A DNA stretch of 64,000 bases from assembly GCF_041435355.1 (NCBI RefSeq), contig NZ_CP108442.1, positions 62,001 to 126,000 on the forward strand, in the 5' to 3' direction. The position numbers and the translations under genes were made by a program. Shown here piece after piece: positions 1-64,000 of the stretch (the first letter of the stretch is position 1; every line of letters begins with the position of its first letter). The notes under the pieces were generated by a model that saw only the letters and a list, made by a program, of their open reading frames with translations, was not told where the DNA came from and did not search any database. The stretch is from Streptomyces sp. NBC_01276 (GTDB lineage Bacteria; Actinomycetota; Actinomycetes; Streptomycetales; Streptomycetaceae).

Positions 1-1019
1 GCGAGAAGGACGCCGCCTACATCCGCAAGGTCATCTCGGCACAGCGCAAGCTCGAGCTGTTCAGCAGGGGTGTCCTGCTGTTCTCGATCTTCCCGCCCGC
101 GTGGCTGGTCGGCACCGCCGGCCTGTCCGTGGCGAAGATCATGGAGAACATGGAGATCGGCCACAACGTCCTGCACGGCCAGTGGGACTGGATGCGGGAC
201 CCGAAGATCCACTCCACCACCTGGGACTGGGATCACGTCTCGCCGGCCGAGCAGTGGAAGCACTCGCACAACGAGCTCCACCACACGTACACCAACGTGA
301 TCGGCAAGGACAACGATCTCGGCTACGGCATCATGCGCGTCGACGAGGACCAGAAGTGGCACCCGTTCCACCTCGGCCAGCCGCTGTGGAACTTCATCAA
401 CGCCTGCTTCTTCGAGTACGGCATCGCCGCCTATGACCTGGAACTCGGCAAGAACCTCAACAAGCGCCGCCGCAAGAACCCGGAGTTCCGCGCGCGGGCC
501 AGGGCCGTGGGCCGCAAGATCCGCAAGCAGGTGCTCAAGGACTACGTGATCCACCCGCTCCTTTCGGGGCCGTCGTTCCTCACCACGCTCGCCGCCACGT
601 TCACCGCGAACCTGGTCCGCAACATCTGGTCCCACTCGGTGATCATGTGCGGGCACTTCCCCGAGGGCGTGCAGGTCTTCGAGCGCCGGTCGATCAAGGG
701 CGAGACGCGCGGCCAGTGGTACCTGCGCCAGATGATGGGCTCGGCGAACATCAGCGGCAGCAAGGCCATGCACTTCATGACCGGCAACCTGTCGCACCAG
801 ATCGAGCACCACCTGTTCCCTGACCTGCCGAGCAACCGGTACGCCGAGGTCGCGGTGAAGGTGCGCGCGCTGTTCGAGAAGTACGAGCTGGAGTACGTCA
901 CCGGGCCGCTGCCCAAGCAGGTGTTCTCCGCGTGGCACAAGGTCTTCCGGCTCTCGCTGCCGAACAGGAAACCCAGGGTCAAGACGCCGGACCGCGAGCA
1001 GGAACTCGTCGCGGCCTGA
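1..1019 (+). CDS. Fatty acid desaturase (5' end outside window)
   Basis: Membrane-bound di-iron fatty acyl desaturase that inserts a double bond into an acyl chain. The reading frame is open from base 3 at the window edge, so the true start lies outside; 338 codons are visible. All three histidine clusters of the family are present: GHNVLHGQW near the start, HNELHHTY about 40 residues later, and HQIEHHLFP near the C-terminus. Hydrophobic stretches surround the first box and the segment after KDYVIHPLL. The spacing fits the linoleoyl-CoA/DesA3-like branch common in actinomycetes. The electron donor (ferredoxin or a flavoprotein reductase) may lie upstream and cannot be seen. Regioselectivity cannot be read from the sequence. 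A perfect inverted repeat 29 bases past the stop is a likely terminator. Confidence 0.9.
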   Translation, partial: EKDAAYIRKVISAQRKLELFSRGVLLFSIFPPAWLVGTAGLSVAKIMENMEIGHNVLHGQWDWMRDPKIHSTTWDWDHVSPAEQWKHSHNELHHTYTNVIGKDNDLGYGIMRVDEDQKWHPFHLGQPLWNFINACFFEYGIAAYDLELGKNLNKRRRKNPEFRARARAVGRKIRKQVLKDYVIHPLLSGPSFLTTLAATFTANLVRNIWSHSVIMCGHFPEGVQVFERRSIKGETRGQWYLRQMMGSANISGSKAMHFMTGNLSHQIEHHLFPDLPSNRYAEVAVKVRALFEKYELEYVTGPLPKQVFSAWHKVFRLSLPNRKPRVKTPDREQELVAA

Positions 1020-1048
1020 TTCCCGGTATGGGTTCGGATCGTCCGACC

Positions 1049-1070
1049 GTACCGGCGGCACCGCCGGTAC
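1049..1070 (+). terminator. Hairpin after desaturase
   Basis: Perfect inverted repeat GTACCGGCGG, CA, CCGCCGGTAC, 29 bases past the desaturase stop. There is no T-run, as is usual for Streptomyces terminators. The real loop would take in the central bases. Confidence 0.55.
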
Positions 1071-1245
1071 CGGAGAGCAGCAGCAGCGGCTGACCGGGCT
1101 GGGCGTGGCCCGGCCCGGCCCGGGGGGAATCCGGCGTACAGCAATCAACCCAAAAGGGGATATAGCTCTGCCACGGCTTCGTTCGTGTCCGCTGGAGCAC
1201 CTAGCCTGACCAGCGAGGACCTGTCAGAACCGAGAGGCAAAGAAG

Positions 1246-1542
1246 ATGATCTACACACTCAACGGCGACAACGTCGAGATCACCGACGCACTGCGCGATA
1301 CCGTCGGCGAGAAGCTGGCCGGGCTCAACACGCAGGGTACCGAAACCACCAGCGCTCGCGTGAACCTGAAGATCAACGGCTCGGAGCAGACCGCCTCGGG
1401 CACCCTCCAGGTGGACGGCCAGGACCTCACCACCATCACCGCAAGGGCCTCCGACATGCCCGCGGCCATCGACAGCCTCGTCGGCAAACTCTCCGCCCAG
1501 CTCAGGAGGCACACGCAGAGGCAGCACGGACGCCAGAAGTAG
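1246..1542 (+). CDS. Short ribosome hibernation promoting factor (HPF/RaiA family)
   Basis: A 98-residue protein matching the N-terminal beta-alpha-beta-beta-beta-alpha domain of HPF/RaiA proteins. These bind the decoding region of the 30S subunit and silence ribosomes in stationary phase or stress. The N-terminus has the family pattern (NVEITDALRDTVGEKLAGL), followed by strands ending in a basic C-terminal helix (LSAQLRRHTQRQHGRQK). The dimerisation domain of long HPF is absent, so this is a short, single-domain form. It is monocistronic, with about 225 bases upstream and no partner gene. A ribosome-binding role is family knowledge. The sequence does not show how expression is controlled. 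Confidence 0.8.
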   Translation: MIYTLNGDNVEITDALRDTVGEKLAGLNTQGTETTSARVNLKINGSEQTASGTLQVDGQDLTTITARASDMPAAIDSLVGKLSAQLRRHTQRQHGRQK

Positions 1543-1794
1543 TCAGAACCACCTCCGGGTGTTCCGGTCCGGGACCATGACCGGTGAGCGGGTGGCGGAG
1601 CCGGAAGCGCCGGCAATCGTGTGGGGACACCGCCGAGCACGGCTTCACCGAAAATCTCACAGCCGCCCGCGCGTGCTTCGCACTCCGCCGGGCGCAGTCG
1701 CACGGGGCCGGCCGGAGTGAGGCGCTGCCGGGCGATGCCGCCGGACAGCGGCTGCTCTTCGAAACCCTGCTGCGGGCGGGACGGCGATGGTCGT
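1543..1794. other. Intergenic stretch, no gene recognised
   Basis: Between the hibernation factor and the nitroreductase-like remnant I find no frame with recognisable protein character on either strand. It may be further debris of that remnant. Confidence 0.4.
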
Positions 1795-2045
1795 ACACGC
1801 AGCGGCCCGAACGCATCGGACTCGGCCGGGTCGTGGTCGTGCCGGGCGGCCGCCCCGGCTTCGGCGTGCGCGGCCCGGCAGCCGTGGGCGCCGAGCGCGT
1901 CGAGGACGGGGGCGGGGCGCCAGGTGAAGGCGATGACCGCTGCGGCCTGTGCCACCGCGTAGTTGTCCGGGGCGTAGTCGTGGGGCGCGAGGCGGGATGT
2001 CGAGCCGGTCGGCAGGAGGGCGTACTGCCCTGGTCGGTAGGCGTA
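1795..2045 (-). pseudogene. Nitroreductase-like (SagB/ThcOx-type) fragment
   Basis: An open stretch of about 80 codons without a credible start. Its translation includes YRPGQYALLPTGS, then LAPHDYAPDNYAVAQAAAVI, then WRPAPVLDALGAHGCRAAHA. This pattern (PDNYAVA, then a GxRGYR-like motif, then an E-G-A-A-A helix) resembles the C-terminal half of FMN nitroreductases found with RiPP and peptide pathways. The N-terminal half and the usual LGxGxG segment are missing, and the frame runs into low-quality sequence below base 1795. I read it as the remnant of a dead gene. The family assignment rests on remembered motifs and is tentative. Confidence 0.35.
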
Positions 2046-2085
2046 GCTTGCCGCCCGCGGGCGCGGGGGTGGGACGGGTGCGTCG

Positions 2086-2736
2086 TCAGGCGACGAGTGC
2101 GTAGATGCCGCTGGCGGTCAGCCAGAGTCCGGCCAGCAGGGAGAGGGTGACGATCAGCTGGTCCTGGTGGTGCTCCAGCCAGCTCCGCAGGGCGTTCAGC
2201 CGGGCCTGGGCGGCGCGCGGCGCCCAAACGGTGTACAGCTCCATGACCAGGAGGCTGAGGGTGGCCAGCAGGCAGTAGCCGGTCAGGGCGAGCCAGTCGG
2301 AGAGGGAGGAGAGGTCGGCCTCGACGACCGTGGCCGCGCCGGCGCCGACCAGGGCCCACGGCTGGAGCAGCCAGGCGAGTGCGGCGGCGGTGCCGAGCGA
2401 GGCGTTGTCCACGCGGGCCGTCCAGCTCGGTGGCCGGTGCGGGCGGGGCGGCCGCCGGAGCCGGTAGCCGCCGAACAGCACCAGGCCGACGCCGATGGCC
2501 AGCTTGGCGGCGACCGCGGCGGTCGACGGCGTGCTGTGGTGGACGGGCGGCGATCCGCCGGTCAGGAACAGGACACAGGCGATCACGGCGACCAGATTGG
2601 CCAGCCAGGACAGCAGGAAGGCGAGACCCTTGCGAACGCCTCGGCGCGACGCGAGCAGCAGGGTGAAACCGCTGTTGTGCAGCGGTCCAAGGGTGATGGC
2701 CGTACCGATCACGACCAGGTCGACGACCATCGGCAC
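2086..2736 (-). CDS. GAP/Sap family integral membrane protein
   Basis: A 216-residue protein with about six hydrophobic segments. It opens with MPMVVDLVVIGTAITLGPLH, a conserved loop-forming start of the GAP (Sap, sulfolipid-1-addressing) family. That family is LysE-like in fold and is linked in mycobacteria to export of cell-surface lipids. Substrate and direction here are unknown. A basic, proline-rich loop ([15 protein letters not shown]) splits the protein into two halves of about three helices each. Length and topology are normal for the family. It stands alone: the upstream gene is a broken DUF4239 gene on the same strand about 225 bases away, and the downstream side is the nitroreductase-like remnant. 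Confidence 0.75.
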   Translation of the reverse strand: MPMVVDLVVIGTAITLGPLHNSGFTLLLASRRGVRKGLAFLLSWLANLVAVIACVLFLTGGSPPVHHSTPSTAAVAAKLAIGVGLVLFGGYRLRRPPRPHRPPSWTARVDNASLGTAAALAWLLQPWALVGAGAATVVEADLSSLSDWLALTGYCLLATLSLLVMELYTVWAPRAAQARLNALRSWLEHHQDQLIVTLSLLAGLWLTASGIYALVA

Positions 2737-2960
2737 AACCGCTCCCGGAAGTCAGGGCCGCCCGGGGCCGCCGGGCGGGCGATGCGCACGCGTGCCCGGT
2801 GGGCGGGAATGCCGGAGCCCGGTCGGTGCCCGTCTCGACTTTGCGGCTCCCGGCCCGACCGGTCAAGCCAGCCACGCCGGTGCCGCGAAGGCCGCTGCCC
2901 CGTCACGGGCAGGGGCGGCTGTGCTCTTGCGGCCGGGGTGGGTGCCGTGCGGCCGCCGGT

Positions 2961-3654
2961 TCACGGGGTCCAGTACCGGGCCAGGGCTCCTTCCCGGTAC
3001 GGGGCGGGGCTGACGCTGAGGTCCCCGGAGAAGGGGCGGTCCAGGACGAAGACCAGCAGCAGGCTGAAGCCGACGAGTCCGGCGACCGAGGCGACGAACA
3101 GGACCTGGACCCGCAGCTTGCGCAGTCCGTAGAGGAACGTGAGCGGGATCAGGACCAGTGCGCCGCCGAAGGCCAGAGCCTGGAGCAGCGGGGGCAGTTC
3201 CCGGCGGGCCATGGTGATCCGGGCGCGGCGTTGGGAGGCGATGTCGTTGAGATGATCGACGGCCTGCTCGTAGAAGACCTGCTGGGCCTGGCCTTGCGGG
3301 TCGTACGTCTGGAGCACCCGGAACGCGTCCTGCAGATGGACTTCCGTGGCCCCGTAGCTGGGGTTCCCCGCGCGCATCCGGGGCCATTGGTCCTCGACGA
3401 CGGCGTGGACGTAGCCGCTCACGGCCGAATCGATACGGACGCGCACCGGTTGCGGGAACGCGGCGGCGTCACGGCTGATGAGCGCCGCGTTGGCGGCCTC
3501 GGAGGCGACGATGGTCTGGGTGTCCTCCAGTTGCGTCCACAGGGTGCCTGCGGCGCAGCAGCACGCTGCCGGCGACGGCGAGGAGGACGGTTCCACCGAC
3601 GGCGACGAGGGCGAGCGTGGTGGTGCTGAAGTGGTTGAGCAGCCATGGCGACAT
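2961..3654 (-). pseudogene. DUF4239 (bestrophin-like) gene with out-of-frame internal deletion
   Basis: The gene begins in one frame (MSPWLLNHFSTTTLALVAVG at 3654, first membrane helix, then SVLLRRR). It continues in another from about 3545 with TLWTQLEDTQTIVASEA and stays open to the stop at 2961. Intact DUF4239 proteins carry roughly 30 further residues between these parts, containing a second helix and an acidic loop. That segment is gone and the frame shifts at the junction near 3540-3552. The remaining C-terminal part is intact: the YVHAVVEDQWPRM region, two membrane helices and the LDRPFSGDLSVSPAPYREGA ending. The family's role is unknown. I take it as inactivated; a sequencing error could explain the frame change but not the missing helix. 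Confidence 0.7.
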
Positions 3655-3863
3655 GTGCGTGGAGTGCAGGCCGGACGAACCACCCATCGGACCGCGGCTT
3701 CAAGCACCCCCGCGGGCCTGCGCGAAGACACTCACACCACCGGGTGAGGCGCGATCCGTCCGACCCGACGCGGGTGTCCGCCGTGCCTCTCGCCTGAGCG
3801 CTCCGCATCGGCCGGCGCTTGAGGGCGCTCGGTCGCAGGCGCCGGGTCCGCGATGCTTGGGGC

Positions 3864-4898
3864 ATGCGTGCTGCCCGCCTGATCCGTATGGCCCTTCTCG
3901 TCCAGTCGAGCCCTGGGCTGACCGCCGCGTCCCTCGCCCGGGAGCTGGGCGTCTCCGGGCGTACGGTGATCCGCGATGCCCAGGCCCTGCAGGAGGCGGG
4001 CGTTCCCGTCCGGGCGGAGCGTGGTCGCACGGGCGGCTACCGCCTGGCGCCGGGCCACCGGACCCGGCTGACCACGCTGCATCCCACCGAGGCGGAAACG
4101 CTCTACCTCTCCGGCCTGCCCACGGCCCTGCGCGATCTCGGGCTGTCGGGACCGGCGGACACGGCCCGGCTGAAGCTGTCGGCCACCCTGCTCCCGTCGC
4201 TGCGGGCGGCGGCGGAGTCGTCGGTGCGCCGCTTCCACCTCGACGCCCCGGCCTGGTTCCGCGAGCCGTCGGCGCCGGAGTCGCTGCCGGAGCTGGCGCG
4301 CGCCGTGTGGTCCGATCGCGCGGTCGAGCTGGCGTACGCGCGGCCCGGCCGGGACGGCGCGGCGCCCCGGACCGTGATCCGGCTGCTGGAGCCGTACGGA
4401 CTCGTCCTGAAGGCGGGGGTGTGGTACGTCGTGGGCCGTGTCCCGGGTGAGCGGCCGGGCCGGGGCGACGCCTGGCGCACCTACCGCGTCGACCGTGTCA
4501 CCGCACTGTCCCCGGCCCCGGGCGCCGATGAACCGTTCGTCCGCGAACCGTCGTTCGACCTGGCCGCGCACTGGCGGGACCACGCCGCCGGGTTCGCCCG
4601 GGCGCTGCTGCGCGCGACCGTCACCGTGCGTCTGACGGAGCGGGGTCTGCGCCGGCTGCCCGCCGTGGTGGATCCGGCTGGTGTGGGCGAGGCGCTGGCG
4701 TCGGCGTCCGCGCCGGACCCCGTCGGGCGCGTCACGCTCGACCTGCCCGTGGAGTCGGACGATGTCGCCTTCGCCCAGCTGACGGGCCTGGGCGCGGAGG
4801 TGGAGGTGCTGGCCCCGCCGGGCCTGCGCGCACGCTTCCGGGAGCACGCGCAGGCCCTGGCGGCCCTGTACGGCGCGGAGTCGGAGGATCAGCGGTAG
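3864..4898 (+). CDS. WYL-domain (YafY/PafC-type) transcriptional regulator
   Basis: A 344-residue regulator with an N-terminal winged helix-turn-helix (about residues 3-60: RLIRMALLVQSSPGLTAASL, then ARELGVSGRTVIRDAQAL, then a GGYRL wing). A central WYL-type sensor domain contains the YGLVLKAGVWYVVGR and WRTYRVDRV motifs. A C-terminal WCX-like region follows. WYL domains sense small ligands or nucleic acid; the effector here is unknown. The start at 3864 puts the helix-turn-helix at the N-terminus. An in-frame start at 3819 would add 15 arginine-rich residues not typical of the family. Its 3' end overlaps the convergent short-chain dehydrogenase gene by ten bases, so the dehydrogenase is an obvious candidate target. 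Confidence 0.85.
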   Translation: MRAARLIRMALLVQSSPGLTAASLARELGVSGRTVIRDAQALQEAGVPVRAERGRTGGYRLAPGHRTRLTTLHPTEAETLYLSGLPTALRDLGLSGPADTARLKLSATLLPSLRAAAESSVRRFHLDAPAWFREPSAPESLPELARAVWSDRAVELAYARPGRDGAAPRTVIRLLEPYGLVLKAGVWYVVGRVPGERPGRGDAWRTYRVDRVTALSPAPGADEPFVREPSFDLAAHWRDHAAGFARALLRATVTVRLTERGLRRLPAVVDPAGVGEALASASAPDPVGRVTLDLPVESDDVAFAQLTGLGAEVEVLAPPGLRARFREHAQALAALYGAESEDQR

Positions 4899-5878
4899 TC
4901 GTCCGGCGACCCGTCCTTGCCGCCCCACACGACGTCCTCGAAGTAGGCCCAGGCGTCCGGCCGGCTGCCGTCCACGTCCCGTACGCCGTAGGCCTTGGCG
5001 AGGTCCGCGCTGGAGGCGGACTTCCCGTTCCAGCGGGCCGCCCGGTCGGGGTCGGCGGCGAGCGCGGCGAGAGCGCGGGCCAGGTAGTACGGCGACTCGG
5101 CGATGGCGAAGTGCGGCTCCCGCGCGACGGCGTCGCGCCAGTTCTCCTCCGTCACGCCGAAGTTTGTGAGCATCTGCTCCGAGCGCAGGAAGCCCGGTGT
5201 GACGGCCACCGCCATGCCCCCGTACTCCGCCAGCTCCTCGCCCAGTCCGAAGGCGATCCGGATCGGGGCGTTCTTCGCGAGGTCGTAGTAGAGGTTCTCG
5301 CGGTAGCGGCGGTTGGAGCGTGCCGTGCCGTCGGTGACCTCCACGTGCAGCGGCGCGTTCGAGCGGATCAGGAGCGGGAGGGCGAGTGCCGCGGTGATCA
5401 CGTGCGAGCGCACGCCGAGTTCCAGGATGCGCAGTCCGTCGGCGAGCGGCGTCTCCCAGCTCTTCTTGCCGAAGACGGAACCTGCTGTCAGGTGCTCGCC
5501 GCCCCACAGGTCGTTGACGAGGATGTCGAGCCTCCCGTGGTCGCGGTCGATCCGGTCGACGAGCGCCCGTACCCGGTCCTCGTCCAGGTGATCGGTGGGC
5601 ACTGCGATGCCGGTGCCGCCGGCCGCCGTGACGAGCTCCGCGGTCTCCTCGATGGTCTCCGTGGTCCGGCCGACCTCGCTGACGTGCTCGCGGGTGGTGC
5701 GGCCGGTGACGTAGACCGTGGCGCCGGCGCGGCCCAGTTCGACGGCGAGGGCACGTCCGGCGCCGCGGGTGGCGCCGGCGACGAGCGCGATCCGGTCGGC
5801 GAGGGGCGCCTTGTGGTCGGAGTGCCGGGTGTCGGTGCCGGTGCCGGTGCCGGTGGCGGTGTCTGTGTTCTTGTCCAT
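4889..5878 (-). CDS. SDR family NAD(P)-dependent oxidoreductase
   Basis: A 329-residue short-chain dehydrogenase/reductase. The Rossmann cofactor motif GATRGAG is at residues 35-41, an NDLWGG motif replaces the common NNAG, and the catalytic YxxxK appears as YDLAK. About 25 residues precede the fold, including a Thr/Gly repeat (TGTGTGT) encoded by a short ggtgcc-type tandem repeat, so the N-terminus may be polymorphic or a later start may be used. Substrate unknown. The ATG at 5878 follows a plausible GGTGGTGAC ribosome-binding sequence. A perfect 9-base inverted repeat lies 19 bases upstream. The 3' end overlaps the convergent WYL regulator gene. Confidence 0.85.
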   Translation of the reverse strand: MDKNTDTATGTGTGTDTRHSDHKAPLADRIALVAGATRGAGRALAVELGRAGATVYVTGRTTREHVSEVGRTTETIEETAELVTAAGGTGIAVPTDHLDEDRVRALVDRIDRDHGRLDILVNDLWGGEHLTAGSVFGKKSWETPLADGLRILELGVRSHVITAALALPLLIRSNAPLHVEVTDGTARSNRRYRENLYYDLAKNAPIRIAFGLGEELAEYGGMAVAVTPGFLRSEQMLTNFGVTEENWRDAVAREPHFAIAESPYYLARALAALAADPDRAARWNGKSASSADLAKAYGVRDVDGSRPDAWAYFEDVVWGGKDGSPDDYR

Positions 5879-5896
5879 GTCACCACCGTGCCTGCC

Positions 5897-5921
5897 AAAG
5901 GTGACAGATCACGTCACCTTT
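5897..5921 (-). promoter_or_regulatory. Inverted-repeat operator upstream of SDR gene
   Basis: Perfect inverted repeat: AAAGGTGAC, seven bases (AGATCAC), GTCACCTTT. It lies 19-43 bases before the dehydrogenase start, where a repressor would cover the promoter or transcription start. The binding protein is unknown; the convergent WYL regulator is one candidate. Confidence 0.6.
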
Positions 5922-5931
5922 TTCTCGCGGT

Positions 5932-6381
5932 TCAGCGTGTCTTCGGGAACGCCGCTCGCAGGGGCGCGCCGCGCGTCGTGAAGGCGATGCGGAGGACCGG
6001 GAGTACGCAGAGCGCCTGCACCGCCGCGTACCACCAGGGGCAGACGCCCGGGATCAGGTCGACGCCGACGACGGCGACCGGGAAGACGGCCGAGATGCCG
6101 CGCAGGCGCTCGAAGGCGCGTCGGGAGCCCCGGGAGGCGGAGAGGGCCAGGCGGTGGAGCAGCGCCGCGATGAGGGGGAGCAGGACCGCGCGGATCCACA
6201 TGAACGGGTTCACCATGTGGCCCGTGCTCGCCGCCGCGATGACCGCGAGGAGGGCGGCGGCGGTGAGAGCGCCGTAGACCTTGACGCCGACCCGGGTCGT
6301 GGCGAAGGCGTCCAGGGCGGCGGGGGTGTTGAGGAGGGCCGGGTCGGCGGTCGTGGTGTTCGCGTCGTTTTCCATGGCCAT
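5932..6381 (-). CDS. Small integral membrane protein, unknown function
   Basis: A 149-residue protein with three to four hydrophobic segments (around VYGALTAAALLAVIAA, FMWIRAVLLPLIAALL, ISAVFPVAVVGVDLI and WWYAAVQALCVLPVL) and a short acidic, Thr-rich N-terminus. I do not recognise a named family; such proteins are common hypotheticals in Streptomyces. The start could be either of two closely spaced ATGs (6381 or 6375), and neither has a clear ribosome-binding site. A longer frame up to 6426 adds an arginine-rich leader and seems less likely. The gene sits 53 bases upstream of the dehydrogenase gene on the same strand, but the operator between them suggests separate transcription. The upstream side is divergent from the histidine kinase gene. 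Confidence 0.6.
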   Translation of the reverse strand: MAMENDANTTTADPALLNTPAALDAFATTRVGVKVYGALTAAALLAVIAAASTGHMVNPFMWIRAVLLPLIAALLHRLALSASRGSRRAFERLRGISAVFPVAVVGVDLIPGVCPWWYAAVQALCVLPVLRIAFTTRGAPLRAAFPKTR

Positions 6382-6521
6382 GACGCTACGGAGCAGCCGT
6401 ACCGCGCGGTATCGGCCTGGCCCCACAGGGGGGTGGGGCCAGCCCCACTCCCCTGCCGGGCCGGGGCGTGGCGGGCTCCGGGCGGTGCACAGTGGGGGTG
6501 TCGAACGAGTGAGGGGGAGTC

Positions 6522-7775
6522 ATGGGACGGGTGGGTTCACGGGTGGTGGGGGCCGGGGCGGGGTTCGGGCGGACGTGTGCCGCCGCCGCCGTCTGCATGC
6601 CGGTGCCGGTGGTGTGGGCCGCCGCCGTGGGGTTGGGGGTGTGGTGCGGGGCGGAACACCCGTGGGCGTGGATCGGGCCGGCCGTGATCGTGTGCGCGGG
6701 CACGCTCGCGCCGGCGCGGACCGTCTGCCGGGCGGTCCGGTTCCTCGTCGCGCGGTGGACCGGCACCGACATCCCCGCCGGGTACCTGGAGGCCGGGCCG
6801 GTGATGCAGTTGTCCACGGGGTACTGGTGGAACGGCTTCAGCTACGAGCGCAGCCGCCGGGACGCCGTCATGGACCAGCGGATGCGGCTGTGGTGGAGCG
6901 ACCCCGCCACCTGGCGTGACCTCCGCTTCACCGTCGTCGCCCCGCTCACCGCGGGGGTGGTGGCCGCCCTGCCGCCGGCCTTGCTGGCCGTCGCCGTCCT
7001 CGGGTTCGCCCGGCCCGGAACCGCCGCGCGTCTCGTCGGGGCGGGCGCCCTGGTCCTGGCCGTCGGCTGCGGCCCGTACGCCTGGCGGTGCCTCGGCCCG
7101 GTGGCCGTCCGTTTCCTGCGGCCCTCACCCGCGATGGTGCTGGCGGAGCGGGTGGACGAGCTGACCTCCCAGCGGGCCGACGCCACCGTCGCGCAGGCCG
7201 CCGAGATCCGCCGCATCGAACGGGACCTCCACGACGGCGCTCAGGCCCGCCTCGTCGCCCTCGGGCTCTCCCTGGCCACCGCCGAAGCGCTCATGGACCG
7301 GGACCCCGAGCAGGCCAAGGCGCTGATGCGGGAAGCGCGGGCCGGCGCCGCCGCCTCGCTGACCGAACTCCGCGAACTCATACGGGGCATCAGCCCGCCC
7401 GTCCTGAGCGAACGGGGGCTCGTCGACGCCGTGCGCGCGCTCGCGCTGGACGTCCCCCTCGACGTGGCCGTCCGCGCCGGCGGCCCGCTGCGCCTGGACC
7501 CGCCGATCGAGTCCGCCGTCTACTTCGGCGTCGCGGAGCTCCTCACCAACGCGGTCAAGCACGCCGGAGCGGCCCGGGCGCACGTCTCCCTCGTACGGGA
7601 CGACACGGGCATCGTCGTGGAGGTCGAGGACGACGGCCGGGGCGGGGCCGACGCCCGGCCCGGTGGCGGGCTCGCCGGTCTGCGCCGCCGCCTGGCCGTC
7701 TTCGACGGCACGCTCGCGATCACCAGCCCCCAGGGCGGGCCGACGCGTGTGAGGATGGCCGTACCATGCGAATAG
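6522..7775 (+). CDS. NarL/DesK-type sensor histidine kinase
   Basis: A 417-residue sensor kinase. The N-terminal half holds hydrophobic segments (around residues 20-45 and 140-185) forming a membrane sensor without an obvious extracellular domain. A HisKA_3 dimerisation helix follows with the phosphoacceptor in ERDLHDGAQARLVALG (His237). The HATPase domain has an N-box ELLTNAVKHA and G-boxes DDGRGG and GGGLAGLRRR. The HDGAQARL form is typical of the HPK7 class paired with LuxR-type regulators. GTGAGGGGGA precedes the ATG. The gene overlaps its response regulator by ten bases, so the two are translationally coupled. The signal is unknown. It converges on the lanthipeptide transporter genes, and a link to that cluster is only positional. 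Confidence 0.9.
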   Translation: MGRVGSRVVGAGAGFGRTCAAAAVCMPVPVVWAAAVGLGVWCGAEHPWAWIGPAVIVCAGTLAPARTVCRAVRFLVARWTGTDIPAGYLEAGPVMQLSTGYWWNGFSYERSRRDAVMDQRMRLWWSDPATWRDLRFTVVAPLTAGVVAALPPALLAVAVLGFARPGTAARLVGAGALVLAVGCGPYAWRCLGPVAVRFLRPSPAMVLAERVDELTSQRADATVAQAAEIRRIERDLHDGAQARLVALGLSLATAEALMDRDPEQAKALMREARAGAAASLTELRELIRGISPPVLSERGLVDAVRALALDVPLDVAVRAGGPLRLDPPIESAVYFGVAELLTNAVKHAGAARAHVSLVRDDTGIVVEVEDDGRGGADARPGGGLAGLRRRLAVFDGTLAITSPQGGPTRVRMAVPCE

Positions 7776-8413
7776 TCGTAGCCGAAGACCTGTACCTCCT
7801 GCGCGATGGGCTGGTCCGCCTGATCGAGGCGTTCGGGCACGAGGTGGTGGCCACGGCCGCCACCGGGCCCGAGACGCTCGAAGCACTGCGGACGCACCAC
7901 CCGGACGTGTCCGTCATCGACGTCCGCATGCCTCCGACCCAGTCGGACGAGGGCCTGCGCGCGGCCCTCACCGCCCGCGCCGAAGTCCCCGGCCTGCCGG
8001 TCCTGATCCTCTCCCAGCACGTCGAGCAGCTGTACGCCCGCGAACTGCTGGCCGACGGCTCCGGCGGCGTCGGCTACCTCCTCAAGGAGAGCGTTTTCGA
8101 CGCCGACCAGTTCATCGGCTCCCTGGAGCGCGTGGCGCAGGGCGGCACCGCCATGGACCCGGCCGTGATCGCGAAGCTGCTGTCCGGCAGTGCCCCCGAC
8201 CGGGGGCTGGGGCGGCTCACCGAACGCGAGTACTCCGTGCTGGGCCTGATGGCCGAGGGTCTGTCCAACCACGCCATCGCGCGCCGCCTGTTCCTCAGCG
8301 AGGGCGCCATCAGCAAGTACACGACCTCCCTGTTCGGCAAACTCGGCGTCACGGACGACGACGACACCAACCGCCGCGTCCGCGCGGTCCTCACCTACCT
8401 CAACAAGCCCTGA
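7766..8413 (+). CDS. LuxR/NarL-family response regulator
   Basis: A 215-residue response regulator. The receiver domain starts MRIVVAEDLYLLRDGL with the acidic pocket (ED), the phosphoacceptor Asp52 in VIDVRMPP, and the conserved lysine in YLLKES. The C-terminal LuxR helix-turn-helix has LTEREYSVLGLMAEG, then ALSNHAIARRL-like residues and a recognition helix in SEGAISKYTTSLFGKLG. The start codon lies inside the kinase gene (ten-base overlap), so kinase and regulator form one unit. The DNA targets are unknown. The protein is complete and of normal length. The next gene downstream (lanthipeptide permease) is convergent, 19 bases from the stop. Confidence 0.9.
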   Translation: MRIVVAEDLYLLRDGLVRLIEAFGHEVVATAATGPETLEALRTHHPDVSVIDVRMPPTQSDEGLRAALTARAEVPGLPVLILSQHVEQLYARELLADGSGGVGYLLKESVFDADQFIGSLERVAQGGTAMDPAVIAKLLSGSAPDRGLGRLTEREYSVLGLMAEGLSNHAIARRLFLSEGAISKYTTSLFGKLGVTDDDDTNRRVRAVLTYLNKP

Positions 8414-8432
8414 ACGGGTTTTCCGGTCGGAG

Positions 8433-9314
8433 TCATTCGGGGCGGTTGAAGCGGTGGGCGGCCCAGAGCAGGGCCATGGCGCCGGTCGTCAGGAGGGTCG
8501 CCGCTTCGAGGAGGAGCGGAGGCTGTCGGCCGAACCATTCGAGGCCCGCCACGGCTGCCTGGTCGGGTACGCGGAGGGTGATGCTGCGCCGGAGCAGGTC
8601 CACTCCGTAGGCGAGCGGGTTGACGGCGGCCAGTGAACGGGCCCAGCCCGGCAGGTTCTCCAGTGGGAAGAAGCCGCCGGAGAGGAACAGCAGCGGCATC
8701 ATCACCAGGCCGAGCAGCATGTGGAACACCTCGGGGCGGCCCAGGGTCACGGCCAGGGCCAGGGAGAGGGCCGTGATGGCGAAGGAGGCCAGGACCATGC
8801 CGGCGAGGAGCAGCGCCAGGAGGAGCGGATCGTAGGGCAGGCCGACCGCTCCGGCCAGGGCGAGCAGGACCGCGCCCTGGACCGCGGCGACGGTGGTACC
8901 TCCGGCGCAGCTGCCCAGGAGGAGGGTGGAGCGGCGTACGGGGGCCATCAGCAGTTCGCGCAGGTAGCCGCTCTGGCGGTCGGTGATCAGGCGGATGCCG
9001 ACCATGATGGCCGGGGTCTGGACGGTCATCATCAGCATGCCGGGGAACAGGTAGGTCTGGTAGCCGACGCCGAGGGTGGAGTTGGGGATCAGGGCCGCCA
9101 GACCGCCTCCCAGGATGAAGAGGTAGAGCACCGGCTGGATCAGCATCAGGGCGGTGTGGGTGCGCTGGGTGGACAGGCGCAGCAGATCGCGGTGGACCAG
9201 TGCGTGGACGGCCCGCAGTTCACGGCGCAGGCGGGGCGGCGGTGGAGGGGCCGCGGTGTCGGGGCCGCCGGGGGTGTCCGGGGCTCCGGGCTTCTTGAGA
9301 GCGGGTGTGGTCAC
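8433..9314 (-). CDS. ABC-2 type permease of the class IV lanthipeptide cluster (LanH-like)
   Basis: A 293-residue DrrB-type permease with six predicted membrane segments. A proline-rich cytoplasmic N-terminus (about 40 residues) leads into RELRAVHALVHRDLLRLSTQ. The conserved ABC-2 region ITDRQSGYLRELLMAPVRRS lies before the third segment, and LFLSGGFFPLENLPGWARSL near the end. It forms the membrane part of a two-gene exporter with the ATPase encoded just upstream. Its GTG start overlaps the ATPase stop as GTGA, which indicates translational coupling. In the venezuelin cluster of S. venezuelae the equivalent gene is venH. Export of the mature lanthipeptide, or self-protection, is inferred from context; DrrAB-like pairs also export other drugs. 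Confidence 0.85.
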   Translation of the reverse strand: MTTPALKKPGAPDTPGGPDTAAPPPPPRLRRELRAVHALVHRDLLRLSTQRTHTALMLIQPVLYLFILGGGLAALIPNSTLGVGYQTYLFPGMLMMTVQTPAIMVGIRLITDRQSGYLRELLMAPVRRSTLLLGSCAGGTTVAAVQGAVLLALAGAVGLPYDPLLLALLLAGMVLASFAITALSLALAVTLGRPEVFHMLLGLVMMPLLFLSGGFFPLENLPGWARSLAAVNPLAYGVDLLRRSITLRVPDQAAVAGLEWFGRQPPLLLEAATLLTTGAMALLWAAHRFNRPE

Positions 9315-10423
9315 AGGCCCCCCTCGGTCGTCGCCGTGGTCGCGGTCGACTGGGTGGTGGCGGACGGTGTGGCGGGGCGTGCGGTGTGGATGCTGCGGCC
9401 GGTGTGGTGGAAGAAGACGTCGTCGAGTGTCGGCGGGGTCGCGGAGGCGGCCCGGACGGGGATGCCGTGGGCTTCCAGGGCCGCGCACAGGCGGGGGATC
9501 CAGGAGCTGCCGTTGGGGACGCGCAGGCTGATCCCCTCGGTGTCGAGGGTCGTGACGGTGCCCGGCGGGGCGGTCCGGCGTACGACGTGGTGCGCGGCCG
9601 GGTCGTCGCTGGTGCGCAGTACCACCCGGTCGTCGCCGATCGCGGCCTTGAGCGTGAGGGGGGTGCCCTGTGCCACCAGGAGGCCGCCGTCGATGATGGC
9701 GAGGCGATCGCAGTTCTCCGCCTCTTCCAGGTAGTGGGTGGTGACGAAGAGCGTGGTGCCCTGCCGGTCGCGCAGTGCGCGCAGGTGTTCCCAGACCTGG
9801 GCGCGGGCGTGGGGGTCGAGTCCGGTGGTCGGCTCGTCGAGGAACAGGATCCGGGGCTCGTGCAGCAGGCCGCGGGCGAGCTCCAGGCGTCGGCGCATGC
9901 CACCGGAGAGGGTGCGTACCGGGGAGCGTCGCCGGTCGGTCAGGCCGACCGCCTCGAGTGTCTCGGTGGCGCGGCGGCGGGCGTGGCGGCGGCTCATCCC
10001 GTAGAGACGGGCGTGGATGTGCAGGTTTTGTTCCGCCGTCAGGTCCGTGTCGAGGGCGCTGTGCTGGAAGAGCATGCCGACCTGTTGCCGCACCCGGTCG
10101 GGTTGGCCGAGCACGTCGGCGCCGGCCACCGTGGCCCGTCCGGCGGTGGGGCGGGCGAGGGCGCACAGGAGGGCGATGGTGGTGGATTTCCCCGCGCCGT
10201 TGGGGCCGAGGAAGGCGAAGGTTTCGCCTTGGCGGACGTCCAGGTCCAGGCCGCGGACGGCGTGGGTGGTGGTGCCGTCCGGCCCCGGGTAGCTCTTGAC
10301 CAGACCGCGTGTGCTGATGGCGTGCGCCGGCTCGGGAGCGGCCCCCGCGGTGTGCGGGCTCGTGGGGGCGGCCGTGAGGAGGGTTGCCTGGGCGGGCGTG
10401 TCGTCGCCGGCGTGTGGCTGCAT
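9311..10423 (-). CDS. ABC transporter ATPase of the class IV lanthipeptide cluster (LanT-like)
   Basis: A 370-residue DrrA-family ATPase. Walker A is GPNGAGKST (residues 73-81), the Q-loop lies near GMLFQHSALD, the signature is LSGGMRRRLELARGLL, Walker B is RILFLDEPTTGLD, and the H-loop is in FVTTHYLEEAE. The C-terminal 90 residues form the DUF4162-like extension usual in drug exporters, ending with an Ala/Thr-rich tail. The first 35 residues are low-complexity, so a later start is possible. No peptidase C39 domain is present, so leader removal is not done by this protein. It pairs with the downstream permease (GTGA overlap). Between it and the precursor gene are 274 bases with strong hairpins. 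The layout matches venT. Confidence 0.85.
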   Translation of the reverse strand: MQPHAGDDTPAQATLLTAAPTSPHTAGAAPEPAHAISTRGLVKSYPGPDGTTTHAVRGLDLDVRQGETFAFLGPNGAGKSTTIALLCALARPTAGRATVAGADVLGQPDRVRQQVGMLFQHSALDTDLTAEQNLHIHARLYGMSRRHARRRATETLEAVGLTDRRRSPVRTLSGGMRRRLELARGLLHEPRILFLDEPTTGLDPHARAQVWEHLRALRDRQGTTLFVTTHYLEEAENCDRLAIIDGGLLVAQGTPLTLKAAIGDDRVVLRTSDDPAAHHVVRRTAPPGTVTTLDTEGISLRVPNGSSWIPRLCAALEAHGIPVRAASATPPTLDDVFFHHTGRSIHTARPATPSATTQSTATTATTEGGL

Positions 10424-10434
10424 GGTCGGGTCCT

Positions 10435-10472
10435 CGTCTGCGGGGTGTCGTCTGCGGGGTGTCGTCTGCGGA
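10435..10472. repeat. 14-bp direct tandem repeat (2.7 copies)
   Basis: Unit CGTCTGCGGGGTGT, two exact copies and a partial third, just upstream of the ATPase start in the precursor-transporter gap. It may be a slippage product. No coding role is seen. Confidence 0.7.
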
Positions 10473-10503
10473 CTCGGGTGTGGGTGGGTGGGGCGGCTCG
10501 CGC

Positions 10504-10540
10504 TCCGGCCGGCGGCGCCGTGGGGCAGCCGCCGGCCGGA
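10504..10540 (-). terminator. Strong hairpin between precursor and transporter genes
   Basis: Perfect 13-base stem, TCCGGCCGGCGGC and GCCGCCGGCCGGA, around an 11-base loop. Lying after the precursor gene and before the ATPase gene, it is placed to terminate or attenuate transcription. No U-run follows. Confidence 0.6.
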
Positions 10541-10585
10541 GGTTTGTGGAGCCCGTTTCGTCTTGTCCCGTTCGGGTGTCGACCA

Positions 10586-10604
10586 GGGAGCACGGGGTGC
10601 TCCC
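10586..10604 (-). terminator. Second hairpin after precursor gene
   Basis: Perfect 8-base stem GGGAGCAC and GTGCTCCC with a three-base loop, about 95 bases past the precursor stop and upstream of the larger hairpin. Together they could limit read-through so that precursor transcripts exceed transporter transcripts. Confidence 0.55.
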
Positions 10605-10697
10605 TCCCGGCGGGGCCGGTGTTCAGCGCCTCGGCGACGAGACCGCCGTCGTCTCGGCTGCTGGGCGGTACCGGAGCCGAAGGGGCCTGGTGCCGGG

Positions 10698-10853
10698 TCA
10701 GTTACAGCTGATGCCCACGCAGACGGTGTTGAGGAGCGTCAGCAGGCCGACGCACTCGCAGGTGTTGGCGAACGCCACACCGTCGGCGCCGACGGGGTCG
10801 GTCTCCGGAAGGGCGTGCAGGTGAGCGAGCAGTTCGAGGTCGCGGTTCTCCAT
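10698..10853 (-). CDS. Class IV lanthipeptide precursor peptide (venezuelin-like LanA)
   Basis: A 51-residue precursor, short enough to be missed by ordinary gene calling. The leader opens MENRDLELLAH and continues to PETDP, acidic and helical as expected for recognition by LanL. The C-terminal core region has Thr31 followed by CECVGLLTLLNTVCVGISCN. Dehydratable residues are Thr31, Thr39, Thr43 and Ser49; cysteines are at 32, 34, 45 and 50, so up to four (methyl)lanthionines are possible. From memory the pattern closely resembles the venezuelin precursor of S. venezuelae. The ATG follows an excellent AAGGAGAA site. The gene lies 43 bases after lanL. No protease gene is nearby, so leader removal must come from elsewhere. 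Core boundary and ring pattern are not determined by the sequence. Confidence 0.9.
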   Translation of the reverse strand: MENRDLELLAHLHALPETDPVGADGVAFANTCECVGLLTLLNTVCVGISCN

Positions 10854-10896
10854 GGCTTTCTCCTTCTCTGTGAGATGGCGGCAGGTTCCCTGCCGC

Positions 10897-13569
10897 TCAA
10901 CCCGGCTGCTGGATCATCCAGTGCCGGGAGTCTGTGTGGCGGGTCCGCAGGAGGAACGCCAGGATTCCCGCGGATCCGTCGCTCCAGCCCGTCGAGACGT
11001 CCCCGTACTCGTTGGGGAAGACGACGTGGCCGTCGCGGTGGGCCCGTTCGGCGACGATGAGGCGGGCCAGGTCCTCGGCCGACGTGCGGTGGGCGGGATC
11101 CCCCGTGGCCGTGGCCATGTCGAGGAGGAAGTCGCCGTTGCCCGCCAGTCCGTGGCATTGGGTGAGGGGGGCGCGGGACGCCCGCTCCACGACGGCGCGT
11201 GCGGCGTTGCGGGCGAGATCGCCGAACCGGTCGTCGCCGGTGGTCTGCCACAGCCGGATCAGGAAGGAGCCGATTCCCGCCGAACCGTGGCACCAGTACG
11301 GGGCCGTGGGCACGTTTCCCGCCTGCGCCGGCCACTGGGCCGTCTCCCCGACCGTCAAGGCCGTGGCCACCAGCTCCTCCCCCGCCGCCAGGGCCAGGTC
11401 CAGGTGTTCCCGGCGGTTCGTGACGGCTGCGGCGGCGAGGAGGAAACATCCGATGCCGGACGTTCCGTGGGCGAAGCCGAGGTAGCGTTTGCCGGCTTCC
11501 TTGGAGACGGCTTCCGCAGGGACCGGCCAGCTCACGCCGGCCGGCTCGGGCCGGGCGGCGGCGGCCAGCCGGTCGGCCGCGTCGGCGACGAGTTCGGCGA
11601 GGCGCGGGGCGCCGGTGCGGTGCCACAGGTGGGCGGCGGCGAGTCCGCTGCCCGCGGAGCCGTGGGTGACGTCGTGACTGGGCGTCGGCTCCTGCGGAGC
11701 CAGGGCCAGGGCGAGCGCGTGGTCCATGAGCGTGCGGTCGTCGACGGCGCGGCCGGCGTCGTACAGGGCCCAGGCGGTCCCCCGGCCGCCGAAGTGCAGC
11801 CCGGGGCGCGTGGAGCGGGTGTCCGTCCGGGCCGCGATCCAGTGGCCCGCGGTGGAGATGGTTTCCGGCAGGCGCGGATCGCCGGTGAGCTCGAAGTACC
11901 GGGTCAGGACCGCCAGGACACCGGCCGCGCCCTGCTGCACGGTACAGGGGTCGGTCTCCCCCGCCATGGTGGAAACGGGCCACAGCCGCCTCTCGTCCCG
12001 GGGGGTCATCGAATCGAGGAGGTGTTCCACGATCCCCGCGACCGCGGCCGCCGTCGCGTCGTGCCCGGGGTCCTCGCCCGTCGGCCCGGCGGCGGGGTGC
12101 GCGGGGAGCGGCCTCGCGGTGCGGCGGAGGGCCGCGCGTGCTCTGGCCGGGTCCCAGCGCTCGGCCGGATCGTCCTTCATCAGCCCGAGGATCATCTCGG
12201 GCAGGCCGTCCGGCAGGCGGAGCGTACGTTCGCAGGCGGCCAGCCACTCGGCGAGCCGCTGCTCCGCGGATCTCGTGGCGGGCTCCTCGGGCAGCAGGTT
12301 GGGTATCTTCCCGGCGAGGACGAAGCACACGGTGGCGCCGAGGCTGTAGTAGTCGGCCGTCGGGGAGACGGGCGCGTCCGCCAGCCGCTCGGGGGCGCTG
12401 AAGCCCGGGGTTCCCACCGTCGTCGGGAGGGCGGCGTCGTCCTTCAGGACGGCGAGTTCCAGGTCGATGAGGCGCAGTTCACCGTCCGGCCGGACCATGA
12501 TGTTGGCGGGTGTGAAGTCCCGCAGGACGCAGCCGCAGGCGTGTGCCGCGGCGAGGAGGTCGACCAGGCGCCCGGTCTGGGCCAGGGCGTCGGTGCGATA
12601 GCGCTCGCTGCCGACGTCGCGGAAGTGCTCGGCGACCCAGTTCCGCAGGGGGACGCCCGGTATCTCCTCCTGTGCCAGGAACAGGTGTCCCCCGTGCTCG
12701 AACATCGCGAGGGGCTCCGGTGCCAGGCCCGTGCCGGTGAGGTTCCCCAGTGTCCGGGCCTCGGCGCGCAGCCAGTCGCGTACATCGCAGCCTGACGCGT
12801 CGGCCTCCACGTGCGGCCGCGCTTCCTTGATGACGACGGGTGCGCCCGTGGTGACGTCCGTCCCGCGGTAGACGCCGCCCTTGTTCGTGTGGCGTATCGC
12901 CTCCCGGACCGAGAAGCGGCCGCCGAGCAGCACCGGGCCCGGCGCCTCCTCCTCCGTACGCGGTGGGGCCGGCACCGATGCGGGGAAGGGGCTGACCGCC
13001 CAGGACGGCGGGGAATACTGTCCGGTGCGTATGTCCTCCACGGGGTTGCCGTCGGGGTCCTCGATGAACCACACGAGCAGTCCCTCGTCCGACAGTCGCC
13101 GCCTGCCCACGAAGGCGCCGTAGCGGTAGTGCACGAGGCTGTTCACGGCGTAGGGCTGGTCCGACAGGATCCGGGGGCCGGCCAGCCCCGCCGTGGCCTG
13201 GTGCAGCTCCAGCGCGATCCGGGCGGCGTCGGTGTCGGAGCGCGGGTAGACGGTGATGAACTTGCCCGAGCTTCCCCGTGGCGTGGCGCGGGAGTTGAGT
13301 GCGCTCACCTGTTCCAGGGACCGGGCGAACTTGAACGCCGACCGGTCTCGCAGCAGCACGTCCAGGGCCTTCGCGAGGACTGCCGGTGCTGAGGCGGACG
13401 TCGCCGACACGTGCAGTTTCCAGCCCTGCTGCTGCCGCGTCGCGGACAGGGGCGTAAGGCGGCACCACATCTCGTCCGCGTCGGTGCTCCAACGCGCGCC
13501 CTCACCGGTGGCGTCCAGCGCCCGGCGGAGCAGATCTTCGAGGTCGACTTCGGTTGCGTGGCTCGTCAT
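10897..13569 (-). CDS. Class IV lanthipeptide synthetase (LanL)
   Basis: A trifunctional synthetase of 890 residues that dehydrates Ser/Thr through phosphorylation and elimination and then forms thioether rings. In order: a lyase region (about residues 1-205); a Ser/Thr kinase domain (about 215-490) with Lys248 in VVIKEA, the catalytic loop RDFTPANIM (Asp351) and IDLELA in place of DFG; and a LanC-like cyclase domain (about 530-890). The cyclase keeps WCHG (Cys760) and CHG (Cys805-His806), the zinc ligands absent from class III enzymes, so this is class IV. Earlier HGSAGSG and HGTSGIG barrel motifs are also present. The ATG at 13569 has GAGAGGG just upstream; an in-frame TTG at 13584 is less likely. 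Gene order LanL-LanA-LanT-LanH matches the venezuelin cluster. Confidence 0.93.
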   Translation of the reverse strand: MTSHATEVDLEDLLRRALDATGEGARWSTDADEMWCRLTPLSATRQQQGWKLHVSATSASAPAVLAKALDVLLRDRSAFKFARSLEQVSALNSRATPRGSSGKFITVYPRSDTDAARIALELHQATAGLAGPRILSDQPYAVNSLVHYRYGAFVGRRRLSDEGLLVWFIEDPDGNPVEDIRTGQYSPPSWAVSPFPASVPAPPRTEEEAPGPVLLGGRFSVREAIRHTNKGGVYRGTDVTTGAPVVIKEARPHVEADASGCDVRDWLRAEARTLGNLTGTGLAPEPLAMFEHGGHLFLAQEEIPGVPLRNWVAEHFRDVGSERYRTDALAQTGRLVDLLAAAHACGCVLRDFTPANIMVRPDGELRLIDLELAVLKDDAALPTTVGTPGFSAPERLADAPVSPTADYYSLGATVCFVLAGKIPNLLPEEPATRSAEQRLAEWLAACERTLRLPDGLPEMILGLMKDDPAERWDPARARAALRRTARPLPAHPAAGPTGEDPGHDATAAAVAGIVEHLLDSMTPRDERRLWPVSTMAGETDPCTVQQGAAGVLAVLTRYFELTGDPRLPETISTAGHWIAARTDTRSTRPGLHFGGRGTAWALYDAGRAVDDRTLMDHALALALAPQEPTPSHDVTHGSAGSGLAAAHLWHRTGAPRLAELVADAADRLAAAARPEPAGVSWPVPAEAVSKEAGKRYLGFAHGTSGIGCFLLAAAAVTNRREHLDLALAAGEELVATALTVGETAQWPAQAGNVPTAPYWCHGSAGIGSFLIRLWQTTGDDRFGDLARNAARAVVERASRAPLTQCHGLAGNGDFLLDMATATGDPAHRTSAEDLARLIVAERAHRDGHVVFPNEYGDVSTGWSDGSAGILAFLLRTRHTDSRHWMIQQPG

Positions 13570-14331
13570 GCCTGTCCCTCTCAACGGCGAGGACCGCTGG
13601 TTGGAATATGCCTTCGGTAAGAAGAACGTATAGCCGTGGCCGGATGGACGTCAGTCGGTTCGGCGAGCGCACGGTGTTGTTGCGCTGCCGAGTGGTGTCA
13701 ACCGGCGCATAAAAGAAGTACGCGGGAGCGCATGGGGTGGCGATACCTCCTGCACCCCATGGGCGGCACACCGGAGATCACTCCACCTCCAGGGAATGAA
13801 AGCAGTGGGTTTTATTCACTCTGAATTCTGCATGGACCACAGGGGCTGCGGATGTGAAATCCGGGGCGACCGTAAACGGGTACACCATTTCCGGTACCGC
13901 CGTGAAGGTCTTCACGCGCGACGGCCACCAGCGCCGCCCTCGGCTCCACCACCAGGCACTCCTCGGTTTCGGTCCGAGCTCCGCATTCAACACGAAAGGT
14001 TTTTCCGGTCGCGCTGAACGCTATCGGCGCGGCACTTACGCCGTACAGCTTTCCTCCCACTCCGCCCGCAGTAAAGGTCCGATCCCGCCACGGCGCCTAC
14101 CTGCTGCGCGGCAGGATTCGACGCGTCAACGCGATGCGCGATCACGCCCCTGAGCTGTGCGCGGGCTCGAAGGTTGAAGAATTAACCATCGCCGAACTGC
14201 TGCTCGGGATCGACTGAAAAGCAAACTGGGGTTCTCTTGCCGCCACGGGCACCCGGATGTCGACAAATGTGATCCGAGGGAATGCAGCGCCGGATGGGAA
14301 GCGAGTACACGGAACGGCACACCCGGAGTTC
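13570..14331. other. Long AT-richer intergenic region without a supported gene
   Basis: About 760 bases between lanL and the TetR remnant, visibly less GC-rich than the surroundings. Short frames exist on both strands but none has Streptomyces-like codon bias or recognisable motifs. A frame ending at 14218 (VEELTIAELLLGID, then stop) looks protein-like but has no credible start and may be the tail of a lost gene. The lanL promoter should lie in the first 150-200 bases; I cannot place its boxes with confidence. Confidence 0.45.
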
Positions 14332-14478
14332 GAGCGGGACCCGGTCCCGGCGGCCGGTCCCGCACAGCGGGCGATGCCGTCGAGGCGGGCGTCCGGGCCG
14401 TGGCGCGAAGGCCTCGCGGGTGGCCTCGACGAGCCGTTCGCGGCTGCGTCGCGCGTCGCGCCGTACGGGGACCGCCAT
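14332..14478 (-). pseudogene. TetR-family regulator remnant (frameshifted, truncated)
   Basis: From the ATG at 14478 the frame reads MAVPVRRDARRSRERLVEAT, then REAFA, the classic first helix of a TetR DNA-binding domain. It then loses frame near 14403-14408. In the next frame it continues RHGPDARLDGIARCAGPAAG, the second and third helices, before homology ends near 14332. A two-base loss at the junction explains the frame change. The turn expected after GTxYRHF is not recognisable, and there is no ligand-binding domain. The gene is divergent from the phospholipase gene and the palindromic operators between them survive, so it was probably the local repressor and the phospholipase may now be derepressed. 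Confidence 0.65.
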
Positions 14479-14503
14479 CGCCACCCTCCACTTCGCCGAC
14501 GAA

Positions 14504-14572
14504 TTAACCGGGGAGCAGTCCCCGATTTGCATGCTATGGTCGGCACAGAAGCGGGGAGCATTCCCCGGTTAA
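14504..14572 (+). promoter_or_regulatory. Paired palindromic operators upstream of the phospholipase gene
   Basis: Two near-identical palindromes: CGGGGA-GCAG-TCCCCG at 14509-14524 and CGGGGA-GCAT-TCCCCG at 14552-14567. The outer flanks (TTAAC before the first, GTTAA after the second) mirror each other, making the whole 69-base region a larger inverted repeat. TTGCAT between them could be a -35 element. The style is typical of TetR-family operators, and the adjacent TetR gene is broken. Confidence 0.75.
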
Positions 14573-14593
14573 CTTCCCGGAGGGACGCGGACC

Positions 14594-15433
14594 ATGACGG
14601 ACACGGCTTTGGTACTGGGCGGCGGCGGAGCGGTCGGGCTCGCCTGGACCGTCGGGGTACTCGCGGGCCTGGCCGAGGCGGGCCTGGATCTCTCCGGTGC
14701 CGACGTGACGATCGGCACCTCGGCGGGCTCGGTGATCGGCGCCCGGCTCGCCTCGGGCGTGACGGCCGAGGAGATGTACGAGGAGAACCTCGCCGGGGCC
14801 CCCGCGCTCGACGTCACCGTCACCCTGGGCCAGACCGCCCGCTTCCTGTGGGCCGCGCTCGGATCACGTGACCCGGAGCGCTCCGTCCAGCGCCTCGGCC
14901 GGGCCGCGCTGGCCGCCCGTACCGCCCCCGAGTCGGCCGTCCACGGCGCGGTCGCCACGCTCCTGGAGGGTGTACGGGAATGGCCCGCCCGCGATCTGCG
15001 CCTGACTGCCGTCGACGCCCGGTCCGGAGCCCTGGAGGTCTTCGACGCGACCTCGGGCGTCACCCTGCCCGAGGCCGTGGCGGCGAGCTGCGCGGTACCC
15101 GTGGTCTGGCCGCCGGTATCGGTGGCCGGCCGCCGCTGGATGGACGGCGGCAGCCGCTCGACGGCCAACGTCCAGCTCGCCCGCGGCCATCGGCGGGTCG
15201 TCGCCATCGCCCCGATCCCGAAGGCGGTCGGTCCGCACCCGAGCGCGACCGAACAGGGCGCGGAACTCGCCGCGGGCGGGGCCTCGGTGGCCGTACTCAC
15301 CCCCGACCGCGCCTCGCGCGCGGCGTTCGGCCGCAACATGCTCGACCAGAGCCGCCGGGGTGCCGCCGCCCGTGCGGGCCGCGTCCAGGCCGCCTCGTAC
15401 GTGGACACCGTACGCGCGGTCTGGAAGCCCTGA
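14594..15433 (+). CDS. Patatin-like phospholipase
   Basis: A 279-residue alpha/beta hydrolase of the patatin family, which hydrolyses acyl esters with a Ser-Asp dyad. The glycine-rich oxyanion loop is at residues 9-12 (LGGGGAVGLAW), the nucleophile is Ser43 in GTSAG, and Asp184 is in the DGG motif (WMDGGSRS). All elements are present and the length fits the short bacterial forms. There is no signal peptide, so it is presumably cytosolic. CGGAGGGACG upstream of the ATG is a good ribosome-binding site. Paired TetR-type operators lie directly upstream, and the remnant of a divergent TetR gene is next door. The natural substrate is unknown. Confidence 0.9.
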   Translation: MTDTALVLGGGGAVGLAWTVGVLAGLAEAGLDLSGADVTIGTSAGSVIGARLASGVTAEEMYEENLAGAPALDVTVTLGQTARFLWAALGSRDPERSVQRLGRAALAARTAPESAVHGAVATLLEGVREWPARDLRLTAVDARSGALEVFDATSGVTLPEAVAASCAVPVVWPPVSVAGRRWMDGGSRSTANVQLARGHRRVVAIAPIPKAVGPHPSATEQGAELAAGGASVAVLTPDRASRAAFGRNMLDQSRRGAAARAGRVQAASYVDTVRAVWKP

Positions 15434-15535
15434 GTCCACCGGTCGGCATCGCCGCCGGCCGGGCACGTCCGTCCCACAGTTCGCACCAGCACGCGGGGAG
15501 CGCCGCATCCGGGCGCGCCCGGAACCGAGGAGACC

Positions 15536-16042
15536 ATGACCGGCACCACCGAAGTCCTCGTGATCGGCGGCGGGTACGCCGGCGTCATGGCGGCCAACCG
15601 CCTGACCCGGAGGAACGACGTGAGGGTGACACTGATCAACCCGCGTACGACGTTCGTCCACCGGATCCGGCTCCACCAGCTGGTGGCCGGGACGGACGAG
15701 GCCGTCGTCGGGTACCGGGACGTCCTGGCCGAGGGCGTCCGGCTGACGGTCGACTCGGTGGCGCGCATCGGCGCGGCGGAACGGACCCGCGCGTTCCCGG
15801 AGTGGCCGAGTTCGCGCACACGGTCGCCACCCTGGAGGAGGCGCGGGGACTGCGGTCGGTGATCGAGGCCGCAGCCGCGACGGCCGCGGTGACGGTGGTC
15901 GGGGGCGGACCCACCGGTATCGAGGCCGCGGCCGAGCTGGCGGAGCGGGGCCGGCGCGTGACGCTGGTGTGCGGCGGCGTGCTGAACCCCTACCTGCACC
16001 CCCGGAGCCGGCGTTCGGCGGCCGGGCGACTGGCCGGGCTCG
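15536..16042 (+). pseudogene. NAD(P)/FAD-dependent oxidoreductase remnant (Ndh-like)
   Basis: Starts normally: MTGTTEVLVIGGGYAGVMAA, with the FAD-binding GGGYAG, then INPRTTFVHRIRLHQLVAG as in type II NADH dehydrogenase-like proteins. At about 15776-15787 the frame changes. The second frame then gives DPRVPGVAEFAHTVATLEEA and the NAD-binding GGGPTGIEAAAELAERG, ending after HPRSRRSAAGRLAGLG. The segment between the two parts (roughly the second FAD strand) is deleted, and everything past about residue 190 of a roughly 400-residue protein is lost. This is a dead gene carrying at least two lesions. It lies 102 bases downstream of the phospholipase gene. Confidence 0.75.
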
Positions 16043-16130
16043 GAGCAGGAACTGCTCCGGGCGGCCGGGCGCGCCGAGGCCCCGGCGTGCGCCGATCAGT
16101 CGGTCTAGACCCGCACGTCGGCCGGCGGCT

Positions 16131-16190
16131 CGGCCCGGCTCGTCTCGGCCCGGATCGTTTCGGCCCGGCTCGTCTCGGCCCGGATCGTCT
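16131..16190. repeat. 15-bp tandem repeat, four copies
   Basis: Four head-to-tail units of CGGCCCGG(C/A)TCGT(C/T)T, arranged as two 30-base copies that differ at one base, with degenerate GGCCCGG copies on both sides. It lies between the oxidoreductase remnant and the 3' end of the NmrA-type gene. No gene is seen in it. Confidence 0.85.
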
Positions 16191-16301
16191 CTGCCCGGCA
16201 GGCACCTTGGCCCGGCCCCTTGGCCCGGCGCCGGTACGTCGACCGGCGGCCGGGCGGCCGGGTGTCGGCGGCACGTCGACTTCCGGCGCCGCGTGGCGGG
16301 T

Positions 16302-17174
16302 TCACGAGCGCTGCCGGAAATGGGCCCGGTGTTCCCGCAGGAACGCGTCGAGGGTGCGGGGCGGGCGGCCGAGGATGTCGGCGACGGTGTCCGTCGGGGT
16401 TTCGGGACGGGTCACGGCGAGCTGCTGGATCTCCGTCACGTGGTCGGCCAGCCAGGCGGGCATGTGGGCGTGGCGGATGAGGTCTTCTCGCATCTCGTCC
16501 CGGGTGAGGTTGACGTAGCGGATTCGGCTGCCGGTCAGGACGGTCAGTCGTGCGGCGAGTTCGGAGTAGGTGACGGCCTCGGGTCCGGTCAGGACGTAGG
16601 TGCCGCCTGCGATGTCCGGCCTGGTGAGGGCGGCTGCGGCGACGTCGCCGATGTCGCGGCAGTCGATGTGGTTGCAGGGCGCGCCGCCCGTCGTGCCGAG
16701 GATGACGCCCCGGGCCACGGTGGGGGCCAGGCGCAGGAGGTTCTGCATGAACGCGTAGGGGCGCAGGACGGTGTGGGTGAGACCGCTGCCGCGCAGGTGT
16801 TCCTCGACGGCGTGGTGTCCGCGGGAGACGGCGACCGGGGAGTCGGGTTCGGCGGCGGGTGCGGAGATCTTGACGATGTGTCCGATGCCGGCCTGGGCGG
16901 CGATGTCGATGACACGGGTTTCGAGTTCCACCTGTGCGGGGCCGTTGGCCATGGCGAGGAAGAGCCGGTCGGCGCCCTCGAAGGCGGTGCGCAGGGAACG
17001 GGGGTCGGCGGCGTCGGCGTACTGGACCTCGACGGGCGGTCGGTGGGCAGCGGTCATGCCGGGGATCGGCCTGTGCGGAGTGCGGGTCAGTGCGCGGACG
17101 GGTGCGCCGAGCGCGCGGAGGCGGTGGAGCAGGGCGTTTCCGGTGGCTCCGGTCGCTCCCATGACGACGATCAT
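16302..17174 (-). CDS. NmrA-like NAD(P)-binding protein (atypical SDR)
   Basis: A 290-residue atypical short-chain dehydrogenase. The start MIVVMGATGATGNALLHRLR gives the GxTGxxG-type dinucleotide-binding motif. The later sequence has the VKISA strand and LRPYAFMQNLLRLAP, characteristic of NmrA/quinone-reductase (QOR2)-like proteins. The catalytic Tyr-Lys pair of classical SDRs is not evident, so the protein may act as a reductase on quinone-like substrates or as a redox sensor. The ATG at 17174 is preceded by AAGGAATGAG. It is downstream of a membrane protein gene on the same strand, separated by a 149-base gap with a G-rich tract, and that unit begins behind a MarR-type palindrome. Confidence 0.85.
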   Translation of the reverse strand: MIVVMGATGATGNALLHRLRALGAPVRALTRTPHRPIPGMTAAHRPPVEVQYADAADPRSLRTAFEGADRLFLAMANGPAQVELETRVIDIAAQAGIGHIVKISAPAAEPDSPVAVSRGHHAVEEHLRGSGLTHTVLRPYAFMQNLLRLAPTVARGVILGTTGGAPCNHIDCRDIGDVAAAALTRPDIAGGTYVLTGPEAVTYSELAARLTVLTGSRIRYVNLTRDEMREDLIRHAHMPAWLADHVTEIQQLAVTRPETPTDTVADILGRPPRTLDAFLREHRAHFRQRS

Positions 17175-17221
17175 CGTGTGCTCATTCCTTGGGTGACTTC
17201 CCGGCGTCGGATGCCGCCGGA

Positions 17222-17266
17222 GGTGGGTGGGGCGGGTCGGGTCGGGGCAGGGTGGGGTGGGGTGGG
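17222..17266 (+). other. G-rich tract with G-quadruplex potential
   Basis: At least nine runs of three or four G separated by one or two bases (GGGTGGGGCGGG, then GGGTGGGGTGGGGTGGG). They lie on the plus strand between the membrane protein gene and the NmrA-type gene, so the G-rich strand is the template strand for both. Confidence 0.7.
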
Positions 17267-17323
17267 TTCGGTCGGGCTTGGGCTCGTACGGCGGCGGACG
17301 GGCCGTGGTACCGCTCGGGTGGG

Positions 17324-17797
17324 TCATGCCGGGGAGGCCGCGGTGGTGCGGCGCCAGCGCAGGGTGACGATGGTGGTGGCGAGCGCCGCGGAGGCGGGCA
17401 GGTCGATGCGCAGGCGCTCCAGCCAAGGGCCGGCGGGGACCGGGGTGTGGGCGGGTAGCCATTGGGCGGCGAACCATCCCAGCGGGGCCGCCGCGCCGAC
17501 GGCGGCGATGACGAGCGCCACGGTCAGGACGACGCGCGGCATGGTGGTGGTCCACCGTCGGGGCTGCCCTCCGTGCCGCAGCCAGGCGCCGACCAGGAAG
17601 GCCACGACGGCGGAGGTGCCGGCGATGGAGGTGCAGGCGGCCACGGCCAAGTCCGGCTGCCCGGTGACGACTCCGGCGGTACCGGCCGTGAGCGCGGGGG
17701 CGGCGTACGCGGTCAGCACCTCTCGCCACAGGGTGAACGGCCGGGCCGGCCGGGAGGCTGCCCGGTTTCCGCGGGTCCTGTCTTTCGTTGCTGGCAT
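17324..17797 (-). CDS. Small membrane protein, unknown function
   Basis: A 157-residue protein with a basic N-terminus (KDRTRGNRAASRPARP) and three to four hydrophobic segments (LTAYAAPALTAGTAGV, SIAGTSAVVAFLVGAW, VVLTVALVIAAVGAAA, ASAALATTIVTL). I recognise no family; it resembles small multi-pass proteins found beside oxidoreductases. AACGAGAAAGAGG precedes the ATG. A near-perfect MarR-type palindrome lies 80-100 bases upstream, after the MarR terminator, so this gene and the following NmrA-type gene are probably one MarR-controlled unit. Confidence 0.6.
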   Translation of the reverse strand: MPATKDRTRGNRAASRPARPFTLWREVLTAYAAPALTAGTAGVVTGQPDLAVAACTSIAGTSAVVAFLVGAWLRHGGQPRRWTTTMPRVVLTVALVIAAVGAAAPLGWFAAQWLPAHTPVPAGPWLERLRIDLPASAALATTIVTLRWRRTTAASPA

Positions 17798-17877
17798 GCC
17801 GGCCTCTTTCTCGTTCGTGTGAGGAAAGCGAAGGGGCGCGGCGGGGCCTTCGGGGTCGGTCGCCTCGCCTCGCCGAT

Positions 17878-17897
17878 ATAATTAGGCGGCTAACTAT
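17878..17897 (-). promoter_or_regulatory. MarR-type operator upstream of the membrane protein/NmrA unit
   Basis: Near-perfect 20-base palindrome ATAATTAGGCGGCTAACTAT. Its TTAGGCG half-site recurs in the palindrome at the MarR gene start, so the same regulator probably binds both. Confidence 0.65.
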
Positions 17898-17902
17898 CAG
17901 GT

Positions 17903-17935
17903 CGAAAAAGAGGCCCCGCCGGAGGGGCGGGACCC
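17903..17935 (-). terminator. Intrinsic terminator of the MarR gene
   Basis: Read on the minus strand: stem CCCGCC, loop CCTCC, stem GGCGGG, then CCTCTTTTTC. A GC stem followed by a T-run, just past the MarR stop, is a textbook intrinsic terminator. Confidence 0.75.
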
Positions 17936-17955
17936 AAACCCCGACGGAAGTCGGG

Positions 17956-18474
17956 TCAGTCCGCGAACAGGGCCGAGCTGCCGCGTACCACGCGGGCCAG
18001 CAGCTCCAGGAACACCGCACGCTCCTCGCCGGAGAGCCCGTCCACCATCGCCTCAAGCCGCCCGAAGTGCTCCGGCGCCATGTCGCGCAGGCGCTGCGCC
18101 CCGCGGGCGGTCAGGACGGCCACCGTGCCCCGCCCGTCCTCCGTGGACGGCCGACGGGCGATCAGACCCTCGCGCTCCAGGCCGTCCAGCAGGCCGGTGA
18201 CCGTGGCCCGGGAGACATCGAGGTCGGCCGCGAGGCGCGAGGGGGTCTTCTCCCCGCCGTGGTCTTCGAGGTCGGCGAGCAGTCGGTAGCGCCCCGTCGA
18301 CAGGCCGAACCTGGCGAAGTGCACTTCGGCCGCCCGGCCGACCCTCGCACCCGCCGAGATCAGCCGCACCGCGACCAGCACGGCCTGCGGATCGACCTCC
18401 AGGCCGTAGCGTTCGACCTGCCGCCTGGCCTGGTCGAGCGTGGGCGCCTCGCCGTCGATCCCGTCTGCCGTCAT
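17956..18474 (-). CDS. MarR-family transcriptional regulator
   Basis: A 172-residue winged-helix repressor. An N-terminal helical dimerisation segment leads to STGRYRLLADLEDHGGE, the helix-turn-helix (TPSRLAADLDVSRATVTGLL), and the conserved wing, which includes DGRGTVAVLTARG (a DxRxxxxxLT pattern). C-terminal dimer helices follow. MarR proteins usually release DNA on binding phenolic or other small ligands, or on thiol oxidation; this one has no cysteine, so a ligand is more likely. The ATG at 18474 sits in the edge of a 24-base palindrome that suggests autoregulation. A second related palindrome precedes the downstream membrane protein/NmrA unit, and an intrinsic terminator follows this gene. 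Confidence 0.88.
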   Translation of the reverse strand: MTADGIDGEAPTLDQARRQVERYGLEVDPQAVLVAVRLISAGARVGRAAEVHFARFGLSTGRYRLLADLEDHGGEKTPSRLAADLDVSRATVTGLLDGLEREGLIARRPSTEDGRGTVAVLTARGAQRLRDMAPEHFGRLEAMVDGLSGEERAVFLELLARVVRGSSALFAD

Positions 18475-18476
18475 GT

Positions 18477-18500
18477 AAGTAATATGGCGCCTAATCACTT
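18477..18500 (-). promoter_or_regulatory. Operator at the MarR gene start
   Basis: Imperfect 24-base palindrome centred on GGCGCC: AAGTAATATGGC joined to GCCTAATCACTT. It starts two bases before the MarR ATG and contains the same TTAGGCG half-site (minus strand) as the downstream operator. It fits autorepression. Confidence 0.65.
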
Positions 18501-18610
18501 GGGCTGTCAAGGCACTTTCCCTCCGGCCTTGCGGTCGCTCAGCGGCCCACGGCCCGCGGTCGGTCCGCGTCCCGTTTCCCGGCCGCCCGGATATCGGTAG
18601 CGTGTTCCGG

Positions 18611-19156
18611 ATGACCGTGGGAAGCGCAGGGACCAGACTCGTCGTCGTACGGGGGAACTCGGCATCGGGCAAGTCGTCGGTGGCGGCCGGGATCCGCGAC
18701 CGGTTCGGCCGGGGCCTGGCCCTCGTCGGGCAGGACAACCTCCGCCGGACCGTGCTGCGCGAACGGGACCGGCCCGGCGCCGCGAACATCGGCCTGATCG
18801 ACTCCGTGGCCCGCTACGCCCTCGACGCCGGGTACCACGTCCTCGTCGAGGGCATCCTCTCCGCCGACCGCTACGGCACCATGCTCACGCGGCTGCTCGC
18901 CGACCACCGCGGCGTCTCCGGGTGCTACTACCTCGACATCCCGATGGCCGAGACGCTGCTGCGCCACGCGACGAAGGCCGACCTCGCGTACCGCGCCCAG
19001 GTCACCGAACGCGAGCTGCGCGACTGGTACCGCGAGCGCGACCTGCTGCCCGGCGGCGTCGAAACCGTCATCGGACCCGACAGCACCCTCGACGGCACGG
19101 TCGACCTCATCATGCGGGAGACCGGCCTCGCGGGACTGCCGGCCCACGACGACTGA
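18611..19156 (+). CDS. P-loop kinase (AAA/zeta-type), probable small-molecule kinase
   Basis: A 181-residue P-loop protein. The Walker A motif is GNSASGKSS near residue 20, VGQDNLRR and YHVLVEGILS are strands of the kinase fold, and RAQVTERELRDWYRERDLLP is the usual C-terminal basic helix. Proteins of this shape include zeta-toxin-like and chloramphenicol phosphotransferase-like kinases. No antitoxin gene is adjacent, so toxin function is unlikely to be that of a classic module. The substrate is unknown. I chose the ATG at 18611 over the in-frame GTG at 18602 because the P-loop then starts at the normal distance. The gene is divergent from the MarR gene. Confidence 0.8.
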   Translation: MTVGSAGTRLVVVRGNSASGKSSVAAGIRDRFGRGLALVGQDNLRRTVLRERDRPGAANIGLIDSVARYALDAGYHVLVEGILSADRYGTMLTRLLADHRGVSGCYYLDIPMAETLLRHATKADLAYRAQVTERELRDWYRERDLLPGGVETVIGPDSTLDGTVDLIMRETGLAGLPAHDD

Positions 19157-19264
19157 GAACTCCGCCCTGCCGTCGTCACGCCCCGGGCGCCGCGTGGTGG
19201 CGCGAGGCCCCGGTGGGCCGCCGGGACCTCCCCCGCACCGCGGCGGGCCGCGATACTGGCCGTC

Positions 19265-19807
19265 ATGACCATCACCGGCAACACGCCTGCGACAGCCTTC
19301 TCCCGGATCAAGGTCCGCACCGGGGCCGTCGTCTTCTGCGGCGAGGACATCGCGCTCATCCGCCGCGAGCGCGCGGGCTCCGTCCACTACACCCCTCCCG
19401 GCGGCAACGTCGAGGACGGGGAAGACTTCCCGCAGGCCCTGCGCCGGGAGCTCGGCGAAGAACTCGAACTCGACGTGGACCAGGCGGACGGCGGTGACCT
19501 CATGTGGGTCGTCGACCAACGCGTCACCCGCCCGGGGCCCACCCCCTCACCGCGTAAGATCCACTTGATCTACCGCTTCCACATCACCCCCGAGGTCCGT
19601 GCCCGCCTCGCCACGCACGAGCTGGACGAACTCCCCGACGGCGGCCACGAGATCGGCGTCATCGAGTGGGTCCCCTACCGCGACGCCGCCCTGCTGCCGG
19701 TCTTCCCTCCCATCGGGCCCGCGCTCGCCGCCCTGGACCACCCCCGCGCACCGGTCGCCAACCCCGCCCTGGACGCCGTCACGGACGCGAACTACACCTG
19801 GGTCTGA
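19265..19807 (+). CDS. NUDIX hydrolase
   Basis: A 180-residue NUDIX protein that hydrolyses a nucleoside diphosphate linked to another moiety. The Nudix box is complete: Gly47, Glu53, then RELGEE at 61-66 supplying the metal-binding glutamates. The fold begins TGAVVFCGEDIALIRRE and ends near IEWVPYRDAALLPV. Length and the TPPGGNVEDGED segment fit general Nudix proteins of Streptomyces. Specificity cannot be read from the sequence. It may follow the P-loop kinase gene in one unit, with a 108-base gap. A stable hairpin begins two bases past the stop. Confidence 0.88.
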   Translation: MTITGNTPATAFSRIKVRTGAVVFCGEDIALIRRERAGSVHYTPPGGNVEDGEDFPQALRRELGEELELDVDQADGGDLMWVVDQRVTRPGPTPSPRKIHLIYRFHITPEVRARLATHELDELPDGGHEIGVIEWVPYRDAALLPVFPPIGPALAALDHPRAPVANPALDAVTDANYTWV

Positions 19808-19808
19808 T

Positions 19809-19824
19809 CCCCCGACGCCGGGGG
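19809..19824 (+). terminator. Hairpin after NUDIX gene
   Basis: Perfect 6-base stem CCCCCG and CGGGGG with loop ACGC, beginning one base after the NUDIX stop codon. Confidence 0.5.
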
Positions 19825-19862
19825 CGGCCCTGACACGGCCCGCTCCTCGGGAGGCCTCCGGG

Positions 19863-20351
19863 CTACGAACCCGAGCGGAGGCCCAGGGCGCTGTGCAGCA
19901 CGATCCCGGCGGGAACGTCCTCGCGGCCCGACGCCCCGCGGACCCGCTCCACCAGGCGCGCGCGGAGCTCCTGTGCCGGCTCACCGAGCACGATGGCGCT
20001 GAGTACGAGTTCCAGCATCAGGCAGTCGTACACGTCATCCGTGCCGGTGTAGCGGTCCCCGTCCCGCTCCACCACCGCCGCGGTGACCTGCCGGCCGCCG
20101 CTGTCGAGGGGGGTGAAGGTCGCTTCGACGACCCCGTGGCCCGTCCAGCTCCGGTGCAGATGGACGACGTTCCCCTCGGCGAAGACGTTCCACTTCTCGT
20201 CCATGTCCCGGGCGCGGTAGCCCAGCCGGATGCGCTCCCATTCCTCGTCCGACCAGATCCGGTCCGGCAGGAGCGACAGCGGTCTGGGGACGACGATCGG
20301 CTGGAGACGGCGGGACAACGAGGCGCGGGTCACGGGTTCGTCTGTCGGCAT
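19863..20351 (-). CDS. Conserved hypothetical protein
   Basis: A 162-residue soluble protein without a recognised family. Visible features are a motif rich in aromatic and charged residues (RIWSDEEWERIRLGYRARDM), a strand-rich centre (VHLHRSWTGHGVVEATFTPL) with two conserved-looking histidines, and an aspartate-rich YTGTDDVYDCLMLELVLSA segment leading to C-terminal helices. It has no signal peptide or membrane segment. Composition and codon use are typical of the surrounding genome, so I take it as real. It is divergent from the MurG-like gene with 148 bases between them, which may hold both promoters. Confidence 0.6.
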   Translation of the reverse strand: MPTDEPVTRASLSRRLQPIVVPRPLSLLPDRIWSDEEWERIRLGYRARDMDEKWNVFAEGNVVHLHRSWTGHGVVEATFTPLDSGGRQVTAAVVERDGDRYTGTDDVYDCLMLELVLSAIVLGEPAQELRARLVERVRGASGREDVPAGIVLHSALGLRSGS

Positions 20352-20499
20352 GCCGTGATCCTACGGACGGACCGGCGCCCGGGGAGAGGGAATTTGTGCC
20401 CACGCCCACACCCCTGCGAATCGCGCGTTCCGACGGCCTCGCCGCGACGGCCCCCGCCCCCGGTCGTGGTCTGCGGCCGTCGAACAGTAGGGTGACCAG

Positions 20500-21672
20500 G
20501 TGGATACTCCTTCGCTCCCGCGTTCTTTCCGGCTGCTCGTGACGGGTGGCGGCACCGGCGGTCATACCTATCCGGCCCTCACCGCGGTCCGGACCCTGCA
20601 AGGTCGGCTCGCGGCTGCGGGCGGCACCCTGGACGTCCTGTGGATCGGCACCCCGGACGGTCTCGAGGCGCGCGTCGCTCCCGCGGAGGGCATCGCCTTC
20701 AAGACGGTGGCCACGGGGAAGATCCGCCGCTCGTCGAACCCGCTGAAGATGCTGTCCGCCGCGAACGTGAAGGACATGGCCCGGGTGCCGCTCGGTGTGG
20801 CACAGGCCCGTGCGATCGTGTCCGAGTTCCAGCCCGACGTCGTCCTGGCGACCGGCGGATACGTCGCCGTCCCGGCCGGTCTCGCCGCGCGGCTCAACCG
20901 GCGTCCGCTGGTCCTGCACGAGCAGACGGTCCGGCTGGGCCTGGCCAACCGGAAGCTCGCGAGTTCCGCGACCCGGATCGCCGTGTCCTCGGAGTCCTCG
21001 CTGGCCCTGCTGCCCGCCGATGTGCGGGACCGCGCGGTCGTCACCGGTAACCCGGTGCGGCCGGAGGTGCTGTCCGGTCACCCGGACAAGGCGGTCGAGG
21101 CGCTGGCGCTGTACGGGTTCGACCGGCGGCTGCCGACCGTCTACGTCACCGGTGGCGCGCAGGGTGCCCAGCAGATCAACGGCGTCGTGCGGGACCTCCT
21201 GCCCTGGCTGCTGACCTACGCGAACGTGATCCACCAGTGCGGCCCGGCGAACGTGGACGAACTCCGCAGCGCCGCAGCCGCCCTGGACCCGGTCCTGGCC
21301 GGGCGCTACCACCTGACCGGTTTCGTCGGGCCGGAGCTGCCCGATGTGCTGGCGCTGGCCGATGTGGTGCTGTCGCGGAGCGGGGCGGGAACGCTGGCGG
21401 AGCTGACCGCGCTGGGCAAGCCGGCCGTGTTCGTTCCGCTGGCCACTTCCGCGGGGAACGAGCAGGCGCACAACGCCCAGCACCTGGCCGACGCGGGCGC
21501 GGCGGTCGCCCTGCTGGGCGAGGTCACGACGCAGGCCCTCGGGGACGCTCTGGGCCCGCTGCTGACCGACCCCGGCCGGCGAACGGCGATGGCGGAGCGG
21601 GCGCGTGCGTACGGCAGGCCGGACGCCGCGGACCGGCTCGTGGACGTACTCCTGGCCGCGGCCAACGGCTGA
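20500..21672 (+). CDS. MurG-like UDP-GlcNAc glycosyltransferase paralogue
   Basis: A 390-residue GT-B glycosyltransferase of the MurG family, which transfers GlcNAc to lipid I in peptidoglycan synthesis. The N-terminal GGGTGGHTYPAL motif binds the acceptor diphosphate. GNPVR and GGAQGAQQIN mark the inter-domain region, and LSRSGAGTLAELTALGKPAV forms the donor-binding site, followed by the NEQAHNAQHL segment. It lies outside a division/cell wall (dcw) cluster with no cell-wall genes nearby, and HQTG of canonical MurG is replaced by HQCGPAN, so it is probably a paralogue with its own acceptor. The start is GTG at 20500. It sits alone between unrelated genes. Confidence 0.85.
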   Translation: MDTPSLPRSFRLLVTGGGTGGHTYPALTAVRTLQGRLAAAGGTLDVLWIGTPDGLEARVAPAEGIAFKTVATGKIRRSSNPLKMLSAANVKDMARVPLGVAQARAIVSEFQPDVVLATGGYVAVPAGLAARLNRRPLVLHEQTVRLGLANRKLASSATRIAVSSESSLALLPADVRDRAVVTGNPVRPEVLSGHPDKAVEALALYGFDRRLPTVYVTGGAQGAQQINGVVRDLLPWLLTYANVIHQCGPANVDELRSAAAALDPVLAGRYHLTGFVGPELPDVLALADVVLSRSGAGTLAELTALGKPAVFVPLATSAGNEQAHNAQHLADAGAAVALLGEVTTQALGDALGPLLTDPGRRTAMAERARAYGRPDAADRLVDVLLAAANG

Positions 21673-21786
21673 CCGTCCGAACAATCCTGGGGGAAACCCG
21701 GGCCGTGCCGGGGACCGGGGTGACGAGCGGGCGGTCGCCTACCGGGCCCCGCGGGCTTCCCGACGGGCCCGGCGGCGCATGCGCGG

Positions 21787-23031
21787 TCAGAACCAGTGCA
21801 GGCAGTGCGGGGCGCGCTCGGCGCGGAAGAGGGCGTCGGCGAGGACGGCCGCGCCCGGGTGGTGGGCCCGGACGTGTCCGGCGCGCACGAGCGTGCTCGG
21901 GGCGGTGCCGCCGAGGTAGACCGAGCCCAGATCGCTCACGTCCAGGGACAGGTCGGGCTCCCGGCCCGTCGGAACGCACTCGGCCGCGCCGTCCCGGACG
22001 GTCAGCAGGTACCGGTTGCGCTCGCCGAGGAACGGGTCGTCGACGTCGAGGACGAGCTCGCCGTCCGTGAACCAGCCGCGCGCGGTCAGCGCACGCGGTA
22101 CGTCCAGCAGTCTCACCCAGAGCCAGTCCGTGTCGTTTCCCACCTGGCCGGCCCGGAAGTCGGCGAGCTGCCAGCGGAGCGGGTGCCCGGGCGGATAGTG
22201 CCTGAACACGACCTGCGTGACCAGGTCGTGGCCGAGCAGGAATCGCGCCAGGGCCGTGGAGACGGCGTCCTCGGTGGCGATGGTCTCGTCGACCGTCAGG
22301 GTGGCGGGCTCGCCGACCGAGTAGCTGGCGTACCCGTCCGGTACGCCGTCGGCGTCGCGGTGCACCGCGACGTAGCGCGGCGCCGCGGTGACCGGCGGCT
22401 GCCCCGCCCCCAGGGCCCACCAGCGGCGCGGCCGGGACAGTGCGCCGGGCTGTGCGCGGCGGTACCGGTCGTAGACCTCCTCCAGGATCGCGCCGCAGTC
22501 GGCACGCCGCAGCACCTCCACCGAGCCGGTGTCCGGCCCGGCGTCCGGGCCGGTCTCCGGCGCGCCGGCCATCGTGCGTGCCCGGGGTACGGCGAGGGCG
22601 GCCTCGTGGCGCGGCACCGTCAGGCGCGCCGTGTAGGTCGCCGGTCCGTAGCCGAACCTGCGGTAGATCAGGGCCTCGGAGGCCAACAGCACGGAGAGGA
22701 ACTCCCCGCGCTCGCGCAGGTCGGCGAGCTGATGCCGCATCATCGCGCTGAGCACGCCCTGGCGCCGGTGCGAGGGCAGGACGCCCACTGCGGTCACCCC
22801 GGAGGCCGGGGCGAGGGCCCCGCCCGGGAGGGTGAGCTCGAAGGAGTGCGCGCCGGCGGTGCCGACGGGCCGCCCGTCCGGTGTCAGGGCGAGCAGGCAG
22901 CGATGGGTTTCGAGGGCCGACCACCAGAGCCCGCCACCGTCGACCGGGGTTTCGGGGAAACGCCCGAACGCGGCGTGGAGCGTGTCGACGAAGACGTCGA
23001 AGTCCTCATCGGTCGTGGAACGAATCTGCAT
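21787..23031 (-). CDS. Eis-family GNAT N-acetyltransferase
   Basis: A 414-residue protein matching the three-domain Eis (enhanced intracellular survival) family: an N-terminal GNAT domain with VTAVGVLPSHRRQGVLSAMM (acetyl-CoA loop, V-x-P-x-x-R-R-x-G), a second GNAT-like domain, and a C-terminal sterol-carrier-like domain ending in a free carboxylate. The final residues HCLHWF place an aromatic at the C-terminus, which acts in catalysis in this family. Eis proteins acetylate amines such as aminoglycosides at several positions; the natural target here is unknown. The ATG at 23031 puts the GNAT domain at the N-terminus (MQIRSTTDEDFDVFVDTLHA). A longer frame to 23196 adds unconvincing sequence. 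Confidence 0.85.
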   Translation of the reverse strand: MQIRSTTDEDFDVFVDTLHAAFGRFPETPVDGGGLWWSALETHRCLLALTPDGRPVGTAGAHSFELTLPGGALAPASGVTAVGVLPSHRRQGVLSAMMRHQLADLRERGEFLSVLLASEALIYRRFGYGPATYTARLTVPRHEAALAVPRARTMAGAPETGPDAGPDTGSVEVLRRADCGAILEEVYDRYRRAQPGALSRPRRWWALGAGQPPVTAAPRYVAVHRDADGVPDGYASYSVGEPATLTVDETIATEDAVSTALARFLLGHDLVTQVVFRHYPPGHPLRWQLADFRAGQVGNDTDWLWVRLLDVPRALTARGWFTDGELVLDVDDPFLGERNRYLLTVRDGAAECVPTGREPDLSLDVSDLGSVYLGGTAPSTLVRAGHVRAHHPGAAVLADALFRAERAPHCLHWF

Positions 23032-23234
23032 CGCGGCCCGCCGCCTTCTCGGTGTGCGGCACCACGCCTCGCGGTGCCCGGCCACAGTGCAGCGTCTATC
23101 CCCGGGCGACGCAACCGAAATACGGCCGGGTCCGCGGTCGGTCACGGCGGCGCCCGGTCCCGGACCGGGCGCCGCCGCTGCGGGGCGCCGGCTCACGGCG
23201 CCCCGCAGCAGGCCCCGTGGAGGGCGAGGGGCGG

Positions 23235-23422
23235 ATGGTCGGGACCCGGGTCCGCGCCACCGGCCTCAGGTCGGAGGCCGTCCTGGCCCGCCACGCGCAG
23301 ATGGCGGTCCTCGATGTGCTCTACGTCGCCGTGGCCAACGTACGTACGACACCACGACCGAGGCGATGGCGGCCACCCAGGAGGCGGTCCGGCCCTACCG
23401 TGGCGACGGCGGCGGGAGCTGA
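23235..23422 (+). pseudogene. MurR/RpiR-family regulator remnant (C-terminal end)
   Basis: Frame one reads RATGLRSEAVLARHAQMAVL, then DVLYVAVA, and shifts at 23335-23336. Frame two continues QRTYDTTTEAMAATQEAV to a stop at 23422. Together these give the last helices of the SIS sugar-phosphate-binding domain of an RpiR regulator (AVLDxLYVAVAQRTYD is characteristic). One missing C restores the frame. The whole DNA-binding domain and most of the SIS domain are absent upstream. A sugar kinase remnant follows, as expected for a MurNAc/GlcNAc catabolic locus. Confidence 0.7.
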
Positions 23423-23466
23423 CGGCCGGGAGGCCTCCCGCGCCCCGGACGAGTGGGAGACGGGAC

Positions 23467-23924
23467 ATGACGCTGGTGCTGGGGATCGACGGCGGCGGCT
23501 CCACCCTGCGGGCGGCGGTCGCGGACTCGGACGGCCTCGTGGTCATCTCGGGCACGGGTGCGGCCGCCGCCCGGATGCGCGGCCACCGCCTCGCCGCGAC
23601 CGCGGACGGCTGCGGGTGGCTGACCGGTGACGACGGGAGCGGCTTCTGGATCGCCCGTGAAGGCGTACGCCGTGCCCTGCGCGCCGTCGACGGGCGCGGG
23701 CCCGCGACACTGCTGATCGACCGGTTGGCCGAGGCCTTCGGGGCACCCGCCGCGGACCCGGCGTCGGTGCGCTTCGCCCTCGTCGACGGGGCCCTCGCGG
23801 GGTCCGGACCCGCCTCGCTGGCCCGGTACTGCCCGCTGGTGGTCGGGGCGGCCGTCGACGGGGACGCGGTGGCGGTGACGGGCGGTCTCCCGTCGCCCGG
23901 CGGCCCCGCACGGGGGGGGGCGGG
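23467..23924 (+). pseudogene. BadF/BcrA-type N-acetylglucosamine kinase remnant
   Basis: The start is intact: MTLVLGIDGGGSTLRAAVAD, the phosphate-1 loop of the ASKHA kinase fold. It then jumps in frame to LVVISGTGAAAARMRGHRLA and WLTGDDGSGFWIAREGVRRA, motifs that normally lie about 80-100 residues further on. The second half is also missing: after GDAVAVTGGLPSP the frame loses homology at a run of nine G (23912-23920) and meets the 3' end of the convergent reductase gene. About 150 residues remain of a usual 310-330. Internal and 3' deletions make activity unlikely. It follows the RpiR remnant. Confidence 0.72.
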
Positions 23925-25139
23925 TCACCGGGCGACCGGGTCGAGGAGGAGGTGCGGGGGGCCGGGGAGGGGGCTGCCGAGGCAGGAGTGGAGGGCGGCG
24001 TACGGGGCGGTGTCGCCCGCCAGGACACCGCCGAGCAGCGCTCCCGTGGCTCCGTCCAGGACCAGCTTCGCGTACCGGGCGCCGCCGCGGTCGCTGCGCA
24101 TGAACTCCAGCGCTCCCTCCGTACGGGCGTGGGCGTCGCCGAAGCTGCCCACCTCGACGCCCAGCAGCTTGAGCCGGGTGGACAGGTCGGGATCGGTGAA
24201 GGGCTCCCCCGGGTCGCCGCACAACTGCCGGGCCACCGTCTCCGCCATCCGGTATCCGGGGGCCACCAGGCCGTGGCACCGGCCCTCGACGGCGGCGCAG
24301 TCACCGACGGCCCACACCCGTGGATCCGGGGTCCGGCAGTGGGAGTCGACGAGGAAGCCGCCGCGTTCGCCCGTGGGCAGCCCGGCTCCGGCGGCGAGTT
24401 CGTCGCGCGGCCGGACCCCGGTGGAGAACACCACCAGTTCGGCCTCGATCACCTCTCCGTCGGCGAGGGCCACCGAGGAGACCCGGCCGTCCGGCCCCGC
24501 GTCGACGGACCGCAGTCCGACCCCGCACCGGGGGCGCACGCCGAGCTCTTCGACGAGTCTGCCCAGGACCTTTCCGCCGCCCTCGTCGAGCTGGACCGCC
24601 ATCAGCCACGGTGCGGCTTCCACGACATGGGGGTGCATGCCCAGTGCGGCGAGCGCGCCCGCCGCCTCCAGTCCGAGGAGGCCGCCTCCGACCACCACCG
24701 CGGGCCCTCCGGACCGGGCCCCCGACCGGATCGAGGCCACGTCGTCGACGGTGCGGTACACGTGGCAGCCCGGCAGGTCGGCTCCGGGCACGGGCGGTAC
24801 GAAGGGCCTGGCGCCGGTGGCCAGCACCAGTGCGTCGTAGCGGCATTCCGTACCGTCGGCGCAGACCACGGTGCGGGCCGGCCGGTCGAGGCGTACCACC
24901 GGGCTGGAGAGTCTGGCCCGGACCCGGTCGTCGTCCGTGAACGCGGCTCCTTCCAGCGTCAGTTCACCGGGGTCCGTGCCGCGGGCGCAGGAGGACAGGG
25001 CGATCCGGTCGTAGGCGGGCCGGGACTCCTCGGCCAGTACGAGGACCCGCCATCCGTCCGTCCGGTCGCGCTCGCGCACTTCCCTCACCAGCCGGTGGCC
25101 GACCATGCCGTGGCCGACGACGACGAGCACCCGACTCAT
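23925..25139 (-). CDS. Truncated NirB-type FAD-dependent reductase (N-terminal half only)
   Basis: A 404-residue flavoprotein matching the N-terminal FAD/NAD(P)H half of assimilatory nitrite reductase NirB: MSRVLVVVGHGMVGHRLVRE, PAYDRIALSS, LATGARPFVPPVPG, GGGLLGLEAAGALAALGM (NAD-binding) and VWAVGDCAA. NirB is normally about 850 residues, with a BFD-type [2Fe-2S] domain and a sirohaem/4Fe-4S domain after this point; all of that is missing and the frame stops after PGPPHLLLDPVAR. It cannot reduce nitrite by itself. It may still pass electrons to NasA, or be a relic. The start overlaps the upstream reductase stop as ATGA, so it remains in the operon. The truncation point abuts the broken kinase gene. 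Confidence 0.8.
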   Translation of the reverse strand: MSRVLVVVGHGMVGHRLVREVRERDRTDGWRVLVLAEESRPAYDRIALSSCARGTDPGELTLEGAAFTDDDRVRARLSSPVVRLDRPARTVVCADGTECRYDALVLATGARPFVPPVPGADLPGCHVYRTVDDVASIRSGARSGGPAVVVGGGLLGLEAAGALAALGMHPHVVEAAPWLMAVQLDEGGGKVLGRLVEELGVRPRCGVGLRSVDAGPDGRVSSVALADGEVIEAELVVFSTGVRPRDELAAGAGLPTGERGGFLVDSHCRTPDPRVWAVGDCAAVEGRCHGLVAPGYRMAETVARQLCGDPGEPFTDPDLSTRLKLLGVEVGSFGDAHARTEGALEFMRSDRGGARYAKLVLDGATGALLGGVLAGDTAPYAALHSCLGSPLPGPPHLLLDPVAR

Positions 25140-26761
25140 GCCTCCCTCTCCTCCCGCGCCGCCCGGGGCGGTTCGCCTTCGTCCGCCGGCCCCCGCGCAG
25201 CTCCGGCCCCGGTTTCCTCGCGGGCCCACGCGGCGCAGCGTTCCTCCAGCTCGTCCCGGCAGCCGCCGCAGCCGGTGCCGGCCCGGGTGGCGGCCGCGAG
25301 GGAGTCGACGGTACGTGCCCCGGCCCTCCAGGCTTCGGCCAGCGTGTCGCCGGTGACGTTGTTGCAGTGGCACACCACGGCCGTACCGGGTGGTGGACCG
25401 GCCCGGTACGCGGGGGTGTCGCCCAGGAGCAGCGCCAGCCGGTCGGCGGGCACGGGTACGGCCCCCTCGTAGAGCCGCGCCACGTCGGCGGCGGCCCGGC
25501 CGAGCCCGATCAGCTCCGCCCCGGTGAGCCTGCCGCCGGACAGGGACAGCCGCGCGTAGCGGCCCCGGGCGCCGTCGCCGAGTACGACGGTCTCCTCCGC
25601 GCCGTCCGGGGTGCCGACGCGCATGAGGTCCAGTTCCTCCGCCTTCAGGCGCAGCACCCGCCGGCCGGCGGCGGGCCGGGCCGGGCCGCCGGTGAGGAGC
25701 GCCGCCAGGGTCTCGGCCTGGTCCCATGCCGCCGCGAATCCGCCGGTGGGCACCCGTCCGGTCGGTCCGGCGCCGGCGAAGGGGCCGTGCGCGCCGCCGT
25801 CGAGGGACTCGGCGCAGTCGCCGAGGGCGTGGACCCGGACGGCGCTGGTGCGCAGCCGGTCGTCCACGAGGATGCCGGTCCGGACGGCGAGTCCGGCCGC
25901 GCGGGCGAGCCCCACCCGGGGGCGCGCGCCGACGCAGAGCAGGACCTCGTCGGCTTCGACGCGGCCGCCGTCGTCGAGTACCAGGGCTCCCGGTTCGCGG
26001 GCCAGGACGGTTCGGCCGGCCCGGACGTCGATGTCGAGGGTGCGGAGCCGGCCCGTGAGCGTCTCGCCGCCGCGGGCGTCGAGGTGGCGGTCGAGGGGGT
26101 AGGGGCCCCGGTGTACGAGGGTGACCCGCCGGCCTCGGCGGCGCAGGGCGAGGGCCGCCTCGACACCCAGGACGCCGCCGCCGACCACTGCCACCGCCGT
26201 GCCCGTCGCGCCGATCTCGCCGGTCGCGCCCGCCGTGCCGCGCGTGCCGAAGCCGACGCAGTCGGCCAGTGTCCGCAGCGGACGGACCCGGTCCGCGGGC
26301 CGGCCGTCCGGTCCGCGGAGCCAGGGCAGGTCGGGGACCACGGGTGCGGCGCCGGTCGCCAGGACGAGCCGGTCGTACGGGTGGCAGCCCCCGTCGTCGG
26401 TGTGCACCAGGCATCGCTGCCGGTCGAGCCGCACGGCCCGTACGCCGAGCCGCACGACGGTGCCCTGCGGGGGATCCGGCAGCCGCAGGGCGCGTGCGGG
26501 CAGCGAGCCGTCCAGTACGGCCGTCAACAGGGGCCTGTTGTAGGCCGGTTCGGGCTCCGCCCCGATGACGGTGACCGGGCCGTGCGGCCGTTCCCGGCCG
26601 AGGAGTTCGACGAGGCGGTGCGCCGCCGGCCCGTACCCGACGACGAGGAGCCGTCCGGTGTCGGCGCCCCGCCGTCCGGCCGGCCCCGCGGAGGTGATCA
26701 CGGGATTGACCACGGGATTGATCACGGGGGTGGTCGCGGGGGTGGTCATGGTGGTGGTCAC
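25136..26761 (-). CDS. FAD-dependent reductase with BFD-type [2Fe-2S] domain (nitrate reductase electron donor, NasB-like)
   Basis: A 541-residue flavoprotein, the likely NAD(P)H-to-NasA electron donor. After a low-complexity N-terminus (TTPVINPVVNPVITSAG) the FAD domain begins GRLLVVGYGPAAHRLVELLG. The NAD(P)H-binding motif is VAVVGGGVLGVEAALALRRR, and ALGDCAE marks the C-terminal FAD contact. A BFD-like [2Fe-2S] domain follows with CHC at 464-466 and CGGC at 498-501. The GTG start at 26761 overlaps the nasA stop (GTGA); an ATG at 26749 is the alternative. The 3' end overlaps nirB as ATGA. Overlaps on both sides indicate one polycistronic nitrate assimilation operon. Confidence 0.85.
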   Translation of the reverse strand: MTTTMTTPATTPVINPVVNPVITSAGPAGRRGADTGRLLVVGYGPAAHRLVELLGRERPHGPVTVIGAEPEPAYNRPLLTAVLDGSLPARALRLPDPPQGTVVRLGVRAVRLDRQRCLVHTDDGGCHPYDRLVLATGAAPVVPDLPWLRGPDGRPADRVRPLRTLADCVGFGTRGTAGATGEIGATGTAVAVVGGGVLGVEAALALRRRGRRVTLVHRGPYPLDRHLDARGGETLTGRLRTLDIDVRAGRTVLAREPGALVLDDGGRVEADEVLLCVGARPRVGLARAAGLAVRTGILVDDRLRTSAVRVHALGDCAESLDGGAHGPFAGAGPTGRVPTGGFAAAWDQAETLAALLTGGPARPAAGRRVLRLKAEELDLMRVGTPDGAEETVVLGDGARGRYARLSLSGGRLTGAELIGLGRAAADVARLYEGAVPVPADRLALLLGDTPAYRAGPPPGTAVVCHCNNVTGDTLAEAWRAGARTVDSLAAATRAGTGCGGCRDELEERCAAWAREETGAGAARGPADEGEPPRAAREEREA

Positions 26762-28851
26762 GGGGCCGCCTCCAGGCGCACCGCGCACACCTTGAACTCG
26801 GGCATGCCGCTGCGGGGGTCGAGGGCGGCGTGGGTGAACAGGTTGGCCCGTCCGGCAGCCGCGAAGTGGAAGGGCACGAAGACGGTGTCGGTCCGCAGGT
26901 CGGGATCGCAGCGCACCCGTACCACCGCACCGCCACGTGCCGACACGACCCGGGCGCTCTGCCCGTCGGCGAGGCCGGCGCGTGCGGCCGTGTCCGGATG
27001 GACCTGGACGAAGGGCTCCGGGGCGGCCCGGACCAGTTCCTCGACGCGGCGGGTCTGCGCACCGGATTGGTAGTGGGCCAGGATCCGGCCGGTCGTCGCG
27101 TACAGGGGGAAGTCCCGGCAGGGGCGTTCGGCGGCCTCGCGGTGCTCGACGGGCGCGAACCGGGCCCGGCCGTCGGCGTGCGCGAACCGGTCGAGGAACA
27201 GCCGCGGGGTGCTGCCGCCGCCTTCCGGGCAGGGCCAGTACAGGGCCTCGCCCGCGTCGAGGCGGGCGTAGTCGATCCCGGAGTAGTCGGCGGGGGCGCC
27301 CCGGGTGGCCTCGCGGATCTCCTCGAAGACCGTGCGCGGATCGGCGGGGTAGTGCGCGGCGGGCTCGCCGAGGCGTACGGCCAGCTCCCTGATGACCTCC
27401 AGGTCGGGGAGCACCCCCGCGGGTGGGTCGAGCAGCCGGCGCCTGCGCAGTACGCGTCCCTCCAGGCTGGTCAGGGTCCCCTCCTCCTCGGCCCACTGGG
27501 TGACCGGCAGGACCACGTCGGCCGCCAGCGCCGTCTCCGAGGGGACGAAGTCCGCGACCACCAGCAGCTCCAGTGCGGCCAGGCGTTCGGCCACCCGGCC
27601 GGCGTCGGGCGCGGAGACCAGCGGATTGCACCCGGCCACCAGCAGGGCCCGCGGGCCGCCGGGGCTCCCGATGGCGTCGAGGATCTCGTAGGCACCGGGC
27701 CCGGGGGCGGGCAGCCGCTCCGGTGCGACGCCCCAGACGGCGGCGACGTGGGCCCGGTCGGCGGGGTCCGCCAGCGAGCGGTAGCCCGGCAGCTGGTCGG
27801 CCTTCTGGCCCATTTCGCGGCCGCCCTGGCCGTTGCCCTGGCCGGTCAGGGTGCCGAAGCCGCGGCCCGGGCGGCCGGGCAGTCCGAGGGCGAGGGCGAG
27901 GTTGGCGAACGCGGCGACCGTGTCGCTGCCCTTGCTGTGCTGCTCCGCGCCGCGGCCGGTCAGTACGTAGGCACGGCCGGCGCCCGCCAGCATCCGTACG
28001 GCGGCGCGCAGTTCCGCGGCGGGAACTCCGGTGACGGCCTCGACCCGTTCCGGCCACCAGGCACCGGCCCGGGCCCACGTCTCGTCGAAGCCGGCGGTCC
28101 GCTCGGCCACGTACGTCTTGTCGAGCAGTCCCTCGCTGACGGCGAGGTGGAGCAGGCCGAGGGCGAGGGCCAGGTCCGTGCCGGGGACCGGACGCAGGTG
28201 CAGGGCGGCGGTGGCGGCGGTGCGGGTGCGCCGGGGGTCGATGACGATCAGGGCGGGGCGTTCGAGGTGGCGCATCAGGGGCGGCATCGTCTCGGCCGGG
28301 TTTGCTCCGGCGAGCAGGACGACCTCGGCCCCGTCGAGGTCGGTGACGGGGAAGGGCAGGCCCCGGTCGACGCCGAACGCGGCCCGCTGGGCGACGGCTG
28401 CGGCCGCCATGCAGAAGCGGCCGTTGTAGTCGACGCGGCCGGTGCCGAGCGCCAGACGGGCGAACTTGCCCAGGAGGTAGGCCTTCTCGTTGGTGAGTCC
28501 GCCGCCTCCCAGGACGGCGACGGCGTCCGGGCCGTGGGCGGCGCGGATGCGGCGCAGCCGTTCGGCGGTGTGGTCGAGGGCCCGGTTCCAGTCCGTCGCG
28601 GCGAGCCTGCCGGTGGCGTCGCGCAGGAGGGGGGTGGTGAGGCGGTCCGGTGCGGCGAGCAGGGCCCCGGCGGTCCACCCCTTCTGGCAGAGGCTGCCGC
28701 GGTTCACCGGGAAGCCGGGGTCGGGCTCGACCGTGACGGCGCCCCGTGCCGCGCTCATCAGGGTGGCGCACTGGAGGGCGCAGTACGGGCAGTGGGTGGC
28801 CGTCCCGGCCCGGGGGGCGTGCGGGGCCGGGTCGCTCACCGGACCGGTCAC
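26758..28851 (-). CDS. nasA: Assimilatory nitrate reductase, molybdopterin-dependent catalytic subunit
   Basis: A 697-residue cytosolic molybdoenzyme that reduces nitrate to nitrite. The N-terminal [4Fe-4S] ligands are Cys21, Cys24, Cys28 and Cys55 (CPYCALQC and LCQKGW). Molybdopterin domains follow: LGTGRVDYNGRFCMAAAAVA, LLAGANPAETMPPLM, VIDPRRTRTA, GQGNGQGGREMGQKADQLPG (typical of NasA/NarB) and DVVLPVTQWAEEEGT. The C-terminal MopB_CT barrel starts at TTGRILAHYQSGAQTRR. There is no Tat signal, in keeping with the assimilatory type. The reductase is downstream (GTGA overlap). Upstream, 211 bases separate it from a ligand-binding protein gene and contain inverted sequence motifs that may be regulatory. 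Confidence 0.92.
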   Translation of the reverse strand: MTGPVSDPAPHAPRAGTATHCPYCALQCATLMSAARGAVTVEPDPGFPVNRGSLCQKGWTAGALLAAPDRLTTPLLRDATGRLAATDWNRALDHTAERLRRIRAAHGPDAVAVLGGGGLTNEKAYLLGKFARLALGTGRVDYNGRFCMAAAAVAQRAAFGVDRGLPFPVTDLDGAEVVLLAGANPAETMPPLMRHLERPALIVIDPRRTRTAATAALHLRPVPGTDLALALGLLHLAVSEGLLDKTYVAERTAGFDETWARAGAWWPERVEAVTGVPAAELRAAVRMLAGAGRAYVLTGRGAEQHSKGSDTVAAFANLALALGLPGRPGRGFGTLTGQGNGQGGREMGQKADQLPGYRSLADPADRAHVAAVWGVAPERLPAPGPGAYEILDAIGSPGGPRALLVAGCNPLVSAPDAGRVAERLAALELLVVADFVPSETALAADVVLPVTQWAEEEGTLTSLEGRVLRRRRLLDPPAGVLPDLEVIRELAVRLGEPAAHYPADPRTVFEEIREATRGAPADYSGIDYARLDAGEALYWPCPEGGGSTPRLFLDRFAHADGRARFAPVEHREAAERPCRDFPLYATTGRILAHYQSGAQTRRVEELVRAAPEPFVQVHPDTAARAGLADGQSARVVSARGGAVVRVRCDPDLRTDTVFVPFHFAAAGRANLFTHAALDPRSGMPEFKVCAVRLEAAP

Positions 28852-28943
28852 CGGGCCTCAGCCGTTCGAGGGGCCTGGGGGGGCGCAGCAGTGGTGGGGT
28901 GCGCGGCCGGGCCGCGCACGCACGGAACAAACTGGTTCATTTC

Positions 28944-29009
28944 TGGCATATCGAGGCACGGGATTGGCGGTACCCGAGGCAGAGTTTTGATACGCCATCG
29001 GAAATGCCA
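28944..29009 (-). promoter_or_regulatory. Repeated TGGCATATC-like motifs upstream of nasA
   Basis: One TGGCATATC at 28944-28952 faces two reversed copies, GATACGCCA (28989-28997) and GAAATGCCA (29001-29009). The stretch is AT-rich compared with its flanks and lies 93-158 bases before the nasA start. It could be a regulator or promoter region. Confidence 0.45.
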
Positions 29010-29062
29010 AATCCCCGCCAAGCGGGACCGCACGGCGGCCCGGCGGTCCCCTCCGTGGTCCC

Positions 29063-30175
29063 TCAGCCGGTGTGGAGGACCCGGAACCGCGCGGGTTCCG
29101 CCGGATCCCGGTCGACGACCTGGACCGGCGCCCAGGCCCATTGCCAGACGCTGATGTCCGACGTGCGGGAGAACCGGATCCGCCCCCGGGTGCCTTCGAC
29201 CGCGACGTGCGGCCAGGATTCGGCGATGCGCGCCCGGTCCGGGCCGTGGGAGCGCAGCACCTCGGCGAGGACGGTGACCGTGTCGTAGCCCTCGAAGGCG
29301 ACGAAGGAGGGCGCTTCGGCCAGCTGCTCGCGGAGGGCCTTCCCGACCCGTGCGCCGAGTGGGCCCAGACGCTCGGGCAGGTAGCGCAGGAACGGGATCG
29401 CGGCGCCGGCGGAGCCGAGCAGCGTCGCCCATTGCGAGAACTCCGGTTGTCCGGCCGGGGCGCCGATCAGGACGTCGGCGAGGCGCGGGTCGCGGCGGAC
29501 GGACCGGACGATCGGCACGGCCGGCTCCGGGTGGCCGACCAGGAGGAGCAGGGCCGTCGCCCGGTGATCGGCGAGTGCGTCGCACACGGCCCCGGGGGAG
29601 AGCTCGCGCATGTCGAGTCCGATGACGGCGGCGCCGCGGGGAGCGAGGTGGTCCCGCAGGATGCGGGTCCCGGACGCCCAGTAGACACTCGGATCGACCG
29701 CCACGGCGATGCGGCGGTGGCCGGCGGCGAGGAGGAAGTCCGCGTAGGTCCGCCAGCCGTGGGACTGCGCCGGGGCGAGGCGCGCGACCCATGGTGTCGG
29801 CCGTTCGGTGAGCGCGTCGAGTACCGCCGACGAGCAGAGGAACGGCAGGCCGAGGGCGTCGGCCCTGGCAGCGGCCGTGCGGGCGACGACGCTGTGGTAC
29901 TCCCCCGCCACGGCGGCCACGCCCAGGCGGTCCAGTTCGTCGACGGCCGCCGCGGCCCTCCGCGGATCGGCCGCGGTGTCCCGGACCACCAGTTCCAGCG
30001 GGCTTCCGGAGATGCCGCCGGTGTCGTTGACCTCGCGCACGGCCAGTTCGAGTCCGGCGAGCAGGTGCCGCCCCGCCTCCACCCAGCCGGGCCGGGTCAG
30101 CGGAACGAGGGCGCCGATGCGGACGGGTGGTCCGTCCGTCCGTACCGCCGCGGAAGGCGATGGGGGCGTGTTCAT
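29063..30175 (-). CDS. Periplasmic-binding-protein-like ligand sensor without signal peptide
   Basis: A 370-residue protein with the type I periplasmic-binding (Leu/Ile/Val, AmiC/UrtA-like) fold: IGALVPLTRPGWVEAGRHLL, LELAVREVNDTGGISGSPLE, an early VVRDTAADPRRAAAAVDEL strand-helix, and FVAFEGYDTVTVLAEVLRS near the C-terminus. There is no signal peptide or lipobox (the N-terminus is MNTPPSPSAAVRTDGPP) and no permease or ATPase gene nearby, so it probably works in the cytosol, as AmiC does in amide sensing. It is upstream of nasA on the same strand, which suggests sensing of a nitrogen compound (inference). GGGAGACACC precedes the ATG. Confidence 0.75.
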   Translation of the reverse strand: MNTPPSPSAAVRTDGPPVRIGALVPLTRPGWVEAGRHLLAGLELAVREVNDTGGISGSPLELVVRDTAADPRRAAAAVDELDRLGVAAVAGEYHSVVARTAAARADALGLPFLCSSAVLDALTERPTPWVARLAPAQSHGWRTYADFLLAAGHRRIAVAVDPSVYWASGTRILRDHLAPRGAAVIGLDMRELSPGAVCDALADHRATALLLLVGHPEPAVPIVRSVRRDPRLADVLIGAPAGQPEFSQWATLLGSAGAAIPFLRYLPERLGPLGARVGKALREQLAEAPSFVAFEGYDTVTVLAEVLRSHGPDRARIAESWPHVAVEGTRGRIRFSRTSDISVWQWAWAPVQVVDRDPAEPARFRVLHTG

Positions 30176-30373
30176 GCGGTGGTGTCTCCCTGTGGCGATC
30201 CGGTCGAGGCCACCCGGACCGCAGGATGGCGACGCCCGCGTCGTACGCGTTCCCGTGGACCCGCCCTGCGGGCGCACCCGGGCGACCGTGCGGGCCATTG
30301 CATCCACCGCATCGCCGGGCCGCAACCGATTATCCGGTCGACACGTTGGTCGTGATGGCGTTTGCTGACCGGC

Positions 30374-30913
30374 ATGCCAGAGCTGCGTACCGACCGTCTC
30401 GTACTCCGCCGCTGGCGGGAATCCGACCTCGCACCGTGGGCGGCGATGAACGCCGACCCCGAAGTGCGCGCACACCTGGGAGAACTGCTGACGCGCAAGC
30501 AGAGCGACGCCGTGGTGGCCCGCATGCGGGCGGACTTCGACGCGCGGGGATTCGGCTGGTGGGCACTCGAAGCCCGGGAAACCGGTGAGTTCCTCGGGCG
30601 CGCCGGCCTGGACGCCGTGGACGAGGGCATGCCGTTCGCGGGGGTGGACGTCGGATGGCGGCTGGTGCGCGCGGCGTGGGGAAACGGCTACGCCACCGAG
30701 GCCGCCCGCGCCTGCCTGGCCTTCGGCTTCGAGACCCTCGGGCTGCCGGAGATCATCGCGACGACGACCGTCGGCAACCTGCGTTCCCGGGCGGTGATGC
30801 GCCGCGTCGGGATGACCCGCGATCCGGCTGACGACTTCGAGGATCCGAGCGTGCCCGAGGGGCCGCTCCGCCGCTGTGTGCTGTACCGGACCCGTCCGGC
30901 GGGCAGGCCCTGA
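30374..30913 (+). CDS. GNAT family N-acetyltransferase (RimJ/RimL type)
   Basis: A 179-residue acetyltransferase. It opens MPELRTDRLVLRRWRESDLA, the usual RimJ/RimL-type start. The acetyl-CoA-binding region is around WRLVRAAWGNGYATEAARAC, followed by GLPEIIATTTVGNLRSRAVM and RRVGMTRD. These enzymes acetylate protein N-termini or small amines; the substrate is unknown. I chose 30374 rather than the in-frame ATG at 30362 because it begins at the conserved MxELxTxRL pattern. It is divergent from the ligand-sensor gene with about 200 bases between them. The protein is complete and the motifs are intact. Confidence 0.85.
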   Translation: MPELRTDRLVLRRWRESDLAPWAAMNADPEVRAHLGELLTRKQSDAVVARMRADFDARGFGWWALEARETGEFLGRAGLDAVDEGMPFAGVDVGWRLVRAAWGNGYATEAARACLAFGFETLGLPEIIATTTVGNLRSRAVMRRVGMTRDPADDFEDPSVPEGPLRRCVLYRTRPAGRP

Positions 30914-31043
30914 CGCGCGTCACGACGGAACCGTCAGGCCGCCGCCGTGTCCCCGCTGTTCGCCCACTGACCGGGCCGTATGGGCGCGGAGATGAAGGGG
31001 GGCGGTCCTCCCCGGGGTGAACGCCGGCGCTAGCGTGATCACC

Positions 31044-31739
31044 ATGTACGAGATCAAGGGCGTGAGAGCCACGCCGGGCGGACGGATGAACGTCCGGTTC
31101 CACAGGCACGGCTTCGTCGTCGGACCGGACCGGCGCGCCGGCCGCGTCGCCGAAACACTCTTCGGCGACGGAGCCGGGTGCATCACCGCAGTGGTGCTGC
31201 TCGCGTCGGTGGGGCTGTTCACTCTGCTCCGCAAGAACGGGGCGCCGGAGGCCGCCGTCACGGCCTGCATGTGGGTGTTCATCGTGGCGGTCTGCTACGG
31301 CACGCTCATCGCACTGCTGCACTGGACCGCCGGGGTGGTCGCCAACGTCCTGTTGTTCCTGTTCGTCGTGGTGACGCTCCCGGGGCTGCTGATTCCGGGC
31401 TACCGGCGGACGGTGCTGCGCCGGTGGCGCGGCGGTGGTCCGGAGACCGATCCGGGGTGGGTTCCGGGGACCGCCCTCCTCGGGGTGTGGCATCAAGTGG
31501 ACCCGCAGGGCGGCGTCGTGGTGACGGTCCAGCGGACCGACGGATCCGTCACGGCGTACGTTCCCCCGGCCGACAAGGCCCGCAACCTGTACGACCACTT
31601 CGACACGCTGCTGCGCAACGCCCGCCCGGCCCCGGCTCCCTACCAGCAGCCGGCGGCACACGGCGCTCCGGCGTACCAGCCCTGGCAGGGGAACCCGGGC
31701 CACCGGCCCGGCCACCACCCGGGCCATCCCCACGGCTGA
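31044..31739 (+). CDS. Membrane protein with proline/histidine-rich tail
   Basis: A 231-residue protein. A polar N-terminal domain (MYEIKGVRATPGGRMNVRFH) precedes three membrane segments (CITAVVLLASVGLFTLL, TACMWVFIVAVCYGTLIALL, GVVANVLLFLFVVVTLPGLL). A cytosolic part with a strand-rich region follows (WHQVDPQGGVVVTVQRTDGS), then a Pro/Gln/His-rich tail that ends GHRPGHHPGHPHG. I do not recognise a family. The histidine repeats could bind metal, but they also look like simple low-complexity sequence. The ATG at 31044 is preferred over 31017 because the intervening codons are not conserved in style. It converges with the NAD(P)-binding protein gene. Confidence 0.65.
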   Translation: MYEIKGVRATPGGRMNVRFHRHGFVVGPDRRAGRVAETLFGDGAGCITAVVLLASVGLFTLLRKNGAPEAAVTACMWVFIVAVCYGTLIALLHWTAGVVANVLLFLFVVVTLPGLLIPGYRRTVLRRWRGGGPETDPGWVPGTALLGVWHQVDPQGGVVVTVQRTDGSVTAYVPPADKARNLYDHFDTLLRNARPAPAPYQQPAAHGAPAYQPWQGNPGHRPGHHPGHPHG

Positions 31740-31762
31740 CCCTCGCCCGCCCCGGTAGCCGG

Positions 31763-32602
31763 TCAGCGGAAGTCGTCCGCGTGTTCCTCGGTCCACGAAC
31801 GGAACGTCCGCGCCGGCTTCCCCAGCACACGTTCCACGGTGTCGGTCACCCGCTCGGGCGACTCCACGAACGACCCCCACGCCCGCAGTCTGGCGTCGAC
31901 GAACGCGGCGTTCCCCCAGGCCGCCGTCAGCTGCCTCCGCGCCACCTCCACCGGCAGGTCCTCCCACCGCACCTGGCGGCCGACGGCCTCGCCGATGATC
32001 CTGACCTGCTCGGCATGGGTGATCGACTCGGGGCCGGTGATCACGTACCTGGCCCCGTCGTGCCCGGGCGAGGTGAGCACGCGTACGGCCACGTCCGCGA
32101 TGTCGCGCTCGTGGATCAACGATCTGGAGGCCTGCCCGTACGGCCAGCGGACGACCCCCTGCCTGACCTGGTCGGCCCAGCCGAGCGTGTTCGTGGCGAA
32201 GTCGATGGCCCGCAGGAACGTCCAGCTCAGCCCGGATTTCCTGATCAGCCGCTCGATCTCCTGGTGGTAGGAGGTGGCCGGCTCGCCGTCCGCGAGATCG
32301 GCCACATCGGTCGACAGGTACACGACCCGCTCGGCGTGGCGGGCGATCACCTCCACCACGCGCGGGTCCACCGCGATCCCGGGCCACATCAGGTAGACGC
32401 TCTCCACGTCGCGCAGCGCCGCCTCCAGCGTCCCGGGGGACGAGAGGTCCCCGCGCACGACCTCCACCCCTTCGGGGAGCGCCGCCCCGGCCGGGTCGCG
32501 CACCAACGCGCGTACCCGGCGCCCTGCCTCGTCCAGCGAGGAGACGATGTGCCTGCCTATGGTGCCGGTCGCGCCGGTCACGAGAATCCTGGTCACTGTC
32601 AC
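31763..32602 (-). CDS. NAD(P)H-binding protein, NmrA/SDR-a type
   Basis: A 279-residue atypical SDR. ILVTGATGTIGRHIVSSLDE supplies the GxxGxxG cofactor loop, VVRGDLSSPGTLEAALRDVE matches the DxxxxxxL region, and VVYLSTDVADLADGEP with SGLSWTFLRAIDFATNTLGW is typical of the NmrA/NAD(P)-binding group. There is no evident catalytic Tyr-Lys pair. It ends in an ERVLGKPARTFRSWTEEHAD tail like that of the NmrA-type gene at 16302, so the two are distant paralogues. The start is probably the GTG at 32602 directly before the first strand; a frame to 32671 adds 23 residues of doubtful value. A role in the neighbouring polyketide pathway is possible but unproved. Confidence 0.8.
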   Translation of the reverse strand: MTVTRILVTGATGTIGRHIVSSLDEAGRRVRALVRDPAGAALPEGVEVVRGDLSSPGTLEAALRDVESVYLMWPGIAVDPRVVEVIARHAERVVYLSTDVADLADGEPATSYHQEIERLIRKSGLSWTFLRAIDFATNTLGWADQVRQGVVRWPYGQASRSLIHERDIADVAVRVLTSPGHDGARYVITGPESITHAEQVRIIGEAVGRQVRWEDLPVEVARRQLTAAWGNAAFVDARLRAWGSFVESPERVTDTVERVLGKPARTFRSWTEEHADDFR

Positions 32603-32728
32603 GCCAACCACGACCACCCCCTCGGTATGCCCGGCCGCCGGCGCTGACCGGTAACGGCCGCGGCCGGGCATCCTGCACGTCTCGGAACGCTCCGTTCCCG
32701 CCCGGCGCCGGCGCTCGGGCGGAGGGGG

Positions 32729-33514
32729 TCAGGGAGTGACGGACGTGCGGAGGTGGTCCGCCATGGTGCGGACCACCTCGGCCTGGTCGCGTACCAGGTA
32801 GAAGTGCCCCCGGGAGAAGACCCGCAGGGTGAACGGGCCTTCGGTGTGCGCGGCCCAGGCCGCCGCCTCCGCCGGGGTCACCTTCGGGTCCTCGCTGCCG
32901 ATCATGGCGACCAGGGGGCAGTTCAACGGCTCCCCCGGCGCGGGGGCGTAGGTTTCAGCGGCCCGGTAGTCGGCGCGGATGGCCGGGAGGATCATCCGGA
33001 GCACCTCCTCGTCCCCGAGCAGCTGTGTGTCGGTGCCGCTGAGGATCTTGACCTCATCGATCAGGCCCCGGTCGTCGAGCAGGTGCACGGTCTCGTGCCG
33101 GAGTGCCGAGGGAGCCCGGCGCCCGGAGGCGAAGAGCGCCGCCGCGACGACGCCCTTCTCGCGCTCGAAACGGCTCGCCACCTCGTAGGCCACCGAGGCG
33201 CCCATGCTGTGGCCGAAGAACGCCAACGGCCGGTCGGCCCAGGGCAGCAGTGCGGTGAACACCCGGTCGGCGAGTTCCGGGACGTTGTCGATGAGGGGCT
33301 CGGCCCGACGGTCCTGGCGGCCGGGGTACTGGACGCACAGGACGTCGGCGAAGTCCGGCATGTTCCGGGCCAGGGGGAGGTAGAAGCTCGCGGAGCCGCC
33401 GGCGTGCGGCAGGCAGACCAGCCGGACCCCGGCGTCCGGCCTCGGCTGGAACCGGCGTATCCACAGGCTGTTGTCGGTCGGGGTGGAGGTGGAGGTGCGG
33501 GCGGGGGTGCTCAT
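32729..33514 (-). CDS. Type II thioesterase of the polyketide cluster
   Basis: A 261-residue alpha/beta hydrolase that removes aberrant acyl groups from carrier proteins. The nucleophile is Ser103 in GHSMG, with Asp209 in GSEDPKVTP and His237 in SRGHFYLV completing the triad. The start WIRRFQPRPDAGVRLVCLPH, then AGGSASFY, is the family signature. The substrates are probably stalled malonyl- or acetyl-ACP on the three synthases encoded upstream; this is family knowledge. The gene begins 47 bases after the last PKS gene on the same strand and is likely co-transcribed. The ATG at 33514 precedes STPARTSTSTPTDN, a short disordered leader. Confidence 0.93.
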   Translation of the reverse strand: MSTPARTSTSTPTDNSLWIRRFQPRPDAGVRLVCLPHAGGSASFYLPLARNMPDFADVLCVQYPGRQDRRAEPLIDNVPELADRVFTALLPWADRPLAFFGHSMGASVAYEVASRFEREKGVVAAALFASGRRAPSALRHETVHLLDDRGLIDEVKILSGTDTQLLGDEEVLRMILPAIRADYRAAETYAPAPGEPLNCPLVAMIGSEDPKVTPAEAAAWAAHTEGPFTLRVFSRGHFYLVRDQAEVVRTMADHLRTSVTP

Positions 33515-33561
33515 GGTGTGGCGTGATTCCCTTCGGGTGGGCGGGTGCGGGCGGTGGAGGG

Positions 33562-36500
33562 TCAGGACAGCTTGAGGACCCATTCGTCGACCGCGGTCGC
33601 CGTGGACGGTGCGTGCCGTTCCATCAGCGTGTAGTGGTCGCCGGGTACTTCGGTGACCTGCTGGGCGTGTCCGGGCGCGGGCGGCCGGTCGTCGGTCCCT
33701 TCCTCGCCGTCCGCCACGCGGTCCTCGGCGCGGACGACCAGCGTGGGCGCCTTCGCCACCGGGGCGTCCCAGTCCTCGAAGAGGGCGAGGTAGCCGCCCA
33801 TCGCGGTGAGCTGGGTACCGGGTGCGGAGATGAAGTCGAAGCGCTCCGACTGTTCCCGTACCACCGCCGACTGGAAACGGTCGGCCATGCCCTGGTCGCG
33901 GGTGAAGCTGTCCAGCATCACGATGCCTTCGACGGGCCGGCCCAGCTCCTCCAGCCGGCAGGCCACGGCGTGCGCGACCCAGCCCCCCGAGGAGTAGCCG
34001 ACGAGCACCACGGGCTCCTCGCCCGCGCAGTCGGCGACGGCCCGGACGTGCACCTCGACGAGGGCGGCTACGTCCCGCGGCAGCGCCTCCCCCGGGCCGA
34101 AGCCCGGCTCGGGCAGGGCCCAGACGGTGCGCCGACCGCCGAACGCGGCCGCGAAGCGGGCGTACTGGTGGACCCCGGAGGGGGCCATGTACGGGCCGAA
34201 GCAGATCAGCTGCGGCCCTTCGTCCCCGTGTGCCAGCCGGACCGGGACCGGACCGTGGTCGGCGGCCGACTCGGCGTCGAAGACCGGTCGCAGCCGGGCC
34301 GCGGCGGTGAGCATCCCGATGCCCTCGGAGAGCCTGCCCAGTTCACCGGCCCGGCGGTAGAGGCCGACGAGCAGGTCGTCCTGCTCGTCGCGCGCGGCCG
34401 GTCCGGCTCCGCGGGACCCGCCGGAGGCCTCCGCCAGGAGGGCCAGGAGCCGGGTGGTCACCGCCGCGGGGGTGGGGTGGTCGAAGACCAGGGTGCTGGG
34501 CAGTTTGAGGCCCGTGGCCCGGCCGAGCCGCTTCGCGAGGCGGACGGCGGTCAGCGAGTCGAAACCGAGTTCCAGGAAGACGTGCCGTTCCCGTACGGCG
34601 TCGGCGGACGGGTGGCCGAGTACGGCCGCGGCCTCGGAGCGTACGAATTCCAGCGCGGCCGCGTCGCGTTCGGTGGCGGGCAGGCCCGTCAGCCGGCGTA
34701 CGAGGAGGGGTTCGCCGTCGGACCCCGCGTCCGCGCCGGTCTCCTCGGCGGCCAGCAGGCGGGCCACCTCGGGCAGGCCGCCGAGCAGCGGGCTCGGCCG
34801 GGCGGCGGTGAACCCGGGCAGGAAGCGCTTCCAGTCCACGTCGGCGACGATCACCGAGGTGTCCCCGTGTTCGACCGCGCGGCGCAGGGCCAGTACGGCG
34901 AGTGCGGGGTCCATCGGGTCCAGGCCGCGCAGCCTCAGCCGTTCCTCGGCGGCCCGGTCGACCATGCCGCCGCCGCCCCAGGCGCCCCAGGCGATGGAGG
35001 TGGCGGTCAGGCCGCGCGCCCGCCGGTGTTCGGCGAGGGCGTCGAGGGAGGCGTTCGCCGCCGCGTAGGCGGACTGGGCGCCGCTTCCCCAGGCGGCGGC
35101 GCCTGAGGAGAACAGGACGAAGGCGTCCAGTTCGCGGTCGCCCAGCAGCGCGTCGAGGTGGGCCGCGCCGGCGGCCTTGGCACCCAGCACGTCGGCGGCC
35201 TCGGCCACGGTGGTGTCGGCGAGCAGGGCGGGCGTGCCGATGCCGGCGGCGTGGACCACGGCGCTGAGCGGCGGCAGGTCGGCGAGCGAGTCCAGGAGGG
35301 CGGACACCGCCGTCCGGTCGGCCATGTCGCAGGCGGCGAGCGTCACGCGGGCGCCCAGTGCCTCCAGTTCGGCGCGCAGCTCGTCGGCGCCGTCGGCCGC
35401 GGGGCCGCGACGGCTGGTCAGCACCAGGTGCTCGGCGCCGGCGGTCGCCAGCCAGTGGGCGACGCGGCTCCCGATGAAGCCGGTGCCGCCGGTGACCAGT
35501 ACGGTGCCGCGCGGCTGCCAGCCGGGCCCGGCGGGGGTGTCGGTGCCGGTGGCGCGGAGCATCCGGCGGGCGTGGGCGCCGTCGGCGCGGACGGCGATCT
35601 GGTCCTCTCCGGTGGCTCCGCCGAGGGCGGCGGCCAGCCGGCGTCCGGTGCCCGTGTCCGTGGCCCGTACGTCGGCGGGCAGGTCCACGAGGCCGCCCCA
35701 GCGTCCGGGGTGTTCCAGGGCCACGACCCGGCCCAGCGCCGCCACCGTCGCCTGGGGTACGGCGCGGAGGGGGTCGGCGGGCCCGGTGGACACGGCGCCC
35801 CGGGTCACGCACCACAGGGGCGCGTCGACGTCGGCGTCGCCGAGCGCCTGTACGAGGAGCAGGGTGGTGGCGAGGCCTAGCGGGACGGCCGGGTGGCCGG
35901 GGTGGGCCTGGTCCGCGAGGGCGAGCAGGGACAGGACCCCTCGTGCGCCGGCGCCCGCTTCCCGCAGCGTGTCGGCGAGGGTGTGGCGGTCCTCGTCGCC
36001 GGTGACGGCCAGCCGGACGGTGTCGGCGCCGTGTGCGGCGAGGGAGTCGAGCGCCAGCTGCACGGCGGGGTCTTCGAGCCGGTCCCGGGGGACGAGCGCG
36101 AGCCAGCGTCCGGTGAGGGCGGGCGGGGCCGTGTCGGGGACCGGCTTCCAGCCGATCCGGTAGCGCCAGGCCCGGGTCGCGGCCTCGTCGCGGCGGCCGC
36201 GGTGCCAGGCGCGCAGTGCCGGGAGCGCGGTGGCGAGGGTGGTGTCCTCGTCGAAGCGCAGCTCCTCGGCGAGGGAGGTCAGATCCTCGCGTTCCACGGC
36301 CGCCCAGAACTCGGCGTCCGCGGCGGACTGCGGCGCCGGTGCCGTCTGTGCCGCGGTGTCGGGCGCGTCGAGCCAGTACCGCTGTCGCTGGAAGGGGTAG
36401 GTGGGCAGTTCGGCCGGGGTGCCCGCGGGGGCGCCGAACACCGCGGTCCAGTCGACCGGGACGCCGTGCGCGTGCGCCTCGCCCAGGGAGGCGAGGAAGC

Positions 36501-39500
36501 GCCGGGCGCCGCCCGCGGAGCGGGTCAGGGTCGGCACGACGGCTTCGGCGGGGCCGTCGGTACGGGCGTCGTCGAGGGTGTCCTGGAGTCCGTACACCAG
36601 CACCGGGTGCGGGCTGATCTCGATGAAGACGCGGTGTCCGTCCGCGCGCAGACGCCGGACCGCCTGCTCGAAGCGTACGGTCCGGCGCAGGTTGCCGTAC
36701 CAGTACGCGGCATCGGGAGCGGTGTCCAGCATGTCGCCCGTCACGGTCGAGCAGAACGGGATCTCCGGGGTGCTCGGGACGAGCGGGGCGAGTTCCGCGG
36801 CCAGGTCGTCCCGCACCTCCTCGACCTGGGCGCAGTGCGAGGCCAGGTCCACCCTGACGCGCTTGGCCTGTATCCCGTCGGCCGCGCAGGCGTCGACGAG
36901 TTCGGCCAGCGCGTCCGGGTCGCCGGCGACGACCACGGTGCGCGGTCCGTTGACGGCGGCCACGGCGAGGCGGTCCTCCCAGGGGGCGAGGCGGCCGGTG
37001 ACCTCGGCCTCGGAGCGCGGGACCGAGACCATGCCGCCGCGTCCGGCCAGCCGGGCGAGCAGGGCGCTGCGGCGGGCCACGAGCCGGGCGCCGTCCTCCA
37101 GGGTCAGTGCGCCGGCGACGACGGCGGCCGCTATCTCGCCCTGCGAGTGGCCGACGACGGCGGCCGGGCGGACCCCGCACGCACTCCACAGTTCGGCGAG
37201 GGCCACCATGACCGCCCACAGCACCGGCTGGATCACCTCGGGGCCGTCCAGCGCGGGGGCTCCGTCGGCGCCCCGCAGGACGTCGTCGAGCGACCAGTCC
37301 ACGTACGGTGCGAGCGCTTCGCCGCAGGCGGTGATCCGGTCGCGGAAGACGGGAGAGGTGTCGAGGAGCTCGATGGCCATGCCCGCCCACTGGGATCCCT
37401 GGCCGGGGAAGACGAACACCGGCTGGGCGGGGGATCCGGCGGAGCCGCGGACCGCGAACTCGTGGGAGCCGCCGGAGGCGATCGACTCCAGGGCCGCGAC
37501 CAGTTCGTCGCGGTCCTCGCCGACCGCGACGGCGCGTTCGTCGAGGAGGGTGCGGGTGGTGGCGAGGGCGTATCCGATGTCGCGCGGCCGGGTGCCGTCC
37601 TCGCGCAGCAGCGCGGCGAGGCGTCCGGCCTGCTGTTCCAGTGCCGCTCCCGTGCGGGCGGACAGCGTCAGGGGTACGGCCGCCGCTCCGGCCGGGGGCC
37701 GGGGAACCGTCCGCGGCGCCTCGGGTGCTTCCGGTGCTTCCGGTGCTTCCGGTGCTTCCTCGATGATGACGTGGGCGTTGGTCCCGCTCATCCCGAAGGA
37801 GGAGACCGCGGCCCGCCGGGGGCGGCGCTCGGCGGGGTCCCAGGCGACGGGCTCGGTCAGCAGCCGGACGGCGCCGGCGCTCCAGTCGACGTGCGGGGTC
37901 GGCTCCTCGGCGTGCAGGGTCCTGGGGAGCGTTCCGTGCCGCAGGGCCTGCACCATCTTGATGATGCCGCCCGCTCCGGCGGCGGCCTGGGTGTGTCCGA
38001 TGTTGGACTTGAGGGAGCCCAGCCACAGCGGCCGGTCCGCGGGGCGGTCCCGGCCGTACGTGGCGAGCAGCGCCGAGGCTTCGATGGGGTCTCCGAGCCG
38101 GGTGCCCGTGCCGTGCCCCTCGACGGCGTCGACGTCGGCGGTGGACAGTCCGGCGTTGGCGAGGGCCTGGCGGATGACGAGTTGCTGGGCGCGGCCGCTG
38201 GGGGCGGTGAGGCCGTTGGAGGCTCCGTCCTGATTGATCGCCGAACCCCGGACGACGGCCAGGACGCGGTGTCCGTTGCGGCGGGCGTCGGACAGCCGCT
38301 CCACCAGCAGCATGCCGACGCCCTCGCCCCAGCCCGTGCCGTCTGCGTCGGCGGAGTACGCCTTGCAGCGGCCGTCGGCGGAGAGGGCGCGCTGGCGGCT
38401 GAACTCGACGAACGCGCCGGAGCTGGACATGACCGTCACCCCGCCCGCCAGGGCGAGTTCGCACTCGCCCTGGCGCAGGGCCTGGGCCGCCATGTGGAGG
38501 GCCACCAGGGAGGACGAGCAGGCCGTGTCGACGGTGACGGCCGGTCCTTCGAGGCCGAGGGTGTAGGCGATCCTCCCGGAGGCGACGCTGGCGGCGTTGC
38601 CGGTGCCCAGGTAGCCCTCGACGTCTTCGGGGACGGCGAGGCCGCGCCGGACGTAGTCCTGGTACCCGGAGCCGACGAACACTCCGGTGCGGCTGCCGCG
38701 CACGCTCGCCGGATCGATGCCGGCCCGCTCGAAGGCCTCCCAGGACGTCTCCAGGAGCAGTCGCTGCTGGGGGTCCATGGCGGTCGCCTCGCGCGGCGAG
38801 ATGCCGAAGAAGGCGGCGTCGAAGTCGGCGAGGTCGTAGAGGAAGCCGCCGGCGCGGGCGTAGGTGGTGCCCGGGTGGTCGGGGTCCGGGTGGTAGAGGG
38901 TGTCCAGGTCCCAGCCGCGGTCGTCGGGGAAGACCGACATGGCGTCCGTGCCCTCGTCCACCAGCCGCCACAGCTCTTCGGGCGAGCGGACCCCGCCCGG
39001 GTAGCGGCAGCTCATGGCGACGATGGCGATCGGCTCGTCGTCGGCGCGCACGGGGACGGCGGCGCTCCCGGGGGCGTCGGCGGTACCCAGGAGTTCGACG
39101 AGGAGCGCGCCGGCGAGGTCGAGCGCCGACGGGTAGTCGAACACCATGGTGGTGGGCAGCCGCAGTCCGGTGGCCTTGACGAGGCGGTTGCGCAGCTCGA
39201 CGGCGGTCAGCGAGTCGAAGCCGAGGTCGCGGAAGGCCCGGCCGGGTTCGACGGCCTCGGGGCCCGGGTGTCCGAGCACGGCCGCGGCCTCGGCCCGTAC
39301 GAGTTCCACGAGGGTGCGGTCGCGTTCGGCCGGGTCCACCCGGTCCAGGGCCCGGCGCAGGGCGCCGGCGGTGTCTTCCGCCCCGTCGGGGTGGCCCGCG
39401 CGTACGGAGACGGCCTCGCGGACTTCGGGCAGGTCTGCGAGCAGGGGGCTGGGGCGGCCGACCGTGAAGGTGGGGGCGAAGCGCGCCCAGTCCACGTCGG

Positions 39501-42500
39501 CGACGGTCACGGCGGTCGCGTTCCGGGCGACCGCGCGCTCCAGCACGGTGAGGGCGGATTCGGCCGCCAGGGGGGCGAGGCCGCGCCGGCGCAGGTTCTC
39601 GGCGATCCCGGGGCCGGCGGCCATGCCCGCGTCGGCCCAGGGTCCCCAGGCCAGGGCGGTGGCCGGCAGGCCCCGGGCCCGGCGGGCTGCGGCGAGCGCG
39701 TCCAGGTGGGCGTTGGCGGCGCTGTACGCGGCCTGGCCTCCCGCGCCCCACACTCCGGCGATGGAGGAGAACAGGACGAACGCGTCGAGTTCGGCGGGGC
39801 CGCCGGGCAGTGTGTCGAGGAGCTCGTCGAGGTGGACGGCGGCCGCGGCCTTGGCGGCCAGGACGGCGGCGAAGGCGGCCGGGTCGGTGTCGGCCAGCAG
39901 GGCGGAGGTGTCCACGCCCGCCGTGTGCACCACCGCGGTGAGGGGGCCTGCCGTGCCCGCCGTGTCCGTCAGTTCGGTGAGCAGCCGGGACAGCGCGTCG
40001 CGGTCCGACACGTCGCAGGCGGCCAGGGTCACGCGAGTACCCAGCGACTCCAGTTCGGCGCGCAGTTCCTCGGCGCCGGGGGCCCCGGGGCCGCGTCGGC
40101 TGGTCAGCACCAGGTGTTCGGCGCCGCGGGCGGCGAGCAGCCGGGCGACGTGCCCGCCGAGCGCGCCGGTCCCGCCGGTGATGAGCACGGTTCCGCGGGG
40201 GCGCCACTCCCCGGCCGGCTGGGCGCCGGCCCGGCCGGCGCGGGCGAGCCGGCGGGCGAACACCCCGTCGGCGCGGACGGCGAGCTGGTCTTCCGGGCCG
40301 CCGACGGCGAGGGCGGCCACGATCCGGGCCGGTACGGGTCCTTCGCGGTCCGGGGGCAGGTCGACGAGACCGCCCCACCGGCCGGGGTGCTCCAGCGCGG
40401 CCACCCGGCCGAGTCCCCAGACCTGGGCCTGGCCGGGGGCCGTCACCGGGTGGTCGTCGGGCGAGGTGGACACCGCGCCGCGCGTGGCGCACCACAGCGG
40501 CGCCTCGACGCCCGCGTCGCCCAGCGCCTGGATCAGGGTCAGGGTGGCGGCGACGCCGCCGGCCAGGGCGGACAGGCCTTCGACGGGGCGCTCGTCCAGT
40601 GCGAGCAACGAGACGACGGTGCGCGGCGGCGTGGTGTCCGTGGCTTCGCGCAGGCGTGCGGTGAGCGTCTCCCGGTCCTCCGCGCCGTCGACGGTGAGGG
40701 AGGTGACGGGGCAGCCCTGTGCGGCGAGCACGTCCCGGAGTCCGGCTCCGAGGGCTTCGGCGCCGCTGTCGTGGTCCGGGCCGCCGGCGGGCAGGACCAG
40801 CAGCCAGTGCCCGTCAGGGGTCGCGGCCGCCCGATCGGCCGCGGGGTCGGTGGCCGGACCGGCCGAAAGGTCCGTCAGCCGCTTCCAGGTGACGTCGTAC
40901 TGCCATTCCTCGACCGTGGTACGGCGGCCACCGGCGGCCGGGGCCGCTTCGAGCCAGTAGTGCTCGCGCTGGAAGGCGTACGTGGGCAGGTCTACGTGCC
41001 GGGCGCCCTGTCCGGCGAGGACGGCCGTCCAGTCGACGGGCGTGCCGCGGACGTGGAGGTGGGCGAGGGCGGTGGTGACGGCCTGGCCCTCGGCCCGGTC
41101 GGCACGCAGTACGGGGATGGCGGCTGCTTCGTCGTCGTCGAGGACGGCCTGGGCCATGGCGGTCAGAACACCGCCCGGTCCGATCTCCAGGAAGGTGGCG
41201 ACGCCTTCGCCGGCGAGGGCGGTGACGGCGTCCGCGAAGCGGACGGCCTCACGGACGTGGCGCACCCAGTAGTCGACGGAGCAGAACTCCTCCGCCGATA
41301 CCGGACCGCCGGTGAGGGTGGAGACGACCGGCACGCGCGGGGTTTCGAAGGAGACCGTTTCCAGGGTCGCTCGGAACTCGTCGAGCACCGGGTCCATCAG
41401 CGGGGAGTGGAAGGCGTGGGACACGGAGAGCGCCTTGGACTTGCGGCCGTCGGCCGCGAGACGGTCCACGACCGCCGCGACCGCGTCCTCGGCACCCGAA
41501 ACCACCACGGACGACGGGCCGTTGACGGCGGCGATGCCCGCGCGGCCCTCGAACCCGGACAGCAGGTCCCGTACCTCGGCCTCCGAGGCCTCCACCGCCA
41601 CCATCACCCCGCCGGCCGGGAGGGCCTGCATCAGCCGGCCGCGCGCCGCGACCAGAGCCGCCGCGTCTTCGAGCGAGAGCACACCCGCCACGTGCGCCGC
41701 CGCGAACTCACCCACCGAGTGCCCGGCCAGGAAGTCCGGCCGGACGCCCCAGGACTCCACCAGCCGGAACAGCGCCACCTCGACCGCGAACAGGGCGGGC
41801 TGCGCGTATCCGGTCCGGTCCAGCAGTTCGGGGTCCTCGCCGAACACGACGCTCCTCAGGGGGCGTTCGAGGTGCCGGTCCAGCGCGGAGCAGACCGCGT
41901 CGAAGGCGTCGGCGAACACGGGAAAGGAGGCGTGCAGTTCGCTTCCCATGCCGAGCCGCTGGCTGCCCTGCCCCGAGAAGAGGAACGCGGTTTCGCCGTC
42001 GCGGCCGCCGATCCCCTCGACCACCTGTGCGGCGGAGGTCCCTTCGGCCACGGCCTTCACACCGGCGACGAGTCCGGGCAGGTCCGTTCCGACCACGGCG
42101 GCTCGGTGTTCCAGTGCGGCTCGCGAGGTCGCCAGGGAATGGGCCACGTCGACCGGGCTGACGTCGCCGAGGCCGAGGACGTGCGCCAGCAGCCGCTCCG
42201 CCTGCTCGCGCAGGGCTGCACCGTTGCGTCCGGAGAGGGTCCACGCCACGGGCGTGGGGCCGCCGGGCGGTTCGGTCCGGTCCCGGCCCGAGGGGTCCTC
42301 TTCGGCGTCGGGTGCCGGCGGGGCCTGTTCGATGATGGTGTGGGCGTTGGTCCCGCTCACGCCGAAGGAGGACACGGCGGCCCGGCGCAGGCGGCCGTTC
42401 TCGCCCCATGCGACGGGTTCGGTGAGCAGGCGGACGGTTCCCTCGGACCAGTCCACGTGCGGCGAGGGCTCTTCGGCGTGCAGGGTCTTCGGCAGGACCC

Positions 42501-43731
42501 CGTGCCGCATCGCCTCGACCATCTTGATGATCCCGCCCACCCCGGCCGCCGCCTGGGTGTGCCCGATGTTCGACTTCAGCGACCCCAGCCACAACGGCCG
42601 GTCGGCCGAGCGCCCCCGCCCGTACGTGGCCAGCAGCGCCTGCGCCTCGATCGGATCACCCAACCGCGTCCCCGTACCGTGCGCCTCCACCACGTCCACA
42701 TCGCCCGCCGACAACCCCGCACCCGCCAACGCCTGCTCGATCACCCGCTGCTGCGCCGGACCGTTCGGAGCCGTCAGACCATTCGAAGCACCGTCCTGAT
42801 TCACCGCCGATCCCCGCACCACCGCCAACACCGGATGCCCATTGCGCCGGGCATCCGACAGACGCTCCACCAACAGCATCCCCACGCCCTCGCCCCAGCC
42901 CGTTCCGTCGGCCTCGGCGGCGAAGGACTTGCAGCGGCCGTCCACGGCGAGGCCCTGCTGACGGCTGAACTCGGTGAACATGCCGGTGGCGGCCATGATG
43001 GCGGCCCCGCCCGCGAGGGCCATCGTGCACTCGCCCTGCCGCAGGGCCTGGACCGCCAGGTGCAGGGCCACCAGCGAGGAGGAGCACGCGGTGTCCACCG
43101 TCACCGCGGGGCCTTCGAGGCCGAAGGTGTACGACACCCGGCCGGACGCGACGCTGGGGGCGGTGCCGGTGAGCAGGAAGCCCTCCAGCTCTTCCCGGGT
43201 GTCGCCGCTGCCCGCGTAGCCCTGGTAGGCGAGGCCGACGAAGACGCCGGTGCGGGATCCCTTGACGGAGGTGGGGGCGATGCCGGCCCGCTCGAACGCC
43301 TCCCAGGCCACTTCGAGGAGCAGCCGCTGCTGCGGGTCGGTGGCGAGGGCCTCGCGGGGTGACATGCCGAAGAAGCCGGGGTCGAAGCGGCCCGCGTCGT
43401 GCAGGAACCCGCCCTCGCGGGTGTAGCACTTCCCGGGCTTGCCCGGGTCCGGGTCGTACAGCCCTTCGAGGTCCCAGCCCCGGTCGGCGGGGAAGCCGGT
43501 GACGGCGTCCGAGCCGCTCTCGACCAGCCGCCAGAGCGCTTCGGGGCTGTCCACCTGCCCGGGGTAGCGGCAGCTCATCGCCACGATGGCGATCGGCTCC
43601 TGGTCCTTGGCCTCCACCTCGTGGAGACGGCGCCGTGTCTGCTTGAGGTCCGCCGTCACCCGCTTGAGGTAGTCCAGCAGTTTCTGTTCGTTCTCGTTCT
43701 GGCCGCTGAGGGCGTCGTGCTGGTTCTGCAT
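33562..43731 (-). CDS. Type I PKS, last two modules with thioesterase (KS-AT-KR-ACP-KS-AT-KR-ACP-TE)
   Basis: A 3389-residue synthase. The N-terminal coiled-coil docking peptide (EQKLLDYLKRVTADLKQTRR) is followed by KS1 (Cys216 in TACSSS), AT1 (Ser672 in GHSVGE, HAFH motif, malonyl type), KR1 (Tyr1336; GVWGAGGQ, no LDD, A-type), ACP1 (Ser1507), KS2 (Cys1738), AT2 (Ser2196 in GHSQGE; ASH at about 2297-2299 in the VDLASHCAQVE motif, methylmalonyl type), KR2 (Tyr2889; WGSG, A-type) and ACP2 (Ser3059). The TE has Ser3247 in GYSSG and His3366 in GDHYTLM. It adds the last two units and releases the chain, probably as a macrolactone. An EAP-rich repeat lies in the KS2-AT2 linker. KS and ACP motifs are intact, so both modules should work. 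83 bases separate it from the upstream PKS gene. Confidence 0.95.
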   Translation of the reverse strand: MQNQHDALSGQNENEQKLLDYLKRVTADLKQTRRRLHEVEAKDQEPIAIVAMSCRYPGQVDSPEALWRLVESGSDAVTGFPADRGWDLEGLYDPDPGKPGKCYTREGGFLHDAGRFDPGFFGMSPREALATDPQQRLLLEVAWEAFERAGIAPTSVKGSRTGVFVGLAYQGYAGSGDTREELEGFLLTGTAPSVASGRVSYTFGLEGPAVTVDTACSSSLVALHLAVQALRQGECTMALAGGAAIMAATGMFTEFSRQQGLAVDGRCKSFAAEADGTGWGEGVGMLLVERLSDARRNGHPVLAVVRGSAVNQDGASNGLTAPNGPAQQRVIEQALAGAGLSAGDVDVVEAHGTGTRLGDPIEAQALLATYGRGRSADRPLWLGSLKSNIGHTQAAAGVGGIIKMVEAMRHGVLPKTLHAEEPSPHVDWSEGTVRLLTEPVAWGENGRLRRAAVSSFGVSGTNAHTIIEQAPPAPDAEEDPSGRDRTEPPGGPTPVAWTLSGRNGAALREQAERLLAHVLGLGDVSPVDVAHSLATSRAALEHRAAVVGTDLPGLVAGVKAVAEGTSAAQVVEGIGGRDGETAFLFSGQGSQRLGMGSELHASFPVFADAFDAVCSALDRHLERPLRSVVFGEDPELLDRTGYAQPALFAVEVALFRLVESWGVRPDFLAGHSVGEFAAAHVAGVLSLEDAAALVAARGRLMQALPAGGVMVAVEASEAEVRDLLSGFEGRAGIAAVNGPSSVVVSGAEDAVAAVVDRLAADGRKSKALSVSHAFHSPLMDPVLDEFRATLETVSFETPRVPVVSTLTGGPVSAEEFCSVDYWVRHVREAVRFADAVTALAGEGVATFLEIGPGGVLTAMAQAVLDDDEAAAIPVLRADRAEGQAVTTALAHLHVRGTPVDWTAVLAGQGARHVDLPTYAFQREHYWLEAAPAAGGRRTTVEEWQYDVTWKRLTDLSAGPATDPAADRAAATPDGHWLLVLPAGGPDHDSGAEALGAGLRDVLAAQGCPVTSLTVDGAEDRETLTARLREATDTTPPRTVVSLLALDERPVEGLSALAGGVAATLTLIQALGDAGVEAPLWCATRGAVSTSPDDHPVTAPGQAQVWGLGRVAALEHPGRWGGLVDLPPDREGPVPARIVAALAVGGPEDQLAVRADGVFARRLARAGRAGAQPAGEWRPRGTVLITGGTGALGGHVARLLAARGAEHLVLTSRRGPGAPGAEELRAELESLGTRVTLAACDVSDRDALSRLLTELTDTAGTAGPLTAVVHTAGVDTSALLADTDPAAFAAVLAAKAAAAVHLDELLDTLPGGPAELDAFVLFSSIAGVWGAGGQAAYSAANAHLDALAAARRARGLPATALAWGPWADAGMAAGPGIAENLRRRGLAPLAAESALTVLERAVARNATAVTVADVDWARFAPTFTVGRPSPLLADLPEVREAVSVRAGHPDGAEDTAGALRRALDRVDPAERDRTLVELVRAEAAAVLGHPGPEAVEPGRAFRDLGFDSLTAVELRNRLVKATGLRLPTTMVFDYPSALDLAGALLVELLGTADAPGSAAVPVRADDEPIAIVAMSCRYPGGVRSPEELWRLVDEGTDAMSVFPDDRGWDLDTLYHPDPDHPGTTYARAGGFLYDLADFDAAFFGISPREATAMDPQQRLLLETSWEAFERAGIDPASVRGSRTGVFVGSGYQDYVRRGLAVPEDVEGYLGTGNAASVASGRIAYTLGLEGPAVTVDTACSSSLVALHMAAQALRQGECELALAGGVTVMSSSGAFVEFSRQRALSADGRCKAYSADADGTGWGEGVGMLLVERLSDARRNGHRVLAVVRGSAINQDGASNGLTAPSGRAQQLVIRQALANAGLSTADVDAVEGHGTGTRLGDPIEASALLATYGRDRPADRPLWLGSLKSNIGHTQAAAGAGGIIKMVQALRHGTLPRTLHAEEPTPHVDWSAGAVRLLTEPVAWDPAERRPRRAAVSSFGMSGTNAHVIIEEAPEAPEAPEAPEAPRTVPRPPAGAAAVPLTLSARTGAALEQQAGRLAALLREDGTRPRDIGYALATTRTLLDERAVAVGEDRDELVAALESIASGGSHEFAVRGSAGSPAQPVFVFPGQGSQWAGMAIELLDTSPVFRDRITACGEALAPYVDWSLDDVLRGADGAPALDGPEVIQPVLWAVMVALAELWSACGVRPAAVVGHSQGEIAAAVVAGALTLEDGARLVARRSALLARLAGRGGMVSVPRSEAEVTGRLAPWEDRLAVAAVNGPRTVVVAGDPDALAELVDACAADGIQAKRVRVDLASHCAQVEEVRDDLAAELAPLVPSTPEIPFCSTVTGDMLDTAPDAAYWYGNLRRTVRFEQAVRRLRADGHRVFIEISPHPVLVYGLQDTLDDARTDGPAEAVVPTLTRSAGGARRFLASLGEAHAHGVPVDWTAVFGAPAGTPAELPTYPFQRQRYWLDAPDTAAQTAPAPQSAADAEFWAAVEREDLTSLAEELRFDEDTTLATALPALRAWHRGRRDEAATRAWRYRIGWKPVPDTAPPALTGRWLALVPRDRLEDPAVQLALDSLAAHGADTVRLAVTGDEDRHTLADTLREAGAGARGVLSLLALADQAHPGHPAVPLGLATTLLLVQALGDADVDAPLWCVTRGAVSTGPADPLRAVPQATVAALGRVVALEHPGRWGGLVDLPADVRATDTGTGRRLAAALGGATGEDQIAVRADGAHARRMLRATGTDTPAGPGWQPRGTVLVTGGTGFIGSRVAHWLATAGAEHLVLTSRRGPAADGADELRAELEALGARVTLAACDMADRTAVSALLDSLADLPPLSAVVHAAGIGTPALLADTTVAEAADVLGAKAAGAAHLDALLGDRELDAFVLFSSGAAAWGSGAQSAYAAANASLDALAEHRRARGLTATSIAWGAWGGGGMVDRAAEERLRLRGLDPMDPALAVLALRRAVEHGDTSVIVADVDWKRFLPGFTAARPSPLLGGLPEVARLLAAEETGADAGSDGEPLLVRRLTGLPATERDAAALEFVRSEAAAVLGHPSADAVRERHVFLELGFDSLTAVRLAKRLGRATGLKLPSTLVFDHPTPAAVTTRLLALLAEASGGSRGAGPAARDEQDDLLVGLYRRAGELGRLSEGIGMLTAAARLRPVFDAESAADHGPVPVRLAHGDEGPQLICFGPYMAPSGVHQYARFAAAFGGRRTVWALPEPGFGPGEALPRDVAALVEVHVRAVADCAGEEPVVLVGYSSGGWVAHAVACRLEELGRPVEGIVMLDSFTRDQGMADRFQSAVVREQSERFDFISAPGTQLTAMGGYLALFEDWDAPVAKAPTLVVRAEDRVADGEEGTDDRPPAPGHAQQVTEVPGDHYTLMERHAPSTATAVDEWVLKLS
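37719..37761 (-). repeat. 9-bp tandem repeat in a KS-AT linker
   Basis: About four copies of GGTGCTTCC encode a Glu-Ala-Pro repeat (EAPEAPEAPEAP) after the KS2 domain of the last PKS. It is in frame, and copy number could vary without loss of function. Confidence 0.75.
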
Positions 43732-43814
43732 GTGTGGTTCACCCGCCGGGAAGTGTCAGTGGAGTGGTGCGGTGGTGCGGGCCGCGAAGGTGTGCACCGT
43801 GGTGGTCCGGGTGC

Positions 43815-46800
43815 TCAGGCGCCGTCGAGCTCCTGGTCGATGAGCGCGAAGATGTCGTCGACGGTGGCGCTGCGCAGCCGCTCGTCGGACGCCTCGTCGG
43901 GCGGGGTGCCGCCGGCTGCCCCGTCGGCCGCGCCGCCGTCGCCGAGTGCTGCGAGCACGCCGTGCAGGCGGGCCCGGATCCGGGACCGGACCAGGTCGTC
44001 GTCGGCTCCGACGGCGGCGAGGGCCGTCTCGAACCGCTCGAGTTCGCCGAAGACCGCGAGGGCCGACGGGGCGGGTGCCCGGTCGGGTACGAGGTCGAGC
44101 CGGATCCGCTCGGCGAGGGCGGCGGGCGTCGGGTTGTCGAACACGAGGGTGGCCGGCAGCCGGAGTCCGGTGGCGGCGCCCAGCCGGTTGCGCAGCTCCA
44201 CCGAGGTGAGCGAGTCGAAGCCGAGCTGCTTGAACTCCCGGTTGCGGTCGACGTCGCGCGGGCCGCCGATGCCGAGCACCGCCGCCACCTGGGTGCGCAC
44301 CAGGTCGAGGAGGACGCCGTCCCGTTCGGGCTCGGACAGGGCGCCGAGCCTCTCGCGCAGCGCGGCGGCTCCGTCGGCCGCCACGGCCTCCCGGGCGGTG
44401 CGCCGGGCGGCCCGGCGGACCAGGCCGCGCAGGACCGCCGGGACCTCCCTCGCGGAATCCGGGCCGGCGGTGGGCGCGGTGGTGTCGAAGCGGACCGGCA
44501 CCGCGACGGCGTGTTCGCCGGTCCTGGCCGCGTCGAAGAGCGCCAGGCCCTCCTCGGCGCGGAAGGACACCAGTCCGGAACGGGCCATCCGCCCGCGTCC
44601 TCGCTCGTCCATCCCGGAGGCCATGCCGCTGTCGGCCCACGGGCCCCAGGCCAGGGCGGTGGCGGGCAGGCCGGCCGCCGCCCGGCGCTGGGCGAACGCG
44701 TCCAGGAACGCGTTGGCCGCGCCGTAGTTGCCCTGCCCGGCGCTGCCCAGGGTCGCGGCGACGGAGGAGAACAGGACGAACTCCGACAGGTCCAGGCCCC
44801 GGGTCAGCTCGTGGAGGTTGAGCGCGGCGTCCACCTTGGGGCGCAGTACGGCGTCCAGCCGGTCCGCGGTGAGCGTGGCGACCAGGCCGTCGTCGAGCAC
44901 CCCGGCCGCGTGGATCACCGCGGTCAGCGGCCGGTCGGCGGGGATCCCGGCCAGCAGTGCGGCGAGCGCGTCGCGGTCGGCGGCGTCACAGGCGGCCACC
45001 GTGACGGTCTCGGCGCCCCGCGCGAGCAGGTCGTCGCGCAGGGCGGCCGCTCCCTCGGCGGCCGGCCCGCGCCGGCCGGCGAGCAGCAGGTGGCGTGCGC
45101 CGTGGCGGTCCACCAGGTGGCGGGCCACCAGCCCGCCGAGGGCACCGGTGGCGCCGGTGACGAGTACGGTGCCGGAGGGGTCGGGTGCGGCGGGGACGGT
45201 GAGGACGAGCTTGCCGACGTGCCGGGCCTGGCTGAGGTGGCGCAGCGCGTCGGGTGCCCGGCGTACGTCCCAGCAGGTGACGGGGAGCGGGCGCAGCGCC
45301 CCGGTTTCGAACAGCGCCACCAGTTCGCGGAGCATGGCGCCGATGCGTTCGGGTCCGGCCTCGATGGTGTCGAAGGCGGTGTACGCGGCGCCCCGGTGTC
45401 CGGCCGCGACCCGCGCGGGGTCACGGACGTCCGTCTTGCCCATCTCCAGGAAGCGGCCGCCGTCGGTCAGCGTGCGCAGGGAGGCGTCCACGTATTCCCC
45501 GGCGAGGGAGTTGAGGACGACGTCCACACCACGGCCGCCGGTGGCGGTCAGGAACCGCTGCTCGAAGCCCAGGTCGCGGGACGAGGCGAGGTGCTCCTCG
45601 TCGAGGCCGTCCGCCCGCAGGGCGGCCCATTTGCCGGGTCCCGCGGTGCCGTACACCTCGGCGCCGAGGTGCCGGGCCAGCTGGGTCGCGGCCATGCCGA
45701 CGCCGCCCGCCGCGGAGTGCACCAGCAGGGTCTGCCCGGCCCGCAGGCCGGCCAGGTCGACGAGGGCGTAGTAGGCGGTCAGGAAGACGATCGGCACCGA
45801 CGCGGCCTCGGCGAACGTCCAGCCGTGCGGGATCCGCGCCACCATCCGGTGGTCGGCGACGGCGAGCGGGCCGAACGCCTCGGGGACCATGCCGAACACC
45901 CGGTCCCCCACCGCCAGTGCGGTGACCCCGGGGCCGGTCTCGCAGACGACGCCCGCGGCCTCGCTGCCCAGGGTGGCGGCCCCCGGATACATGCCGAGTG
46001 CGATGAGGGCGTCGCGGAAGTTGACGCCCGCCGCGCGCACGGCGATCCGGACCTGGCCCCGGCCGAGCGGGGCGGTGGCCGCGGGGTTCTCCGTCAGGGC
46101 GAGGTCGTCGAGGGTGCCGGTGGCGCCGGTGGCCCCCGTGGTCAGGCGCCAGGCGGTGGCTCCGGGAGCGGGCCGGAGGCTGTCGCCGGGTGACCGGCGG
46201 GCGAGCCGGGGGACGTACGCGGCGCCGTCGCGCAGCGCGAACTGGGGTTCGCCGGTGGCGAGCGCGGCGGGCAGGGCCCGGCCGGACGGGCCGTGGCCGT
46301 CGGGGTCGTCCGTGTCGACGAGGACCAGGCGTGCGGGATTCTCCGACTGGGCGGACCGTACGAGGCCCCAGAGGGCGCTCTGGGCCGGGTCGGTGACCGT
46401 GGCGCCGGGTGTGGGGGCGACGGCCCCCCGGGTGAGGAGGACCAGCCGGGCGTGCGCGGTCCGGTCGTCGCCGAGCCAGGTCCGCAGCGCTTCGAGGCCC
46501 TGCCGGGTCACCTCCCGTACGTCCTGCGCCGTACCGTCGCCGGTGGCGCGCGGGGCGGGCATCAGGACGGTGTGCGGGAGTCCGTCCGCGGCGCCGGGGG
46601 CGGCCAGGAGTGCGAGGAGACCCTCGTGGTCCTCGACCCGGGTGATGTCCGTGGTGGGTCCGGTTTCTCCCGGGGTGAGGGCGCGCCAGTCCATCCGGTA
46701 GAGGGTGTCCTGGTGCTCTGCCTGCCGTGCGGTGGACAGCCGGTCGGCGGTCACCGCCCGCAGCACGAGGGACTCCACGGAGGCGACCGGGCGGCCCGTG

Positions 46801-49800
46801 GCGTCGGCGACGAGGAGGGACACCGTGTCCGGGGCGGGTGAGGTCAGCCGGACGCGCAGGCCGGTGGCACCGGTGGCGTCCAGCCGTACGCCGCTCCACG
46901 CGAACGGGATCCGTCCCTGCCCGGTGTCCGGGAGCAGGCCGCCCAGGCCGACGGCGTGCAGGGCGGAGTCGAGCAGCGCCGGGTGGACGCCGAAGCCGTC
47001 GGCGGGGGTGTCCTGCGGCAGGGCGACCTCCGCGAACACCTCGCCGTCGCGCTGCCACACCGCGCGCAGGCCCTGGAACACCGGCCCGTAGCCGAAGCCG
47101 ATTTCCGTCAGCCGCTCGTAGTACCCCTCGGCGGGAACGGGCCGTGCGCCGGCGGGCGGCCACTGGGAAAGGTCCGCCGCCGGATCGGGCCGTACGGGCG
47201 CGGCCGCCGGCGCCTCCGTGGCGAGCACGCCGACGGCGTGCGTCGACCAGGGTTCGTCGGGACCCGCACCGTCCTGCCGGGAATGGACCCGCACGGGCCG
47301 GCGCCCGGTGTCGTCGGGTCCGGCGACGGTGACCTGGAGTTGGACGCCGCCTCGGGAGGGCAGGACGAGCGGAGCCTGGAGGGTGAGTTCGTCGACCCGG
47401 TCACAGCCGGTCTCGTCGGCGGCCCGGATCGCGAGGTCGACCAGCGCCGTACCGGGCAGCAGCACCGCTCCCATGACCTGGTGTTCCGCCAGCCAGGGGT
47501 GCGACGCGAGCGACAGCCGCCCGGTGAGGACGACGCCCTCGCCGTCGGCGAGGCCCACGGCGGCGCCGAGGAGCGCGTGGTCCGCCGTTCGCAGGCCGGC
47601 ACTCGCGAGGTCCCCGACCGCGGGGCGGGTGTCGAGCCAGTAGCGGGTGCGCTGGAAGGCGTAGGTGGGGAGGTCTACGGGCCGGGCGCCGCGTCCGGCG
47701 AAGACGGCGGTCCAGTCGACGGGCGTGCCGTGGACGTGGAGGTGGGCGAGGGCGGTCGTGACGGCCGTCGCCTCGGCGCGGTCGGTCCGCAGGAGGGGGA
47801 CGGTGACCGCGTGCTCGTCCAGGGAGTCCTGGGCCATCGCGGTCAGGACACCGCCGGGTCCGACCTCCAGGAAGGTACGGACGCCCAGATCGGCGAGGGA
47901 GGTGACCGCGTCGCCGAAACGGACCGCCTCGCGGACGTGGCGCACCCAGTACTCGACGGAGCAGAACTCCTCCGGCGACACCGGGCGGCCGGTGAGGGTG
48001 GAGACGACCGGCACGGCCGGGGCGTCGAAGGTGACCGTTTCCAGGGTCGTGCGGAAGTCGTCGAGCATCGGGTCCATCAGCGGGGAGTGGAAGGCGTGGG
48101 ACACGGAGAGCGCCTTCGTCTTGCGCCCGTCGGCCGCGAGGCGTTCGACGACCGCCGCGACGGCGTCCTGTGCGCCCGAAACCACCACGGCGGAGCGGCC
48201 GTTGACCGCGGCGATGCCCGCACGGTCCTCGAACCCGGCCAGCAGGTCCCGTACCTCTTCCTCCGAGGCCTGCACCGCGACCATCACCCCGCCCGTCGGG
48301 AGGGCCTGCATCAGCCGGCCACGAGCCGCCACCAGAGCCGCCGCGTCGTCGAGCGAGAACACACCCGCCACGTGCGCGGCGGCGAACTCACCCACCGAAT
48401 GACCCGCCAGGAGGTCCGGCCGGACACCCCAGGACTCCACGAGCCGGAACAGCGCCACCTCGACCGCGAACAACGCCGGCTGCGTATAACCGGTCCGGTC
48501 CAGCAGGTCGGCGTCCTCGCCGAACACCACACCCGCCAGGGGACGTTCGAGGTGCTGGTCCACATGGGCACACACCGCGTCGAACGCGTCCGCGAACACC
48601 GGGAAGGCCTCGTACAGATCACGCCCCATCCCCGGCCGCTGACTCCCCTGCCCCGAGAACAGGAACGCCGTCCGGTGGTCCGTGGCAGCGGTGCCACGGA
48701 GTGCCGGGGCCGCCGGTCCGGCCGTGTCGGGCGCCGCCAGTGCGCGCAGCGCCGGGAGGAGTTCCTCACGGTCGCTGCCGAGCGCCACCGCCCGGTGCTC
48801 CAGGGCGGCCCGGGTCGTCGCCAACGACAGGGCCACGTCGACGGGTTCGAGTTCCGGGTGGCCCTCGATGTGGGCGAGGAGGCGTTCGGCCTGGTCCCTC
48901 AGGGCTTCCGGGCTGGTTCCCGAGAGGAGCCACGGGACGACGCCCGGCGCGGGGCGCTTCCCGGCGGGGGCCGGGGGCTGTGGCGGGGCCTGCTCGATGA
49001 TGACGTGGGCATTGGTGCCGCTCACGCCGAAGGAGGAGATTCCGGCGCGGCGGGTGCGCTCGCCGTCGGCGGCCCAGTCGACGGCCGAGGTCAGGAGCCG
49101 GACCGAACCGGCCGCCCAGTCGACGTGCGGGGTCGGCGCGTCCACGTGCAGGGTCGCGGGGAGGACTCCGTGGTGCATGGCCTGCACCATCTTGATGATC
49201 CCGCCCACTCCGGCGGCGGCCTGGGTGTGCCCGATGTTCGACTTCAGCGAGCCGAGCCACAGGGGCTGGTCGCCCGGCCGGTCCTGGCCGTACGTGGCGA
49301 GGAGCGCCTGGGCCTCGATCGGGTCGCCGAGCCGGGTGCCCGTACCGTGGGCCTCCACCGCGTCCACGTCGGCGGCGGCCAGTCCGGCGTCGGCCAGGGC
49401 CTGCCGGATCACCCGCTGCTGCGCCGGACCGTTGGGCGCGGTCAGGCCGTTCGAGGCGCCGTCCTGGTTCACGGCCGATCCGCGCACCACCGCCAGAACC
49501 CGGTGGCCGTTGCGGCGCGCGTCGGACAGCCGCTCCACCAGCAGGAGGCCGACGCCCTCGCCCCAGCCCGTCCCGTCGGCGGCGGCCGCGAAGGATTTGC
49601 AGCGGCCGTCGGCGGCCAGTCCGCGCTGGCGGCTGAACTCGATGAAGGCGTTGGGGCTCGACATCACCGTCACGCCGCCGGCCAGGGCGAGGTCGCACTC
49701 GCCTCGCCGCAGGGCCTGGGCGGCGAGGTGCAGGGCGACCAGCGAGGACGAGCACGCCGTGTCCACCGTCAGCGTCGGCCCTTCGAGGCCGAGGGAGTAG

Positions 49801-52800
49801 GCGATCCGGCCGGAGACGACGCTGCCGGAGCTTCCGGTGCCGATGTAGCCCTCCAGGTCCTGCGGGACGCTGAGCAGGCGGGCCGCGTAGTCCTGGTAGC
49901 CGGAGCCGATGAAGACGCCCGTGCTGGTGCCCCGTAGCGAGGTGGGGTCGAAGCCGGCGCGCTCGAACGCCTCCCAGGAGGTCTCCAGGAGGAGTCGCTG
50001 CTGGGGGTCCATGGCGAGGGCCTCGCGGGGCGAGATCCCGAAGAACTGCGGGTCGAAGTCGGCGGCGTCGTAGAGGAAGCCGCCGTCCTTGGCGTAGGTG
50101 GTGCCGGGCCGGTCGGGGTCGGGGTCGTAGAGCGACTCCAGGTCCCAGCCCCGGTCCGTGGGGAAACCGCCGATCGCGTCGCGGCCGTCGGCGACCAGGC
50201 GCCAGAGGTCCTCGGGGGTGCGTACGTCGCCCGGGTAGCGGCAGCTCATGGCGACGATCGCGACGGGCTCGTCGTCCCCGCAGGTGCGGGCCGCGGCCGG
50301 CGGCCGGGGGGCGCCGGCGGTCTCCCCGGTGTCGGCCGCCGTCAGTTCGCCCAGCAGGTGTGCGGCGAGCACGGCCGGGGACGGGTGGTCGAAGACGAGG
50401 GTGGCCGGGAGGTGGACACCGGTGGCCTTGTTGAGCCGGTTGCGCAGTTCGACGGCGGTCAGGGAGTCGAAGCCCAGTTCGCGGAAGGCCCGGTCGGCGG
50501 CGACCGCGTCCGTGTCCTGGTGGCCGAGCACGGCCGCCGCCTCGCCCCGTACGAGTGCGAGGACCGCGCGGGTCCGCTCGGGCGCGGTCAGGGTGAGGGC
50601 CCGGCGGACGAACTCGGTTTGTTCGCCCCGGCCCGCCCCTCCCGGAGCCGAACCGGCGGCCGCTGTCACTGCGGCTGCCGTCAGGGCGGCGGCGGCCTCG
50701 GGGACCTCTCCGATCAGCGGGCTGGGCCGGAGCAGGGTGAAGGAGGGTGCGAAACGGTCCCAGGCGACGTCGGCGACCGTCACCGCCGTCTCGTCGCGGT
50801 CCAGGGTTCCGCGCAGCGCAGCGAGCGCCGACGCCGGGTCGAGGGCGGGCAGTCCGCGCTTGCGCAGCCGCTCCTCGGCGTCGCCGTCCTCGACCATTCC
50901 GCCGCCCGCCCACGGCCCCCAGGCGACGGCCGTGGCGGTGAGTCCCCGTGCCCGGCGGTGCTCGGCGAGGGCGTCGAGGGAGCCGTTCGCCACCGCGTAC
51001 GCCGCTTGCCCGGCCGCGCCCCACACTCCGGAGATCGACGAGAAGAGGACGAAGGCGTCCAGCGGGCGATCGCCGAGCAGGTCGTCCAGGTGGCGGGCAC
51101 CGGCCGCCTTGGCGGCGAGGACGTCCGCGAACCGCTCCGGCGTCGTCTCGGCCAGCATGCCGGGCGTGCCCACTCCGGCGGCGTGCACGACGGCGGTCAG
51201 CGGGTGCTCCCCGGGCAGTCCGTCGAGCAGTCGGGCCACCGCGGTCCGGTCGGCGATGTCGCAGGCCTCGATGGTGACCTGCGCTCCGCGTTCCTCCAGT
51301 TCGGCGCGGAGCGCTTCGGCGCCCGCCGCCGCCGCGCCGCGCCGGCTGGTCAGCACCAGGTGTGCCGCGCCGGCGTCGGCCAGCCAGCGGGCCACGTGCG
51401 CGCCCAGGGCTCCGGTGCCTCCGGTGATGAGCACGGTCCCGCGCGGCTGCCACCCGGCGGTCGTGCCGTGCGGCCCGGCGTCCGTCCGTGGGGAGCGGTG
51501 CAGCCTGCGTACGAAGACTCCAGCGGCCCGGACCGCCAGCTGGTCCTCGGCCGCGTGGGCCCCCGCGAGCGCCCCGGCGAAGCGCCGTGCGGCGCGGTCG
51601 TCCAGTACGTCGGGCAGGTCCAGCATTCCGCCCCAGCTGGCGGAGTGCTCCAGTGCCGCGGTGCGGCCGAGTGCCCAGACCTGTGCCTGGAGCGGGCTGC
51701 GCAGCGGGTCGGAGGGACCCGTCGACACGGCGCCCCGCGTCGCGCACCACAGGGGGGCGCCGAGGGTGGCGTCGTCCAGGGCCTGGACGAGCGCCAGGGT
51801 CGCGGCGAGTCCTTCGGGGAGCGCGGTGTGGACGGGGTGCGGCCGTTCGTCGACGGCGAGCAACGAGAGGACGCCGGCCACGGTCCCGCCGTCCACCGCG
51901 GTGCGCAGCAGGTCGGCGAGGTCCGCCCGTACGGTGCCCGGCTCCACGGGTACGGTGCGCACCCGTGCGCCGTGGTCGCGCAGGGCCCGCAGCGCGGCCG
52001 CCGCCCAGGGGTCGTCCGCCGGGTGTCCGGCGGGCAGCACGACGAGCCAGGTGCCGGGTAAGCGGATCTCGGTGGCCGCGGTCGCGGCGGGCTTCCAGAC
52101 CGTGCAGTAGCGCAGGCCGTCCAGGGTGGAGCGTTCGCGGTGCCTGCGCCGCCACAGGGTGAGCGCGGGCAGGACCGCGCTGAGCGGTGCGTCGTCCGCC
52201 AGGTCGAGCCGCTGCGCGAACGCTTCGAGGTCGGCGCTCTCCACGGCCTGCCAGAAACCGGCCTCCACCGGGTCCGCCGCCCCGGTTTCGGTCCGCTTCG
52301 CGGAGAAGGCCGTCCCCTCCAGCCAGTACCGGCGGCGCTGGAACGCGTAGGTGGGCAGGTCGGGGAGTACGGGGCTCGGAGCGCCGAGCAGGGCGTTCCA
52401 GTCGGGGGTGATGCCGTGGACGTGGAGCCGGGCCAGCGCGGAGGCGACCGCGAGGTCCTCGGGGCGGTCCGTGCGCAGGACCGGCAGGGTCACCGCCGTC
52501 TGCGTGTCGAGGAGGTCCCGGGCCAGGGCCGTCAGTACGCCGCCGGGACCGATCTCCAGGAACACCGACGCGCCGGCGTCCGACAGGGCGCCGACCGCGT
52601 CCGCGAAGCGCACGGCCCGGCGGACCTGACGCACCCAGTACTCGGCACGGGTGGCCTCTGCGGTGGTCATCGGGCGGCCCGTGACCGTGGACACCACCGC
52701 GATGTCGGGCTCGGAGAAGGTCACCTCCTCGGCGACCTTGCGGAAGTCGTCGAGCATCGGGTCCATGAGGGGCGAGTGGAAGGCGTGGGAGACGGTCAGC

Positions 52801-55097
52801 GCCTTCGTCCTGCGGCCGTCGGCCGCGAGCCGGCCCGCGACCGCGGCGACCGTGTCCTCGGCGCCCGACACCACCACGGCCGACGGGCCGTTGACGGCGG
52901 CGATGTCCGCACGGTCTTCCTGCCCGGCGAGGAGGTCCCGTACCTCTTCCTCCGAGGCCTCCACGGCCACCATCACGCCGCCCGTCGGGAGGGCCTGCAT
53001 CAGCCGGCCGCGCGCCGCCACGAGCCGCGCCGCGTCGTCGAGGGAGAACACACCCGCCACGTGCGCGGCGGCGAACTCGCCCACCGAATGCCCGGCCACG
53101 AAGTCCGGCCGGACGCCCCAGGACTCCATCAGCCGGAACAGGGCCACTTCGATGGCGAACAGCGCCGGCTGCGCCTGGCCCGTCTGGTCCAGCGGCTCCG
53201 CGTCGGCTCCGAACACCACGTCCCGCACGGGCCGTTCGAGGTGGGCGTCCAGTGCGGAGCAGGCGGCGTCGAAGGCCTCCGCGAACACAGGGAAGGTTGC
53301 GTAGAGTTCACGCCCCATCCCGAGCCGCTGGCTCCCCTGCCCCGAGAACAGGAACGCCACCTTCTTCTTCCGGGCCGCCGTGCCGTCGAAGACGTGGCCC
53401 GTCGGCTCGTGGCGGGCGAAGGACGCGAGGGCGGTGAGCAGTTCGTCGCGGTCCCGGCCCACCACGGCGGCGCGGTGCGGCAGTCCGGCCCGCTTCGTCG
53501 CCAGCGCGCGGGCGATGTCGGCCGGCGGGGTCCGCGGGTGTTCGCGCACGTAGGCGAGGAGTCGCCGGGCCTGTTCGGGCAGCGCCTCGGCGCTGCGGGC
53601 CGAGAGCGGCCACAGGAGGGGGGTCCGGGCGGGCGCCGCGGGCTCGGGAGCCGCCACCCCGTCCGCCGCTTCGGGAGCGGGTTCGGGAGCCGGTTCGGGA
53701 GCCGGTTCGGGGGCGGGTTCCTCCAGGACGACGTGCGCGTTGGTGCCGCTGACCCCGAACGAGGAGACCCCGGCCCGGCGCGGCCCCTCCCCCTCCGGCC
53801 AGTCGACCGGCTCCGTCAGCAGCCGGACGGCGCCCGCCGACCAGTCCACGTGCGGCGAGGGCTCGTCGAGGTGCAGGGTGCCCGGAAGCACCCCGTGGTG
53901 CAGGGCCATGACCATCTTGATGACGCCGGCAACCCCCGCCGCGGCCTGGGTGTGGCCGATGTTCGACTTGAGCGCACCGAGCAGCAGCGGCCGCCCGGCC
54001 GGCCGGTCCTGGCCGTACGTGGCGAGGAGCGCCTGGGCTTCGATCGGGTCGCCGAGCGAGGTGCCGGTGCCGTGCGCCTCGACGGCGTCCACGTCCGCCC
54101 CGGTCAGGCCGGCGTTGGCCAGTGCCTGGCGGATGACCTTCTGCTGCGCGGGGCCGCTGGGGGCGGTGAGGCCGTTGGAGGCGCCGTCCTGGTTGACGGC
54201 GCTGCCCCGGACCACGGCCAGAACGCGATGGCCGTTGCGGCGGGCGTCCGAGAGACGCTCCACGAGCAGCATGCCGACGCCCTCGGACCAGCCCGTGCCG
54301 TCGGCCGCGGCCGAGAACGGCTTGCACCGGCCGTCGGCGGCCAGCCCGCGCTGCCGGCTGAACTCCATGAACGCGCCGGGGGTGGACATCACCGTCACAC
54401 CGCTGACCAGGGCCAGTGAGCATTCGTCCTTGCGGAGCGCCTGGGCGGCGAGGTGCAGGGCGACGAGCGAGGACGAGCACGCCGTGTCGACCGTGACGGC
54501 GGGCCCCTCGAAGCCGAAGGTGTAGGCGAGGCGTCCGGAGATGACGGCGGCGGCGTTGCCCGTGCCCAGGTATCCGTCGAAGTCCTCCGGGGAGGTGGAC
54601 AGCCGTGCGTAGTCCTGGCCGTTGGTGCCGGCGAAGACTCCGGTGCGGCTGCCGCGCAGTGCGCCCGGGTCGATGCCGGCCCGCTCGAACGCCTCCCAGG
54701 CGGTCTCCAGGAGGAGCCGCTGCTGCGGGTCCATCATCAGCGCCTCGCGCGGCGAGATGCCGAAGAACCCGGCGTCGAAATCGGCGACGCCGTCGAGGAA
54801 TCCGCCGTGCCGTACGTAGCAGGTGCCCGCGTGGTCCGGGTCGGGGTCGTACAGGGCGTCCAGGTCCCAGCCGCGGTCGGCGGGGAAGCCGGATATCGCG
54901 TCGCCGCCGTCGGCCACCAGCCGCCACAGTTCCTCGGGCGAGGTCACCCCGCCGGGGAAACGGCAGCTCATCGCGACGATGGCGATGGGCTCGTGGGAGT
55001 CGGAGGTCAGTTTCCGGTTCTGCCGGCGCAGCCGCTCGGTCTCCTGAAGGGAGGCCCGCAGTGCCTGAACGATCTTGTCGTTCGATGTGGTCATCAT
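43815..55097 (-). CDS. Type I PKS, two modules (KS-AT-KR-ACP-KS-AT-DH-ER-KR-ACP)
   Basis: A 3760-residue synthase. N-terminal docking peptide [22 protein letters not shown]1 (Cys207); AT1 (Ser671, HAFH, malonyl type); KR1 (Tyr1367, GVWGAAGQ, A-type); ACP1 (Ser1545); KS2 (Cys1782); AT2 (Ser2234, HAFH, malonyl type). DH has His2539 in [10 protein letters not shown] and Asp2710 in [12 protein letters not shown] (about 3000-3300) has [20 protein letters not shown] for NADPH. KR2 (Tyr3458) has an LDD motif, so B-type. ACP2 is Ser3629, and the C-terminal docking segment ends [14 protein letters not shown]. Module two reduces its beta-carbon fully to CH2. The ATG at 55097 is followed by a second ATG at 55094 with slightly better spacing to GGAG. 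An EPAP repeat lies in the KS1-AT1 linker. The upstream PKS gene ends 23 bases away. Confidence 0.95.
53671..53722 (-). repeat. 12-bp tandem repeat in a KS-AT linker
   Basis: Repeated GTTCGGGAGCCG units encode [15 protein letters not shown] in the first KS-AT linker of the middle PKS. Similar in nature to the EAP repeat in the last PKS, but built from a different unit. Confidence 0.75.
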
Positions 55098-55120
55098 GTG
55101 CTCCGTACTCAGGCCGTTGA

Positions 55121-64000
<8,880 letters not shown>

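Follow-up and report, generated by a model that had tools for sequence, protein, structure and literature searches.

A complete venezuelin-type class IV lanthipeptide cluster in Streptomyces, with predicted conserved hairpins on both sides of its precursor gene

The venezuelin cluster of Streptomyces venezuelae consists of venL, venA, venT (ATPase) and venH (permease), and the partly available text of the paper describing it names no protease and no regulator (PMC2843593). According to the same text, VenA undergoes four dehydrations and acquires the rings C32-T43, C34-T39, C45-S49 and C50-T31, and its cleavage after PFA29 was inferred because this sequence resembles an AFA site. In S. venezuelae, deleting venA or venL left growth, morphology and the screened activity unaffected; no product was detected, and a strong promoter before venL had been tried (PMC2843593, in part). 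A zinc motif separates class IV from class III synthetases (PMC10676316, PMC12328550, both in part), and 815 class IV clusters have been reported (PMC7268733, in part).

The four genes and the class of the synthetase

The window, that is, the whole stretch of 64,000 nucleotides of Streptomyces sp. NBC_01276 DNA that was analysed, contains on the minus strand, at 8433–13569, a lanL gene, a lanA gene of the VenA family and genes for an ABC ATPase and an ABC permease, all with open frames:

10897–13569, minus strand: lanL, class IV lanthionine synthetase (predicted lyase, kinase and zinc cyclase), 890 aa
10698–10853, minus strand: lanA, VenA-family precursor, 51 aa; NF038147 match
9311–10423, minus strand: ABC transporter ATPase in the position of venT, 370 aa; PF00005, TIGR01188
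8433–9314, minus strand: ABC-2 permease in the position of venH, 293 aa; PF01061

LanA matched the VenA family model NF038147 at 96 bits (cut-off 35). The ATPase matched PF00005 at 119.1 bits and the DrrA-like model TIGR01188 at 317.3 bits (cut-off 312.45), the permease matched PF01061 at 106.3 bits, and the two transporter genes share a four-base overlap. The four genes include neither a protease gene nor a regulator gene. The original prediction of four minus-strand genes for LanL, a 51-residue precursor, an ATPase and a permease was thus confirmed at these coordinates, and the venezuelin gene order that it proposed was borne out against venL-venA-venT-venH (PMC2843593, in part). A broken LanL frame was looked for, and the frame is unbroken in this assembly; with four open frames and the expected domains and residues present, the cluster is complete, as had been claimed.

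LanL carries PF25816 (RamC_N), PF00069 (Pkinase) and PF05147 (LANC_like), in that order, in one chain. This domain order is identical in class III (LanKC) enzymes, for which LanL could be mistaken, and LanL does score 534.2 bits on the class III LanKC model of the NCBIfam profiles. That value, however, is under the cut-off of 575 and less than half of the 1240.9 bits obtained with the class IV model NF038150 (cut-off 650), so that the profile check did not place LanL in class III. By contrast, a true class III synthetase encoded in the same genome (L077 3440–5983) scored the reverse, 908.9 bits for class III and 380.2 for class IV. The zinc ligands led to the same division. LanL contains the motifs PYWCHGSAG (C760) and LTQCHGLAG (C805, H806), and these three residues are C, C and H in all 43 LanL proteins compared (42 kin loci and the window; L046 was excluded, its frame being broken), whereas the class III synthetase just mentioned has G, F and P opposite them. 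Both marks of a class III LanKC enzyme, a profile score above cut-off and a cyclase without zinc ligands, are therefore absent from LanL, and the class III reading was rejected on profile scores, zinc ligands and the own-genome control; it retains practically no probability. The assignment to class IV from WCHG and CHG ligands, already made in the original prediction, rests on motifs that are real and kept in 43 of 43 proteins. LanL is a class IV synthetase, with zinc ligands predicted from its residues.

Residues K248, D351, N356 and D369 of the kinase domain and K80, K103, T106, Y108 and R149 of the N-terminal domain are likewise identical in 43 of 43 LanL proteins; their roles we take to be those generally assumed in the field. 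Combined, these findings make it almost certain in our view that the four genes form a complete venezuelin-type cluster of class IV, working as proposed in the last section for LanL, the rings and export.

The class III synthetase gene of the same genome belongs to a region of contig C3 (L077 3440–6490) where, behind the LanKC gene, three or more small precursor-like frames lie in tandem, beginning MSILNLQQLE or MSILSLQQLQ.

Kin loci, precursor constraint and cluster boundaries

A search for related precursors gave 62 proteins, the best 98% identical to the window's, and VenA proteins of Actinomadura and Pseudonocardiaceae were among them. Within the genus, a VenA-family precursor was present in 31 of 295 genomes, own genome included (32 matches, 30 of which became loci); among 396 phylum-wide genomes, the single match was the window's own. 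The genome collection yielded 43 kin loci, 41 of which hold the four genes in order on one strand. No transporter match lies beside lanA in L031 (after 10888), and no permease match in L006 (after 4486). An earlier claim of rarity stands for characterised products, which are few; it does not stand for the clusters, which are common, both in the genus (31 of 295 genomes) and in the 815 of PMC7268733 (in part). The cluster is one more member of a known, common type, and represents a further near-copy in a family whose product is rarely seen.

The genome G271 (L080, L081) contains a duplicated 3.4-kb segment with LanL and LanA, at 99.8% identity. In one copy LanL is matched piecewise; related transporter genes are found after the other copy only.

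The ring residues of LanA are T31, C32, C34, T39, T43, C45, S49 and C50. Among 49 distinct precursor genes of 51 residues (out of 60 distinct genes, other lengths being excluded), seven of the eight never vary, and the eighth, position 49, is S in 48 genes and T in one; T also replaces S49 in L022/L073 and L031, whose precursors are of the excluded lengths. Eleven of the 21 core positions (31–51) and 13 of the 30 leader positions never change, and at 21 of these 24 invariant positions more than one codon is in use. Position 33 is free to vary, other core changes are mostly V/I or L/V/I, and rarer ones are to T at 35, Q at 37, T at 49 and S or N at 51. Kin loci were fetched by similarity to the window LanL or to the VenA model, which biases conservation upward, so that the constraint on the peptide may be overstated. 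The near-fixed core suggests a single conserved target, which it fits better than an arms race or diversification. LanA carries AFA at 27–29, after which the leader is perhaps cleaved, by analogy; we treat this site as a lead, since A29 occurs in just 29 of the 49 precursors.

An intact cluster may nevertheless be silent or decaying, with no peptide made. This is conceivable for the window because no venezuelin was detected from its host, S. venezuelae, and deletion of venA or venL was without effect (PMC2843593, in part), and copies do decay, as the fragmented LanL of L046 and of one of the two G271 copies shows. Against this, the four frames of the window are open, the core is under strong constraint among kin, and the upstream motifs and both hairpins described below are kept. 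We consider a silent cluster unlikely.

On the permease side, a two-component pair on the plus strand (kinase 6522–7775, regulator 7766–8413) converges on the end of the cluster. It directly adjoins the permease gene and could thereby belong to the cluster and regulate it, yet its matches in the 43 kin loci are only distant. For the kinase, the best were 31–34% over 202–244 residues in three loci; for the regulator, 31–33% over 83–219 residues in three loci and 49% over 45 residues in one. Such matches occur in five loci altogether, and absence is less sure in the three of the 41 full-order loci that hold less than 3 kb beyond the permease. The ven cluster, as far as the available text of PMC2843593 describes it, is also without a regulator. 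Membership of the pair was rejected and regulation by it is very improbable; the boundary claimed here is upheld, its position being confirmed and the pair having no close relative in kin loci. A patatin gene at 14594–15433 (plus strand) was also rejected as a member, being matched in one of the 43 kin loci (L037). Distant matches for the pair and a single one for the patatin gene thus place both outside the cluster.

On the lanL side, an intergenic desert had been claimed. This holds in part: of the open reading frames there, the one tested (14142–14561, upstream of lanL) gave no Pfam match, but in the approximately 140 bases preceding lanL there are motifs that recur in kin:

13570–13709, minus strand: conserved region before lanL, from 43 aligned upstream regions, window included

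Here, TGCGCCGG...GTGCGCTCG is found at 13664–13709 and CCAGCGGT..CCGTTGAGAGGGA beside the lanL start. The upstream motif pair occurs once in the window. Because the motifs TGCGCCGG, GTGCGCTCG and CCGTTGAGAGGGA recur upstream of kin lanL genes, the gap probably holds a promoter and leader. A hairpin near the lanL start, H0, is only suggestive as a conserved element: 93.3% of its cells are paired, and its five doubly changed cells were equalled or exceeded in 4 of 500 shuffles, but only two of its seven pairs are doubly changed, a number reached in 50 of 500, and the fold z is −1.2.

Farther upstream, the start of the translation of a minus-strand stretch at about 14126–14491, divergent from the patatin gene and overlapping the frame at 14142–14561, resembles by eye a TetR regulator, a likeness that is soon lost. 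Elsewhere in the window, three very long minus-strand open reading frames (33562–63964; 3389, 3760 and 2947 aa) were noticed. Of these, the first alone was scanned: it encodes modular type I polyketide synthase domains and, close to its end, a thioesterase domain. A separate thioesterase gene lies at 32729–33583.

Hairpins on either side of lanA

Judged from aligned sequences, lanA is bracketed by two conserved predicted hairpins with compensatory changes:

10878–10896, minus strand: hairpin H1, GCGGCAGG-GAA-CCTGCCGC, immediately downstream of the lanL stop, 24 nt ahead of the lanA start
10503–10541, minus strand: hairpin H2, with a 14-bp outer stem, CTCCGGCCGG...CCGGCCGGAG, 156 nt after the lanA stop

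The loci sampled for hairpins were those of Streptomyces only. As high G+C makes stems easy to form, the two could be without specific role, H1 being chance pairing of G+C-rich sequence and H2 an ordinary terminator. Several results for H1 are in line with this. Where it ranks first among the stems of a locus, up to 8 of 50 single-locus shuffles reached its score, and in L004 and L042 it was outscored by a different stem (12 and 28 of 50 shuffles as good). In the window, the fold of 10876–10899 gave a z of −4.2, and the wider fold of 10857–10920 a z of only −2.0, with 9 of 200 shuffles as good. The alignment of H1 argues otherwise. It consisted of 58 of 59 distinct upstream pieces (L030, with a miscalled lanA start, was excluded), taken by position, and 97.0% of the cells of the seven-pair stem were paired, as compared to 25–64% when the partner was slid. 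Four of the seven pairs show changes on both sides, and the 20 doubly changed cells compare with 5.9 (s.d. 1.9) in shuffles; relatedness alone, in the absence of structure, can put sequences above every shuffle, but it is retained in the slid control. At least six of the seven pairs form in 56 of the 58 rows, 21–35 nt before the lanA start. G-U pairs are present in H1 and make RNA a likelier reading than a DNA operator.

The stem of H1 goes with lanA more than with the end of lanL, as indicated by the six loci with a long gap between these genes, in all of which the stem near lanA is intact. Just after the lanL stop, five of them offer four to six pairs, and L045 has an eight-pair stem of other sequence. 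Two exceptions exist, L026 and L063, in which the stem has kept its place by the lanL stop and lies 74 and 55 nt from lanA, respectively. The 3′ end of lanL is partly duplicated in the gap before lanA in L020 and L039, above shuffles; such duplication was discarded as the cause of the long gaps, being above shuffles in these two and not in L025, L029, L045 or L046.

H2 folds at −39.9 kcal/mol, with a z of −5.8. In an alignment of 50 of the 58 rows (48 distinct), 13 of its 16 pairs have changes on both sides, and 60 doubly changed cells were counted versus 17.9 in shuffles; the rows were picked as best stems, so that pairing is partly built in and shared sequence is not. L027, L033 and L043 have a recognizable H2 that was left unaligned, and L023, L039, L050, L063 and L075 have none. 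H2 starts 4–22 nt past the lanA stop in 40 of the 50 rows, 52 nt past it in L011, 196 nt in L065, and 138–158 nt in eight rows (window, L004, L008, L016, L018, L037, L072 and L074). No T tract lies behind H2, and the scan calls no intrinsic terminator there, in contrast to what an ordinary terminator would predict. A third stem between lanA and H2 gave a z of −1.7.

The exact patterns of H1 and H2 occur once each in the genome, and backward control patterns four times and once; because the controls match as often or more, genome-wide uniqueness was withdrawn as evidence, and our confidence in a role for the hairpins was reduced a little on this account. Weighing the selection of H2 rows and the shuffle results against the slid control, the doubly changed cells and the missing T tract, we find it doubtful that the hairpins have no specific role. 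Since substrate must outnumber enzyme and yet lanL comes first, H1 and H2 may instead set the amount of precursor apart from that of enzyme and transporter. Their use may lie in protecting or releasing a short lanA transcript or, alternatively, in letting few polymerases pass to the transporter genes. We tentatively propose, with somewhat less than even confidence, that in venezuelin-type clusters the lanA message is separately stabilized by two co-varying hairpins and outlasts or outnumbers the lanL and transporter messages. For class IV this was not reported in the literature searched, a coverage that takes in few subscription papers, and a term search of the available text of PMC2843593 found no hairpins around lanA; window positions 6000–15500 gave no Rfam match to the hairpins up to an E of 1. 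If separate stabilization is true, a strong promoter before lanL may fail to yield product, because the lanA segment may need RNA processing of its own.

Comparison with known systems

The cluster in the window shares with that of venezuelin the gene order, the enzyme class, a 51-residue precursor and the lack of a protease or regulator gene (PMC2843593, in part). All eight ring positions of VenA are matched by LanA in the same numbering, which makes the four-ring topology transferable. Within the VenA residues given in the available text, LanA differs in having AFA-N at 27–30 in place of PFA-A, and N51 in place of A51 (PMC2843593, in part). The reaction steps and ring pattern proposed for the window peptide are transferred by analogy from VenL and VenA. 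LanL would bind the LanA leader, its kinase domain would phosphorylate core Ser/Thr and its N-terminal lyase domain would eliminate the phosphate. Ring closure by the zinc cyclase, through addition of the four Cys thiols, would then yield C32-T43, C34-T39, C45-S49 and C50-T31. For the peptide with four waters lost, the calculated monoisotopic M is 2196.020 with cleavage before N30 and 2081.977 with cleavage before T31. Export would fall to the two-gene ABC transporter, and a protease encoded elsewhere may remove the leader, perhaps after AFA (27–29).

Streptocollin and globisporin (SgbA/SgbL) are venezuelin-like or class IV according to the available text of two reviews (PMC10676316, PMC12328550), and are likened to the window by description only. 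The closest named kin is Streptomyces lavendulae CCM 3239 (L037), with identities to the window of 93% for LanL, 96% for LanA, 92% for the ATPase and 94% for the permease. As in the window, a patatin gene lies beside its cluster, H2 stands at +156 and the precursor ends in N51; this precursor differs from that of the window in having F6 and D33.
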